Shown one piece after another: positions 1-64,000 of a stretch of 64,000 nucleotides of DNA (within the stretch, counting starts at the first letter, position 1; every line of letters starts with the position of its first letter). The notes below the pieces were generated by a model that searched no databases, had not been told where the DNA came from, and saw nothing but the letters and a program-made list of their open reading frames with translations. The position numbers and the translations under genes are program-made. This DNA is from Cavenderia fasciculata (Eukaryota > Evosea > Eumycetozoa > Acytosteliales > Cavenderiaceae): the NCBI RefSeq assembly GCF_000203815.1, contig NW_004457624.1, positions 3,248,354-3,312,353 of the forward strand. Direction: 5' to 3'.

Positions 1-954
1 AATGGTTGGATTCTTTGCAATGGTTTCATCAGTGTAGTGTGCCAGGGCAACCGATTATTTTTGGGTCAACCAAACTCCTTATCGGATGTCAGGGTATCTT
101 GGCGACGTTCTCAACGATTTATTTATAAACAACCAACTGGCAGGGATTAGAAATATATTACAGTGTGGTAGACTCCCGCTACACTCTATTGAATCATTTC
201 CAAATCTTTGTACAAAATATTTTGATGAATATTTAAAGATTGCTTTAGATTTCTATAGCAATGATATCAACAAAAATAGAAATGTAAATCATTTATTTTG
301 GGTAGTACCATTACACAAATACTAAAATACTCTATAAATGGTGGAAATTATTCATTGGCGATGAGAATCAAAGAATCACCACACCTTGATCAATTAGATG
401 CTTTGAAATGTATCTTAACTTTTGTTGAAAATATTCCAACATTGTGTGCCAATAGAATTGGGGAAGCTGAAGATTTTGTTATCTCTTGGGAAGGTGGAAT
501 AGTATTATCAACTTGGAAAAGAATAATTCACAAAGCAATTGAAAGGCAAAGACTTGATCTTTTATTAAAATTGGTTGTAGGTAGAATACCACTCACTATC
601 ATATTTATTTAACTCTCGAGATTAATGAATTAATATTTTAGATCAACAAATAATAATTAGGATATCGGAGTAGTATCTAAAAAAAACAAAATTTTTGGTT
701 ATAATATATCTGAAAACATTATCCAACAGCCAGGATTTTTTCTAGAGTGTTTGGAAGAACTACCTCCATGTTGTTTTGATCGAATAAGAATACCAAGTTA
801 TTGGAAAAGAACGGCTATTCGAAAGGCCAAACGAACAAACAACCTCAATCTCATCGTCGCAGTATTAAATAGATATACAGAAATATGTATTCCAAAAAAT
901 AGTTTGGGATTTAAGGAAATGAAAGATTTTCTTTCAAAATATGAAACAAAATAA
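1..954 (+). pseudogene. Tandem family copy A, 5' part outside the window, broken
   Basis: This is a relative of the two intact neighbours at 1259 and 8975. It keeps the C-terminal half of the family, including the NGGNYSLAMRIKESP block, the block around ISTWKR and the LLKLV end of the large exon. The family intron follows, with a donor at 577, and a small last exon runs about 661-954 and carries ECLEELPPCCFD. Near 300 the reading frame changes, and about 30 codons present in the other copies (the ASWARPDIMD block) are missing, so this copy looks decayed. Function is unknown; no enzyme motif is visible. The left part lies outside the window, so the total number of lesions cannot be judged. Confidence 0.6.
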
Positions 955-1258
955 ATATTAATAGTAATTGTAATCATATTCATATTCTTTGATTCAAATA
1001 AATTCATAACTCTTCTTTTTTTTTCAATGATGATCATAATCGAAAGATTATTCTTTTATAATACAACTCTAAAATAAATAGTATAAAATATACTTATCAT
1101 AGAGTAAGTAGTATTTATTTAATTAAATCAATATATCTCTAGATATTAACAAAAAAAACAAAAAAAGATTATAAACTTCACAGTGAAGATGGAGAACTCT
1201 TAATTCGTATTATTCTTACAAACCCATAGTATTATATTATATCAAATATTATTCAGTA
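955..1258. other. Intergenic spacer between copies A and B
   Basis: A/T-rich spacer with poly-A and poly-T runs, serving as 3' flank of copy A and promoter of copy B. I see no gene or RNA structure in it. Confidence 0.6.
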
Positions 1259-3303
1259 ATGGATGATGATGGAAAAGAATCAAATAACATTGATAAAGTA
1301 TTCAAACAAGTATTCAAGAATAGATACTTGATCAATCACATCTTTGGTCATGTGAGAGGTATTCATAGAGATCGTATGATTGCCTATTACGACTTTACAG
1401 ATGCAGATTATATTGAATATTCAATGTATCATCAAAGGTTAAATGGTGTAAAGTACATATACAGTCATATGAGAGTATACAATGATATTGGAGATACGTT
1501 TTATCGACATCCGATCTACTCGACGATCATCAAGGATAGAGCAACTGACAACAACAAGGGACGCGCATACTCATTCTTTAACTATTACAGATATGGTTCG
1601 TCACCATCTAAAGTTTGTCGTAACCCTGATATCGATGTAGAGACATTCAAACAATTGGTATTATTGGCAAGTCCTAAAATGATAAACCCAAGAAATACAT
1701 CTGTCATGGATTGGACAAGGAAAAGTGGAAACACAGCAAGAATACAATATCTTATCGATCAAGGTTATAAAGAAAAAGAAAAAGATAAAGATAAAGAGAA
1801 TCAATTGGTTGACGCTACTATTGTAGTTGTAGAAGAAAAAGATAAAGATAAAGAAAAAGAATTGGTAGATCAAGTCAACAAATTAAAGATAGAGTATAAA
1901 GAAATTATTAGTAAAAAATACAATCAACAATCAATCGATCATTATATTCAATCAAGATTAAAAGAAATGATTAATCATTATAGAAATTATCAAAACAACA
2001 TTAAGAATCAAAATAATAATAACAAAAAAGAAGTAATCTTGGATCTTCCATTAGATGAAATATATTCATGGTTTACAAAACAAGAGATTGATTTAATATC
2101 AAAGTTTTTGTTAGAGTTTGAAGGATTAGCAAGTATACATGTGCGACCAGCCATCAAGAAATTATTATTACTAGATAATCCAATCATAACAACATGTTTT
2201 ATAACACTAAAACCATTCAACACAAAAAATCAAGAATATATAGTACAATGTTGTTCCCATTTATCATTTGATACATTCAAGTTTGCAATGAACCATCTTT
2301 GGGCAGACAAGGTTGATATCTGGGTAAATGACCTACTTGTCTATTTCATAACAGATTCATTGAAAAATGGAGAATTGGTAGCAACAAGAAATGTTTTATT
2401 GAGTGGTCGGTTACCAATCAACTCGTTACTCAGAACCATCCTTTTCCTTAGACCAACTTATTTGGATGGATATATTAGAATTGCTTTAGAATTCTTTAGC
2501 AAAAAGGAAAATGATTCAACAAACAAAAAGTTTTGGGCAGAGATTTTAAAGATTGCATCTTGGGCAAGACCTGATATTATGGATACCTATTTCTCCAATG
2601 ATATTATCAACCAAACAGATATCTCACATATGATAGACAATTCAATCAAAGGTGGAAATTATTCAATGGCATTGAAAATTAAAAACACATCCACCTTTGA
2701 TCAATTGGAAATGGTTGTTCACATACGTCAATTTGTTAGAGCAATCTCTACATTTTGTATAAACCGTGTTAGTGAAGCAATCAATTTTGTAATTGAATGG
2801 GATGGTGGTAAAATTATTTTATCAAATTGGAGAAATCTCATAAACGATGTATTATCAAGAGAAAGATTTGATATTTTATTAAAATTGGTTGTATGTTTAA
2901 AAAAATAGATAGATAAATATTTATATTATTTTTAAAACTCTTTTTATTAATTTAATTTAATTTTAATTTATTGTAGGAAGTAGGGATTGTATCAAAAAAT
3001 AATTCTTTGGATATTGAAACAATGGTGATTCAAAAAACAGGGTTCCTATTAGAGTGTATGGAATCTCTACCACCAAATTGTTTAAACACTAGTAACCTAA
3101 GTACTAAGCGTTGGAAGAGATTAATTAGAAGGGCTATTACAGTTGGATCGATTGTTCAGGTTGGTATGGTCGTAGAGAAATATTTTGAATTGGGTATAGA
3201 CTATGATGAAAAAAAGAAAATTCAAGTAAAGAACTTCGTATCAATGTATACTAGTCGAGATAATTACCACCAAATATGTAACCAAAAAAAACAGAAACAA
3301 TAA
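1259..3303 (+). CDS. Dictyostelid-specific tandem family protein, copy B
   Basis: Two exons, 1259-2890 and 2977-3303, joined by an 86 bp intron (GTATGT...TTGTAG), give about 652 residues in phase. The N-terminus carries the family signature KVFKQVFKNRYLINHIFGHV, then a charged Lys/Glu/Asp-rich linker (about 170-230), then helical blocks shared with the copies at 1, 6850 and 8975: WFTKQEIDLISKFLLE, NPIITTCFITL, KGGNYSMALKIK. The second exon starts EVGIVSKN and includes LLECMESLPPNC. No signal peptide or membrane segment is seen. Alternating helical pairs suggest an ankyrin-like or other solenoid fold, but that is inference. It is part of a tandem array, so it probably arose by local duplication. 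Function unknown. Confidence 0.8.
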
Positions 3304-3480
3304 AAAAAATAAATATATTTATATTCTTCAGGGTGAGGGAGACATTTATTATTACACCTTTTATTCATATATATATATTTATATATAAATAAAGAGTAAT
3401 GAAATATTTAATAGAAATGGATGATTTTGTCAAAAGGGAATAAAACATAAATCCTTTTTGTCGATTTCAATTTTTCAACA
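3221..3480 (+). repeat. Duplicated segment, left copy (end of copy B plus 3' flank)
   Basis: From the last codons of copy B through its 3' flank (VKNFVSMYTSRDNYHQIC, then the GGTGAGGGAGACATTTATTA region, then AATAGAAATGGATGATTTTG) the sequence is repeated at 6498-6690 with moderate divergence. The end of the segment is a start-codon region of another family member (MDDFVK) that stops almost at once, so it is a truncated 5' end. Confidence 0.75.
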
Positions 3481-3513
3481 TTAGATTCATACCTACCCTT
3501 CTTTGTTGAAGAA

Positions 3514-6462
3514 ATGTCAAGTAATAATTCAGAGGTTGAAGAACTGAGAGCATCAGGAAATAAAGTATGATTGTGTGTTTTATATATACTCTCTAAGTAG
3601 AGGTAACAATAGATTTACTTACTTAATATCATTCCTTTACACCTTTTACTTTTTTTAGAAATATATTGAAAAGAGATATAAAGAAGCAATAACAATCTAT
3701 CAACAAGCTATTAAATTATCAAAAGATGATGCAACATTCCCATCAAACATGGCAGCATGTTGCTTTGAATTGGGTGATTATGATAGAGCATTAGAGACAT
3801 GATCAATGTGCAAGGAGATGATCCCAAACAACTTTCTAAAAAGAATCTTGCTCGTATTGCTAGAATTGTACATTTAAAGAAACCAAAACAAGAGTTGATA
3901 GAGTTTGTTAATCAAGTCATCGATCAACTCGATCAAGATATTCTTAAAGACAAGTCGTTTGATTTTGAAAAGATCAAGAAATCAGTAGACACTTTGGATC
4001 AAGAAGATTGGACTAAAAAGAATGGTTCTGGTCGTGTGGATGTGTCAACACTACCAAGTCGTCTGCCTGCAAGATCAGATTTGAAAGAATACTTTATTGT
4101 CGGTCACGACACTCCAAAAAGTGCACTGAGCCCACACGTCGATGGAGACGAGGTCGAGCCTCAAGGCGACGATCCAATGTCCATCATGAGAATAAAAGAG
4201 ATTGAAGAGGAACGTATCCTCTTGCGTAACAATCCCTCGTTATCATTCTTTTACGGTGGTGCTGGAGATTGCCGTCATGCATTGGCCACACTCGCCGATT
4301 TGAATCGTCAACTCGTCAGAGACGGTCCACCCGAGGCCAAGATTCACTTTACACTCAACGATCTCGTACCGTCTGTCATGGCTAGAGGACTATTATTCTT
4401 TTCTTTGTTGGAAGAGATTGGACATTATGATAATATTGAAAAAGTGTACAAGGAAAGAGAAGCTGCCAATGCAGCAGTCGTTCTCTACTATACCTATATT
4501 GGTGTCGGTATGCCAGTGGCTATATACAACATGTTGGTTGCTCGATTAGAAAAGCTCGTCTCCCTCGGAGACAGCGACCAGCTCCCGAAATGGATGTCCA
4601 TCAGTGCAGCTGATTGGCCAGGTATCAGAGATTCATTCAAGTATTGGATCGAGGAAGAACCAGTGCTGACATGGCCACAAGTTAAAAAGAAAGCAACGGA
4701 CGGCGACTCTACACCCTTGGACCCTGGAGAGGAATCATTAGCATGTGACAAGTTTAACAAGTCAGAGGATAAAAAAAGCCAACAGATGGAAGAGATAATG
4801 AGCCACGTGAATGACCCAAAGTTTCTGGCCCAGATGGGTATCAACCCAAACGACGAAGCAAAAAAGAAGCAATTGATTCAGCAACTCACCAAAGATGGCA
4901 TTTTTAATCAAATACAAGAAGTACAAAACTCGTATTTGAATTTGCCCAGCGAACTAGACTGGCTCCACGTCTTTAGATACCCCATGCTCCCCGTGGTTAA
5001 CGCCGACTATGGCGAGCATATGACACCTGCCAAGGCAATCAAGGTTCTAGATGGTTTGTCGGCAAAGGTTCCCAAAAGAGTAGAATCTTTTAAAATATTT
5101 GCAAAAGATGACATGATCAAGGTTAATCCAACCTTTTTCGATCCCGTATATGCTCGCAAAACATTTGGTGATACGACAGCCGATTTTGCCTTTAAACCAA
5201 TCAATATCGTCGCAGATTTCAATCAATATGTTTGGGTGGGTCTGCCAAAACACAACAAGACATTGTTTGACCATTTCATTCATGTATTTTACCAAACCGC
5301 ACGTGGCCTAGTCAGATTGTCATCAAGCAATGCATTGGTCATTGAAATGCGTGTAGGTGATTACCAATCGGTCTTGGAAAGTGTACGTGACAATAAGGAG
5401 GAGAGAAAGGCAAGTGGAATGGCAGTTGAATATGACAGTATTTACCTCAGTAACGTACCAGATTACACTGGTTACTTGAGTGTATTTACAGACACTATTG
5501 AAATGCTCAAACCAGTCAAGCACTCGTACATTGGTTTCAATATATTTCTCAACACTTCATTGTGGAAATCATTCGACGATACCATCCACACTTATCTCCT
5601 CGTACCAGGTGCCAAAGCATTGCCACGATACCTTGGTGTAAAGTCTGTCGGAACGGGTGATCTGTGGCAAGGCTTGCGATTCTCTCGAGTCGAGGGACCC
5701 ATCCCATTGGATCAATTAGTCGGTCGTGATGAATTGGTCGCTTGGTTATCACGATTATTTATCAGTATTGTCACTCCCTCTGCAATGGAACCTCGTACAG
5801 TCCCTATCAACAGTCCCGACAATATTGCAATGTTTTTCAAATTCCTTGGTCGTTTGCTTCGAGTTGGATACCCACCACATTGGATATCTGGTATGGTCCA
5901 GTTATTACTCACTGGATCATTAACAACAGTTGAACCAACTCGTAAAAAAAGAATTATGCCTGTACCTCCACCTCGCTCCACTCCAACTTTAAAAAAGCTG
6001 TCAATCAAACCATGGATAATCGACATTCGTACACAGGCTGCATTGTGGATGGACAAGTATCAAATTAGATTGTTGGATGCTACTATACCCAGTGCTGCAG
6101 ATATCAAGAGATACGATATCAAATTCGGCCATTTCACTGATTATGTCATGGGACCTCGGTCAAACTCTGGTTCTATATACGCACCAGTCATCATGTTGGC
6201 CATTGAATATCCAAATCAACTCAGTATACCTTTACACAGATTCAATTCAGGGTCGATTGCAGATGATAACCTTAGATTCCAACTCCTTGACCCTGCACGA
6301 AACCAGATTACCATTATCACTACCATCTTGTGTGATAAGCAAAAAGTATCATTTTGGATGTCTGAATCAGACTATAACAATCTAGTCTCTCTAAAAGCTA
6401 CCATCAAACTATCTAGATGTGATATTTGGAAATCATTTACTGAACCAATATATTTAAAATAA
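3514..6462 (+). CDS. TPR plus DUF4470-like protein, frame change between the two parts
   Basis: A small exon 3514-3564 (MSSNNSEVEELRASGNK) is spliced across a 94 bp intron (3565-3658) to a TPR helix pair: KYIEKRYKEAITIYQQAI followed by AACCFELGDYDRALET. The TPR frame reaches a TGA at 3800-3802. A long open frame of 887 residues begins one base out of phase at the overlapping ATG 3799 (MINVQGDDPKQLSKKNLARI), which is what normally follows such a TPR. Residues about 150-240 of the long frame (SLSFFYGGAGDCRHALATL, then KIHFTLNDLVPSVMARGLLF) resemble the DUF4470 N-terminal domain found in fungal and dictyostelid MYND-associated proteins. No MYND cysteine cluster is visible. Either a one-base lesion or assembly error joins the two, or the long frame is translated alone from 3799. 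Confidence 0.7.
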
Positions 6463-6849
6463 ATATAATTAAATAAATATATATTTAAAAAAGAAAATAC
6501 AAGTAAAGAACTTCTTATCAATGTATACTAGTCGAGATAATTATCATCAAATATGTATCCAAAAAAACCCCAAACAATCAAAAAAAAGAAATATATAAAT
6601 ATTCTCCAGGTGAGGGAGAGACATTTATTACACCTTTTAATGAAATATTTAATAGAAACGGATGATTTTGTCAATTCCAGAATATAAATATATTTATTTT
6701 TTTTATTGTTTCTGTTTTTTTTGGAGACTGGCATTTATTTTAATATTTTAAAGTGGCCTCCAGGATGATGTGGAGGGAATCATTATCACTTTTTATTCAT
6801 TTATTAAAAGAGTATTCAAATATTTATATTTAATCATTCTATAATAGAA
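6463..6849. repeat. Spacer containing the right copy of the duplicated segment
   Basis: 6498-6690 repeats 3221-3480: the same gene tail (caagtaaagaacttc, then the MYTSRDNYHQIC block), the same GTGAGGGAGAGACATTTATTAC flank and a degenerate GATGATTTTGTC. It is followed by A/T-rich promoter-like DNA leading to copy C. The TPR/DUF4470 gene therefore sits between two copies of the same segment. Confidence 0.7.
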
Positions 6850-8848
6850 ATGGATGATTTTATCCAAAGGGAATCAAATCTAGATAAAGTATTCAAACAA
6901 GCATACTTGACAAATCAAATATTTGATCATGTTAGGAGTTTTCATCGAAATCTTATTATTTCTAAATATGGATAATTGGATTATAATCGATTCGAAAACT
7001 CATATCATCAAAGCAGAATTGGCTATATATACAGTCTTGTTAGAGTATTCAATGATATTGGACACTCTTTTTATAACCATCCAAAATATTCCACAATCGT
7101 CAAGGATAGAGCTTTGGGCAACAAAAAAGGACGCGCATAATCTTTCTTTAACCATTTTAGGTTTAAAATTTTGCCAGCTTATGTTGTCTGAATCCTCATA
7201 TCGATGTAGAGACATTCACACAGATCGAATTGTTGGCAAGCCCAAAATCAATCAAACCAAGAAATCCAAAGATCATGTCTTTGACCAAGAAAAGTAGAAA
7301 AAAAGATAGAATACAATATCTTATCGATCGAGGATATAAAGACAATAATGATCAACACACGTTTAGTATCGACTACCGAATTATTAAATCTACTACTGAT
7401 ATCGATAGAGAGATGGATAACATCAATAAAGAATTGGAAGATCAAGTCAACACATTAAAGATAAAGTATAATGTAATCATTTGTGAAAGATACAATCAAC
7501 CATCTATTGATCATTATATTGAATCAAATTTAAAAGATATGATTTATCATTATAAAAATACGAATCAAAACAATAATAATGAACCATATTCATGGTTTAC
7601 AAAACAAGAGATTGATATGATATCAAAGTTTTAGTTGGGATTGGAAGGATTAGAAAGTACAGAAATGAGACTAGTCACCAAGAAATTAATCCAGTGCAAT
7701 AATCCAATCATACTGACAAGTTTTATAACACTATCTCCTTTCAACATTGATAATCATGATTATATCGTACAATGTTGTTCCTATTTATCGTTGGATACAT
7801 TCAAGATTGCACTGAACCATTTTTGGGGAGACATAATGTCTGATCATAACTCAATAAATGATCAACTTGTCTTTTACTTTAACTACTCATTATCAAAAGG
7901 AGAATTCAGAGCAACAAGAAATTTTTTATTGTGTGGCAGGTTACCAATCATCTCGTTGTTTCAAAACAAAAACCTATCATGGTACCAATCTATTTGGATG
8001 GATATGTTGAAATTGGCTTTGAATTCTTTAGCAACAAGGAAAATGATTCAACAAACAAAAAGTATTGGGCAGAAATCTTCAATTGCATCTTGGGCAAGAC
8101 CTGATAGTACAGATATGTATTTCTTTAGTCATATTATCAATCATCCAAATATCTTTCAAATATTGTTGGAAAATGCATTAAAAGGTGGGAATTATTCGTT
8201 GGCATTGAAAATCAAAAACACAACCATCTTTGATCAATTATCATCTCTTGTTCTTTTAGGTCAATTTGTTAGAGCAATCTCTACATTTTTTATCAACCGT
8301 GTTAGCGAAGCAATCAATTTTGTCATTGAATGGGAAGGATGTAATATTATTCAATCAACTTGGAAAGATCTTATCAAAGAAGTTTTATCAAAAGAAAGAT
8401 TTGATATTTTATTAAAATTGGTTGTATGTTTAAAAAAACAAAAAATATTTATTATATTATTATTATTAATATAAACTAATTGATTGTCTTTTCTATAGGA
8501 TGCAGGGATAGTATTTGAATTTTTTAATTGTTACGAAATTGATAGGATAGTGATTCGCAGAACTGGTTCCTACTAGAATGTATGGAATCTCTACCCAAAG
8601 AATGTTTAGACACTTACCATTTAAAAGCTAATCGGTGGAAGAGATTTATCAAAAAGGCAGTTAGAGCTGGATCGCTTGCTCAGGTTGGCTTGGTCATCGA
8701 GAAATATTATGAATTGGGATTTGACTATGACCGTGATGAAAAGAAAAAGAGTAAAGTAAAAAACTTCTTATCCCTTTATACCAATAGAGATGATTATCAT
8801 AAACTACATGTACCCAAAAGAAACCTAAACAACCAAAAGAAAAATTAA
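6850..8848 (+). pseudogene. Tandem family copy C, decayed
   Basis: The locus begins at an ATG at 6850 (MDDFIQRESNLDKVFKQ) and follows copy B closely, but it carries several in-frame stops and frame changes: a stop shortly after the signature block near 6972, another near 7137, further frame changes before 7230, and a TAG near 7632 inside the IDMISKF block. Three signature codons are missing after KVFKQ. Long stretches remain readable (7230-7634 and 7635-8414), and the family intron and last exon (about 8500-8848, LECMESLPKECLDTYHL) persist. I call it a pseudogene of the family; a short protein from 7635 cannot be excluded. Confidence 0.75.
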
Positions 8849-8974
8849 ATTAAATAAATAAATAACCTGAAATGAATTTTTCTCAGAACCAAGCTTTCAT
8901 GCAATTGTATTGTTTCAATTGTCGATGATTTAGATCATTCATTCATTTATAATGTTACTAAAGAAAGAGAAATA

Positions 8975-11015
8975 ATGTCATCAAATGAAAATACATCTTT
9001 TAAAGTAATTGATCAGGTATTTAAACAAGTATTAAACAATCGATACTTGATTAGATCCATATTTGGTCATATTAGGAGTATTCATAGACAAGTAGTCGCC
9101 AACAAACTATCGGAATCATATGTATTCAGTATTGGTTATCTAGATAGTTTTAGTCAAGTCTATGATCATATCGGGTCAAGATTCTCAAAACAACCAATCT
9201 TTTCAACAGTCGTCAAAGAAAAGGTTGCATTGTGTAAACTAAAGGGTAAAGAAGAGGAGGAGAAGGAAAAAGTAACAACCATAACCCTTTCAAAGAGAGC
9301 AAAAGCATTGGCATTCTTTAACTTTTACGAGAATGTAATGGGTCCTCAAGAGTTGTGTCAGAATCCAAATATCGATTTGGAGACATTCAAACAACTCATT
9401 CCATTGGTACGACCAAGAGTATTCAACCCACTCAATCGATCAATCATGTATTGGACCATATCTAGTAGAGATATCGAAAAAATAAAGTATCTAGAAGAAC
9501 TAGGATATAGAAATCATTCGAATCAACCACCCTATCGACATTCTTCATTACCACCACAACTACCTCCACCATCATCATCTACCAACCCAAACCTCTTTAA
9601 TCTTCAATCATTATATACTAGCGATACTTGGATGAATGATAATAATAGTTTGGAACAAGCAATTGCTCAAGTAAAAATACATTGTGAATCAATTATAAAA
9701 GAAAGATATCAACAAACTGTCGACGACTACTTTCAATCTCTACTATTATCACTATTCCAACAATACAACAAATACCAATTAATGAATAATCTGGAACCAA
9801 TAACTATACCACAAGACCCATCAACTTGGTTTACTCAAGAACAGTCGAATTTATTATTTGTACTATTGGTGATTATTGGACTTGACAAGGGTCTCTTTAC
9901 CAATGCTATGCATCTAGTCATCAAGAAACTCATATTATTCAACAATCCAATCATTACAACCCATTTAATGACCATGCAACCAGATAGTACCAACCTTGCC
10001 AACATTATCATCAAATACAGTCTTTTATTGCCAGTTGACTCGTTTACGATAGTGTTGAATCATTATTGTACTCGTGAACCTCTTGTATCTATACAAAACC
10101 TACTTGGCTATTTCTTTAAAGACTCGTTGTTGCAAGGTGATTTTGTATCGGCTAGAACTATTTTAATGTGTGGTAAAATTGCCATCTCTTCCATTAGACT
10201 AGACCATTTCCTCAAACCAATACATTTGGATGGATGTGTAAAGATTGCTCTTGAATTCTTTTCTCGCAAAGAGAATGAATTTGTAAATCAAAAGATGTGG
10301 TCTGATATTTATAAAATGGCAGCACTAACATCAAGAAATGATATAATGGAATCATTTTTTACAACAATCGATACAACCGACAAGAAAAACAATACTCTTA
10401 TTACAGATATACTAGGTAATTGTTTAAAAGGTGGAAATTATTCGCTGGCATTGAGAATCAAAGAATTACCATGTATCGATGATTTGGCAACACTCAACCT
10501 TTTTATGAACTTTTGTTATGCCATTCCTACTCTATGTTCTACTAGAGTCTCTGATGCAGTTGATTTTATAGTCAATTGGCAACAAAGTTTAATTACTTGG
10601 AATCAAGTTATCATCTCTTCAATCTATAAACAAAGAGTTGATGTATTATTAAAATTATCTGTAAGTCAAAACAGAAAAGAAAATATTAATAATTAATATT
10701 AATATTATTTATTTTAATTAATTTTAGCAAGTTGGCATTTTAAACAAAGATAATCCATTACATATTGGTCAAATGGTCATTAGACATACAGCCTTTTTAT
10801 TGGAATGTTTAGAGGTGTTACCATCAAATTGTTTTTCATCGTCTGGTCCAACACCAAAACATTGGAAAATGATGCTCAAAAAAGCATACAACAAAAAAGT
10901 ATCGGACCAAGTCATCCAAGTATTCCATAAATATTTTCAAGTTGTAGAAGAAGGTGGGCTTACAGAGTATAACTACGAAAAAATTAAAAGGTTTTTACAT
11001 TCTAGGATAGGATGA
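8975..11015 (+). CDS. Dictyostelid-specific tandem family protein, copy D
   Basis: Exon 1 is 8975-10660 and exon 2 is 10728-11015, with a 67 bp intron (GTAAGT...TTTTAG). The phase is kept and about 657 residues result. Signature FKQVLNNRYLIRSIFGHIRS lies at the N-terminus, followed by a Pro/Ser-rich insert near residues 185-205 (PPPSSSTNPNLF), then the shared helical blocks STWFTQEQSNLLFVLL, NPIITTHLMTM and KGGNYSLALRIKELP. The last exon has LLECLEVLPSNCFSS. It is the most diverged intact copy and lacks the Lys/Asp linker of copy B. It is probably an intracellular repeat-type protein. Function unknown. Confidence 0.8.
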
Positions 11016-11499
11016 TGGTAATTTTAAAAAAATAATAAACAAAAAATGAAACACTATGTAATAATAATAATCTAACTTTTTCTAAGTTGATTGTGTGAGT
11101 AGGAAGTTTTGATCATTTTTTATTGGTAGGTATATTAAATTTAATTATTAATTAGATTGTTTGTCCTTCATTTCTAGAGTGAATGTTGCTTGTGGAAACC
11201 TAAAATAATTTGATTGCTTGCTGTACAGCAGTCGACTAGGTCTTGATAATCCAGGCCAGCATAGTACTCCTCGAAAAGTGGTTAAAAGAGAAAAGAATAT
11301 GCAGAGATTGGACTGCTACCTGAATATTCTTTTCTCTTTTGACCACCTTCAAAGGAGTCTTGCTTTTCTTTATCTTGGGAAGGAGACCAATCGTTTGCAA
11401 TGAAGTTGTAAACTCTGCACATTTAATTGTCAGAACGGTTAAAATGGGAGTCTGTTAGTCGAACAACTCTTGTCCCATTTTGGATCGTAGTGTGTTGCT
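11016..11499. other. Gene-free stretch with foldback and stem structures
   Basis: Contains the foldback at 11278-11346 (separate entry) and a second short inverted repeat near 11443-11481 (AAAATGGGA ... TCCCATTTT). No convincing coding potential is seen. The composition is less A/T-rich than ordinary spacer, consistent with decayed coding DNA. Confidence 0.5.
11278..11346. repeat. Inverted repeat made of a copied gene fragment
   Basis: Arms of 23 bases (11278-11300 and 11324-11346) are reverse complements with one mismatch, separated by 23 bases. A third copy (12550-12572) lies inside the lysine-rich reading frame at SGQKRKEYSE and matches the right arm exactly. The foldback therefore carries two opposed copies of a piece of that gene. 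Confidence 0.85.
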
Positions 11500-12328
11500 G
11501 GATCCCAGTGATCAAAAAACAAAGTTAGTAATGGTAAGAACAATTCAAAACATTTACTCTATACATACAATTTTGGCAATAAACTTTGAAATCGTTTGTC
11601 AAGGCCAATCGAATCGGAAATGGCGTCTCAATCAATTTGAGTGATAAAGAAAAAAGCACTCTTACCATTTCGACTACCTTGTCTTCATAACCTAATTGAC
11701 CAAACTTGATAAATATATTTCATTGTATAGTTTTTTTTAATCAAATAATAAAAAGAATAGAGTAGAAAAGCAACATACGATACTTGATTGATGAAACCCA
11801 AGGAATTGGACACAAATGTTTTTTGAGTTGATCATAATCCAATCCATTCTTTGAGTTGGCAATCCATTCGCTAACACCTTTAGAATACTAGGGTACCAAT
11901 AAAATATCCCACTTGTCTAATTTGTTCAACTCTGAAGAGCAAAAGAGTTGGTAATGTATAATTCAATATAAAATAAATAACATACCTATATTTGATTTTG
12001 GCATCTGAATGTAATAATTCTTCTTCCAAAGGCATCATAATATCTTGGAGCTTTGGATATTGTTCGACCAATTCATAGAGATAAAGTTCCTCTTTTGGAC
12101 TAAATGGTTTGAGAGCATGGTTCAATTCAAAGTACTTGGCCTTGAGTTGTCTTGGAGTCATTTTGAATTGACTAGCCCGAGTTTCATTATATTGGTGAGC
12201 AAACTCTTTGAGGTACCCAGTGTGCAGAGAAAACAAATCTGAAATAGATATATTGTTTTTGGTGTACCACTTCTCGACCAAGCCATCAAGAGCAAGCACA
12301 TCCTTTTCAAAGATGAAAGTGATTATGA
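11500..12328 (-). pseudogene. Unrecognised multi-exon gene, probably decaying
   Basis: On the minus strand a well-formed coding block reads from about 12320 (DVLALDGLVEKWYTKNN) through MTPRQLKAKYFELNHALKPF and SPKEELYLYELVEQYPKL to a donor near 11988. Further protein-like pieces follow with splice-like borders: WYPSILKVLANGLPTQRMDW near 11880, FGQLGYEDKVVEMVR near 11690 and TPFPIRLALTNDFKVYCQNC near 11600. The join between the second and third pieces is out of phase at about 11885-11930, and no first exon is seen. A SANT/Myb-like helical domain is possible for the first block, but I do not recognise the family. Confidence 0.4.
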
Positions 12329-12806
12329 AGTTGATCAAAATCAATATAAAGATGGGGTCAGTAGTACCTCTACTAGTACTACTATTACTACTAGTACTAC
12401 TAGTACTACTTCCAACTCGACGACAAGTACACCAAAAAGGGTTTCATCCTCTAAAGATGAATATAACCCTCCAAAACGAACGAGCTCAGGTACACCAACA
12501 CCATCAAGAACCAAGTCAATGGCCGATAAAGAAAAGCAAAATTCTAAAAGTGGTCAAAAGAGAAAAGAATATTCAGAAAAGGAAAAGAAAACTTCTTCAT
12601 CTTCTTCCATCTCTACTACTACCACCGCAACACAACAAAAAAAAAAGAGAATTGCAAAAAAAGACAATCCATTAGGTAATATGATGGAAAATTATCTCAA
12701 TAGGATTGCAGCAGAGAAAAAGGCCAGTGCCGAGGCCGAGGCAAAGTACAAGGCAAAGGCCAAGGCAAAGGAAGAGGCTCAAAAGGCATCAAAATTCAAG
12801 AAGTAG
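12243..12806 (+). CDS. Lysine-rich low-complexity protein tail, partial
   Basis: An open frame ends in a TAG at 12804-12806. It holds an acidic stretch (KDESDYEVDQNQYKDG), a Ser/Thr repeat, PKRVSSSKDEYNPPKRTSSG, then a basic coiled segment with SGQKRKEYSEKEKK, AEAEAKYKAKAKAKEEAQ and a final KFKK. The first ATG in frame is at 12519, which would give 95 residues. It looks like the nuclear-type basic C-terminus of a larger protein whose 5' part is not joined here. The opposite strand just upstream carries a different gene, so the junction near 12320 may be a rearrangement point. A related PRKDSSSLKDENNP block occurs near 59840. Confidence 0.45.
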   Translation, partial: NRYIVFGVPLLDQAIKSKHILFKDESDYEVDQNQYKDGVSSTSTSTTITTSTTSTTSNSTTSTPKRVSSSKDEYNPPKRTSSGTPTPSRTKSMADKEKQNSKSGQKRKEYSEKEKKTSSSSSISTTTTATQQKKKRIAKKDNPLGNMMENYLNRIAAEKKASAEAEAKYKAKAKAKEEAQKASKFKK

Positions 12807-13194
12807 GTCAATTGTTTGACCGCATATGCGATTCCTTGTACCATACACCAATATTCACCCTAATCATAGACTATGATGGTTAAACCAAAATAAAATCTTT
12901 CTTTCAATGTATTTTAAAATAGATATATTATAATCTAAGTGAGTTTTAAAAAGTTAATTATAATTTAGTATAATTTGTAAAGTATTCTCAATCTATTCAC
13001 CTTTTTATAAAGTTCAAATTGGAAAAAACAAATTTATTAATAACAAGGATACACCCCATGTAGATGAAAAGGATAATGGCATACCCGATAAGATGCATGA
13101 AGGCGTACAGTTCCACCTTTGAATGTAGACGTGTGGCTTTCCATAAAATAAAAAAATAATTAATAATATAACTTGTAAATTGATTGATTCAAGT
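12807..13194. other. Convergent 3' spacer with copied exon piece
   Basis: A/T-rich spacer downstream of the lysine-rich tail and of the dipeptidase gene. The only recognisable content is the dipeptidase exon fragment at about 13058-13148, listed separately. Confidence 0.6.
13058..13148 (-). pseudogene. Duplicated fragment of dipeptidase exon 4
   Basis: The block TGTAGACGTGTGGCTTTCCAT recurs here and at 13491-13511, with weaker similarity continuing to the left (minus-strand FYGKPHVY in both copies). It is a decayed copy of the 3' end of exon 4, lying just past the stop codon of the same gene, so it is probably a local duplication. It is not part of the reading frame. Confidence 0.7.
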
Positions 13195-15043
13195 TTATTG
13201 TTTGGCTTGACGATCCAACATATAGATGATACAACCCAACAACTTCTTTCCATACTCGATATCCAAAGATTCGTTACCAGAGTGAGCATTGCTTCCTGGA
13301 CCCAACAAACCAGTGATGACAAATTGAGCTTGTGGGAACTTTTCACTAAAAAAAAAATAGAAATAGAAATAGAAATAGAAAATTAGTAAGGTACCCTACA
13401 GTACTGTAGATTAAAAGATAGGTAAACCCTATATCGCAAACGGCGTACCCAAGAAGCCCCATGAAGGGAATAGTGCCACCTTCGCCCATGTAGACGTGTG
13501 GCTTTCCATAGAAGGTATGGGAAGCTTCTCCAAGAGCAGCATCCAACCATGGTTGAACGGCTGGAGAATCCCAACCAGTTGCAGATTTGTCACACTTGAA
13601 TGTGACAGAGGCACCGTATGGTGGATCCTTTTCGAGGATTTCCTTCAAGACCTTGGTGGCCTTTTCAGCAGTCATCGATGGTGGGAGACGGACAGACAAC
13701 TTGAGGGTGGTGTGAGTTCTCAAGACGTTTCCGGCGTTGGAACATGGTGGGATACCTTCGACACCAGTGACACAGAGGGTTGGCTTCCATGTCTTGTTGA
13801 TGTGGAGTTGGATCAAGTCCTTGGTGACTGGGTGGGTTTTGCCAGCCCATTCGAATTCCTCAAAGATGGTGTTACCGAGTACTTCAGAGCACAACTTGAT
13901 TTGATCGATACGGTAGCTTGGGATTTCAACTTGGAGATCCTTGTGGATTTCACCAGTCAACTCGTCTTCGATACGACTAATCAATTGCTTGGCAATACGG
14001 AATGATGATGGAACAATACCAGAGGCACTTCCAGAATGACTGGCTTGATCCAAAACCTTTACAGTTAAATCTCCAGTCAATACACCACGAAGACTTGATG
14101 TCATCCATAACTAAAAACAAAGTAAATTAATTAATCAATATATATATATATATGTAATATATATAATATTTTTTATAATTATGGGGTTGACATACTTGAT
14201 CATAGTTTCCAGAACCACTGTCCAAACAGACAACCAAAGCTGGAACACCGATTTCCTTTTCAAGCTTGGTAATGTAAGCTGGTAAATGAACACTTCCACT
14301 TTCCTCTGAACCTTCAATAATGATAACATATCTGTCATGTGGAATGTCTAGACAAAAATAAAAAGTTAGTGTCATGTGAAATATTATTGGATATCATTAT
14401 TATTATTAATATTATCTTAATTACTTTGTTGTTGAAGAGCTTGAACAGCAGCAATAGAGGCAAAGGTACTGTAACCATCATCGGCACCACCACGACCAAA
14501 TAATTTGCCATTCTTTACGACAGCCTTGTATGGACCCAAATCAGCATCCCAGAGCTCTGGAAGAGGTGGTTGCTTGTCCATGTGACCATACAACAAAACA
14601 TTCTTTGGGTTTTCACGTGTTGGTTCAATGACGATGAAAATGATTGGAGTGTGATCTGGAATAGTCTTGATTTCAACAGACATTCCTTTTACATCTTGAG
14701 CCTTGACCCAGTTGAAAATGAGTTGCATAGCTTGATCAGTGTATCCATTAGTTGCCCAATCCCTAGATAGATCATATAATTAAGAGATTTGAAAAAGAAC
14801 AAGTAAGTAATATGATCATATTAAAACAACAAACAATTATTTGATATCTATTTTGTTTTCTATATTTAAACATTGTTTACTAAAAAACTATCTATATCAT
14901 CTGATGTTACTATACTATAGTACATACTTATCAAAGAGTGGAGATTGATTTGGGATTTCAATGTATTTAGAAAGAGTTGGAATGATTTGTTCGTCCCAAA
15001 CCTTGTTTGAGAACTCTTTAACCTTTTGAATATCTAATGTCAT
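13195..15043 (-). CDS. Cytosolic non-specific dipeptidase (CNDP2-like, peptidase M20A)
   Basis: Five exons on the minus strand (15043-14928, 14762-14425, 14347-14196, 14110-13449, 13345-13195) join in phase to 472 residues, against 475 for human CNDP2. The family hydrolyses Xaa-dipeptides such as Cys-Gly in the cytosol, using two metal ions. Metal and catalytic residues are all present: H99 and D101 in LYGHMDKQPPLPELW, D133 in GRGGADDGYS, E166/E167 in EGSEESGS, D194 in CLDSGSG and H444 in GSNAHSGNE. The start MTLDIQKVKEFS is the first ATG in a short A-rich leader. No signal peptide is seen, in keeping with a cytosolic enzyme. The open frame running past exon 4 is intron. A fragment of exon 4 is duplicated downstream. 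Confidence 0.95.
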
Positions 15044-15328
15044 TTTTGATAAATAGATAGATATGAGATGTGTGTGTTGATGAAGAGACAATGCACTCAA
15101 TTTGAAAGGTTAGCTTCTGCGGGATTCTTTTTCAAAAAAAATCAATTTAATTTAATTTTTTTTTCATACCTCTTTTTCTTTCTACTTGTGATTGTTTTAG
15201 TTTCAAATATTATTATTATATTTATTAGTGTTTTTATTTTCTTTTTCTTTTTCTTTTTCTTTTCCATTCTTTTATATCTTTTTGGGAGGGAACAGTTTGA
15301 TAGTTTGTTTGAATCAATATATTTTTTT

Positions 15329-16588
15329 TTACATAATAATTTCTGGTTCTGGAATTGAAGATGAAATGGATTTGTGAGGAAGAATTTTACCACCGTTGAT
15401 GTAAAGTTCGTCGGCAATGTGTACGTCCTTTCCGAGGACTGAAGTATTTTCCATACGCACCCATTTACCAATAGTTGATTCCCAACCAATGATGGATGAC
15501 TTGATCCAAGAGTTTTTGCCAATAGTGGCACCTTGGAGCACGGTAGTGTTGACGAGACGAGCACCCTCTTCAATGACGCAGTTGGGGGCAATTGTGACGT
15601 TTGGTCCAATCAAACAACCTGGCTTGATAATGGCAGATGGATCAATCATGACTGGACCGATAATATCTGGACCACTTGCCAATTTCTCTGGTTCCTTGTT
15701 CTTTAGTGAATTGAGGTATAATCCCATACCCATTAAAAAGTCTTTTGGTTGACCGACATCCATCCAAAAACCTTCCAATTGCATACAATATAATTGATCT
15801 TCACTTGCCATGGCTGGGAAAATCTCTTTTTCAATTGATGTTGGTTTTGGCTACAAAACATAAAATAAAATAAAATAAATAATTAATATATATCTTTTTT
15901 TTTTTCTATTTGTTTTTTGTTTATATTTGCATACTTGAATTCTATCTAATATTGAAGGATTAAAAATATAAATACCAGCATTGATCTTGTTACCAACATA
16001 TTGTTGTGGTTTTTCGACAAACTTTAAAATTTGACCATTTTCCTCTTTATATACTACTACACCATATTTGGAAGGTTCCTCAACCTTTGTAACCATGATG
16101 GTTCCCTCTTTACCGTGTGCTTTGTGGTATTGAAGTAAATCGCCAAATGGGAAATCACAAATAATATCACTATTTAATACAAAGAATGGTTGTCCGTCGT
16201 TTAACAAATCTCTTGCCAATGCCAATGGTCCTGCTGTACCCAATGGTGTAGTTTCATGTGAATATGAAATTTTAATACCCAACTACAGAAAAGTAAAGTA
16301 AATTAAACATAGTTAGTCACATTTGTACATAGTGAGTCACATCTATATCTATGTTTCTTTTTGTTGTTGTTTTTTTACCTTTTCAGCGTATGGTTCCAAG
16401 TAGGCAGACATTAATTGTGGACGATAGTTTACAGCAAGGACAACTTCATTTACTCCAATCTTGCACAATGCTTCGATTTGATGTAAAATCATAGCCTTGT
16501 TGGCAAACTCGACAATTGGCTTTGGTACAGACAATGTCAATGGACGAAGTCTAGTTCCAAAACCTCCAACTAAAATTAAAGCCTTCAT
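15329..16588 (-). CDS. gmppB: Mannose-1-phosphate guanylyltransferase beta
   Basis: Three exons (16588-16379, 16282-15935, 15850-15329) give 359 residues, the usual length for GMPPB. The enzyme makes GDP-mannose from mannose-1-phosphate and GTP in the cytosol, feeding N-glycosylation, GPI anchors and fucose synthesis. The nucleotidyltransferase signature [11 protein letters not shown] is at residues 8-18, NSD at 107-109, FVEKP at 158-162, NAGIYIF follows, then the DVGQPKDF segment. The C-terminal third is a left-handed beta-helix of hexapeptide repeats ([20 protein letters not shown]). The C-terminus is short and ends in PEPEIIM. It lies tail-to-head upstream of the dipeptidase, on the same strand, without evidence of co-regulation. 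Confidence 0.96.
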
Positions 16589-18720
16589 GATTTGATTTAT
16601 ATTATATATGTAAAAAAAAAGTAAAAGTATCTAAAGCGCTAAATAATAATAATAATGATGATGATACAGTTTGTGTATATATATAGATATCTATATAAAA
16701 TAGAAAGGTAAGGTTAGGTTAATATCTACTACAATTAAACTTTGAATGAGTTGGGATGGATGGATGGGTAGATGGATGATGGTGCAGTGTAGTAGATGGG
16801 ATGAATGAATGAATATACCAAATACAGTACAAACAATAACAATAACAATAACAATAAGCTCACAGAGAGAGAGAGAGAAATTGAATTGAACTGCTAAAGA
16901 TGTAGTGTATTTTGGTGATGACGCACTGCTCTTTGAAATTGAATTAAAGGTGTGGGGTCGAAAATATAATATGAGGTTGTCTGTGGTGGGTGGGGGTCAT
17001 GTGTTGTTAAATTTCACATCTCAGTTGGTATTGTTTGTACTGCTATGGATGAAGATGATGATTGGGTCGATTTTAATTTCACATACATGTAACTAAACTA
17101 AAACTACTACTACTACTATTAGTTGTTGTTGTTGGTAGCTTTTGTTATTACTCTCGGGTCAATGGTCAAATGACTTTGATGTTGTTAGGTGTATGTAGGA
17201 TGTGGGTGTCTTTTTGTCTTGTACCTTTGAGTGACATTGCCTCATCATCATCAACACCCATAAAAAAAATAAAAATAAAAAAATGAAAAAAATCAGAGGT
17301 AGTTGAACTTGTTGTTGTTGCTTATTTTCAAATTGAATCGGTTGTCGACCGAAAAGGAAAGATATCTCTCTTTGTTATAAATATTTATATTTTATATTTA
17401 TATATATATATCGTATCGCTCTTTTCTTTTGACTTTTACTTTGACTCCCTTTTTAAAAAGAGTAGAGAAGATGATGGATGACAGGAGAGGAGAACACTTG
17501 AAACAAACGAGAAGCAAATCAAGAATAAGAATAACTTACCTTTAAAGTAGAAGTATACTATGAACTATGAATTTGTGTTCAGACTAGTTAGTGATGTAAA
17601 TATATACAGATATTAAATTATACAATTAGTGGTAGTGTGTAATGTATTTGTGTATTTCAAACTTTGGCTAAAAAACTATAGTTATTCTTAAATTAGGTTT
17701 TAGATTCAAAAAAGAGAACAACAAAATATTAATTAATTAAATATTTGACTTTATAAACGGTTTTTGAGGTTGGTATCCAAAAAGACGAAAGTACTCTTTT
17801 GGTTTGCTCAAAAAAAAAACTAAAAAAAATACTTTTAGAAAAATTGTTAGGTTTTGTCGGGTTGGAAAGATAAATAATAATAATAATAATAACATTGTAT
17901 CGTTCGTTTGATTAAAAGTTGTCCTGTCTTATCCTTGTCCACCATTAATTGAACAAGTAATCAGGTAATAGTCGATCTTCTCTCTTTAAATTAATTAACC
18001 TCGGACAAGACGAGCTACCCCTTTTGATGTAGTTTAGCTAAATTAGAACTTCAACTGAACCATTTATTTCTATCTTTGGAGGTGATGATAAATTAAAATT
18101 AAAACAAGAAAAGAAATCAGGGTACAATTGTTTTATCAGAACCAAAACAAAAATTATTTCAAAAGCTTGCGTCTTTTCGGATCCCCCCAATGAATAGTGA
18201 GCCTATGCACCATCATAGCATCGTGGATAGACTTTTTTGTCTTTTAGATGGTCTCAGTTCCATCGTGAAGAGAAGAGCCGAGATGAAAGTGTGAGACAAA
18301 AGATGATACCAGCACCTGCGAACAGCCATCGACTCTGATGGCACCATTTATTCAGAGAATTCACACAATTTTGTGAACAATTCCTTTAGCTGCAAGAGAC
18401 AATCGTCGTCATTAAGATCACCAAAACACAACCTTTCGACAGAAAAACAGTAGCAGACTACCACCCCCAACTCTACTCTGCAAACACTACTTTGCACAAC
18501 CGTTTTTTGTACTGTCCGAGGAGATTTTTTGATTGATCTTTTATCATAACCATGCATGATTTACCCATATTTTTGAGGATTTAATTTAAATGCTCGGGTA
18601 GTAGCCTTTAAAAGGACCTTACTTTGCAGCTGGTTTAAACAACACATTCATTATTATTTTATTTCACTTACGCTTTTTTTGTAACAATATTATTTATTAT
18701 TAACTTTATATTATATTAAA
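16589..18720. other. Long gene-free spacer, 2.1 kb
   Basis: Divergent spacer between gmppB and the surface-protein gene. It holds simple runs (AATAATAAT, GATGGATGG, CAATAA repeats near 16840), G/T-rich DNA at 16900-17250 and A/T-rich DNA beyond. A segment at about 18170-18560 is noticeably richer in G+C and has short open pieces on the minus strand, but no gene I can name. No tRNA cloverleaf was found. Confidence 0.5.
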
Positions 18721-20049
18721 ATGAATAGAATCATTTTAGCTTTATTATTTGTAGTCTCTGTACTTTCAGTTGCATCCAATGCTTCATTGGCATCAACCAA
18801 CTTTGATGGTCTCGTCTCTTTAGAAAGTATGTAATCAAATCAAATCAAAGTCTCAATAGTTTTTTAAAAACATACATATAAATAGATTTTAACACATTTC
18901 CTATTTAATAATTCTTTAAATAACAAAATAGTCGGTAACGATGCTGTTAGAGCCTACGTCATTTCACTCAGCGAAGTTACCCAAACCATGGTATTCTCTG
19001 GAGCATCTGTTTTTGGTGTATGTTTTAATTCATATTTTTGGTTAAAAAAATAAGTATTTATATTAATTTTTTTTGATTTATTTATTTAGAGCGTACTTGG
19101 TGATGATAATGTATCTTATTCATTTGATACTAGTATTTTCACATTTGAATCGATTGGTAATTTCATTACCTATACTCAAGCCTATGCCTCTGGAAGCGGT
19201 AGTGCTACCACGACAGGTGGAGCCACCGGCTCTGTTGCAGCCTTTGCTGCCATTTATAAGCTTTTCGCTCTTGCCGAATACGAAGAGACCAACGGTGAAG
19301 ACGGTTTCCAAATCGGTGAAGATAAGCTTGAAGGTTGGTTATTGCTCGGCAACCCATCCTACAAATTCTCCAAGCAAGAGACCGACCTCAAGGCCACCTT
19401 GTCAAACGGAACTGAAATCAACTTTAAGGCTTACAATGTTCTCGCCGACTCTGGTTTGGTAGCCTTGCGTTTCACCGTCTCTGACGCACCAGTTGAAATT
19501 GAAGGTACCACCATCTCATCAGAAACCTCCAAGATTGATATTGAAATCAATGGATATTTTGATTCATCGGTCAACAAGCCAACCATTTTATGTTCGTCTG
19601 CCGACCCAATGTTTAGTTGTGGTAGCACCGGTCCATCGACCAATCCAAACTCTCGTGTTGCTCTCATCTCTGCCTATGTCTCTGCCAACGTCGACGCTTC
19701 ATTCAACTCAAATGTCCAAGGTGGTATCATCAGCGGTGGTGCCGTCCAAGGCAAGTTTGAATTTGTCACCACTGTCGACACCCAAATCAACGGTACCGCT
19801 GGCACTGCCAACGTTATCACCAACGCCCAAGGATTTGCTCAAGGCGATGCCCCAGACTTCCTCGTCAAGTTTGACGCCACCGCCAACATTGGTTTGGCCG
19901 GTCAATTCCTCGTCCAAACATTCGATGCTGTCAGACCAGACACCATCACCTGGGATCCAAGTGTCGGTGTTGAAAAGTCATCCTTTGCCATCACTCTCAT
20001 CCCATCCCTTTCACTTGTTGTATTTATTGTCTTTGGTTTATTAATTTAA
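18721..20049 (+). CDS. Secreted or membrane-anchored surface protein
   Basis: Three exons (18721-18826, 18932-19017, 19090-20049) give 383 residues. An N-terminal signal peptide (MNRIILALLFVVSVLSVASNA) and a C-terminal hydrophobic tail that ends the protein (LIPSLSLVVFIVFGLLI) frame a polar beta-rich body with several N-glycosylation sequons. This layout fits a GPI-anchored or tail-anchored surface protein. The body has a Gly/Ser/Thr patch (GSGSATTTGGATGS) and one close cysteine pair near CSSADPMFSCGS. Codons are G+C-rich at third positions compared with the neighbouring family genes, suggesting strong expression. I do not recognise a named family. Confidence 0.8.
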
Positions 20050-20406
20050 ACTTTAAAAGAAATTAATTAATAATAATAATCGTTATAGTTTAATTTAATT
20101 TAATCTCTCTCCCCCCCCCCCCCCCCCCACCAATTGATATTTAAATATTGAATGTGATCGATTACAATTCATTTCCAATCTAAATCCAATTTATTTATTT
20201 ATTTATTTATTTTACAAAAAAAATAAATCAAAACAAAAAAAAAAAAAAAAAGAACAACTAAATAAATTCTTTTTTTCTCTCTTTTTTATAAATATATTGT
20301 ACAATTTAAATTATATAACAAATTAAAGATCTTATCACTTTAAATTTTTTTATAGTTTTGATTGATTTTTGAAAATAGTTTTTCTTTTTTATTTAATTTA
20401 CTTTTT
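20050..20406. other. Convergent 3' spacer with poly-C tract
   Basis: Short A/T-rich spacer between the convergent surface-protein and lysyl-tRNA synthetase genes. It contains an unusual run of about 17 cytosines near 20111-20128, within CTCTCTC...CCACC, and TTTA repeats. Nothing coding is seen. Confidence 0.7.
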
Positions 20407-22298
20407 TTACTTCATAGCAGGGAAAAGGATAACTTCCTTGATGTTATAAGTATCAGAGAGTAACATGACGAATCTATCAACACCGAGACCCCAACCACCA
20501 GTTGGTGGGAGACCATATTGAAGAGAGGTGGTAAAGACAGTGTCGATGAGTTGAGCTTCATCGTCACCCATAGCCTTTGCCTTGGCTTGTTCTTCGAAAC
20601 GTTCGATTTGGACAAATGGATTGTTGAGTTCAGTGTAGGCATTGCAAGCTTCACGTTGGTTGATAAACAATTCGAAACGTTCGGTCAAACCTGGGATGGT
20701 ACGATGGTACTTGGAGAGTGGCGACATGATTTCTGGATGGTTGATGATAAAGGCTGGGTTGGTGCATTGGCTCTCGAGGAACTCACCGACGAGCTTGTCG
20801 AGGAGACGGGCGGTGGTTTGTGGTGGCGAGCAGTCGACGTTGTGCTTCTTGCATTGCTCGATGAGGAAGAGACGACACTCTTCAGAGTTGTAGGGGGTTG
20901 GGATCTTGGCGTCGAGACACTTTTCGAGTTCGGGAATCATATCGATACGTCTCCATGGGGTGGAGAAATCAATCTCGATTGGTTCCGAGTCGGTACCCTT
21001 TGGATGGTACTTGAGCTTGTTGGTGCCGTGAATGTCACGGACAATACCGCTGAGCATGTCTTCGGTCATGGTCATGAGGTCGTTGTAGTCGACATAGGCC
21101 ATGTAAAACTCGCAGGTGGTGAACTCTGGGTTGTGGGTGTGATCAATGTCTTCGTTACGGAACTGCTTTCCGATTTCGTAGACACGGTCCATACCTCCGA
21201 CGACCAATTGCTTGAGGTAGAGCTCTGGGGCAATACGCATAAACATGTCCTTGGAGAGGGCGTTGTGGTGGGTCTTGAAGGGCTTGGCGGCGGCACCTCC
21301 GGCAATCATGTTGAGCATGGGGGTCTCGACCTCGACGAAACCGAGGTTGTCGAGATAACGACGCACACCTTGGATGACCTTGGAACGGATGACAAAGTTA
21401 CGCTTGACATTGTCGTTGATGATCATGTCGAGGTAACGTTGACGGAAACGGGTCTCTTGGTCGGTGAGAGCGACACGTGGCAACATGTGGAGACATGGCG
21501 AGAGGAGGAACATCTCTGACACAAACAATGAGAGTTCGCCAGTCTTGGAACGACCGGGCTTGCCCTTGGCACCAATGATATCTCCACGACGGAGGATCGA
21601 GTTGATCTTGGTAAACTCTTCGACCGAGGTGTATTCCTTCTTGTTGACCAACAATTGCAATGATACGCCATTGTTGTCAACGTCGTAAAAGAACAAAGCG
21701 TTACCGGCAGCTCTCTTGTTCTTGACACGACCGGCAATGGTGACAACAGTCTCGCACTTGTCCTCGACGGTCAAGTGTTCAAACTCCTTCTTAAACTCTG
21801 GGTTTGAACGGGTCACTTCAAACTTGTGTGGCCATGGATTGAATCCAGTGGTTTGTAATTCGTTCAATTGCTTGGTACGATTCTCCAAATATAATGATGG
21901 ATCGAAATCCTCTTCAGCATCTTGCTTGGCGGCTCTAAAAAAAAAAAATGACCAAAAAATATTAATATCTTCATCCTACATACGTATATATATATTATAG
22001 TCTTCTGTATCTTATCCTACAATCTCCCCCATCCCTATCATATCATATCATATATATCTATCTATATCTATTCGATTCAATCTAATCAAACAATTGTCAT
22101 TGCCATTGTGCATTGTCTTTTTCGTTTCCCGAAACCGACACTTTATCTCTTTTTTTTTTTTCTCTTTCTCTTTATCTTGACTTTAATTTGACGATTGGAA
22201 TATGTATATGTATATGTATATGATGTAGCAAGGAATGGGATTGATTTATTCAATTAGTTATAGGTAGTATTATACAATACTTACGGCTTTGGTGGCAT
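20407..22298 (-). CDS. lysS: Lysyl-tRNA synthetase, class II, cytosolic type
   Basis: A tiny first exon (22298-22285, MPPKP) is spliced over a 350 bp intron to 21934-20407, giving 513 residues. It charges tRNA-Lys with lysine. The OB-fold anticodon-binding domain occupies about 60-170 ([20 protein letters not shown]). The catalytic domain follows with motif 2 ([18 protein letters not shown], then [12 protein letters not shown]) and motif 3 ([14 protein letters not shown]), ending EVILFPAMK. The long N-terminal basic extension of animal enzymes is largely missing. No clear mitochondrial presequence is present in this form. Third positions are G/C-rich, typical of a highly expressed gene. The long open frame on the opposite strand is an antisense shadow. 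Confidence 0.96.
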
Positions 22299-23005
22299 TT
22301 TATGTATTTATATAATTTGGTAGTATAAAATAATACAACTATAGTAAAAAAAGTTAAAGTTGGTTAGAATATGATGATGAAGTATACTTGGTATATTGCT
22401 GCTATTTATATCCTGTGTCTTTTTTTAATCTTACCAACAACTCGAGTTTAAGAAGAGAATGAGAAAAGTGAAGGAACTAACACACAAACTACTCTTTAGC
22501 TTTAAAACAAACTAAACTACTTGCTTTGTATTTTTCAAAATTTTGAACAGAGAGAGAAAGTCGTTTTGTTTTTTTTTATTTTTCATTTTTTTTTTTTGTT
22601 CAATGAAACCGAAAAGAAGGATTGCTCTACCGAATGACCTTATTTGTAACGTGACTCTTCATTGCATTCAACGCTTGTAATGCTGCACATTGTAATAATA
22701 TAATATAAACAACTTAATGTTCATATTCATCATGTATTTCAGTATCGTAGTCTTGGTTTGTTGCTATACTTGATCGTTATGATGAATCTGTCATCATTGA
22801 ACTTCTTCCACCATTTCCTCTACTTTATCTTCTTCATCCTCTTCATCTTCATCTTCTTCATCCTCTTCATCTTCATCCTTTTCTTCATCTTCATCTTGAC
22901 CTTCATTATCATCTTCATCTTCGTCGTCGAGTAGTCTCTCTTCATCTTATTTGTAATATTTTGTTTTATTTAATTTTAGAAAAGAACTATAATACTACAA
23001 ACAAG
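22299..23005. other. Spacer with lysS promoter
   Basis: Poly-T and poly-A runs and A/T-rich promoter DNA next to lysS, then the tail remnant at about 22690-22960 listed separately. No complete gene is seen. Confidence 0.6.
22690..22960 (-). pseudogene. Tail-only remnant of F-box-like/LRR family gene
   Basis: The minus strand repeats the 3' end of the neighbouring family genes: the acidic Glu/Asp run coded by cttcatcctcttcatcttc triplets, then the TIKYSNKP-type end (gtcttggtttgttgctatac) and the flank ttaatgttcatattcatcatg. Nothing of the 5' three quarters is present. It is a relic of a lost paralogue. Confidence 0.65.
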
Positions 23006-24551
23006 TTACCCCTCATGCTTTCCATAATCATATTTCTGTGGGAGGATTATTGGTTTGTTGCTACACTTGATCGTGATCATCGGTGATGATGATGATGACT
23101 TGTCACCAGCATTGTCAGCAGTAGTACTGGCATTGGCAGTCAGTTGATAGGTTGTCATGATTGTATCCAATTCATGTGATACTTTCTTGATACATCCTAC
23201 TTCTTCCACCATTTCCTCAACTTCCTTCTCTTCTTTTTCCTCTACCTCCTCTTCATAATCTTCATCCTCATCATCTTCATCTTCTACTACTTGTCTCTTT
23301 TTCTTTTGTGTCTTTTTGGGTTTAGGGTCGGCGATTGGATCATCTTTTGGTCCCTTGATTGTGACTCGTTGTAGTGCTGACGATCCAGCTTGCATAGCTT
23401 TGACCAACGATGATCTGATGGCGGCATTCCAAGCACCAATTCTCAAATGTGTAATCACTTGATTACCACCAGTCTCTGACAATGCTTTGAGTAGGGCGAC
23501 TATATTTAGTGCTGGCTTTACTCTATAATCATGCTCTCTGAATCCAAGATCGGTTATCTTTGTGTTCTTGGTTGAGATCATCTCGATAAACTCTTGTACT
23601 TGGTCATTTGTGTCAAAATAAAAGTTGATTTGAAGTGATCGTAGTGATGGATGTGCAAAGATGGAGTCGTAGAATTCTTTGTGTCCTTTGGCACCCTCGG
23701 ACAATCGAAGAGATAGTTTGGTGAGGTTGGGATTGTTGGTCAGCACCTTGGCTATCATTGATAGATCGATTGGGCCCATTCCACCATATACAATTAGTTT
23801 GAGTGAGACAAGACTGGTGTACATTGCCAGAGGGTTGAAGTGTTTAAACTTTCTAATCTCACTGTCATAGCTGATGTGTGTCATTTGACTGGACGACGAC
23901 GACGACGACGACGATCTTTTTGTCTAGGAATTGGTTGAAATGTTTCTCCATTTCCATTGGGTCACGACAAAGACGACTGAAAATACCAATGTCGACCGAT
24001 ACGAGTGATGGACATTTAGCTAGTTGATCGTAGACACAGGCCAGACGACTACAGTCACGAACATAGAAAGAGTCTTGGTCAGCCTCTGCAGCAAAGTGGA
24101 CTAGGGTCTTGGGAAGACAATCGTCTACTTCAAACAATGACAGACTCCGATGATTGGTCTTGATGTGTGTGATGGTTGGGCAGTTATGTAGCAGACGGCA
24201 TATTCTCCCTTTCATTTCCTTCTCTTCCTCGATTTCATCATCCATACCAAGAGTATCGGCATCCCATATCAGGTATGTCACATTCTTGGCAAGGTTCCAA
24301 CAATCTTGATCATCAGTGGTGGTTGTAGTGCCAACTATACATTGCATTCTTTCAAGAGTCGTTAGAAACTTTTCTACGTTGTGTTCATTGACTAGAATAG
24401 TTCTAGGTTGATGTGATACTAATTGAAACCAACGTTTACAAACATATTGTAATCCGTGACTATTGGTTGGCAATGATTTAGTATTACATTCCAACAAACA
24501 TTCTCTGATGATTTGTGATTGTATTGTGTGTGGTATAGTTGTAGTTGTCAT
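23006..24551 (-). CDS. F-box-like/LRR family protein with frame change at a triplet repeat
   Basis: The N-terminal frame (start 24551, MTTTTIPHTIQSQIIRECLL) has an F-box-like block ending LQYVCKRWFQLVS, then NLAKNVTYLIWD and a leucine-rich region. It runs into a GAC/GTC repeat (23892-23914) and terminates soon after. The remainder (MTHISYDSEIRKF ... LTKLSLRLSEGAKGH ... LRSLQINFYFD, then an acidic Lys/Glu tail ending YDYGKHEG) is open in another frame overlapping by 20 bases. In the paralogue at 26038 the same region is continuous, so a change of repeat length has probably broken this copy. F-box proteins recruit substrates to SCF ubiquitin ligases; that role is inference here. Confidence 0.7.
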
Positions 24552-25009
24552 TGTTGTATTGGATTTGATATAATCAAATATAGAATATAAATATATATTT
24601 ATATTTTAAAATAGAGGTAGAGAATGGTATGATGACAGTAAGCATCTTCTTCACCATCATCATTTGGCGCCATCCTTTGATTTTGATTGCACGAGAAGGA
24701 GAAAGAGGAGGAGGAGAAAGAAAGCTGGGAATACTTAAATTGGGAAGTGGGTGGTTGCGTTTAAACCCATTGAATGTTGGAAGGGGGGTGGGGCAAGGGA
24801 TTGTTTACTAGTTCTCCAACCACTTTTTGTTGGACGATGATTAATAATGTAATACACCAACCGCTGTGTTTTAATTGTACTATTTAATTTTAATTTTTTA
24901 TTTTATTTTAGAAAATATTCAACAACCACCATCATCTTCTTTGAGCTATATGAGGGCAACTAAAAGAACGAGTATACTATGTAACTACAAACAACTTAAT
25001 GTTAATATT
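24552..25009. other. 5' flank of F-box-like gene
   Basis: Promoter region with a short motif set (atggtatga, atcatttggcgccatc, ttttgattgcac) that recurs at 25540-25690 and 27650-27790, upstream of or between other members. No coding sequence is recognised. Confidence 0.55.
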
Positions 25010-25485
25010 CATCATGCTTTTCAGTATCATATTTTTGGTTCCAGAGTTTTGGTTTGTTGCTACACTAGATCGTGATCATTGACGATGATGACTTGTCATC
25101 AGCATTGTCAGCAGTAGTACTGGCATTGGCAGTCAGTTGATAGGTTGTCATGATTGTATCCAATTCATGTGATACTTTTTTGATACATCCTACTTCTTCT
25201 CCTCCTACCTCTTCTTCTTTTTCTTCATCTTCCTCTTCATAATCTTCATAATCTTCATCTTCTTTCATTTCCTCTTCTTCGTATTTCTCTTCATAATCTT
25301 CTTCTTCCTTCACTTCTTCGTCTTTATCATTGTCTTTCTCTTCATAATCTTCATCATCTTCATCTTTGACTATTTTCATCTTTTCTGTCTTTTCGGGTTT
25401 AGGGTTGGCGATTGGGTCATCTTTTGGTTTGGGCTCCCTTGATTGTGACTCTTTGTAGTGCTGACGATCCAGCTTGCATTATTAA
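25010..25485 (-). pseudogene. Second tail remnant of F-box-like/LRR family
   Basis: The minus strand resembles the 3' part of the 23006 gene: a piece with QAGSSALQ-type DNA, SPNPK-type linker, a greatly expanded Glu/Asp/Lys tract (open 25065-25379) and the shared end CIKKVSHELDTIMTTYQLTA. Amino acids of this end are identical to those at 23006 over a long stretch, so the duplication is recent. The F-box and LRR parts are absent. Confidence 0.7.
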
Positions 25486-26037
25486 ATTTAAATATTTATT
25501 TATTTTTAAATAGAATGATCATATTGATTGTGCACACGTAACCTCGCGGTTTAAAAGATGTTTGGAAATGGTATGGAAGCACTTTAAAAGATCATCATCG
25601 CAGTGGTCAAAAAAAACCGGCAAATGTGGTCTCAATTTTGATTGTACAAAGGGGGATTATTTCGTGGTTTGGATGACACCCTTCTAAGATAATGAGTTCA
25701 ACTCACTAGACTGATAATATTATACTACAAACAACTTAATGTTAATAGAATATTTGTTATACTTTCTATAATCCTATTCTTGATCCCAGAGTATTGGTTT
25801 GTTGATGCTATACTTGATGGTAATCAATGAATGAGCCATCATTTACATTGCCAGTTAGTTGGAAATGAAAGCAGCCCAGTGACTGGGTATAAATAAATAT
25901 AAATATATTGATGAAAATAATTAAATCATTTTTTTATTTATTTAAATCATTTTTTTATTTATTTAAATTGAAGGTCTTCTTTCTTCGCAGTATGTTGCTT
26001 GACTAGACCTACGGAAATATAGTATGAAATTATAAAC
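25486..26037. other. Spacer with copied 5' flank and third tail remnant
   Basis: 25540-25690 matches the 5' flank motifs seen at 27650-27790 (ggaatggtatg, aaaagatcatcatc, gcaaatgtggt). 25725-25880 is another short copy of the family 3' end (acaaacaacttaatgttaat, agtattggtttgttgatgc, ttgccagttagttgg). Promoter-like and tail pieces therefore lie side by side without a gene body between them. Confidence 0.6.
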
Positions 26038-27606
26038 TTAATGATCAAATTCACTATGCTTTTCCATATCGTATTCTTTTGGGAGGATTCTTGGTTTGTT
26101 GCTATACTTGATCGTGATAATTGACGTCTCATCATCATCATCATCATTGTCAGCACTACTGGCATTGGCAATTAGTTGATAGGTTGTAATGATTTTATCT
26201 AATGCATGTGATACTTTCTTGATACTTCCTACCTCTGCACCATCATCTTCTCCCATTTTATCTTCTTCATCCTCTTCCTCCTCTTCAGATTCTTCTTTAA
26301 CTTGCTTCTTCTTGCTTTGTGTCTTTCTGAGTTGGGGAACTTTAGCTTTGGGGTTGGCTTTGGATTTAGATTTTGGTTTAGGTTTGATTGGGTCTTTTTC
26401 AAGTCCTTTCAAAGTGACTTTTGTTAGTGCAGGTATACCTTTGACCAACGATGATCGGATATCTTCATTCCAAGCACCAAGTCTCAAATGTGTAACCACT
26501 TGATTGTCGGCCTCTGACAATGCTTCGAGTAGTGTGACTGTGGATTCATCATCTGATCCTCTGAACCCTAGATCGGTTATCTTTTTGTTCTTGGTTGAGA
26601 TCATCTCGATTAACTCTTGTACTTGCTCTTCAGTGTCATAATAAAAGTTGATTTGAAGTGATCGCAACGATGGATGTGCAAAGATGGCCTTGTAGAGTGC
26701 TTTGTGTCCTTCACTACGATCAGACATTCGCAGAGACAGTTTGGTGAGGTTGGGATTGTTGGTCAGTACCTTGGCTATCAATGACAGATCGATTGGGCTG
26801 GCTCCACCATATACATTGAGTTTAAGAGAGACAAGGTCAGTGCACTTTGTCAGAGTTTTGAAGTGGTCAAACTCCATAATCTCACTGTCATAGCTGATGT
26901 GTGTCAGTTGACCGCTAGCCTCTTTGTTCTTTTTGGCGAGGAATGGAGTGAATTCTTCTTCCAATTCTCTGGGGTCACGGCCTTCACTACTGAAAACTGA
27001 AATGTCAACTGATACGATAGATGGACATTTGGCAAGTTGACCGTACACAGAGGTGAGACGACCGTCGATACCAACAAAGCAAGATTCTTGGTCAGCTTCA
27101 GCAGCAAAGTGGATTAGGTTCTTGGGAAGACACTCATTCTTTTCAAACAATGACAAACCGACATGATTGGTTTTGATGTGAGTGATGGTTGGACAATTGT
27201 GTAAGAGACGACATATTCTCTGTACCTTTGATTTCTTTTCATCATAGGTATCAACACCCCAGAGCAAGTAAGTAACATTCTTGGCAAGGTTCCAGTCTTC
27301 TTGTTGTTGATCTTTGGTTTTGGCAACAACGTCTTTTTTTCCTTTGGTTTTTGTTGATTTGACATCGGCTGGTGGGTTTGGGTCACTTGTCCCTGTACCT
27401 TGCATTCTTTCAAGAGTGTTTAGAAAAGGTTGGATGTTGTCTTCAGTGACGTGAATAGTTCTAGGTTGATTTGATATCAATTGAAACCATCTTTTACAAA
27501 CATATTGTAATCCTTGAGTATTTGTTGGCAATGAAAAGACATTCCATTCCAACAAACATTCTCTAATGATTTGTGATTGTATTGTGTGTGGAATAGTTGT
27601 TGTCAT
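26038..27606 (-). CDS. F-box-like/LRR family protein, intact copy
   Basis: Single exon of 522 residues from MTTTIPHTIQSQIIRECLLE. An F-box-like segment lies at about 8-45 (ending LQYVCKRWFQLIS). A charged Lys-rich insert, a conserved NLAKNVTYLLWGVDTYDEKK block and RICRLLHNCPTITHIKTNH follow. Irregular leucine-rich repeats occupy about 230-390 (LVSLKLNVYGG, LTKLSLRMSD, LRSLQINFYYD, ITDLGFRG). A Lys/Pro linker and an acidic tract lead to VGSIKKVSHALDKIITTYQL. It is the best reference copy of the cluster. The domain layout suggests an SCF substrate adaptor, but the F-box match is by eye only. Confidence 0.8.
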   Translation of the reverse strand: MTTTIPHTIQSQIIRECLLEWNVFSLPTNTQGLQYVCKRWFQLISNQPRTIHVTEDNIQPFLNTLERMQGTGTSDPNPPADVKSTKTKGKKDVVAKTKDQQQEDWNLAKNVTYLLWGVDTYDEKKSKVQRICRLLHNCPTITHIKTNHVGLSLFEKNECLPKNLIHFAAEADQESCFVGIDGRLTSVYGQLAKCPSIVSVDISVFSSEGRDPRELEEEFTPFLAKKNKEASGQLTHISYDSEIMEFDHFKTLTKCTDLVSLKLNVYGGASPIDLSLIAKVLTNNPNLTKLSLRMSDRSEGHKALYKAIFAHPSLRSLQINFYYDTEEQVQELIEMISTKNKKITDLGFRGSDDESTVTLLEALSEADNQVVTHLRLGAWNEDIRSSLVKGIPALTKVTLKGLEKDPIKPKPKSKSKANPKAKVPQLRKTQSKKKQVKEESEEEEEDEEDKMGEDDGAEVGSIKKVSHALDKIITTYQLIANASSADNDDDDDETSIITIKYSNKPRILPKEYDMEKHSEFDH

Positions 27607-28193
27607 ATTGGTTGTGAGATATATAGATAAAATAATTATTTATTTTAAAAACCTTTTTTGATTGTTTGGGAATGGTATGAAAGCATTTTAACCTCGAGGT
27701 GGTTTAAAAGATAATCATCACAATGATCAAAAAAACATTTGGCGCCATCTGGCAAATGTGGTATCAATTTTGATTGGACATTGATGAATGGGGTGATTCC
27801 TCTGTATGGATTGAGTTTCGAGTAAACCCATAACACAATGATTAGATGGGGTATGGGTGGGGGATCAATCAAAATGAGAATAATGGGATCACACGTATAC
27901 TGAGCAGTATTTCTGGTTTCTAAAATTGGGAAGCATTTGTATTTCAAATTTAAATAACATAACAAGAGGTTAAATAAAATTTGAATGTCGATTCATTTGT
28001 ATTAAATAACAATATAATTTAAACTTCATTCTCATATCATGTATAACAAACATGAGCACAGCGTTTAGCTTTCATTATTGATCTCAGTAAAGAATGCGAT
28101 ATGAAGAAAAAACATGACTTTTTTTTATTTTTTAATTATTTTCAAAGCAGATCATTGATCATAAGATATTTCAATTATTGTTCATTAATATTA
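27607..28193. other. 5' flank and A/T-rich spacer
   Basis: 27650-27800 carries the cluster's shared upstream motifs, including acctcgaggtggtttaaaag and atttggcgccatc. Beyond it lies A/T-rich DNA. The minus-strand open stretch at 27645-27965 overlaps these shared flank motifs and does not look like a protein. Confidence 0.55.
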
Positions 28194-28687
28194 TTATTCG
28201 TCAAGAAACTCGATTCTGAGCTCTGCTGAGGGTTGAGAGTTACGCTCAAACTCTAGGGCGTTCATGGACTGGTTACCTTCACGAGAGCTTGCCGTCCTCA
28301 CCAGAGGCATCTTTGGAAGTGCGCCACGTGCTAATGGAAATGGCACCCTAAAGGAGAACTTGATGTCCTTATATTCTTGGAACCGCTTTGCACCATATCT
28401 TGCTTGATGACGGTCCAGGTTTTCTGATGGGTAACCGACCTTGACTAACATGGGGTTGGTCTGCATGTTGGCAGAGAACAATAGCGACATTCCTGGGAAT
28501 GTTTGGAACACTAGGAGCACTACACGGTCGTAGACGACCAATTGGCACATTATCGGCACATTCAAAATTGGGTTGGCTCAGCAAAGATCTTTGCAACCAC
28601 TTCGAGAGGTACGCAAACGATAGCACTTCGAGTCCATCTTTGCACATGGTAAAAGTATTTAATACCAACTTCCACTTTGAATTTTAA
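28194..28687 (-). other. Segment of foreign-looking composition, coding-like, unidentified
   Basis: This roughly 490 bp block is far richer in G+C than its surroundings and reads as protein-like on the minus strand (for example NLDRHQARYGAKRFQEYKD and the end LRIEFLDE). It has no similarity to other genes in the window that I can see. Its position next to an LTR-like sequence suggests a relic of a mobile element, but the family cannot be named from the sequence alone. Confidence 0.35.
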
Positions 28688-28788
28688 TTACTTTATAATA
28701 ATAGATACCCCAAACACCACCACCACAATTACACACAAATAACCCACAAACACCATCATATCACTCAAACAACCCTAACTTCCTACCT

Positions 28789-29032
28789 TGTAGGGAGATA
28801 CTAACAAACACTTTTCTACTGGGCCCCCTATAAGAAACTATTTCATCTAGGCCCAAAGTTTCTTATCTACTCTAGTTTAGATTCATTGCCAGAGCTCAGA
28901 GTTTAATCATCTCTTTTATATAGTACTAGTATTACTTTGTTGCTTGATTCATTTTAATTGTAATTGTAACATTATAAAAGTACTATATAAATTAAATGAT
29001 TAAACTTGGTAATCAATTCAAGATTGATTACA
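28789..29032 (+). mobile_element. LTR-like fossil, possibly a solo LTR
   Basis: A block of about 240 bp begins TGTAGGGAGATACTAACA and ends in ...GATTACA, with the TG...CA ends usual for LTRs. Inside is a 10 bp inverted repeat (ATAAGAAACT ... AGTTTCTTAT, about 28830-28865) and a TATATAGTACTAG promoter-like stretch. No flanking target duplication is evident. The family is uncertain, and it looks old and incomplete. Confidence 0.35.
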
Positions 29033-29181
29033 CACCGTTAAAACAAACACATATATTTAAATATTAAAAAAGATAAATAGATAATTAAAGATCAATTAAT
29101 AGTTTTATTTTATTTTATTTTATTCATCATACATTTCACGATCATATTCCTTTGGTATAACTAAAGGTTTGTTGATGTATC

Positions 29182-30594
29182 TTATAAGATGATTTGGTCA
29201 GAACTGGTCAATTGGTAGGTTGTTGTGCCAAGCTTGTCAGATGCAAGTGATATTTTCTTGATACATTTTAATTGTTTCTTTGGTGTCTTTTTAGATCGTA
29301 ATAAAACTTGTATTGGGTCTTTGCGTGGTCCTTTGACTGTGACTCTTTTTAATGCTAAAGATCCAATAGTTTCCATACACTTGGTGATTGATGATTGAAT
29401 GGCTGTATCCCACGCACCAATTCGAACGTGTGTAATCAGCTGATTGATACTAGACTCTGCTGACAATGCTTCAAATAAACTGACAATATTTTTAGAGTGG
29501 TATGCGTTGAATGCAAGATTGGTTATCTTTGTGTTCTTGGTTGGAAGCATCTTGATAAAATCGTCAACCTGGTCTTGTTCGGCATATTCAAAGTTGATTT
29601 GAAGTGATTGTAGTGATGGATGTGCAAAGATGGTGTCGTAGAGTACTTGGTGATCGGTACCCTCAATATTCAGTGATAGTTTGGTTAGGTTGGGGTTGGC
29701 AGTCAGTACCTCATTAATGAGTGACATATCGGATTTTGGATATGTATAGAGTTGGAGTGAGACAAGGTTGGTACATAGTGTCAGAGGTTTGAAGAATTGA
29801 TCATCTTCTATCTCTCCTTTATATTTGATGTGTGTTAGTTGACTAGAAGAGGGGGATGAAGAGGGTGGGGAGGAGGAGGAGGAGGATTTCGATTTACATT
29901 TAGATTTAGATTTAGAATTTGATTTAATCTTGTTGTTGAGGAATGTATTGAATTCAGTTTCCAAACCTTTAGGGTCACGACCAAGACTACTGAAAATTTC
30001 AATGTCGATGGACACTAGTAATGGGCATTGAGCCAATTCACTGTACACTAACTTTAGACGGTATTCACTAAGCCGAGAGACATCGTCTGCCTGAGCAGCA
30101 AAGTGGACCAGGTTCTTGGGGAGACAACGTTTCTTTTCAAACAATGACAGACTCTGATGATTAGTCTTGATGTGTGTGATGGTTGGACAGTTGTGTAAGA
30201 GACGGCATATTCTCTCGACCTTTTGTTTCTTTTCTTTATAGGTATCTATATCCCATATCAGATAAGTAACATTCTTGGCAAGGTTCCAACAGTCATCTTG
30301 GTCTTGATCACTACCACCACCACTACGATCTGTACTTTGTTTTCCTTTGGTTTTTCTAGCAGAGGTAGTTAAAGTGTTTGTTGTTGTAGACATTCTTTCA
30401 AGACAAGTAAGAAATGGTTGAATATTACATTTGTCTTGATTGACTAGAATGGTTCTGGGTAGATGTGATATCAATTGAAACCATCTTTTACACACATATT
30501 GTAATCCGTAACTATTGGTTGGCAATGAAAAGACATTACATTCATTTAAGAATTCTCTAATGATTTGTGATTGTAATAAATGAGGTAATGACAT
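29182..30594 (-). CDS. F-box-like/LRR family protein, divergent copy
   Basis: Single exon of 470 residues, MSLPHLLQSQIIREFLNECN. It keeps the LQYVCKRWFQLIS block, NLAKNVTYLIWDIDTYKEKK, ICRLLHNCPTITHIKTNH, the Ser/Lys-rich hinge before LTHIKYKGEI, and the leucine-rich block (LTKLSLNIEG, LQSLQINFEYA, ITNLAFNAYH). The long acidic tract of the other members is missing; the protein ends shortly after CIKKISLASDK. The serine run in the hinge (SSSSPPSSSPSSSQ) corresponds to the GAC/TCG repeat that carries the frame change in the 23006 copy. The likely role is the same as that of its paralogues. Confidence 0.8.
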   Translation of the reverse strand: MSLPHLLQSQIIREFLNECNVFSLPTNSYGLQYVCKRWFQLISHLPRTILVNQDKCNIQPFLTCLERMSTTTNTLTTSARKTKGKQSTDRSGGGSDQDQDDCWNLAKNVTYLIWDIDTYKEKKQKVERICRLLHNCPTITHIKTNHQSLSLFEKKRCLPKNLVHFAAQADDVSRLSEYRLKLVYSELAQCPLLVSIDIEIFSSLGRDPKGLETEFNTFLNNKIKSNSKSKSKCKSKSSSSSSPPSSSPSSSQLTHIKYKGEIEDDQFFKPLTLCTNLVSLQLYTYPKSDMSLINEVLTANPNLTKLSLNIEGTDHQVLYDTIFAHPSLQSLQINFEYAEQDQVDDFIKMLPTKNTKITNLAFNAYHSKNIVSLFEALSAESSINQLITHVRIGAWDTAIQSSITKCMETIGSLALKRVTVKGPRKDPIQVLLRSKKTPKKQLKCIKKISLASDKLGTTTYQLTSSDQIIL

Positions 30595-30760
30595 TATGCT
30601 CGATTAAATAATTAAATTAGCACCAAAAGAATAATAAATCAAAATAAATAAAGATTCACCATTTTCTTGGTATTTATTATTTAAAAAAATTCAATATGCT
30701 CGTACTTCGAAATTAAATAGTTTGTATTGTCATCAACAAGTACTGTTATATTATTATTAT

Positions 30761-33700
30761 TTATTTATAACGTTGTAATTTTCTTTCTCTCATTTTTTCA
30801 GACTCTCTTATTAACATTTTCTTTTTCACTATGATGACTGATGCTATGACGAGGGCAATGAATGCAGTGAGGCCAAGAACTACACCGACAATTATTTTCC
30901 ATGAATCTGATTTGTCGCAATCTTGACTGCCTTGGTCGTAGTGCAACGGAGTGAAATCGATTGGATCAATGGTGCATTGCTGGCATTGAGGGAGGTTGAT
31001 TCCAATGATGGCCGTTGATTCTTGGTCGTTCAATGGTGTCAGTGAAACCAGTTCTGTTTTGGAGTAGGTTGGGTGGCCATCCGACACTACGCGATCAACA
31101 AATCTACCATGGTATTGTACATTATCTCGTGCAATGCGAATGTACTGGATAGTTGGTGACAATTGGTTATTGGTAAAACTGTCTAATGGTTGCTCGTCAC
31201 AATCAAAAATAAATGTTTGTTCTTTCGGAATGGTTGTCTTGAATAGAACCTTGAGTCTGGCCATATTAGATGAATATCTCCATCCCTCTATAGATACTGA
31301 TAATCTAATCGAATTTGGATTTAAATCAAATGTTTCATTTATACCACCAATCAATTCAATTTTACTTGATTCTCTATTGTATGAAATAATAGATGTAACA
31401 TTTAAATCTTTTGGAATTGTTGAGTTACTACTACTATTATTATTACTGTTGTCATCATCAAATACTAATGTATAGGATGAAGTTGTTGCGTTACTATTAT
31501 TACTATTCATACTCCAATTATAATTTGAAATTAATAATTCCTTTTTTGCTGTTAAATTACTTTCAAAATCAATTTCTTGAATGGAATAGATTTCAAATTG
31601 AAAAGAACTCGATTCAAAATTAAAAGATATAATTGGTGATACATTATTAATATTTGGTGTATCAATTGAATTTAAAACTAAAAAATAGAAATATATATTA
31701 ATATAAATAAATAAATAAATAAATTTAAAATGTATTTGTTGTTGTTGTTTTTGACATACATTTAGTTCTACAATTATCAATTGAATGATAATCAACATCA
31801 CATTGACATTGTCCCATTTCATCACAATGTCCATTACCAAAACAATCATGGGTATCTTTTCGACATGATTCTTCATCATTATAAATAGGTGGTGTTGGAT
31901 TAGAGAATAATATAGCATCGTTGACAATGACGGTTCGGGTATCAACTTGTATCTTGACAGATGCAATTCCTATAGTTGGTGTATTTTCTAGTTGACATTG
32001 AATCAATTGTTGTGAAGCAGTTGTTACATTACAACTAATTGTTTCATTGATCAATACTATAACTCCAGATTGATTAAATGGTCCAAAATCACCAAAAAAT
32101 ATCAATTGTTTGCTATCATTACCACTAGTAATTATAGATGATGATGATATTGTTGGATATGCTAAATATAAATATAAATAAATAAAATTAATAAATAAAT
32201 AAAATATATGTATTTATATTTTTTAATTTAAACTTACGAATTAAACAATTATTATAAAATGATGGTGATGGACAAACACAAAAACCATCAAAGGAACATT
32301 GACCATTGTCGTGACAGTTGAATGTATCATTCATACATTTACTATAAGGGGTTGGAATAGTGTCGATTGAATATACATTGGAATAACTATCAACCTTGAT
32401 CTTTACAATGACCAATGGTCCACCTTTAATATTCTCTTCAAGAGTACATTTGATTTGACTAAATGAAAATTCAGTCACTATACAACGGCTATCACCAAAC
32501 ACAGAGCTGAATGTAAGAGTTGACGGTGCTGATATCTGCGAGAATATCCCAGTTAATGTAAACACAGATCCATTCTTTACAATATTATCTGTAAATAAAA
32601 CATTAAAAATTACTGGGTACCCTAGAAAATTGTAACAATAAAAATGAATTTAATTAATATATCTCTTTCTATCTATCTTTAAATTGATATATTTATCTCA
32701 TACCTTGAATAAATTCAATAGAATTATTAGAGATTGAATAATATTCATTTTTAAAATGAATATTAACGATGCCAGGTTGAACTGGCATATTTGTTTCACA
32801 AATAAATGAGTCATTTGTAGTTGATACGACGGGACATGGGAATTGTTGTGTAACGGTTCCATTCACCACTTGGTCAATTGTCAAATAATGTGGTAGATAA
32901 TCATTGTAAAATGCAAGGCTTAACAAGACAGCGGTGGAGGATGGCTTTTGGGAGATATCCAGGTCTCTAATGATGATATCTGTTTCGATCACCGATAGAT
33001 TGTATATAGTGCTGCTGTGGGGTCTGATCGATACTGTTCTTGGGGGACCACCTTGTCGAGGCGTATTAGTAATATGCATCAACATTTGAGAATTTGCAAT
33101 GACAACAATTAAAGCATACCCCTGCTCGATTGCACCATATCCAAGGTTTCTACCATAAATCATACCCAAGTTTGATTTAATTGGTATTAATGTTGAATTA
33201 AATTCTGCAGCTATAAAATAAAAAATAAAATAAATAAAAGATTTTCTTTTTTTTTTTTCTTTTTTTTTACATACTACAAACGAAATTGGGAGGTAGAGTT
33301 TGAGGATATATTTGAAACATGTATGGATTACCATAATAACACCAAAAACAATCGGGAATCGATACTAGTCCAGTATTATTGGCATACAAATAATTGGCAC
33401 AAAATGATTCTGGGATTGATCCAGTTATACCAGGATTGTTATGAATGGTAAACATTGAAGATACAACCGGAGGAAACAATGTATTGAAATCAATTTGACC
33501 TTGAAGTTGATTATTTGAAAAATCTCTATTGAAAAAAAGAAATAAAAGGGTTAAACTACTAACTTTTGTTTTGTATTGGTTAGAATATACATACATTGAT
33601 TTCATTGATTCAGGAAATGGTATATTTGGAATTGTTGTCAAAGTGCTGTTGGTCATTCCATAAAACTGCAAATAGGTAGGATATTGATTATATGAAACAA

Positions 33701-34955
33701 TCGATGATGTAATATCATTCAAATTACTAAAATAGTAAAAATTATAATAGTAATATTAATATATAAGAGTAAATATATTATATATATTTTAAAAATACAT
33801 ACGCTCTTGCCAAATTTGGATAACTTTCAATGGTACTAGGAGTTAAAGTTGATTGTTTTCCTGAAATATACAATGATAAAAGTGAACTTGTATTTACTAT
33901 TGACAATTTAAAACTATTACCGATTAATGTTCTAAAAGAGAGATTAAATATTTAAAGAGAAAAAGAAATATAATTAGATTAATTTAAATAACACTGTATT
34001 TCTTGATTATTATATTATATCTTTTTAAAAAGAAAGAAAGAAAGACCATACACTGTAGATAATACTTTTGAATTAAAAGTAATAGTAATTGGGGGACCAG
34101 TATAAATATTTCCTAATATATTATTATTCATAACACTTTAATATTAAAAAGAAAGAAAGAAATAAATAAATATTAATGTTCATTTTGTTTAAAACATTAA
34201 TTGATATATATATAACATACAGATATCTTAAACGCGGAAATTTGGATGATTGTAAATCAAGATATTTTGGTTCGGTTGGTATTAATGATAATTGTAATTC
34301 TGTTAGATTGGGAATACCGATGGAAGAGTTTACAGTAACATGTTTTAAAGGTGATCCGAGAATGCTTAAATAAGCGAGGTTGGGATGTTGAATAAACCCA
34401 ATTGGATTTTGAATAGTAGTCAATTGCTTATTATTGATTAATTGAAGTGTTGATAGATTTGGTATCATTGTTGGAAATGATGTTGGTATCATATCAATAG
34501 TTGGATCATTTGTAATACTAAATAAATACATATAATAACAAATTATTTTAGTATCATCATTCAATATTGATTATCTTTCTTCTAATTTATCTATACATAC
34601 GCTATTTTAACTAGTTTTGGCATGTTTGTTAGTTTAGATAATATATTGATGCTTGGTATAGCAACTCTTGTAGATGCACCCAATGTAATCTCGAGTATGG
34701 TCAATGAATCAAATATAAGAGGCATTGTAGCGTTTGGCATTTCAACACCTTGAGATGTCTCTATTTTTAGGTTACTACAATACAATACAATCAGTTAGTC
34801 ATTCAATCATTATCTTCTTTCTCTCTCTTAAACATACATTTGAATAACATCACCATTTGGAGAACAAATGATTTGAGGGTACCCATTGCACATTGTCGAG
34901 TCGAATGGAATCGATTGTACCCCATATTGATAACATAACCATTGAACTGCATTGA
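30761..34955 (-). CDS. ComC-like receptor: LRR, IPT/TIG, EGF-like, one membrane span
   Basis: Eleven exons join in phase to about 1122 residues: 34955-34838, 34774-34601, 34517-34221, 34134-34052, 33931-33803, 33726-33595, 33535-33275, 33210-32704, 32588-32238, 32161-31760, 31677-30761. The N-terminal third is leucine-rich (NLKIETSQG, LSTLQLINNKQLTT, NLTELQLSLIP, FSNNQLQGQI). IPT/TIG-like beta domains follow (TLIPIKSNLGMIYGRN). Two EGF-like modules are clear: CMNDTFNCHDNGQCS...CVC and CRKDTHDCFGNGHCDEMGQC. A single span (KIIVGVVLGLTAFIALVIAS) precedes a short basic cytoplasmic tail (EKMRERKLQRYK). The layout matches the dictyostelid ComC/TIG-EGF family implicated in cell-cell signalling. The signal-peptide exon was not found. 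Confidence 0.85.
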
Positions 34956-35265
34956 CTATAATAATAATATTTAATACATAATATTAATACACTTATTATT
35001 AATAATGTCAATCGGGTGGATCAGATTTCAAGAACTCTTGTGCTTATTCTTTTTTAATTTATTTTTTGAAGAGTGCGTGAAGTTCACCTCTTCATCATCC
35101 TTCACTTTCTTTCATTGTTCATTACATACTGTCATTAGTACTTGTTGCACTAGTAATAAATGGAAGTGTAGTACATATAGACAAAAGAAATATCAGTGAT
35201 AAACTTATAAATCTGTGGAATGATCGCAACAACATGTTGTTATATATTTCTATCTATCTATTTGT

Positions 35266-35338
<73 letters not shown>

Positions 35339-35990
35339 AAGTGATGATCAGAACATGTTCTCAAGAGGTCAAGTTATACTAGAAGTATAATATGACAAGC
35401 GCGAAACTATAGCAGGGCAGAAGAAGAACTACTTGTTTCGTTGTGTTTAAACCCTTGCCATGTTATCTGAACCCTATGGGCCAAACCACTCATGCATCAT
35501 TCGAAAATAGAATAATTTTCCGATCATAAACAATCACATGGTTTATTTATGGTAACACGCACACACATTGTGCAATGGATCATTGCATTAATAATAATAA
35601 TAACAGAAGACCTATTCCTAAACAGAATCGATGAATTTTGGGAAAGATAATGTTGAATTCTCTCTTCTTTGGAATGGAAAAAGAAAATAAGATATATTTA
35701 TATTTTTAATTAGACTATCACAATCCAATTAATATATGGAATGCTATATACAGAATATAATAATACATTTCATACTTTAATATCATTTTTTAAAAAAGAG
35801 GAATGAATTAATAGAATTTAATATTTGTTTGCAGTTAAATGGATAGAAATGTTGAACAATCAAAAGAGGGTAGATAAATGATTAGATTTTATATCATTTA
35901 AATATTATTATATTATATTATATTAATTTTTTGATTAAAATTTTATTTATTTATTTATTTATTTGTTTGGGTTTGCGTTATATATTATAT
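34956..35990. other. Spacer between ComC-like gene and PKS gene
   Basis: Should contain the first exon and promoter of the ComC-like gene, but no convincing signal-peptide exon is visible on the minus strand. It holds the AAT repeat at 35268-35336 and mixed-composition DNA at 35340-35640. The right end is the A/T-rich 3' flank of the PKS gene. Confidence 0.5.
35268..35336. repeat. AAT trinucleotide microsatellite
   Basis: About 23 uninterrupted AAT units in non-coding DNA. Such tracts are common in dictyostelid genomes; this one is not in a reading frame. Confidence 0.97.
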
Positions 35991-38900
35991 TTATTTTTGA
36001 ATATTCATTTTAGATTTATAGTATTCAATATTTTTGATGATTGTATCTTTAGTGATTTCACATTTAGAGATGTTGATAAGAGATAGTTGATTAGTGGTAA
36101 GTGAACAATCACCAAAGCCAATGTGGAAGAGAGGGAAGGTGGTGGTGTCGTGGAAGAAGAGTTTGATCTTGTTGCATGCTGCAAGATTCTTGGTTGAAAA
36201 GAGTAAGTTTCGCCATTGCACATAGTCGTTGATCTCTTGTAGAGGATACTTGGTGTTGATGACATGACATATATCGAGTAGACTATTCATCTTTCCGTCG
36301 ACAGATGATGAGTCTTGGTTGATGATATGGAATATATTTGGTTCTTGGAGATCAGATGAAGAGGAAGAAGAAGAAGAAGACCAATACGGCTCATGGAGTG
36401 ACAACTTGGCAGTTGCAAGAGACACCCAATCGATTGGTGATGTGTTGAGAGACCCTTCTCCACGTGCAAGGTTGAATGATGGATAGGCACCGAGCTCGAA
36501 AATGGCCTTGACGACAGTACTCAAGATATCATTGTCATTGTCAATACCTGTACGGGAGTCTGCGAAAATGGGACCGACACGCATGATGCTGGCTGGGATA
36601 CCACGACGAGCTGCGTCGCGTACCAAGTACTCTGTGATAACCTTGGATTGGATGTACCCATTCATCTCGTTGAGATGGTCAAATGACGGGAACGAATGTT
36701 CGGTGATGGTCGAGTCCCGCTTGTCATTGAAAAAGACAGAGATGGATGAGATGTGAACAATACGTTTTTGGTAGTCTCCCAAGATCGACAGACGGATCAA
36801 CTCTTTGGTGCAGTTAACATTGGTCACTTGAATCTCATCGTATGTCTCGAGGAAGTTAACGTTGGCACCATTAGACACAATCAAATCGACTTGATTGGCA
36901 AGTTGTGCGAATCTATCCTCTCCCAACCCCAACGACTTGTGTGACAGATCACCGACGAGTGCTACGACACGACTATCAAAGACACTCGAGTCGACGACCA
37001 AGTGTAGAGATTGGAGTTTGTTGGCTAAAAATTGGAGTGCACGTGTCTCGTCTGGTTGTGATCGAATGATACAGTAAATCTTGTCAACGCTATCACTTAC
37101 AAGGTAACTATACAACAAATAGATACCCAAATAACCACTTGCACCAGTCAATAATACATTAATCTTTTCTGCACCATTATTATAGGATTTACACTTTTTC
37201 AAATTTGATGAGGGAGTAAGAGAACTATCCAACTTGGCTTCCTTTTGCCAAAACTCTATTGGTTTACCAATACTATTAGTTGTTGTATTCTTTACTTCAA
37301 TCTTTTTAAGTATATCCTTTGACGATGATGCATTCGATGACGATGATGTAGTTGTAGTTGTAGTGGTTGTAGACTTTGCATTAATCTTTTGAATAATAGA
37401 ATTAATTGAATTGGATGATAATTGGAGATGGGTAAAGAGGTTTTTGGTAAACTCTTGATCGAGCCAATTCTTTAGTTGAACGGTTAAGAGAGAGTCGATA
37501 CCATAGTCCTTGAGACGGGTATCCATGTTTAGCTTGGATGGATGGATGGAAAGGAGTTCAGAGACAACTGCAACGACACGATCAGCTACGCTGTTTCCTC
37601 CACTCTTGGAGTCGGCGCCAGAGGATGCGCTGCTCTTGGTTTCAAGGTCAGTGTCTGGTGCGAGATGTTCGAGCTTGGGACGGATTTGTTGGCAGTATTC
37701 AAAGAGTGGACGGTATGCAAAGTTGGTTAGCATGACTTGGGAGGGCGACGCGGTGGCAGAGGTGCACGAGAGCACTCCACCGAGCCCACCGAGGATCTTG
37801 GCCAACGAGACGAGGTTGACCCCACGGCTCTTGAGGAACTGGGCAACTGACTTGTCCTTGGCAACCTCACCACCGGCATCGAGGGCACCCCAATTAATGG
37901 ATGTGGCAGCGAGACCTTGTTGACGACGGAATTGGGCGAGTGAGTCGAGAACCAAGTTGGCGGATGTGTAACTAGCCTGGTTGGTGCTACCGAGCACAGA
38001 CACGATCGAAGAAAAGAGAACAAAGTGTACAAGTGACCAACCCAACTCTAACCCCAAACTGTGGAGGTTGACGGCACCGACAGTCTTTGGCTCGTGGGTA
38101 GCGTCGATAGTCTTTTGGGAGATATCGTCTACTTGACAGTAATCATAGATGGTGGCAAAATGGATGACACTCTTGACTGGTGCAATGGATGGGTCGGCTG
38201 CATAGATTGCTTGAACGGTCGATCGCAAACTATCAAGTCTGGAGACATCACACGAACGGTATGTAATAGACACTCCTTTACCACCATTCTTTTGTTTTTG
38301 TTGGTTGATTAATAATTGTAACTCCCATTTTAGTGCACTACGTGACAATACAATAACATGTTTTAGAGTATCTGGTGCATGCTCGAGAATCCAACGAAGA
38401 ATGAGTACTGCAATACCTGTTTGACCGGTAATCAACAAAGTGTCTTGTAATCCATCGATAGAATAATTTGGTTTGACAACAATCTGCTTGTGTTGTTGTA
38501 CGAGTGGTGCAGCTATGTCCTTGTCAAACTCGCTAAAGTCGACTACAATCTTTCCAACATGTTTACGTTCATTGATGTATTCAATAGCACGTTTAGTGTC
38601 GACAACTGGGAATGACTCGACTGGAATAGAGTCGAGTAGACCCTTGCTAATAGCTTCAAACACTTCGACCAAAATACCATTGACAATATTTGGGCTATAG
38701 GCAATAGCACGTTCAAGATCAATGGTTTGGTAACCAACGTGATACTTGAATACTTCAATATCGATATTATCATTTTCCATTAATTGAGTGACTGAAAGAT
38801 CCATGATACGACCAATGGGAGACAAGGAATCAAAGTTTGGTTTTAAAAAGTCTCCACTTAGAGTATTTAGTACCAAATCAACACCTTCCTTTGTACCAGG

Positions 38901-41900
38901 GAATGTACGTAGTTGGTCAGCATACCCCTTTCCAACAACGTTGTTGGCGGTTGATAGAACGGCAGTCAAGAGTGAACCGTAACGGTCGTGTAGAATTTGG
39001 ACCTTATCACCGGTTAGTGATCCACCAGAGGTTGCAAACACTGGCCCAGTATGTTTCTTGTACTTTAAAAGGTTCAATGCTGCAATACCAACACCACCGG
39101 TTGCCGAATGGATGAGGATAGACTCTTGTGATGGAATGAAATGACCAATATGGAATATACTGTAATAGGCAGTAGCATAGACCACTGGGATGGCAGCAGC
39201 TTCAACAAACGATATATTGGATGGTTTCTTGACGATACGATCTTGACTAGTAATAGTGTGACTAGAGAATGAATGGCTAGAGAACCCAACCACCTCATCT
39301 CCAACAACAAAGTTGGTCACCTTGCTACCAACACGACTTACAATACCAGAACATTCAAGACCAAATGGTGGATTGTAAATATCACCCTTGCTAAAGATTT
39401 CTTGTGGTAACAGACCACGATAGAAAAGATTGTCTTTGTAGTTTAGACCAGTTGCCATAACTTTAATCTCTACTTGGTTGTCTCCGAGAATGTTCTCACG
39501 TGGATGTGGAGCATAATTCAAGTTACTATCCAATTTGAATACGATGTTGTTTGGGTTACTCTCTACCGAACTCTTGTGTGACAACCATTGTGGAACACGT
39601 TGGTATCTTTGGACAAGGGTGACAAAGGTACTGTCACTGGTACCACTACGAAGAACAAATTCCTTTTCACCAAGTGATTCCACTTGGTCCAATAGATTCA
39701 ACAAATCTTTAATTTGAATGGTTGACAATGTTTGTTGGTCGACATCAATTGAACAGGTGTCGAGGATATGTTGTTGTTCGAGGAAATAACGGTAAATGCC
39801 AACCAATGAAGATGATAAATAGTTTGTTGCTTCCTTTTGTGCATTCAATGTAAGTAACAATAACTTGGTCTTGTTGGCTTGGCTCTTTAACATTAATTGA
39901 TTCACCTTTACAAATTCATAGGTATGTCTACGATAAGTTTCAACTGTCATTTGTTCCAATCCAACAAATACTACTACATTTTCACCTTGTTCAATAAGAC
40001 CGACAAATTGTTCTTGTTTGTTGTTGTCTTGACTGTCTAAAAGATCAGTTGAATCAAATGTATGAACTTGGTCAAACTTGGAATTGGCTTGTGAAATGAA
40101 ATCTTGTACTTTTTCAGATTGTTTGGTAATGATAAAGATGATCTTGTCAATTGAAGAGGACGACGAAGATGATGAAGATGACAATGATAGACTCTTGACA
40201 ATTCCATGTTTTTGACCGACGATTAATGATGGATGGTGTGGTTGTGATTGGTAAAAGGTGACTGTTTCAAATCCACCTCTAGCGCTCAACAATCTACTCC
40301 ATTCACCACCACCAAGAGTACTGGCATCGTTGTTGACACGGTCTTGGTCTTGTCCAAAATTGTCATACACAATCTTTGGATAGTTGCCAGCGACCAAATC
40401 AAAGATAACAGACTCTTTGGGTGGTTCCAAAGCAATCAATTGTCCCTTTGGTAAAAGAACCTTGTTGATTTGTTGTGACAACTTTCCAGCATTGGCATTG
40501 GCAGTAAAAGCAAACGATGAAATGACAAAGTCAAATGAACAAGTTAAAAGATTTTGTTCAATGAAATCTTCTTCAAGTGATAATGTGGTTCGGTATTTGA
40601 TGACTAGATTATCAGGTAGATCAGGAATGACCTTTTTGATTGATTGTTCGAGGATTGACTTGGTTTCACTTGATACTACAATGGTATAGTCAATGGTTGA
40701 TTCAGACTTGGTTTCACGAATCAATGAGGCGATTTGTTTGATAAGAGAAATGGTAATACTACGTTTCTTGTCATCTTCAATACCAATATCCAACAATCTA
40801 ACTACTCTTGGAGACTGTAGTAATGATACAAATGTTGATTTAAAGTGTTGAACCAATACACTTTCAACTTCCTTGCTACTAGCCAAAAGATAAAACAATG
40901 ATTCCAACAAACTGTATCCATCGTCAACTTGTTCTTGGGTTCTTTGGACATTGTCAACAGCAGCTGCATCGGCAGCATTGGATACTTGTGGAATGAATGA
41001 TTTTATAGATTTGGTAACCAATTTCAAGTCTCTAACATTTGATGGATACTTGGTAGACAACTCTGCTTTTAACTTTTCAACAGAAGATTGTGATTGATCA
41101 GTTGATACTTTGGTTTCCTTGGCAATATTCAATAATCTTTCCAATACCTTTGACTGACCAGACAAATCATTTGATGACTCGTCCAATTGATTAACCAATA
41201 ATGAAATATATTGATTTAATCTTATGTCTTCTTCAAGTGTTAGTGGAGCAACATGATTGTTTAGTTGAAGGATTGGAGTTGACAAGACTGATTGTTTGGA
41301 TTGCCAAATTGGTTTGTACAACTCTTTGGATGGATGTTTCACAGTGACAGTTCTCTTTACCTTGGTCAATGATGTTGAAACGACACGGCCGATTGATAAG
41401 AGTAATGTACCATCTTCTAGGATCATATCAATTGAACCATGACTAGAATTACCAGCAATCTTTGTTGACTTGCTATAGACATAGACTTTTTGTGGACGAC
41501 TGTTGGAATCGGGAACAGATGAAGAGTAAAACTTTAAATTTTCCAATCTTTCAAATACCAATTCTTGTGGCCCATCCATCAAAGCCAATAGACCGTGTAG
41601 ACAACAATCCAATATACTAGCATTCAATAGTCTGTCCTTGTCAAACTTGGAAGTTGGATGCATTTCCAATTGTGAAAGAGAACAATCTAGACCAAAAGAG
41701 AATGAAGAGATACGTTGGAAAGTTGGACCGTATGGAAGACCAAGAGTTTGTAGTTTACCGTATACTTCGTCTTTGGACAATGTGGCGAGTTGACATGTTT
41801 GTTTGATCGATTCTAAATCAACTTTTGGTGGTGTACTTGGAGAGTAGGTGGAGATTCTACCATGAGCTGATTTGGTCCATTTCTCGGTTTGGTTACCATC

Positions 41901-44900
41901 ACAAAATGTAAATTCAACCTTGAATTCATTCTTGGAGTTTTGAATGATACTAGTTTGGAGATGATGCAAGACACCTTCTGTCAAAAAGAATGGAGTGTTG
42001 AATTCAAGGTTGTGGATGGCTACGTCAAGGCCAGCATGACTTGAAAGGATATTATCGATATATCCAGAACCTGGGAATAGGAATTTACCCTTGACCTTGT
42101 GACCCTTTAAGAATTGGTATGATTCAGCATTTACATTGATTAATGCTTCGTAAACTGAACTACCAGAGTTGAGAGGATGACCTAGAATGGAAGAGGTTGG
42201 ACCACGGAGACGGATCTTTTGGGAGACGAGTGGTTCATCCCAATACAATTCAGTGTCCCATTGGTATCTTGGGATAGATGTGGTACGTTCCTTGTAAGAG
42301 ACGATATCTTCGTGTTGGAATTGTTGACCAAAATCAATGTTTAGACCATGACAATAGAGTTCACCAAGAGCACCATGGAAACTCTCCAATTCATTCTTTT
42401 TTCTATTTAATGGTGATAGAACCAGTGGGGTAAATGGTGTGGCAGCTGATTCGTCATCGTTGGATACAGTTGGAGTCAACTTTTTAATGTAAAAGGCAAG
42501 TGTACTATGTGGAGCAATTTCCAAAAACACTGGTGACATTCCCAATTGATTGTCACTGATATAAGTAAAGATATTGGCAATGGCTTTGGTAAAAGCAACT
42601 GGTTCACGAAGATTGTCATAGATGTATTGGATACTATATTCTTGTTTGGTCTTTAGTAAACCACCATGAATAGTTGAAAAGAATGGAATCATTTCACCGT
42701 CGGTGTATTCCAAATCTATAAGTGGAGAATCAAACAATTGTTGTTTAATCTTTTCTTGATGTGATGAATGGAATGAACATGGAGTGGTAAGGAATGCAGT
42801 AAACACATTTGATTCCTTCATATCCTCTGCAGCCACTTGTAAATCACTCTCTACACCAGTAATAACAATGGAATCATTACTATTGTAACAAGCAATCTCC
42901 AAAGTTGGATACTTGGGTGCATAGTCTGTATTGTATTGTTCGGCACTAATACCAATACTCAACATCTTGCCACTACCAATTGTCAAGTTTTGTAAAGTTG
43001 ATCTATAATATACAATCTTGGCTGCACATTCAAGTGATATAATATTTGCATAATATGCTGCTGTTACTTCTCCAAAACTAAAATAAGATAGAAATTAAGG
43101 TAAGTAAATAATAATTAATTAATTTTATATTTTTTGTTTTTTTTTTATATATTTCTTTACCTATGACCAATAACAATACTAGGTTTAATATTCCATTGTT
43201 TATATAATTCAGTTAGACCAAATTGTAATAAAAAGATACTTGGTTGAGCCAATTTTGGATGATGAAGTTCTGGTGAATTGTCAGATGGAAGAGATTGGAG
43301 TTGGGCAAGGATAGAGTAGCCGAAATAAGTTTTGAGGAGGTCATCGGCACGATCAACAGCTTGTTTAAATACTGGTTGTGAATGGTAAAGAACCTGACCC
43401 ATTCCTTTCCATTGTGGACCTTGACCACAAAAGACGAAAACAACTGGAATCTTTGGTTGGATACCGAGAGCGGCAATGTTGGAAGTTAACGACTTGTTGA
43501 CAGAGTATGATTTCTTTTGAGAAACCAATTCCTCCCAACTATTGGCAACAATAATCTTTCTCGATGCAATGATATTAGCTTTGGTAAATACTTGATATTT
43601 GGCAAAATCATTCAATTCGACTCTATTGACATTATTCACAATCGAATTTACATATTTATCCAAAGATAATTTTGAATTTGCTGAAAATGGAATAACTAAT
43701 GATGATGATGAAGGATAAGAAGAGTTGGTATTATTATTATTGTCACTCTTGTACTCTTCCATAATAAGATGACAATTTGAACCACCTAAACCAAATGAAC
43801 CAACTCCCATTCTAATTAATTTATCGGTTGGGAATGATTCATTTTCAGTGACAACTTTAATATTCCATTCATTTAATTTAATCTTTGGATTGACTTTGTT
43901 GAAATGAATGTTTGGAGCCAATTGACGATTCTTTAACATTAGACAACATTTGATTAAAGAGGCGACACCAGCAGCTGATTCTAGATGACCAATGTTGGAT
44001 TTGACTGAACCAATATGTAATGGTTCGCTTGGTGAATGGTTTTGTGCAAAGATGGTGGAAAGAGCCTCGACTTCAACTGGATCACCTACAGGGGTACCAG
44101 TTCCATGGGCTTCAAAGTAAAAGACATCTTTGGCATCGACTCGTGAATTGTTTAATGCATGGACAATGTTTTCAGCTTGGGCATGACTACTTGGAGCTGT
44201 AATGGTTGTCTTGTTGTTGGAACCATCAACATTACTACTACCACCCTTTAATACACAATAGATACGGTCTCCATCTTCTATAGCCTTGTCCAACCGTTTC
44301 AAAATGACCAAACCAGCACCTTCACTACGAACAAAACCATCGGCTCCTTCATCAAAACTACTACATCTACCTTTATGACTCAACATGTTTAATGATGAAA
44401 AGTTGATTGTAATAGTTGGGTCATATAATGCATTTACTCCTCCTGCTACTGCCATATCACAATCTCCTGATCTAATTCCTAAAAAAAAAACAAAAAAAAA
44501 AAAAAAAAAAAAAAGTAAAGTAAAAAAAATATTTATATTAATTTTTTTAGTTTTAGTTTTACCTTGCATTCCCAAGAAAATAGCATTAAGAGATGAACTA
44601 CAAGCAGTATCAAGAGTGATTGATGGACCACGAAGATCAAAACAAAAGGAGAGACGATTAGAGTAGAAACAGTTACCGTTTCCGGTGACAAGATAAGGTG
44701 ACATGTCCAATATATCACGATGTTGTTGTTTTTGATAATCTTGATTCATTAGACCAAGATAGACACCAGTTTTGGAACCACGAATCTTTTGAGGTTGAAT
44801 GTGAGCATCTTCCAATGCTTCCCACATGCAAGTTTGTAATACTCTTTGTTGAGGATCCAAGTATGTAGTTTCCTTTGGCGAGATACCAAAAAAGAGTGGA

Positions 44901-45103
44901 TCAAAGCGTTTCCACTCATCCTCTTCTATAAAACCACCATATTTGTTTGAAATGAAACCTTGGTCATAGAATGATGGTGAGTATCTCTCCTTTGGTGCCT
45001 CTGATATTCCATCCTTTTTATTAATTAAATGATCCCAAAATTCATCTGGTGTTTTTGATCCTCCTGGGAATCTAAGTCCAATACCTATAATTGCAATATC
45101 CAT
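35991..45103 (-). CDS. Type I reducing polyketide synthase with terminal thioester reductase
   Basis: Three exons (45103-44563, 44478-43161, 43077-35991) give 2981 residues. Order: ketosynthase (1-430; active-site cysteine in [31 protein letters not shown]), acyltransferase (about 520-850; IGHSFGE, the serine codon completed across intron 2), dehydratase (about 915-1190; [12 protein letters not shown]), a methyltransferase-like region (about 1340-1580) whose nucleotide loop is altered ([10 protein letters not shown]), enoyl reductase (about 1810-2140; [13 protein letters not shown]), ketoreductase (about 2165-2350; [10 protein letters not shown]), acyl carrier protein (serine near 2482; [12 protein letters not shown]) and a thioester reductase (from about 2595; [10 protein letters not shown]). 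The last domain should release the chain as an aldehyde or alcohol. This is the standard large dictyostelid PKS layout. The product is unknown. Confidence 0.95.
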
Positions 45104-46445
45104 AATAAATTATTTCTAAAAAAAAAAATACAATATTATTAATAAATCAAAAAAACAAAAAAAAAGAAGATTAAATATATATATATATAACATACAAAAA
45201 AAAAAGCGTTTGTTGTTTTTGGTGGGTAAAATTGGTTGATGTTGGTTGATGTTGTTGTGGTTGATGTTTTCAAATCTTTAAAAACAAAAAAAGTATGTAT
45301 AGATAAATGAAATAATATTGTTATATATATATATATTTTTTAAAAATCTCTTAACAAAACTCTTTAAAGATATAATAATTTTTTTTTTTTTTCAAAAAGA
45401 GTGTGTGTATCTAATAAATTAACAATGTTTGTTTGTTTGTTTCACTTTATATAGAAATAAAAGATAATATGGGAAAAAGAAAAAGATTAATCACAACAAT
45501 AAAGGAATGAACTGTGGGAGACGTGTCCCAACCAACAACACTGGAGGAGTGTTTGATAGTGTTCGGATCTCCCATGGGAGGAGGAAAAAAAAAAAAAAAC
45601 AAATAAAAATAATCATATAAAGGAACCTCCTTCAAAGGGTAGTAGGGACTAGAGACAATTCCCTTGTTCATCTTTGGCCCTTCTACTACTTTTGCCATAA
45701 CCTTTACGAAAAAGGTGTAGTGGTATCCAATGGCACCTTTTAACAATTTAAACCTTTATTGGGGGGTTGTAGTCAGTTCCGTTGAAAATGGTAGGGGATT
45801 AACATAAAACCCATTGCGATCCCCATCGTCATTATAGAGAAGCAGACGAATACAAGATTATCAAAAAGATATTTTGATTAAAAAAATATAAAAAAAACGA
45901 GTATTTTTGGGAACTTGCAAAGAGGAAAAATAATATTTTCAAATTTGTTTTTTTCAAAATTCCCAAAAGAGAGAAAGGGAATTTTGATTAATTAAATTTT
46001 GGTATTCCCGTTTTAGAGAGATAAATCTAAAAAACTCAAATAGAGAGAAGTAAATTGAACTTTTCTACCCAACCAAAATGATATTAATAAATTGTTTTTA
46101 ATAAATTATTATCGCTCTTTTGGATAATTGTGAATTTATTTTTGATTAGATTAGATTAAATCTTTTTGTTTTTCCTTTTTTAATAGGTATTTGACATTAA
46201 CATTAATTCTGATGGATTTATATCACTTTTTAATCTATTGAAACAATAAAGAGAGAGAGAGATAGTAAGGGGGGTAGGGGTAGGGGGATATTTGTTTTTA
46301 TTTGTTTTTATAATATAATAAAAAAAAAGGTTTGAATTATTATTTAAATCAAATACTATATAGATTATTATTATTTTGATTATTTTGATTATTTTTTGTT
46401 ATTGTTGTTTTTTTAATCTTCTTATTTATATATTTTATAAAATAT
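45104..46445. other. PKS promoter and Sec24 3' flank
   Basis: 1.3 kb with long homopolymer runs. 45470-45850 is less A/T-rich and has short inverted repeats (AAAAGGTG ... CACCTTTT near 45711-45743), which could be a small non-autonomous element remnant. No coding sequence is supported; the open stretch on the minus strand at 45447-45746 has no protein-like features. Confidence 0.5.
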
Positions 46446-49400
46446 TTACGATAATTTGTTTTGAATTTGACGATGTATTTGAACCAAGAAATCAACATAG
46501 GAAACTGAATCAATTCCCTTGTCTTCGTACAATTGTGAACGGATTACAGAGTTTAGATATTCGTTTTGTGGTACAATTTGGATTTCCTTGCTAGCACAAA
46601 GTCCTCTTAATCTAATGACTTCCTTTATAATATTTTCAACCTTTTGATGTAATTCATTTTCTGATGAAATATTTGATTTATATAATTCATACAACTAAAT
46701 AATAAAAAAGTAAAAGTAAGTATATTATAAAAAATATTTTTTTTTCTATTTTTTCTATTTTCTATTTTTTTTTTACCTTTGAAGAATTTAAACCATTAAT
46801 ATTATCAACATTGAATAAATCTTGAAGAATTGAAGGATTAACCATTGATTGAACCCAGAGATAGATATTTCTACCATCTTCAATAACATAGACACCATCT
46901 TGTTGAATGATTTCAGTACTTAGACGAACAAAGTGAGGAAGGTTGACAATGTTGTATTGAGGGTTGACGAGCCCGAGATCTCCGTGGAGATTGTGGACTG
47001 GGTAGGCGCGAGGATAGATGAGAGGGATAATCTTTGATGGAGGGAGTGAAGCATAGAGGTTCATGTAGGCGAAACGATGATCTGGGTTAATGTCGGTTGA
47101 AATGCGGTATGGAGCAGTCTTCATCATCGAGAGGATATAGATGGGTAGCAACTTGAAGCATTCGGGGAGGATGAGTTGAGTGCTCGACTTGTCAGCGGCA
47201 CAGTGCTTGCGGTAGGCAGCCAAGACGTCGACGGCACGTTCAATGGATAGTGTACGAACTTGGCTCGGGCCAGTAGTGATAATGTCACGTGCAGCTAGAC
47301 GTGCATAATAGGCAAGTGTAGCGTCGAGATCAGTATCCTTAAAGTAGCTAGTGAAACCAGTCTCAACATTGAGACGCAAGTTGAGTACACGTACACGCAA
47401 GTCGCCACGCATGGTACGATACATCATGGCAAATTGAATGTATGCCTTGGTCTTTGCCTTTAGCTTGTCGTCGTATTTCAAGACGACAGTCATTGACTTT
47501 TCCGATGTGATACCGGCAATGGTCACTTCACCACCGGCACTACCTTCTTCTTGGACGTTTCCGTGGAAACCGGCAACTGTCAAACCTCTGCTACAACGCA
47601 CACGGATCTTGCAGTCGTATCCATAGGTGGCAGTGACAGCTTGGACAATATCGCTACGCAACTGGTCGGCAACGACACTTGTAAAGTTGGGGTAGTAGTA
47701 GATTTGGCCACCGGTAGCAGTGACGAGTTGACCAGTCGTTGGCAACTCGCAAGTCTCGCATGGCAACACAAACATGTCTACCACAATGTGATGTGTAGTG
47801 CAATACATGGATAGTGGCTTGTAAAAGCTGTTCCAGGCGGCACCTGGCACCAAAGTACGTTCGTTTTTGGCTTCACGCTTGGTTACCTGGCCAGGTTGTC
47901 CCTTTGGCATGTTGGTACTAAAAGTAAACAAACGACCACCACACTTTTCCAAAGCAAAAGATGCCGATTGTACAGCAGCACCAAATGCAAACTCTCGTTG
48001 TGGAGCAGCTGGATACTTGAAAAAGTTGGTAATATTGTTGAAAAAGTAGTCTACCAAATGTTTAGACTCTTGATAATCAATCAAAAATCCATCTTGCACT
48101 GGTACAAATACAGAGTTTTTGGCAACAACCTTCATTTGTGGTTGACTATATGTTTTCTTGAAACTCCAAAAATGTACCTCTGTATCATATGTAATAATAC
48201 CAATTTTATTTGGTATATTATCACTCATTTCATTTAATATTTTTCTATAAACAAAAAAAAACAAAATTAGTAATAGAGAAAATAAATATTTTTTCCTTTT
48301 TTTGTTTTTTTCTATTTTTTCATACTTTATACTATCAATAATAACAAATAAAATACCAGTAGAGATTGTATGAGTTGAAACTTCGATAATGAAAATATAG
48401 GCAGGAGGAGGTGGAGCGATATTATCTTTGGCAAGTTTTGGATCGGCCTTGGGGTCAACAACTGGACGAGTTACAAATTCGTAGGAACCATGTTTGAGTT
48501 CTGGACGTTGATCAAAATCGGTACGTTGACCATTTGGAAGGGTGGCAGAAAAGTATTCTTGTGGTACATCGTTTTCATAGTCGCAAAGCTTACAGGCAAA
48601 GAACTTTCCATTGTTGAGGAATACAGCGTTTGGATTAATGTAGGCATGACAACGACTGCAACGAACTGGACCATTGACACCGTGATCAATGACTGGTACG
48701 GTCGATGCCAATGGAGTAATGTGGATTGCCAATGGAAGTGAAGAAGCGCTCAAAACATCATCAGACTCTGGGATGGTATACATTGTCGAACGCATAAATA
48801 GAGGTGTACTGTTTTGTTGATCCACCAAATATTGTTGAACAGATGATGGTGGTGGCATATCACCAGATGCAGAATTCCAAACAAATCCCTTAAATTGATC
48901 AAGTACAGTTGCTGGATTTGGTACTTGTGACATGTTTATACGATTATCTGCTTGTGCATTTTGTCCTTGTTGAGGTTGAGGTTGAACCATACCTGCTTGT
49001 GGTGGTAAATTATTATTTAATGATAAACCTCCAATATTTGGTAATTGTTGTTGTTGTTGAGAGTATTGTGGTGTTGATGTTTGATATGATCCTTGTTGAG
49101 GTGGATATTGACCTTGTTGACCTTGTTGTTGTTGTGGATATCCTTGTGTTGGTTGTTGTTGTTGATATGGTGATCCACGGTATTGACCTTGTTGACCTTG
49201 TTGACCTTGTGGTTGTGGGTATCCATATGGATGAGAAGTTGGTGGTCCTTGTTGGAACTGTTGTTGTTGATTAGTTGGTGGACCTTGGTTAAATTGTTGT
49301 TGATTGGTTGGTGGACCCTGTTGGAATTGTTGTTGGTTAGTTGGTGGACCTTGGTTGTATGGAGAGTATTGTTGAGGGGGTGGACCTTGTTGGAATTGTT

Positions 49401-50016
49401 GTTGATTGGTTGGTGGGCCTTGGTTAAATTGTTGTTGTTGTTGATTAGTTGGTGGACCTTGAGTATATCCTGGGTACCCTCCTTGTTGTTGTGGAGCTGG
49501 TGATACTTGATGTGCAATTGGTTGTGGTGGCTGATTGAATGGTGGATATTGTTGTGGTGGAGGTGGTGAAACGTGTGTAACAGGTGCAACAGCAACAGGA
49601 GGGGCAACAGGAGGAGCTCCCATCATTTGTACTGGTTGAGGTGATACTTGTGGATATCCAGTATTAGTTGGTTGTGGTGGAGGAGATGCTATAGTTGTAG
49701 TGGTTGGTGGTGGGATGGTATGCATTGGAGGAGGAACGACCGATGAAATACCTGTTGGTGGTGGAGGAGCATTCATATTCATTCCAGTTGGTGGTGGTGG
49801 TACCATACCTGGTGAGAATCCCATTGGAGGAGGGACAAATGGAGCACCTGTGAATCCAGTAGGTGGTGGAAATACACCTGGTGCACCTGGTGGTGGCACA
49901 AAAGGTAATCCCATTGGAGGTGGAGGAATAAATCCTACTGGTGGTTGGAATGGTGGTGGTGGTCCTCCCATCATCGTTGGTGGTCCTTGTTGTTGTTGTT
50001 GTTGTTGATTTGACAT
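46446..50016 (-). CDS. sec24: COPII coat subunit Sec24
   Basis: Three exons (50016-48326, 48244-46777, 46694-46446) give 1135 residues. Sec24 pairs with Sec23 in the inner COPII coat and binds cargo at ER exit sites. The first 345 residues are Pro/Gln/Gly-rich with repeated NQGPPTNQQQ units. A four-cysteine zinc finger lies at about 450-475 (CSRC ... CKLC), followed by the trunk domain with VIIDSIK, the beta-sandwich/helical region (RVLNLRLNVETGF, then YYARLAARDI) and a gelsolin-like C-terminal domain (DGVYVIEDGRNIYLWV). The first intron is 81 bp and open in frame, so the unspliced frame reads through it into a hydrophobic stretch. The N-terminal repeats differ in length from relatives as expected for such tracts. 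Confidence 0.95.
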
Positions 50017-50902
50017 TTTATTTATCTCTATATCTGATATATCTATCTATCTATCTATCTATCGAGTTTAGTGTAGGATAGGTGATACTATAGTATTGTG
50101 TACTTTTTGTGTTATTATCCTCTATACTGACTTGACTGATGACTGATAATACACTGATTGTATACAAATACCTTTGTCTCTCTCCTCTCTTCTCTCTCTC
50201 TTGAACTATAATTAAAATTAAGAAGAAGTAAGTTCAACTCACTTTGTAGTGTGTCCCACTGCATTGTCACCCTTTTTCTTTTTTTTTTTTTTATTATTTT
50301 TTTTCATCATCTTGTTTGTGAGTCAAAGGTGGAGGATCAAGCACCTCTACTTGATAGAACAAACTATCTATTTATATTAATAATAATAAATATCAACTCG
50401 TATTTGATGAATCATCAAGTTGTTTGCACAATTATAATCATACCATACAGTCACATGTTCGCAATAACAATAATTAATACACGATAATTTGATTGTAATT
50501 TTTAAACAAGTAAAGAAGAAAGAAAAGGAAGGCCAAGATAAAAAGGTTGATTTATCTATCTATCTATGTATTGTCTAGCAAGCATGAAAGAGAACAAGTT
50601 TCATTCAATTAATATATATATAACTATAGTAGTGATCATTCGGGGATATTTCATCAAATTTGTTTGGAAGTCATCTGACTCTTTGTGTCACATGATCATA
50701 CTCGTTTCCTCTCTCTCTGCTTGTACATTTTTTTTTTTCGACTTTTGACTTTTAATTATTTTAATTTTTTTCGATTTTTTTTTTTTGTCGTTCTCATTCC
50801 CTTGCCTCCTCTATTCTCTCTCTCAACCATTTTATTTCTAGCCTCTTGTTTTTGTTTTTTTTTATCGTGTGTGTAAATATATATATATATTAAAGGATAG
50901 TC
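50017..50902. other. Divergent promoter region of sec24 and rpl4
   Basis: Between two divergently transcribed genes. It contains CTAT repeats near 50040, several poly-T runs and, just before the rpl4 start, pyrimidine-rich stretches (50690-50870) followed by a TA repeat. No coding sequence is supported. Confidence 0.7.
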
Positions 50903-52012
50903 ATGAATAGAGATTTCGTCAACGTCTTTAACGGAGAGAACAAGACTGCCGCCAAGGTCAAGTTCCCAGCCGTATTGGGTACCCCAATTCGTCCAGATCT
51001 CGTTAACTTTGTTCATACGAACGTTAACAAGAATCACCGTCAAGCCTACGGTGTCTACAAATACGCCGGTGAACAAACCTCTGCCGAATCATGGGGTACC
51101 GGTCGTGCCGTCGCACGTATTCCACGTGTTGGTGGTTCAGGTACTCACCGTTCAGGTCAAGGTGCCTTTGGAAACATGTGTAGAGGCGGTCGTATGTTTG
51201 GCCCAAACAAGGTCTGGAGAAAGTGGAATCGTCGTGTCAACGTCAACCAAAAGAGATACGCCGTCTGCTCTGCTCTCGCCGCCTCTGCCATCCCAGCCCT
51301 CGTCATGGCTCGTGGTCATCGTGTCAACCAAATCTCTGAAGTCCCACTCGTCATTGCCAACGAAGTCCTCGCCAACCTCACCAAGACTTCTGCCGCCACC
51401 GCCCTCCTCAAGAAGATCAACGCCTATGCCGACGTAGAGCGTGTCATTGCCTCCAAGTCTGTCCGTGCCGGTCAAGGTAAGCTTAGAAACAGACGTTTCC
51501 AATCTCGTCGTGGTCCACTCCTCGTCCTCGCCGGTCCATCCAAGTGTGTCCGTGCCTTCCGTAACATCCCAGGTGTCGACATTGCCTTCGTCTCCTCCCT
51601 CAACATCCTCCGTCTCGCACCAGGTGGTCATTTGGGTCGTTTCGTCATCTGGTCTCAAGATGCCTTCGAACAACTCGACAAGATCTTTGGTACCAAGACC
51701 ACCCCATCTGCCAAGAAGGGTTTCCGTCTCCCACGTCCAGTCATGCTCAACCCAGATGTCTCCCGTATCGTTACCTCTGACGAAATCCAAACTGCCGTCC
51801 GTGAATCTCAACACCGTGGTGGTGCTTCCCAAATCAAGTCGTACAAGCGTCTTAACCCACTCCGTAACGTCAAGGCTATGCTCAAGCTCAACCCACACGC
51901 TCGTCTTGCCCGTATCTCCAACGCCACCAAGAAGGCTACCCACAAGAAGGGTGCCAACACCAAGGCCGTCAAGACCCAACGTAAGGCTTGGGTTAAGTCT
52001 CTCCTTGCCTAA
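50903..52012 (+). CDS. rpl4: Large-subunit ribosomal protein uL4 (RPL4)
   Basis: Intronless, 369 residues, beginning MNRDFVNVFNGENK and ending in a basic tail. It carries the eukaryotic L4 core: VARIPRVGGSGTHRSGQGAF, then GNMCRGGRMFGPNKVWRKWN, which forms the extension lining the exit tunnel, then VNVNQKRYAVCSALAASAIP and ALVMARGHRVNQISEVPLVI. A C-terminal lysine-rich stretch follows. Third positions are strongly C-ending (GCC, CTC, GTC), in sharp contrast to the tandem families, as expected for a very highly expressed gene. The start ATG is close behind a TA-rich leader. Confidence 0.98.
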   Translation: MNRDFVNVFNGENKTAAKVKFPAVLGTPIRPDLVNFVHTNVNKNHRQAYGVYKYAGEQTSAESWGTGRAVARIPRVGGSGTHRSGQGAFGNMCRGGRMFGPNKVWRKWNRRVNVNQKRYAVCSALAASAIPALVMARGHRVNQISEVPLVIANEVLANLTKTSAATALLKKINAYADVERVIASKSVRAGQGKLRNRRFQSRRGPLLVLAGPSKCVRAFRNIPGVDIAFVSSLNILRLAPGGHLGRFVIWSQDAFEQLDKIFGTKTTPSAKKGFRLPRPVMLNPDVSRIVTSDEIQTAVRESQHRGGASQIKSYKRLNPLRNVKAMLKLNPHARLARISNATKKATHKKGANTKAVKTQRKAWVKSLLA

Positions 52013-52229
52013 ACAGTTGGATTTAGGATCCTGCCCCACTTGGACGTCCAACATATTTCATAATATATCCCGTTTGTTCACCAGTTTCTTCTCGACTGTT
52101 CGCTACACACTATTTACGATCATCTAGAACATTCAAAATAAAATATAGAGGTAGTCTAAAACAACAAAAAATTATATATATTCAATTTATTTATTCTAAA
52201 GTGTCATTTATATATATATATTTCAAAAT

Positions 52230-54380
52230 CAGCGGAGTATTTACATTTCTATCCAAACAAATCTTTCTCTTTCCAACCAAACAACTCATTCCAATCAAAT
52301 AACCCATTCTAATCAACTAACTCTTTCCACTCAAACCAAAGAGCTAATCACTATCTATTTCTCCAAACTCATTCCACAACCAAATATCCCTTTCTCTTTC
52401 TCCAACTAAATACATAATCAACTACCTCTTTCCAATCAACCAAATAACTCATTCCAACCAAATAATTCATTCTAATCAAATAAATCATTTCATTTCTCTC
52501 TCCAACCAAATAGCTAATCAACTAACTCATTCCGCTCAACATCTCATTTCACTATTTCTCTCCAACAAAATAGCTAATCAACTACCTCTTTCTCTTTCTA
52601 ATCAAATAACTCATTTCATTCAACCAAATATCTCTTTCTCTTTCCAATCAAGTAAATCTTTCTCTTTCTAATCAAATAACTCTTTCTCTTTCTCCAACCA
52701 AACTCTTTCTCTTTCTAATCAAATAGCTATTCCAACCAACTAACTCATTCTCTTTCTCTTTCTCCTTCTCTTTCCACTCAAATAACTCATTCCCTTTCTC
52801 TTTCTCTCTCCAACCAAACTCTTTCTCATTCCAGCCAAACTCATTCCACTCATCCAAATAGCTAATCAAATAACTCATTCCAAACAAACAACTCATTCTC
52901 TTTATCTTTCCAACCAAACTCATTCCACTCATCCAAATAGCTAGGCAAATAACTCTTTCCACTCAAATAACCCATTCCAACCAAATAGCAAATCAAATAT
53001 CTCTTTCTCTTTCTCCAACCAAACTCTTTCTCTTACCCGCCAACTAACTCATTTCACTTTTTCCCTTTCTCTTTCCAACCAACTAACTCATTTCACTATA
53101 TCTCTTTCTCTTTCCAACCAACTATTCTCTATTTCTATTTCTCTTTCTTTTCCTCTTTCCAACCAAATATCTTTAACTCTCCTTTCTCCAACCAAATATC
53201 TCTTTCTCTTTTCTTTCCAATCAATTATCCATTTCTCCAACCAATTATCTCCTTCTCTATCTCTATCTCTTTCCTTTCTATCTCTTTCTCTTTCGCCAAT
53301 CAAATATCTCTTTCTCCAACCAATTATCTCTTTCTCTAATCAAATATCTCTTTCTCTTTCCAACCAATTTCATTTCCAACCAACTAACTCATTTCACCAT
53401 TTCCCTTTCCAAATAACTCATTCCACACAACCAAATATCCCTTTCTCTTTCTCTTTCTCTTATTTCAACCAATCTCCAACCAATTATCCTTTATCTTTCT
53501 AAACAAATATCTCTTTCCAACCAAATAACCCTTTCCACTTAGCCAAACAGCTCATTCTAATCAACCAAATATTTCCAATTAGATCATTTCTAATCAAATA
53601 ATTCTTTCTCATTCCAACCAAACAAGTAACTCTTTTTTCAACCAATTATATCTTTCCAACCAATTAACTCTTTCTCTTTCCAACCAAATAACTCATTTCA
53701 CTATTTCTCTTTCCAGCCAAACTCATTCTCTTTCTCTCCAACCAATTATATCTTTCCAACCAATTAACTCTTTCTCTTTCGAATCAAATCACTCATCCAA
53801 CCAAACACTTATCCCCTTCTTTCTCCAACCAAATATCCCTTTCTCTTTCTAATCAAATATCTCTTTCTCCAACCAATTATCTCATTCCACTCAACCAAAT
53901 ATCTCTTTCTCTCTCCAACCAAACTCTTTCACTCATTCCCAACTATTTAACTCTTTCCACTCAAACCAAATAGCTAATCAACTATCTCTTACTCATCTAT
54001 TCTCTTTCTTTCTCCAACCAAATAACTCTTTCCACTCAACAAAATATCTCTTTCTCCGATCAACTAAAACATTTCACTATTTCTCTTTCTCTTCTCTTTC
54101 CAACCAAATCTCTTTCCAGCCAAACTCATTCCACTCATCCAAATAACTCTTTCTCTTTCCACTCAAACCAAATAGCTAATCAACTAAATCTTTCCACTCA
54201 TCCAAATAACTCTTTCTCTTTCCACTAATTTTTTCTTTCCAATCAACCAAAATACTCATTCCAACCAAATAATCCATTCTAATCAAATAACTCATTTCAT
54301 TTCTCCAACCAAATAGCTATTCAACTAACTCTTTCTCTTTCCAACCAATTATCTCATTCTAATCAACAACTCATTTCACC
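52230..54380 (+). repeat. Pyrimidine-rich degenerate satellite, about 2.15 kb
   Basis: The + strand is almost free of G and built from shuffled modules: CTCTTTCTCTTTC, CCAACCAAATA, AACTCATTCCA, CTAATCAACTA. Module order varies, so there is no fixed period, though units of roughly 25-45 bases recur. All frames give only low-complexity peptides and frequent stops. It begins soon after the rpl4 3' flank and ends near a second tandem repeat. The extreme strand asymmetry could favour triplex or other unusual DNA structure; that is inference. Confidence 0.92.
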
Positions 54381-54470
54381 TTGACGACCATGCTTGTTGA
54401 CCACGCTTGACGACCATGCTTGTTGACCATGCTTGACTATGCTTGTTGACCATGCATGTTGTTTATCTAT
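54381..54470 (+). repeat. Short tandem repeat of about 14-28 bp units
   Basis: Repeats of GACCATGCTTGTT and GACGACCATGCTTGTTGACC follow directly on the pyrimidine satellite. At least five units are visible, slightly diverged. Confidence 0.85.
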
Positions 54471-54608
54471 CATGATATTAGCACTGTCTCTTGTATGTCA
54501 AGCTACTTACTACAACAACGATATCGAAGCCGATTCTTTTGTTATTACAGCAGAGAGATTATTGTTATACATTACATTAATCATTCTCTCTCTCTCTCTT
54601 ATTGATTG

Positions 54609-54790
54609 TCACCCTTCTTTGGTTACTTGCACCACATAAGACTTGTCTGTTATTACTTTAATAACTCTGTATGGGCCACTCCAACTCGATAACAGTTTCT
54701 TGGAACCATCATCTGTTACTCGTGTTGACGTATCCAAATCACTGTTACATATAGATAAATGTATCTCTTTTATATATTTATACAGAATAC
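54609..54790 (-). mobile_element. Ty3/gypsy-type pol fossil (integrase C-terminal end)
   Basis: The minus strand encodes a piece typical of the C-terminal end of Ty3/gypsy integrases (KLLSSWSGPYRVIKVITDKS). Only this small part is seen; no LTRs, gag or reverse transcriptase accompany it. It is an isolated old fragment at the edge of a satellite. Confidence 0.6.
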
Positions 54791-54901
54791 ATAAAAAGAA
54801 AGAAAACTGTGCTTTTTTCAATTGAAAAAAAAAAAAATTCTTTGTCTATCTCGAGCTATTTCTATTTATTCAAAAAAAAAGTTTGATTATTATTATTATT
54901 A
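54791..54901. other. 3' flank of kelch gene
   Basis: A/T-rich DNA with poly-A. Nothing else is seen. Confidence 0.6.
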
Positions 54902-55287
54902 CTATAATTCCAAAGAATCCAATTTATCATCAGCAATTCTTGGACTAAAATTAGGATCATAAGAATCTGATTGTAAAGATGGCAATCCCTTGAAAAGATA
55001 CAATGTCGACTCTCTAATTCCCTTGATGATTGACAATCTATCGCCAAGCGATGTCACACCCAATTGCTTTAAATGTGATTCTGTCAACATGTGCAGTACG
55101 GTAGTATCAATCTCTTGCTCTATAAACATATTTACATATTTGGCCATTCCAATATTTGTCATAAAGAATTTAATATCTCTTCTCTCTCTTTCAGTTAGAC
55201 AACTATCTCTTAATTTATCTAAATCATCAGATATATGATGATTTCTACTATAATTTAAATTTGGTGATGATCCACCACTATTATTAC

Positions 55288-55360
<73 letters not shown>

Positions 55361-56758
55361 TACAAGATTATTATTATTATTCTGGTTTGAAGAAAGTTGA
55401 GTTTGATTTAAATTATGTAATTGTTGTTGAGCTGCTTTTCTTGCCAAAGATTCCAATGTTGTAGTTAATAGAGATTCATTAACATCAGTCTTTAATAATT
55501 TCTTTGGTGCAATTAACAATTTCTTTGGTATCATTGATGATTGATTCGTACCAGTACTACTACCATTAGTAGTAGTAGAATTTAATTCTTTGTTAAAATG
55601 TGCCAAATACATTGATTCCAAAGTATCTAAAAATAAATAAAAGTATTAATAAATATATACTCTTTTTTCTCTTTTTTTCTAATATTTACCAATATGTTCA
55701 CAAACCAACATTTTTCTAAAACATTGTAAACCATTACCACCACCAAATATAACCAATTTATTACGAATGACACAACTTGAATGAGCACATCTACCACCAG
55801 GAGGAGGAGTAATTCTCCACCATTTCCAAGTACGTGTATCCAATCCAACAAAATCATTTAAAATATGACCATCACCACCACCAAAAACAACCATAAAATC
55901 TCCAATCATTGATGCTGAATGACCTGCTCTTGGTTGTGGATTAAATATAATTTCTTGATTACTTTGATTGATAATCGACCAAATATTTGTTTCAGTATCA
56001 AATACATGTACATCATTTAATCTCTTTGAACCAGAATGACCACCAAATACAATTAATTTGGTAGAGTTTAGAGTGACCATTGAATGACCCCATCTAGGTG
56101 ATGGAGCTGCTGCTGTACCATTACCTTTAATTTCAACCAGACTCCATTCCAACTTTACCAGATCAAAGCAAAAGAGGTCATTGTGTAATCTAACACCATC
56201 ACCACCACCAAATACATATAGTTTGTTGCCATTGACCAATGAAGCAGAATGTTTAGATCGACCAGATGGAGGGGTACCTGTAATACTCTGTGGTACCATC
56301 CATCGTTTGGTATCAGTATCATAGATTGTAATATCATTTAAAAAACCTTCAAATGATCCTCCACCAAATAATACCAATTGTCTATTATATGTTGTTAAAG
56401 TATGACCATTTCTAGCTGTAATTGTAAATGTTGTTGTATATCCTGATATCTCTTTATCCTGTTCTTTTTCTTGTTGTTTATAATGAATCTCCTCCCATTC
56501 CCAAGTATCAACTTTAAAACGATGCATATCGTTTAACATTTGATTCTCGTCTGTCCATCCACCAAATAGATACATATAGTCACCTACTGTATCACAAGTA
56601 TGTGCACATCTTGGGTATGGTTCATTTGAGCATTGTTCAGTTCTCCACATTGCTGTCATCTCTCTATGAAAAAAAAGTATATAAATAAATAAATAAATAA
56701 ATTGATTGATTGATTGTTTATAAATAAAAGTACTCGATGAAGATGACAATAACTGCAC
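54902..56758 (-). CDS. Kelch-repeat and SAM-domain protein
   Basis: The main exons 56661-55690 and 55626-54902, with a probable small first exon 56758-56734, give about 573 residues; the alternative start is MTAMWRTE at 56659. Six kelch blades occupy about 20-325, each with the GG ... W pattern (MYLFGGWTDENQML, LVLFGGGSFEGFL, LYVFGGGDGVRLHND, LIVFGGHSGSKRLND, MVVFGGGDGHILND, LVIFGGGNGLQCF). A Gln/Asn-rich linker with a poly-Asn run (coded by 55282-55359) leads to a SAM domain at about 468-528 (RDIKFFMTNIGMAKYV, then LKQLGVTSLGDRL). A kelch propeller plus SAM suggests a scaffold or adaptor; no enzyme domain is visible. Confidence 0.88.
55282..55359 (-). repeat. AAT repeat coding poly-asparagine
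   Basis: About 26 triplets (ATT on the + strand) within the kelch/SAM gene encode an asparagine homopolymer, a familiar dictyostelid feature and likely length-polymorphic. Confidence 0.95.
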
Positions 56759-56941
56759 ACACTCAGTTTCGAGTTTAATTCAAAGTAAATTAGACCGAAA
56801 AAAAATGGGTTTTTGTAAAAACTATCCTTTTTTGGGTTATTTAAATCAAAAAATAAATAAATAAATAAATACTTTTTTGTATTTGATTGTATAAAAGTAA
56901 AAAAAATGATTGATTTTGATTTATAATATAATTTGTAGAGA

Positions 56942-57995
56942 CTAACTTTTATTTGGTGTTGCTGACAATGTCAATGGTAGATACAATGATTGTAAATAAT
57001 CTTGTGTTTGTGAATGATTTGATATTAATTGGTATAGTTGTGATTGCAATGGTTGTTTAATCATTGCTTTGCTTTTGCTTTGACTATCTGTAATAATTGA
57101 TAAGCATTGTTGGTGTTGGTGTTGTTGGTCATTACCACTATATTGTTGCAAATGTAAAAGTATAATGAATATAGATATGACTGTTGGAGGAGGAGGAGGT
57201 AAAGGTGAGAGTGATTGTTGTTGTTGTTGTTGTTGCTGTTGATTGACAATCTCTGTGATGATCAATTCAAAGTGTTGATTGTATCCATTTTGAATGATTG
57301 TTGATGATATATCTTTGATTAATTGTGGTTCATCTAATAGTAGTTTGTTAATCTCAAACGTTTGTCCACTATTCATAACCAACTCTAAATGATAAACTGT
57401 TGATACGAGACTGATAAATGATCTAGTAATTGATGATAATACTGTACATTCACCATCTAGGTTTACTCTTGTATCTATAGTTTGTTGTTTGTCCAATATA
57501 GAATCTTTCAGTTGCTGAATGATTATATCGTTATTCTTGTTGTCGATTGCAATGATTGTATCTCTTATTTTTTCTAATCTATCTTGATTGATACAAGATA
57601 AATAGTCTCTATATTTTGTTGATAGTAATCTCTTCAAACAAGATACAATCATTGAATAAGAGGTGGAATGTTGTTGTAGAATGGGTACGATATAATAGTC
57701 TAATAGACACTCGATATTTATCTTGTTGCATGATATTTGATCATCTAACCATTCATCCAATATATAGATTGATCCTTCAATCAAAGGTAACACTTGAACC
57801 AATTCAGAAAGGAATACTTTGCAATCATCATTCTCATGGTTTTCATTCTACATTAAACATAAAGAGAGTAAATATCTCTATTGCACTCTCTAATAACTAC
57901 AATCTACACCTACTTACATGATATGCTTCGATGATTGATTTACTTTGCTTTGATGATACACCACATTTATATAATAGTAATTCTATTGTATTCAT
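56942..57995 (-). CDS. Hypothetical intracellular protein with poly-Gln tract
   Basis: A first exon 57995-57918 (MNTIELLLYKCGVSSKQSKS) with a good GTAAGT donor is followed by a long exon to 56942. Phase is kept if the acceptor lies at 57833 (exon 2 from 57832), giving about 322 residues; otherwise translation could start at the ATG at 57847. The protein is largely helical (VFLSELVQVLPLIEG, then LDEWLDDQISCNKINIECLL), with a glutamine run and a Pro stretch (SPLPPPPPT) near residue 235. No signal peptide or known catalytic motif is seen. I do not recognise the family. Confidence 0.65.
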
Positions 57996-58211
57996 AGGCA
58001 AATTTATGATCAATTAGAATTAATTTTTTTCGTTACTTCATCGCAATTAAATTTTAAAATAAATGATACAAATTAATTTAAATATTATATACAACACAAC
58101 AATGATTGGACCAAAAGTGGGTGGTAGATTATATTATTTATTAAAATGATACACCCCAAAAAAGAATAATCTATGCTTTCAAAAAGTGATCTTGATCATG
58201 ATAAACCAAAT

Positions 58212-58571
58212 TTATTGTATTATAACTACTTTTGGATTTAAATATTGTACCCACCTAAATAACATTGTGTCTGGTAATTGCTTGGTCAGCAGACAATGGT
58301 AAACGACCGATGTGCAAATGACATACAAAGAAAATGAAATAGGACCCAATGCAATATACTTGAAATGTGTATAGGTACATGTATTAAACATGAGTGATAT
58401 AAAATAGAGGAAAAACATTTTAGCCATCCATTGTGTCTCGCCAAAACACAGAGTCGTTAGGTAAATGGTCAAACAAATCATAATCGCTATGGAAACCATA
58501 ATGTATCGTAGAAGAGTTGACTGATACCACTTCAAATAGTGTTCGATCAGTTGATTTCTCTGCATCATCAA
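58212..58571 (-). CDS. Small putative multi-span membrane protein
   Basis: 119 residues from the ATG at 58571 (MMQRNQLIEHYLKWYQ). Three or four hydrophobic segments are visible: YIMVSIAIMICLTIYLTTL, MFFLYFISLMF and ISFSLYVICTSVVYHCLL, separated by short polar loops. No upstream exon was established, and the shortness of the frame leaves real doubt. There is no recognisable family. Confidence 0.4.
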   Translation of the reverse strand: MMMQRNQLIEHYLKWYQSTLLRYIMVSIAIMICLTIYLTTLCFGETQWMAKMFFLYFISLMFNTCTYTHFKYIALGPISFSLYVICTSVVYHCLLTKQLPDTMLFRWVQYLNPKVVIIQ

Positions 58572-58605
58572 CACCCGATACAAAGTCAACAAAAGAGTTG
58601 ATCAT

Positions 58606-58944
58606 TTAATAGATTCAGTGACCAAAAAACGATAACACGCTTAATATACGAAATATGTATAATCCATTCTCTCTTGCCAAAAACGACCCTAATCCAACTT
58701 GTGCTTGTGCAATCGCCAATTCCAATGTTTCAAAAACAATTATAGTTATATTTTATTTTTGATTCCTAAAGCAATCATTCTGAGAAGAAAATATTGTTTC
58801 AAAAATTTACTATCATTCTGATACATCAGATGACGATATTCTAGCATCTAATCGTTTATACATCTAATCACCTTCATCAATGAATATTCTCCTTTCATTG
58901 GTTACCCACAACAAAGTATACCAACATCAAGCCATTAATCAAAG
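58606..58944. other. Spacer
   Basis: A/T-rich with mixed pieces; a promoter for the locus at 58945 is possible. I see no gene. Confidence 0.45.
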
Positions 58945-59930
58945 ATGGAATCGATGCAGCACCTGCCTACAATCAATCTATATCGAGATGAAAGGACGGA
59001 ACAAAAGCCTGAATCTACAGAGTTGGTAGATACAAAGCTGATCGCTATCTATATCAAGGTCGCCAATCAACAAGCCGAGCCACAATGTATGTATAAAAAC
59101 AATAAATCACATCATCAACTGTACATTCACTAATCACCAAGTTCAGTTAAACAATTCAAAGCAAGTGTAGTTGAAATATTTGATAGAAAGTTTGCAAAGA
59201 GAAAGAGAGAGGAGGTGGTGTCTCCAACGAAAATCATTCATGCAGCTAGAACTAGTTCATACTCTACTTATTACACAGTAAGACAAACTATATGAGAGTC
59301 ACACTATTGTAAATTATTAACTTTTTCTTGGAGCAAGATCAGGAGCAAGAGAATGGTTTGCTCCAACACAACTACATGAATCCTCTTCCCAAGGATCTCT
59401 TGGATAATCACCCAGACATTAGTAAAGATGCGACCTACCAGGCGTTTGGTTTGCAGTTGACTAAAATTTTTCATTGTTACACAGCTTTTTGACACTATCG
59501 CTAGAGCCCACGAGGTAGGATTAGCGCACAGATATCCGCCCCTCCAATATTATTATTGACGACGACAATCATCCCATTCTCATCAGTCGATTTAGACTCC
59601 AAGGTCGACTCTGTACACCGCATCGTCACAGGTGATACAATCTCTTTGCAACAAAGTGCAACATGTCTCTACGAGAATTGATGACTATGTAGCTTTTGTA
59701 AAGTCAATTATCCTCCTCCGGTTCGATTTTATTTGCGAGAAAATCAACAATGTTCAAAGAACTGACTTACAAGCATTGGAACAGTCATGGTTGTCAGTCA
59801 TCAACAAAAACCTTATATATATGCCGCCCAAAAAGGCAACCAAGAAAAGATTCGTCATCTCTTAAAGATGAAAACAATCCTTCCCACAAACTCAACCTCA
59901 TCAGAAGATCAACAATAAATAAACTTAAAT
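58945..59930 (+). CDS. Unrecognised multi-exon locus, possibly decaying
   Basis: Exon 58945-59086 (MESMQHLPTINLYRDERTEQ) is spliced (GTATGT...TTCAG) in phase to 59147-59277 (FKQFKASVVEIFDRKFAKRK). A third piece near 59330-59490 reads DQEQENGLLQHNYMNPLPKD and ends IFHCYTAF. Downstream an open stretch 59632-59865 reads IQSLCNKVQHVSTRIDDYVA ... LEQSWLSVINKN and then MPPKKATKKR. The overlapping frame there gives PRKDSSSLKDENNP, resembling the PKRVSSSKDEYNP block near 12440. Splice-like borders and codon choice argue for real or recently real coding DNA. The pieces after 59490 are not cleanly joined. No family is recognised; I read it as a gene in decay. Confidence 0.4.
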
Positions 59931-60093
59931 AAATAAATACTTTTTTGTATTTGATTGTATTGAAGTAAAAAAAATGATTGATTTTAATTTATATAATATA
60001 ATTATATATATTTAAAAAAAAATACTATACTATTAAAATATTTTTTGTTTGTTGTTGTTTTTGTTTTTCTTGTTGGACTTTTACAAATATTGT

Positions 60094-61240
60094 TTAGGTT
60101 GGAACATATTGTTTACTATTCATAAAACTTGTAGCAATATCAAAAGGTTCAACATTTGCATCATTTGAAGAAATGACAAAATCCATTGCTTCTTTAACTT
60201 CTGATTCCTTGTAGCCAATGGCCAAAAGATTTAAACGTACCTCTTCCAAGGCTGATTCTTTTCTAGTTTTAAAGTCACCCGACAAGAAAAGGTTCTCTCC
60301 ACCAATCGACACTATCTTTTCCCATACGATGGCTCGTTCCGTCTCGTAACCAACATCACTCACCAAAATGTGCAAATTGCCCTCATGTTTGGTCATGGTT
60401 GCAAAATGATTGTTTCTAAAAAATACACACAATTCATCATCTTGTAAATTGCTTCTAATCAATTCTAATCCATAATCTGTAAGTTGATGACAATTAATTA
60501 ATTCTCTAACTAAAGAAAATAGAAAACAAAATTAAAATTAATAAAAAAAAGAAGAATAATATTATTATTATTTTCTATTTCAAACATACTTTGAGCTTCA
60601 GTACCTAAATTTGCATTTGGAAAACTTTGTTCAAAAGTTACAATTTTAGGAGCCAATTCATTATAAGTAAGACTACCAATTAGATTATGAGCCTCTGTAT
60701 TTTTTGGATCACTTATCCAACCATGTACCAATTTGATATTCAAATAGTCAAAGATTTGACATGGTACAGTCTTTTCAAATCCAGAAATACTATTAAAGTT
60801 TATATTTACAATCAACCCAGTCTCTAAACTAGGTAATACAGTCTTTTCATAATCGTCAATAATTGGTAATATATCAGGTTCCTAAAAAAAAATAAAATAA
60901 AATAGAATGAATAAATGTACATCTTTTTTCTCTTTCTATTTTCTTCTATTTTCTTACTTCAGCATATAAAAGTTTAGCATGACCTATAATTAAATCACCA
61001 AGTCTTTTGAGTGAAATGAGGTTTGAATCAGAATCTATTACAATCTTTTCTTGTAGCAACAAGACATTGCCAATTGAAATGAGTGGACATGGTCCATTTT
61101 CATTTTGAAGTACAATCTTGACTTCTCTACCTCTATATGTTATTCTTTTTACTCTATATTTTGCTCCAATGTCCTATCATTGATAATAATAATAAATATA
61201 TAAAGGTTAGTGAGCTAATAATAATAACATCATGTTGTTG

Positions 61241-61284
<44 letters not shown>

Positions 61285-61662
61285 TGTACATACAGCAATA
61301 CCATCTTCTGATTCATCTATTCTAAAGTTTAATTTAAATAATAAAGCTTCATAATCTGTAGCATTGTCCCAATATGATGCACCTTTATCTTTATCTATAT
61401 GAAACCATATATTTCCTTCTCTTACACCAATCACTATAAATATATATACAAAAGATGTATGTTTTGTATATATGGTTAATTATCATTCTGTCTCTATATC
61501 TATCTATCTATCCTATCTCTATTTTTATATATACCTGAACCTCTTCCTTTTGGAGTAATAACTCTTGAACCTGGATAGAAACCAAATTTCTCACAAGCTT
61601 CATCACTTGTATCAAATTCTTCTTCTGTACCTGATGAAGTCATATATTTAACTTTTCCCATT
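60094..61662 (-). CDS. MINDY-family deubiquitinase (MINDY-1/2 type)
   Basis: Five exons: 61662-61535, 61433-61294, 61173-60958, 60881-60590, 60509-60094. MINDY enzymes are cysteine proteases that trim K48-linked ubiquitin chains. The catalytic core is clear: QNENGPCPLISIGNVL with the active-site Gln and Cys, TGLIVNINFNSISGF, the LVHGWISDP block, YNELAPKIVTF, and the histidine motif LCVFFRNNHFATMTKHEG. The C-terminus adds a helical UBA-like piece (VRLNLLAIGYKESEVKEAMD). A small N-terminal domain (VITPKGRG, VIGVREGNIWFHID) precedes the core. The ATG at 61662 is one base out of phase with the rest of exon 1 (near 61620), so the start is uncertain: a base error, a lesion or an unseen upstream exon. 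Confidence 0.88.
61241..61283. repeat. TAC/CTA microsatellite in a MINDY intron
   Basis: About 14 perfect triplets in the intron between exons 2 and 3 of the MINDY gene. Confidence 0.95.
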
Positions 61663-62384
61663 TTTTTGAATTATAGACAATGGTTGATTGATTGATTGAA
61701 TGAATGAATAAATGAATGAATAAATGATGATGGTGTGTGTGAAACTAATAAACTATAACTATAACTACTAATACTGTGATGAATAAAATTTATATATACA
61801 AATATAAACAACTTTTTTGAGACTTGAATGAATCAATAAACATGACTCGAGATTGCAAAGAAAGCAAGTAAAAAAATAAAATTAAAAAATTAATTTAATA
61901 AAAAAAAATTTTCATGGCAGTTGAGGTTCAAAGTGAACAAGGAGAAGAGAGAGTTTTCGTCACTAAAATAAAGTCAACAGTAATAATAATACTATAATAT
62001 AGGTGTCTCTCAACCAATAAATAATATTGAATGAAAACATAACAACAATCTAAAAAAGTATACTTTTTTTAAAAGGATAATCAATCACCTGTGAGAGAAA
62101 AGTATTTTTAAAATGAATACACTAACTGTGTTGTTTGTGTTGTTATATCATCATCATCATGTTACTGTAACAAAAGAGAAAAGAGAAAGAAGAAAGAGAT
62201 ATTAATACCAACCATATCATCAAGGTAACTATTCTAATCATAATAATAATAAATAGTCATCACATTTCAAATTTGACTAATATTAATTCAATTAATCATA
62301 CAACAACAATTAGTTTATATATATAACTATTCATTAACATTAAAGATAAAGATTACTATATTGTTATTATTCAATCATAGGATC
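61663..62384. other. Divergent promoter region, MINDY and NIS synthetase
   Basis: 722 bp of A/T-rich DNA with GAAT/GATT repeats near 61690, an ATCATC run near 62150 and a TATATATA box at about 62317-62325, roughly 60-70 bases before the synthetase start. I see no additional gene. No bacterial-type Fur box was recognised. Confidence 0.6.
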
Positions 62385-64000
62385 ATGGATACGATATTAA
62401 ATAATGTATTTAATAATGTAAAAGATGAGAGAATATTGATGGAATATTTACAATACATTCAAAGTAATCATAGTCATTTGGAACAATCGTTTCAGTTGGA
62501 ATTAGAGAATGCAAATTGGGAGATTGTTACAAGACTGTTGTACGTTATTCTGACTGAACACTTTTTTGAATGTGAACCATACCAACTCGTTCAAGGTCTA
62601 AATGTCATCAAATTTAAACCAAACCAAGATGCCACTTTAGATTCATCTTCATTGTCGGTACAACTCCAATTTTATATCGAGGATCTTTATTGTTTGGACC
62701 GATTTACATTGGACAAGACAAAAAAGTTGACATTAGTGGAGTATGGACCAACCAAAGAATCGTCATGTGTCATCATCCACAATTACTCGGGGTTGGTATC
62801 AGTAGTGGAGAAATACTTTGGTAAAACAACAACTGGTTACGAACAATTTGAAAAGGACTTGGATAATTGTTGGGTCAATATGGCTTTGTCAAAGGTACTG
62901 TCAAATGAAAGAATGGAGTTACTAAAAGAAGAGATTACCAAGATGAATTGCAAGTCGGTACCAGAGTATATTGAGAGTATGTTGAAACAAGACCCATCAT
63001 ACAGTCATGTGTTTTACGAACAATTTCATCGTCGTGGTCATCCAACTCACCCCTTTGTAAAGAGTAAGGTTGGATTGTCGGTTGATCAAGTCACCAACTA
63101 TTCACCAGAGTTTGGAGGTACAATCGATCCAAGACTCATCGCAATCCATCGATCAAAAGGAGGATTCAAATCATATGACGATCAACAAGAACCATGTCCA
63201 AACCAATTTATCTTTGGTTTGTTCCCTTGTATAGAGGAAAAGGTTAGAGACTATTTTAAAATGATTGGGTTGGAATTACAAGATTATTATTTAAATTTAA
63301 TACATCCACATCAACTATCTCAACCAGTCATCTCTCAATTCAATCAAGATATTGAAAACAATGAATTGATTATTATTCCATCGTCGATGTCATCGGACAT
63401 TTCCTCTAGACCATTGGTATCGGTTAGATCATTAGCATTGCAATACAAGCAATCTGATCAATATAATCAAACACTACCATCCATCAAATGTTCGTTTAGC
63501 GTTTTATTGACCACCGTAGTACGAACTTTAAATCACTCAACGTGTATCACGAGTCCACAGTTTTCAAGAATATTGGATGATATTTTCAAGAGAGAAAGAG
63601 GTAATGGATTTGGAACAAAAATACATTTTGTAAAGGATCTAATGGGAATATATTACTACCATGACGATCAAACAGGTGCAGGTGGAGGTGGAGGAAAACA
63701 TCAACACAAGAATGCTGAATTGTCATCATTGTGGAGACAAAATTTACATTGTTTTGTAACTGACCCAACAACTGAACAGATAGTATCTGTACCTGCCCTA
63801 TTCAACACCTCACCAATATCAGGAACCAAACTACTCTTTGAATTTATCGATCAATTAAAAACCAACCAACATATCACAACCACATCCAAAGCTATTCGTC
63901 TTTGGATGAAACATTACTTTCAACTACTTTTACCATTCTATATTATAATGTCTACAAAATATGGAGTGGCAATTGAAGCACACCACCAAAACACCTATGT
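62385..64000 (+). CDS. IucA/IucC-family NIS siderophore synthetase, 3' end outside the window
   Basis: An uninterrupted reading frame of 538 codons starts at ATG 62385 (MDTILNNVFNNVKDERILME) and is still open at the right edge. The family adenylates a carboxylate such as citrate and condenses it with an amine or alcohol to build hydroxamate or carboxylate siderophores. Family motifs are in order: RRGHPTHPFVKSKVGLS at 216-232 (ATP/citrate-binding HP..HP..K pattern), TNYSPEFGG shortly after, SVRSLALQ from 346, KCSFSVLLTTVVRTLN at 368-383 and IRLWMKHYFQLLLPF followed by GVAIEAHHQN at 528-536. Bacterial members are about 580-620 residues, so roughly 50-100 are missing. A Gly-rich insert (GAGGGGG) is the only low-complexity part. 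There is no intron and no signal peptide, so a cytosolic enzyme is likely. Confidence 0.9.
   Translation, partial: MDTILNNVFNNVKDERILMEYLQYIQSNHSHLEQSFQLELENANWEIVTRLLYVILTEHFFECEPYQLVQGLNVIKFKPNQDATLDSSSLSVQLQFYIEDLYCLDRFTLDKTKKLTLVEYGPTKESSCVIIHNYSGLVSVVEKYFGKTTTGYEQFEKDLDNCWVNMALSKVLSNERMELLKEEITKMNCKSVPEYIESMLKQDPSYSHVFYEQFHRRGHPTHPFVKSKVGLSVDQVTNYSPEFGGTIDPRLIAIHRSKGGFKSYDDQQEPCPNQFIFGLFPCIEEKVRDYFKMIGLELQDYYLNLIHPHQLSQPVISQFNQDIENNELIIIPSSMSSDISSRPLVSVRSLALQYKQSDQYNQTLPSIKCSFSVLLTTVVRTLNHSTCITSPQFSRILDDIFKRERGNGFGTKIHFVKDLMGIYYYHDDQTGAGGGGGKHQHKNAELSSLWRQNLHCFVTDPTTEQIVSVPALFNTSPISGTKLLFEFIDQLKTNQHITTTSKAIRLWMKHYFQLLLPFYIIMSTKYGVAIEAHHQNTY

What the first reader, a model, noticed from the sequence alone, without database searches (positions are those of the whole stretch)
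62385..64000. Bacterial-type NIS siderophore synthetase gene in a social amoeba
The frame carries the full ordered set of IucA/IucC motifs (GHPTHPFVK, SVRSLAL, the Arg-bearing KCSFSVLLTTVVRTLN, EAHHQN) and is intronless, while most neighbours have introns. The family is characteristically bacterial, with few known eukaryotic cases such as the rhizoferrin synthetase of Mucoromycota. Flanking MINDY and A/T-rich spacer are plainly dictyostelid, and the gene uses the host's A/T-rich codons, so contamination is unlikely and an old transfer is favoured. It implies that the amoeba makes a citrate-type siderophore or uses the chemistry for another conjugate, a pathway I am not aware of in dictyostelids.
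Basis: partly seen in the sequence, partly recalled or inferred. Interest (0 to 1): 0.9.

Follow-up and report, generated by a model that had tools for sequence, protein, structure and literature searches.

The report
Amoeba siderophore-synthetase gene, already listed
A social amoeba carries a real, bacterial-type gene for an enzyme that joins citrate to amines, as in iron-scavenging molecules; the family was already on the list of genes that dictyostelids may have taken from bacteria, but here it forms a small cluster of three intact copies whose product is still unknown.

Summary
Window 62385-64000 is the first 538 codons of a single-exon, 690-aa NIS synthetase (IucA_IucC 4e-49, FhuF-like 1e-12) that ends 457 nt past the window. 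The genome holds three such genes within 11.9 kb: NIS1 (window), NIS2 (35% identical to NIS1) and NIS3 (85%). All three frames are intact, with host-like codon use, on a 3.4-Mb contig of eukaryotic genes, so contamination is unlikely. NIS1-NIS3 dN/dS is about 0.32. Of 24 near-invariant positions NIS1 and NIS3 keep 22; NIS2 keeps 20 and has Ser for the first His of GHPxHP. The three form one clade (100/100), only 22-28% identical to the best bacterial relatives. They fall on the rhizoferrin/staphyloferrin A (type A') side, but other placements are not rejected (AU p 0.20, 0.25), and no donor is identifiable. Best reading: ATP-dependent citrate-diamine condensation giving a rhizoferrin-like product; an ornithine decarboxylase is present to supply putrescine. 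The product is untested. This is not new to dictyostelids: a 2011 paper lists IucA_IucC in D. discoideum (DDB_G0294004, function unknown) with a related sequence in D. purpureum. The three-gene cluster, the divergent paralogue and the type A' lead are what I add.

The parts
62385..64000 (+). NIS1: first 538 codons of a single-exon 690-codon IucA/IucC-family (NIS) synthetase gene; the frame runs 457 nt past the window's end (C21:3310738-3312810)
63006..63806 (+). IucA_IucC domain (PF04183), residues 208-474
   Evidence: 4.4e-49
63036..63053 (+). GHPTHP motif, residues 218-223; the first His is kept in 92 of 94 bacterial proteins and in NIS1 and NIS3, but is Ser in NIS2
63420..63428 (+). S346-x-R348, kept in 94 of 94 and 93 of 94 bacterial proteins
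63486..63524 (+). K368, T376 and R380 (the Arg-bearing motif); T-x-x-x-R spacing fits AcsD T301/R305 (R305 seen in PMC3323832, T301 recalled)
63975..63992 (+). EAHHQN, residues 531-536, with H533 and N536; H533 is the likely counterpart of AcsD H444
63900..64000 (+). start of the FhuF-like C-terminal domain (PF06276), residues 506-626; most of it lies past the window
   Evidence: 1.4e-12

Best explanation
NIS1 is a working NIS synthetase of the amoeba. Shown: family, domain order, catalytic residues, three paralogues, integration in the host genome, purifying selection between NIS1 and NIS3. Inferred: it adenylates a carboxylate of citrate with ATP and passes the citryl group to an amine, most likely a diamine such as putrescine made by the host's own ornithine decarboxylase, giving a rhizoferrin-like dicitryl-diamine that binds Fe(III). 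One enzyme can do both condensations, as in Rhizopus delemar and Ralstonia pickettii. NIS2, far diverged and without the near-invariant first His of GHPxHP, probably has another substrate or a lesser activity. The gene most likely came into the dictyostelid line from bacteria long ago and was then duplicated in place.
For: Pfam and NCBIfam matches, FslA (rhizoferrin) best for 3 of 3 amoeba proteins; FslA was also best for 6 of 6 bacterial proteins of the type A' side and SbnF for 4 of 4 of other types. Of 24 positions kept in at least 95% of 94 bacterial proteins, NIS1 and NIS3 keep 22 and NIS2 20. Trees of 49 and 37 rows put the amoeba clade (100/100) on the type A' side (90/80 and 86/81), nearest staphylococcal SfaD-like proteins (85/50 and 92/88). 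NIS1-NIS3 dN 0.087, dS 0.273 by NG86. Ornithine decarboxylase in the genome, PDB match 1.6e-76. Codon-use correlation with window ORFs 0.88-0.90, against 0.76, 0.60, 0.56 and 0.14 for four bacterial NIS genes. One-enzyme rhizoferrin synthesis in R. pickettii and R. delemar: abstract and passages of PMC7857480.
Against: All NCBIfam scores are far under the curated cut-offs, though those of the bacterial proteins are too. AU tests do not reject grouping the amoeba with type A (p 0.195) or type C (p 0.247). Of 12 positions typical of the type A' set the amoeba proteins keep 4. No exporter or decarboxylase gene adjoins the cluster among the neighbours examined. The best PDB match by sequence is AsbB, not a type A' enzyme. 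No expression or product data. The YN00 check of dN/dS gave no value.
Confidence: 0.55

Rival explanations
1. The enzymes condense citrate (or another acid) with a different nucleophile to make something that is not a secreted siderophore: an intracellular iron ligand or a developmental or defence metabolite.
For: Only 4 of 12 type A' positions kept; long stem (1.95 and 1.84 changes per column); NIS2 has lost a near-invariant His; no siderophore-specific partner found: Lys/Orn N-hydroxylase family gave one weak match, 1.1e-4, and its fragment's only NCBIfam match was a weak ArsO one.
Against: Catalytic core kept; FslA the best family; a rhizoferrin-type product needs no hydroxylase.
Confidence: 0.3
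2. Stepwise synthesis from ornithine: one NIS makes N-citrylornithine, a decarboxylase makes N-citrylputrescine, a second NIS adds the other citrate, as in Francisella (or, with D-ornithine and no decarboxylation, staphyloferrin A).
For: Two unlike paralogues exist; nearest bacterial rows are SfaD-like; two diaminopimelate-decarboxylase-like genes are in the genome, one with a weak FslC match, 5.5e-16.
Against: Those decarboxylases match LysA far better (198 and 206 bits against 58 and no FslC match); a DapF gene offers them another role; they are on other contigs; the host has ODC, so putrescine should be available.
Confidence: 0.1
3. Bacterial contamination or a chimeric contig.
For: The family is mostly bacterial; the genes have no introns.
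Against: Three copies on a 3.4-Mb contig with MINDY, a ComC_SSD-domain gene between NIS1 and NIS2, GH28 and CNNM; GC 0.33-0.35 against 0.346 for the window and host-like codon use; no bacterial relative found above 28% identity.
Confidence: 0.02

Closest known systems
Dictyostelium discoideum DDB_G0294004 (IucA_IucC, candidate bacterial transfer)
   Same: same Pfam domain, same group of organisms, function unknown (PMC3188802 Table 2, section read)
   Different: one gene is listed there; here three in a cluster.
Rhizoferrin synthetase of Ralstonia pickettii (and Rfs of Rhizopus delemar)
   Same: IucA_IucC plus FhuF-like order; FslA as best NCBIfam family; R. pickettii row on the same side of the tree
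   Different: the bacterial gene sits beside an MFS exporter (passage of PMC7857480), which the amoeba cluster lacks; identity about 23-27%. Fungal Rfs sequence not available here.
Staphyloferrin A synthetase SfaD (label by gene order, recalled)
   Same: nearest bacterial rows in both trees
   Different: support weak to moderate (85/50, 92/88); about 25-27% identity

Membership tests
IucA/IucC (NIS synthetase) family | PF04183 domain over the curated cut-off | tested here: met
   168-177 bits against a cut-off of 25, 3 of 3 proteins
IucA/IucC (NIS synthetase) family | C-terminal FhuF-like domain | tested here: met
   40-49 bits against 25.2, 3 of 3 proteins; partial (profile 2-51 of 161) in NIS2
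IucA/IucC (NIS synthetase) family | conserved active-site residues (S-x-R, K, T-x-x-x-R, H-x-x-N, D) | tested here: met
   all kept in 3 of 3 proteins; NIS2 lacks the first His of GHPxHP. That these are the active-site set is partly recalled; R305 and H444 of AcsD seen in passages.
Type A' NIS synthetases (rhizoferrin, staphyloferrin A) | clusters with known type A' proteins | tested here: inconclusive
   on that side at 90/80 and 86/81; groupings with type A or C not rejected; 4 of 12 type-typical positions kept
Rhizoferrin synthetase | makes dicitryl-putrescine from citrate, ATP and putrescine | not testable with these tools
   needs enzyme assay or mass spectrometry
Rhizoferrin synthetase (NCBIfam FslA, NF041038) | score over the curated cut-off of 1000 bits | tested here: not met
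   100-120 bits; bacterial type A' proteins 187-464 bits, not met either
Ortholog of D. discoideum DDB_G0294004 | reciprocal best match or synteny | not testable with these tools
   no other dictyostelid genome or protein set is held
Horizontally transferred bacterial gene | nested within a bacterial clade with support | tested here: inconclusive
   long stem among bacterial rows; no donor, no fungal rows available

The most novel reading that the evidence does not exclude
Dictyostelids make and secrete a citrate-diamine siderophore with a family of in-place duplicated, specialised synthetases, which would be an amoebozoan siderophore and perhaps a shared good or a means of withholding iron from bacteria in the multicellular stage.
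Probability: 0.3. Interest if true: 0.75.

Novelty: new member of a known kind. Interest (0 to 1): 0.42.

Why it matters
If the product is a siderophore, a phagotrophic amoeba that lives on bacteria would carry out iron chemistry of bacterial type, and dictyostelids offer the genetics to test it by knock-out. The presence of the gene alone has been on record since at least 2011, so the value lies in the unanswered function and in the three-copy cluster with one strongly altered paralogue.

Tried and rejected
Plasmids: 121 records for NIS1, none with a place covering 80% of the query; 37 records for NIS2.

Donor hunt: Legionella was considered because it lives in amoebae. 58 of 143 genomes of its order have the family, but Legionella rows form their own clade, not sister to the amoeba. 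Rejected for lack of evidence, not excluded.

Partner genes: ornithine decarboxylase found. Two LysA-like decarboxylases were considered as N-citrylornithine decarboxylases and set aside. TRI12-type MFS: 2 matches, 1 over the cut-off, but the family rings in 11 of 14 prokaryote controls and so says little.

Rows left out: of 80 bacterial loci, 31 representatives were kept at 65% identity, then L021 was exchanged for L027, L073 (short contig) dropped and L074 added, giving 49 rows with 15 reference proteins and 3 amoeba proteins. One search used 37 of those 49. One search used 79 of the 80 loci plus 15 references; its 'type A'' set of 83 counts all 79 hits as type A', an assumption. Names SfaB, SfaD, SbnC, SbnE, SbnF rest on gene order and types A/B/C of references on recall; RhbC, RhbF, AcbA, AcbC and IucC are as annotated.

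Structure prediction was asked for once with the window's own part of NIS1 and 26 bacterial relatives, and was switched off; no fold evidence is claimed.

Full report
WHAT IS THERE. The frame starting at 62385 is open to the end of the window (538 aa). The window is G000:C21:3248354-3312353 of a 31.0-Mb genome in 21 contigs. Fetching the flank shows a 690-aa single-exon gene, C21:3310738-3312810, identical to the window over the shared 1616 bases. Pfam gives IucA_IucC and FhuF.

NOT ONE GENE BUT THREE. The family search over the genome finds three matches, all on C21: NIS1 (window), NIS2 at 3317331-3319466 on the minus strand (711 aa) and NIS3 at 3320531-3322621 on the plus strand (696 aa). 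They span 11,884 bases and end 86 kb before the contig's end. NIS3 is 85% and NIS2 35% identical to NIS1. DNA similarity between the NIS1 and NIS3 regions is confined to the gene apart from the 101-base overlap of the two fetched pieces and a short match to NIS2. NG86 gives dN 0.087 and dS 0.273 for NIS1-NIS3 (ratio 0.32); YN00 returned no value. Values against NIS2 are saturated.

HOST GENE OR CONTAMINANT. The organism is a dictyostelid by content: 27 matches to Dicty_spore_N, a family absent from 14 of 14 control genomes, which are prokaryotes. Left of NIS1 is a MINDY gene whose last exon matches only profile positions 224-264, as expected of a split gene; between NIS1 and NIS2 is a gene with the ComC supersandwich domain; right of NIS3 are GH28 and CNNM genes. 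GC is 0.353, 0.352 and 0.325 against 0.346 for the window. Codon fractions correlate 0.88-0.90 with 17 mechanical ORFs of the window, against 0.76 (Staphylococcus), 0.60 (Legionella), 0.56 (Methylophaga) and 0.14 (Herbaspirillum) for four bacterial NIS genes. The ORFs are not gene models; four with GC3 over 0.5 may be spurious, and without them the values are 0.92-0.93. The species was not identified.

IS IT A WORKING ENZYME. I aligned the three proteins with 94 prokaryotic relatives. Of 24 columns kept in at least 95% of these, NIS1 and NIS3 match 22 (P to L at 305, T to S at 349 in NIS1 numbering) and NIS2 matches 20 (also H to S and P to I in the GHPxHP motif). S346, R348, K368, T376, R380, H533, N536 and D553 are kept in all three. 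Their spacing fits the AcsD residues I recall (S279, R281, T301, R305, H444, N447, D464); R305 and H444 were seen as mutated, R305 as crucial for adenylate formation, in passages of PMC3323832 (part 1 of 4 and passages seen).

WHICH TYPE. NCBIfam FslA is the best family for 3 of 3 amoeba proteins, 100-120 bits, far under its cut-off of 1000. On ten bacterial proteins FslA is best for the six on the type A' side and SbnF for the four of other types. Two maximum-likelihood trees, 49 and 37 rows, give an amoeba clade at 100/100 on a long stem, on the type A' side (90/80; 86/81), with staphylococcal SfaD-like rows nearest (85/50; 92/88). Against this: AU tests do not reject a union with type A (p 0.195) or type C (p 0.247) references; the amoeba keeps 4 of 12 type-typical positions; letter make-up differs; the bacterial sample was fetched by similarity to the amoeba proteins. 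So type A' is a lead, not a finding. No donor can be named: best bacterial segments are 22-28% identical.

HOW IT MAY WORK. NIS enzymes adenylate citrate and pass the citryl group to an amine or alcohol (abstract and part 1 of PMC3323832). One enzyme suffices for rhizoferrin from citrate and putrescine in R. pickettii and R. delemar (abstract and passages of PMC7857480). The amoeba genome has a canonical ornithine decarboxylase (PDB match 1.6e-76), so putrescine should be at hand. No N-hydroxylase of note was found (one weak match), nor would a rhizoferrin-type product need one. Two further decarboxylases of the diaminopimelate kind exist on other contigs and are better explained by lysine metabolism. 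Whether the product is secreted, and what for, is inference.

WHAT IS KNOWN. PMC3188802 (section 10 read): 18 D. discoideum genes were proposed as bacterial transfers in the first genome paper, 16 remain, among them IucA_IucC, 'siderophore synthesis', DDB_G0294004, function in D. discoideum 'unknown'; in D. purpureum a related sequence without a gene model. The first genome paper itself is not held. A search for the gene's identifier found that paper only; searches for Dictyostelium with IucA, with siderophore and transfer, and for siderophores in social amoebae showed no functional study in their listings; the library holds open-licence papers only. Fungal NIS synthetases are described as conserved in early-diverging fungi (passages of PMC8070225) and as type A' in Armillaria (passages of PMC10700112, where Dictyostelium and amoebae are not mentioned).

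VERDICT. A correct and well-read observation, a new member of a known kind. The claim of novelty in dictyostelids falls; the three-gene cluster and its divergent member stand as additions, with the function open.

Noticed in passing
G000:C21:1305497-1305886 (L121); G000:C2:1736059-1737635 (L117:1060-2636); G000:C3:2387434-2388444 (L119:1435-2445): A truncated diaminopimelate route: DapF over the curated cut-off (115.7 against 114.65 bits) and two LysA-like decarboxylases (under the cut-off, exon fragments), but no DapA, no DapB_C and only a weak DapB_N match (1.3e-4). It could let a bacteria-eating amoeba turn peptidoglycan diaminopimelate into lysine.
   Followed up: partly
G000:C21:3310738-3322621: The NIS cluster ends 86 kb before the end of its 3.4-Mb contig, possibly near a chromosome end.
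   Followed up: no
L004:7040-7837 (-), G000:C21:3313039-3313839: A gene with the ComC supersandwich domain lies between NIS1 and NIS2.
   Followed up: no
window 61244-61284: A run of about 14 ACT triplets lies near the MINDY gene (seen).
   Followed up: no
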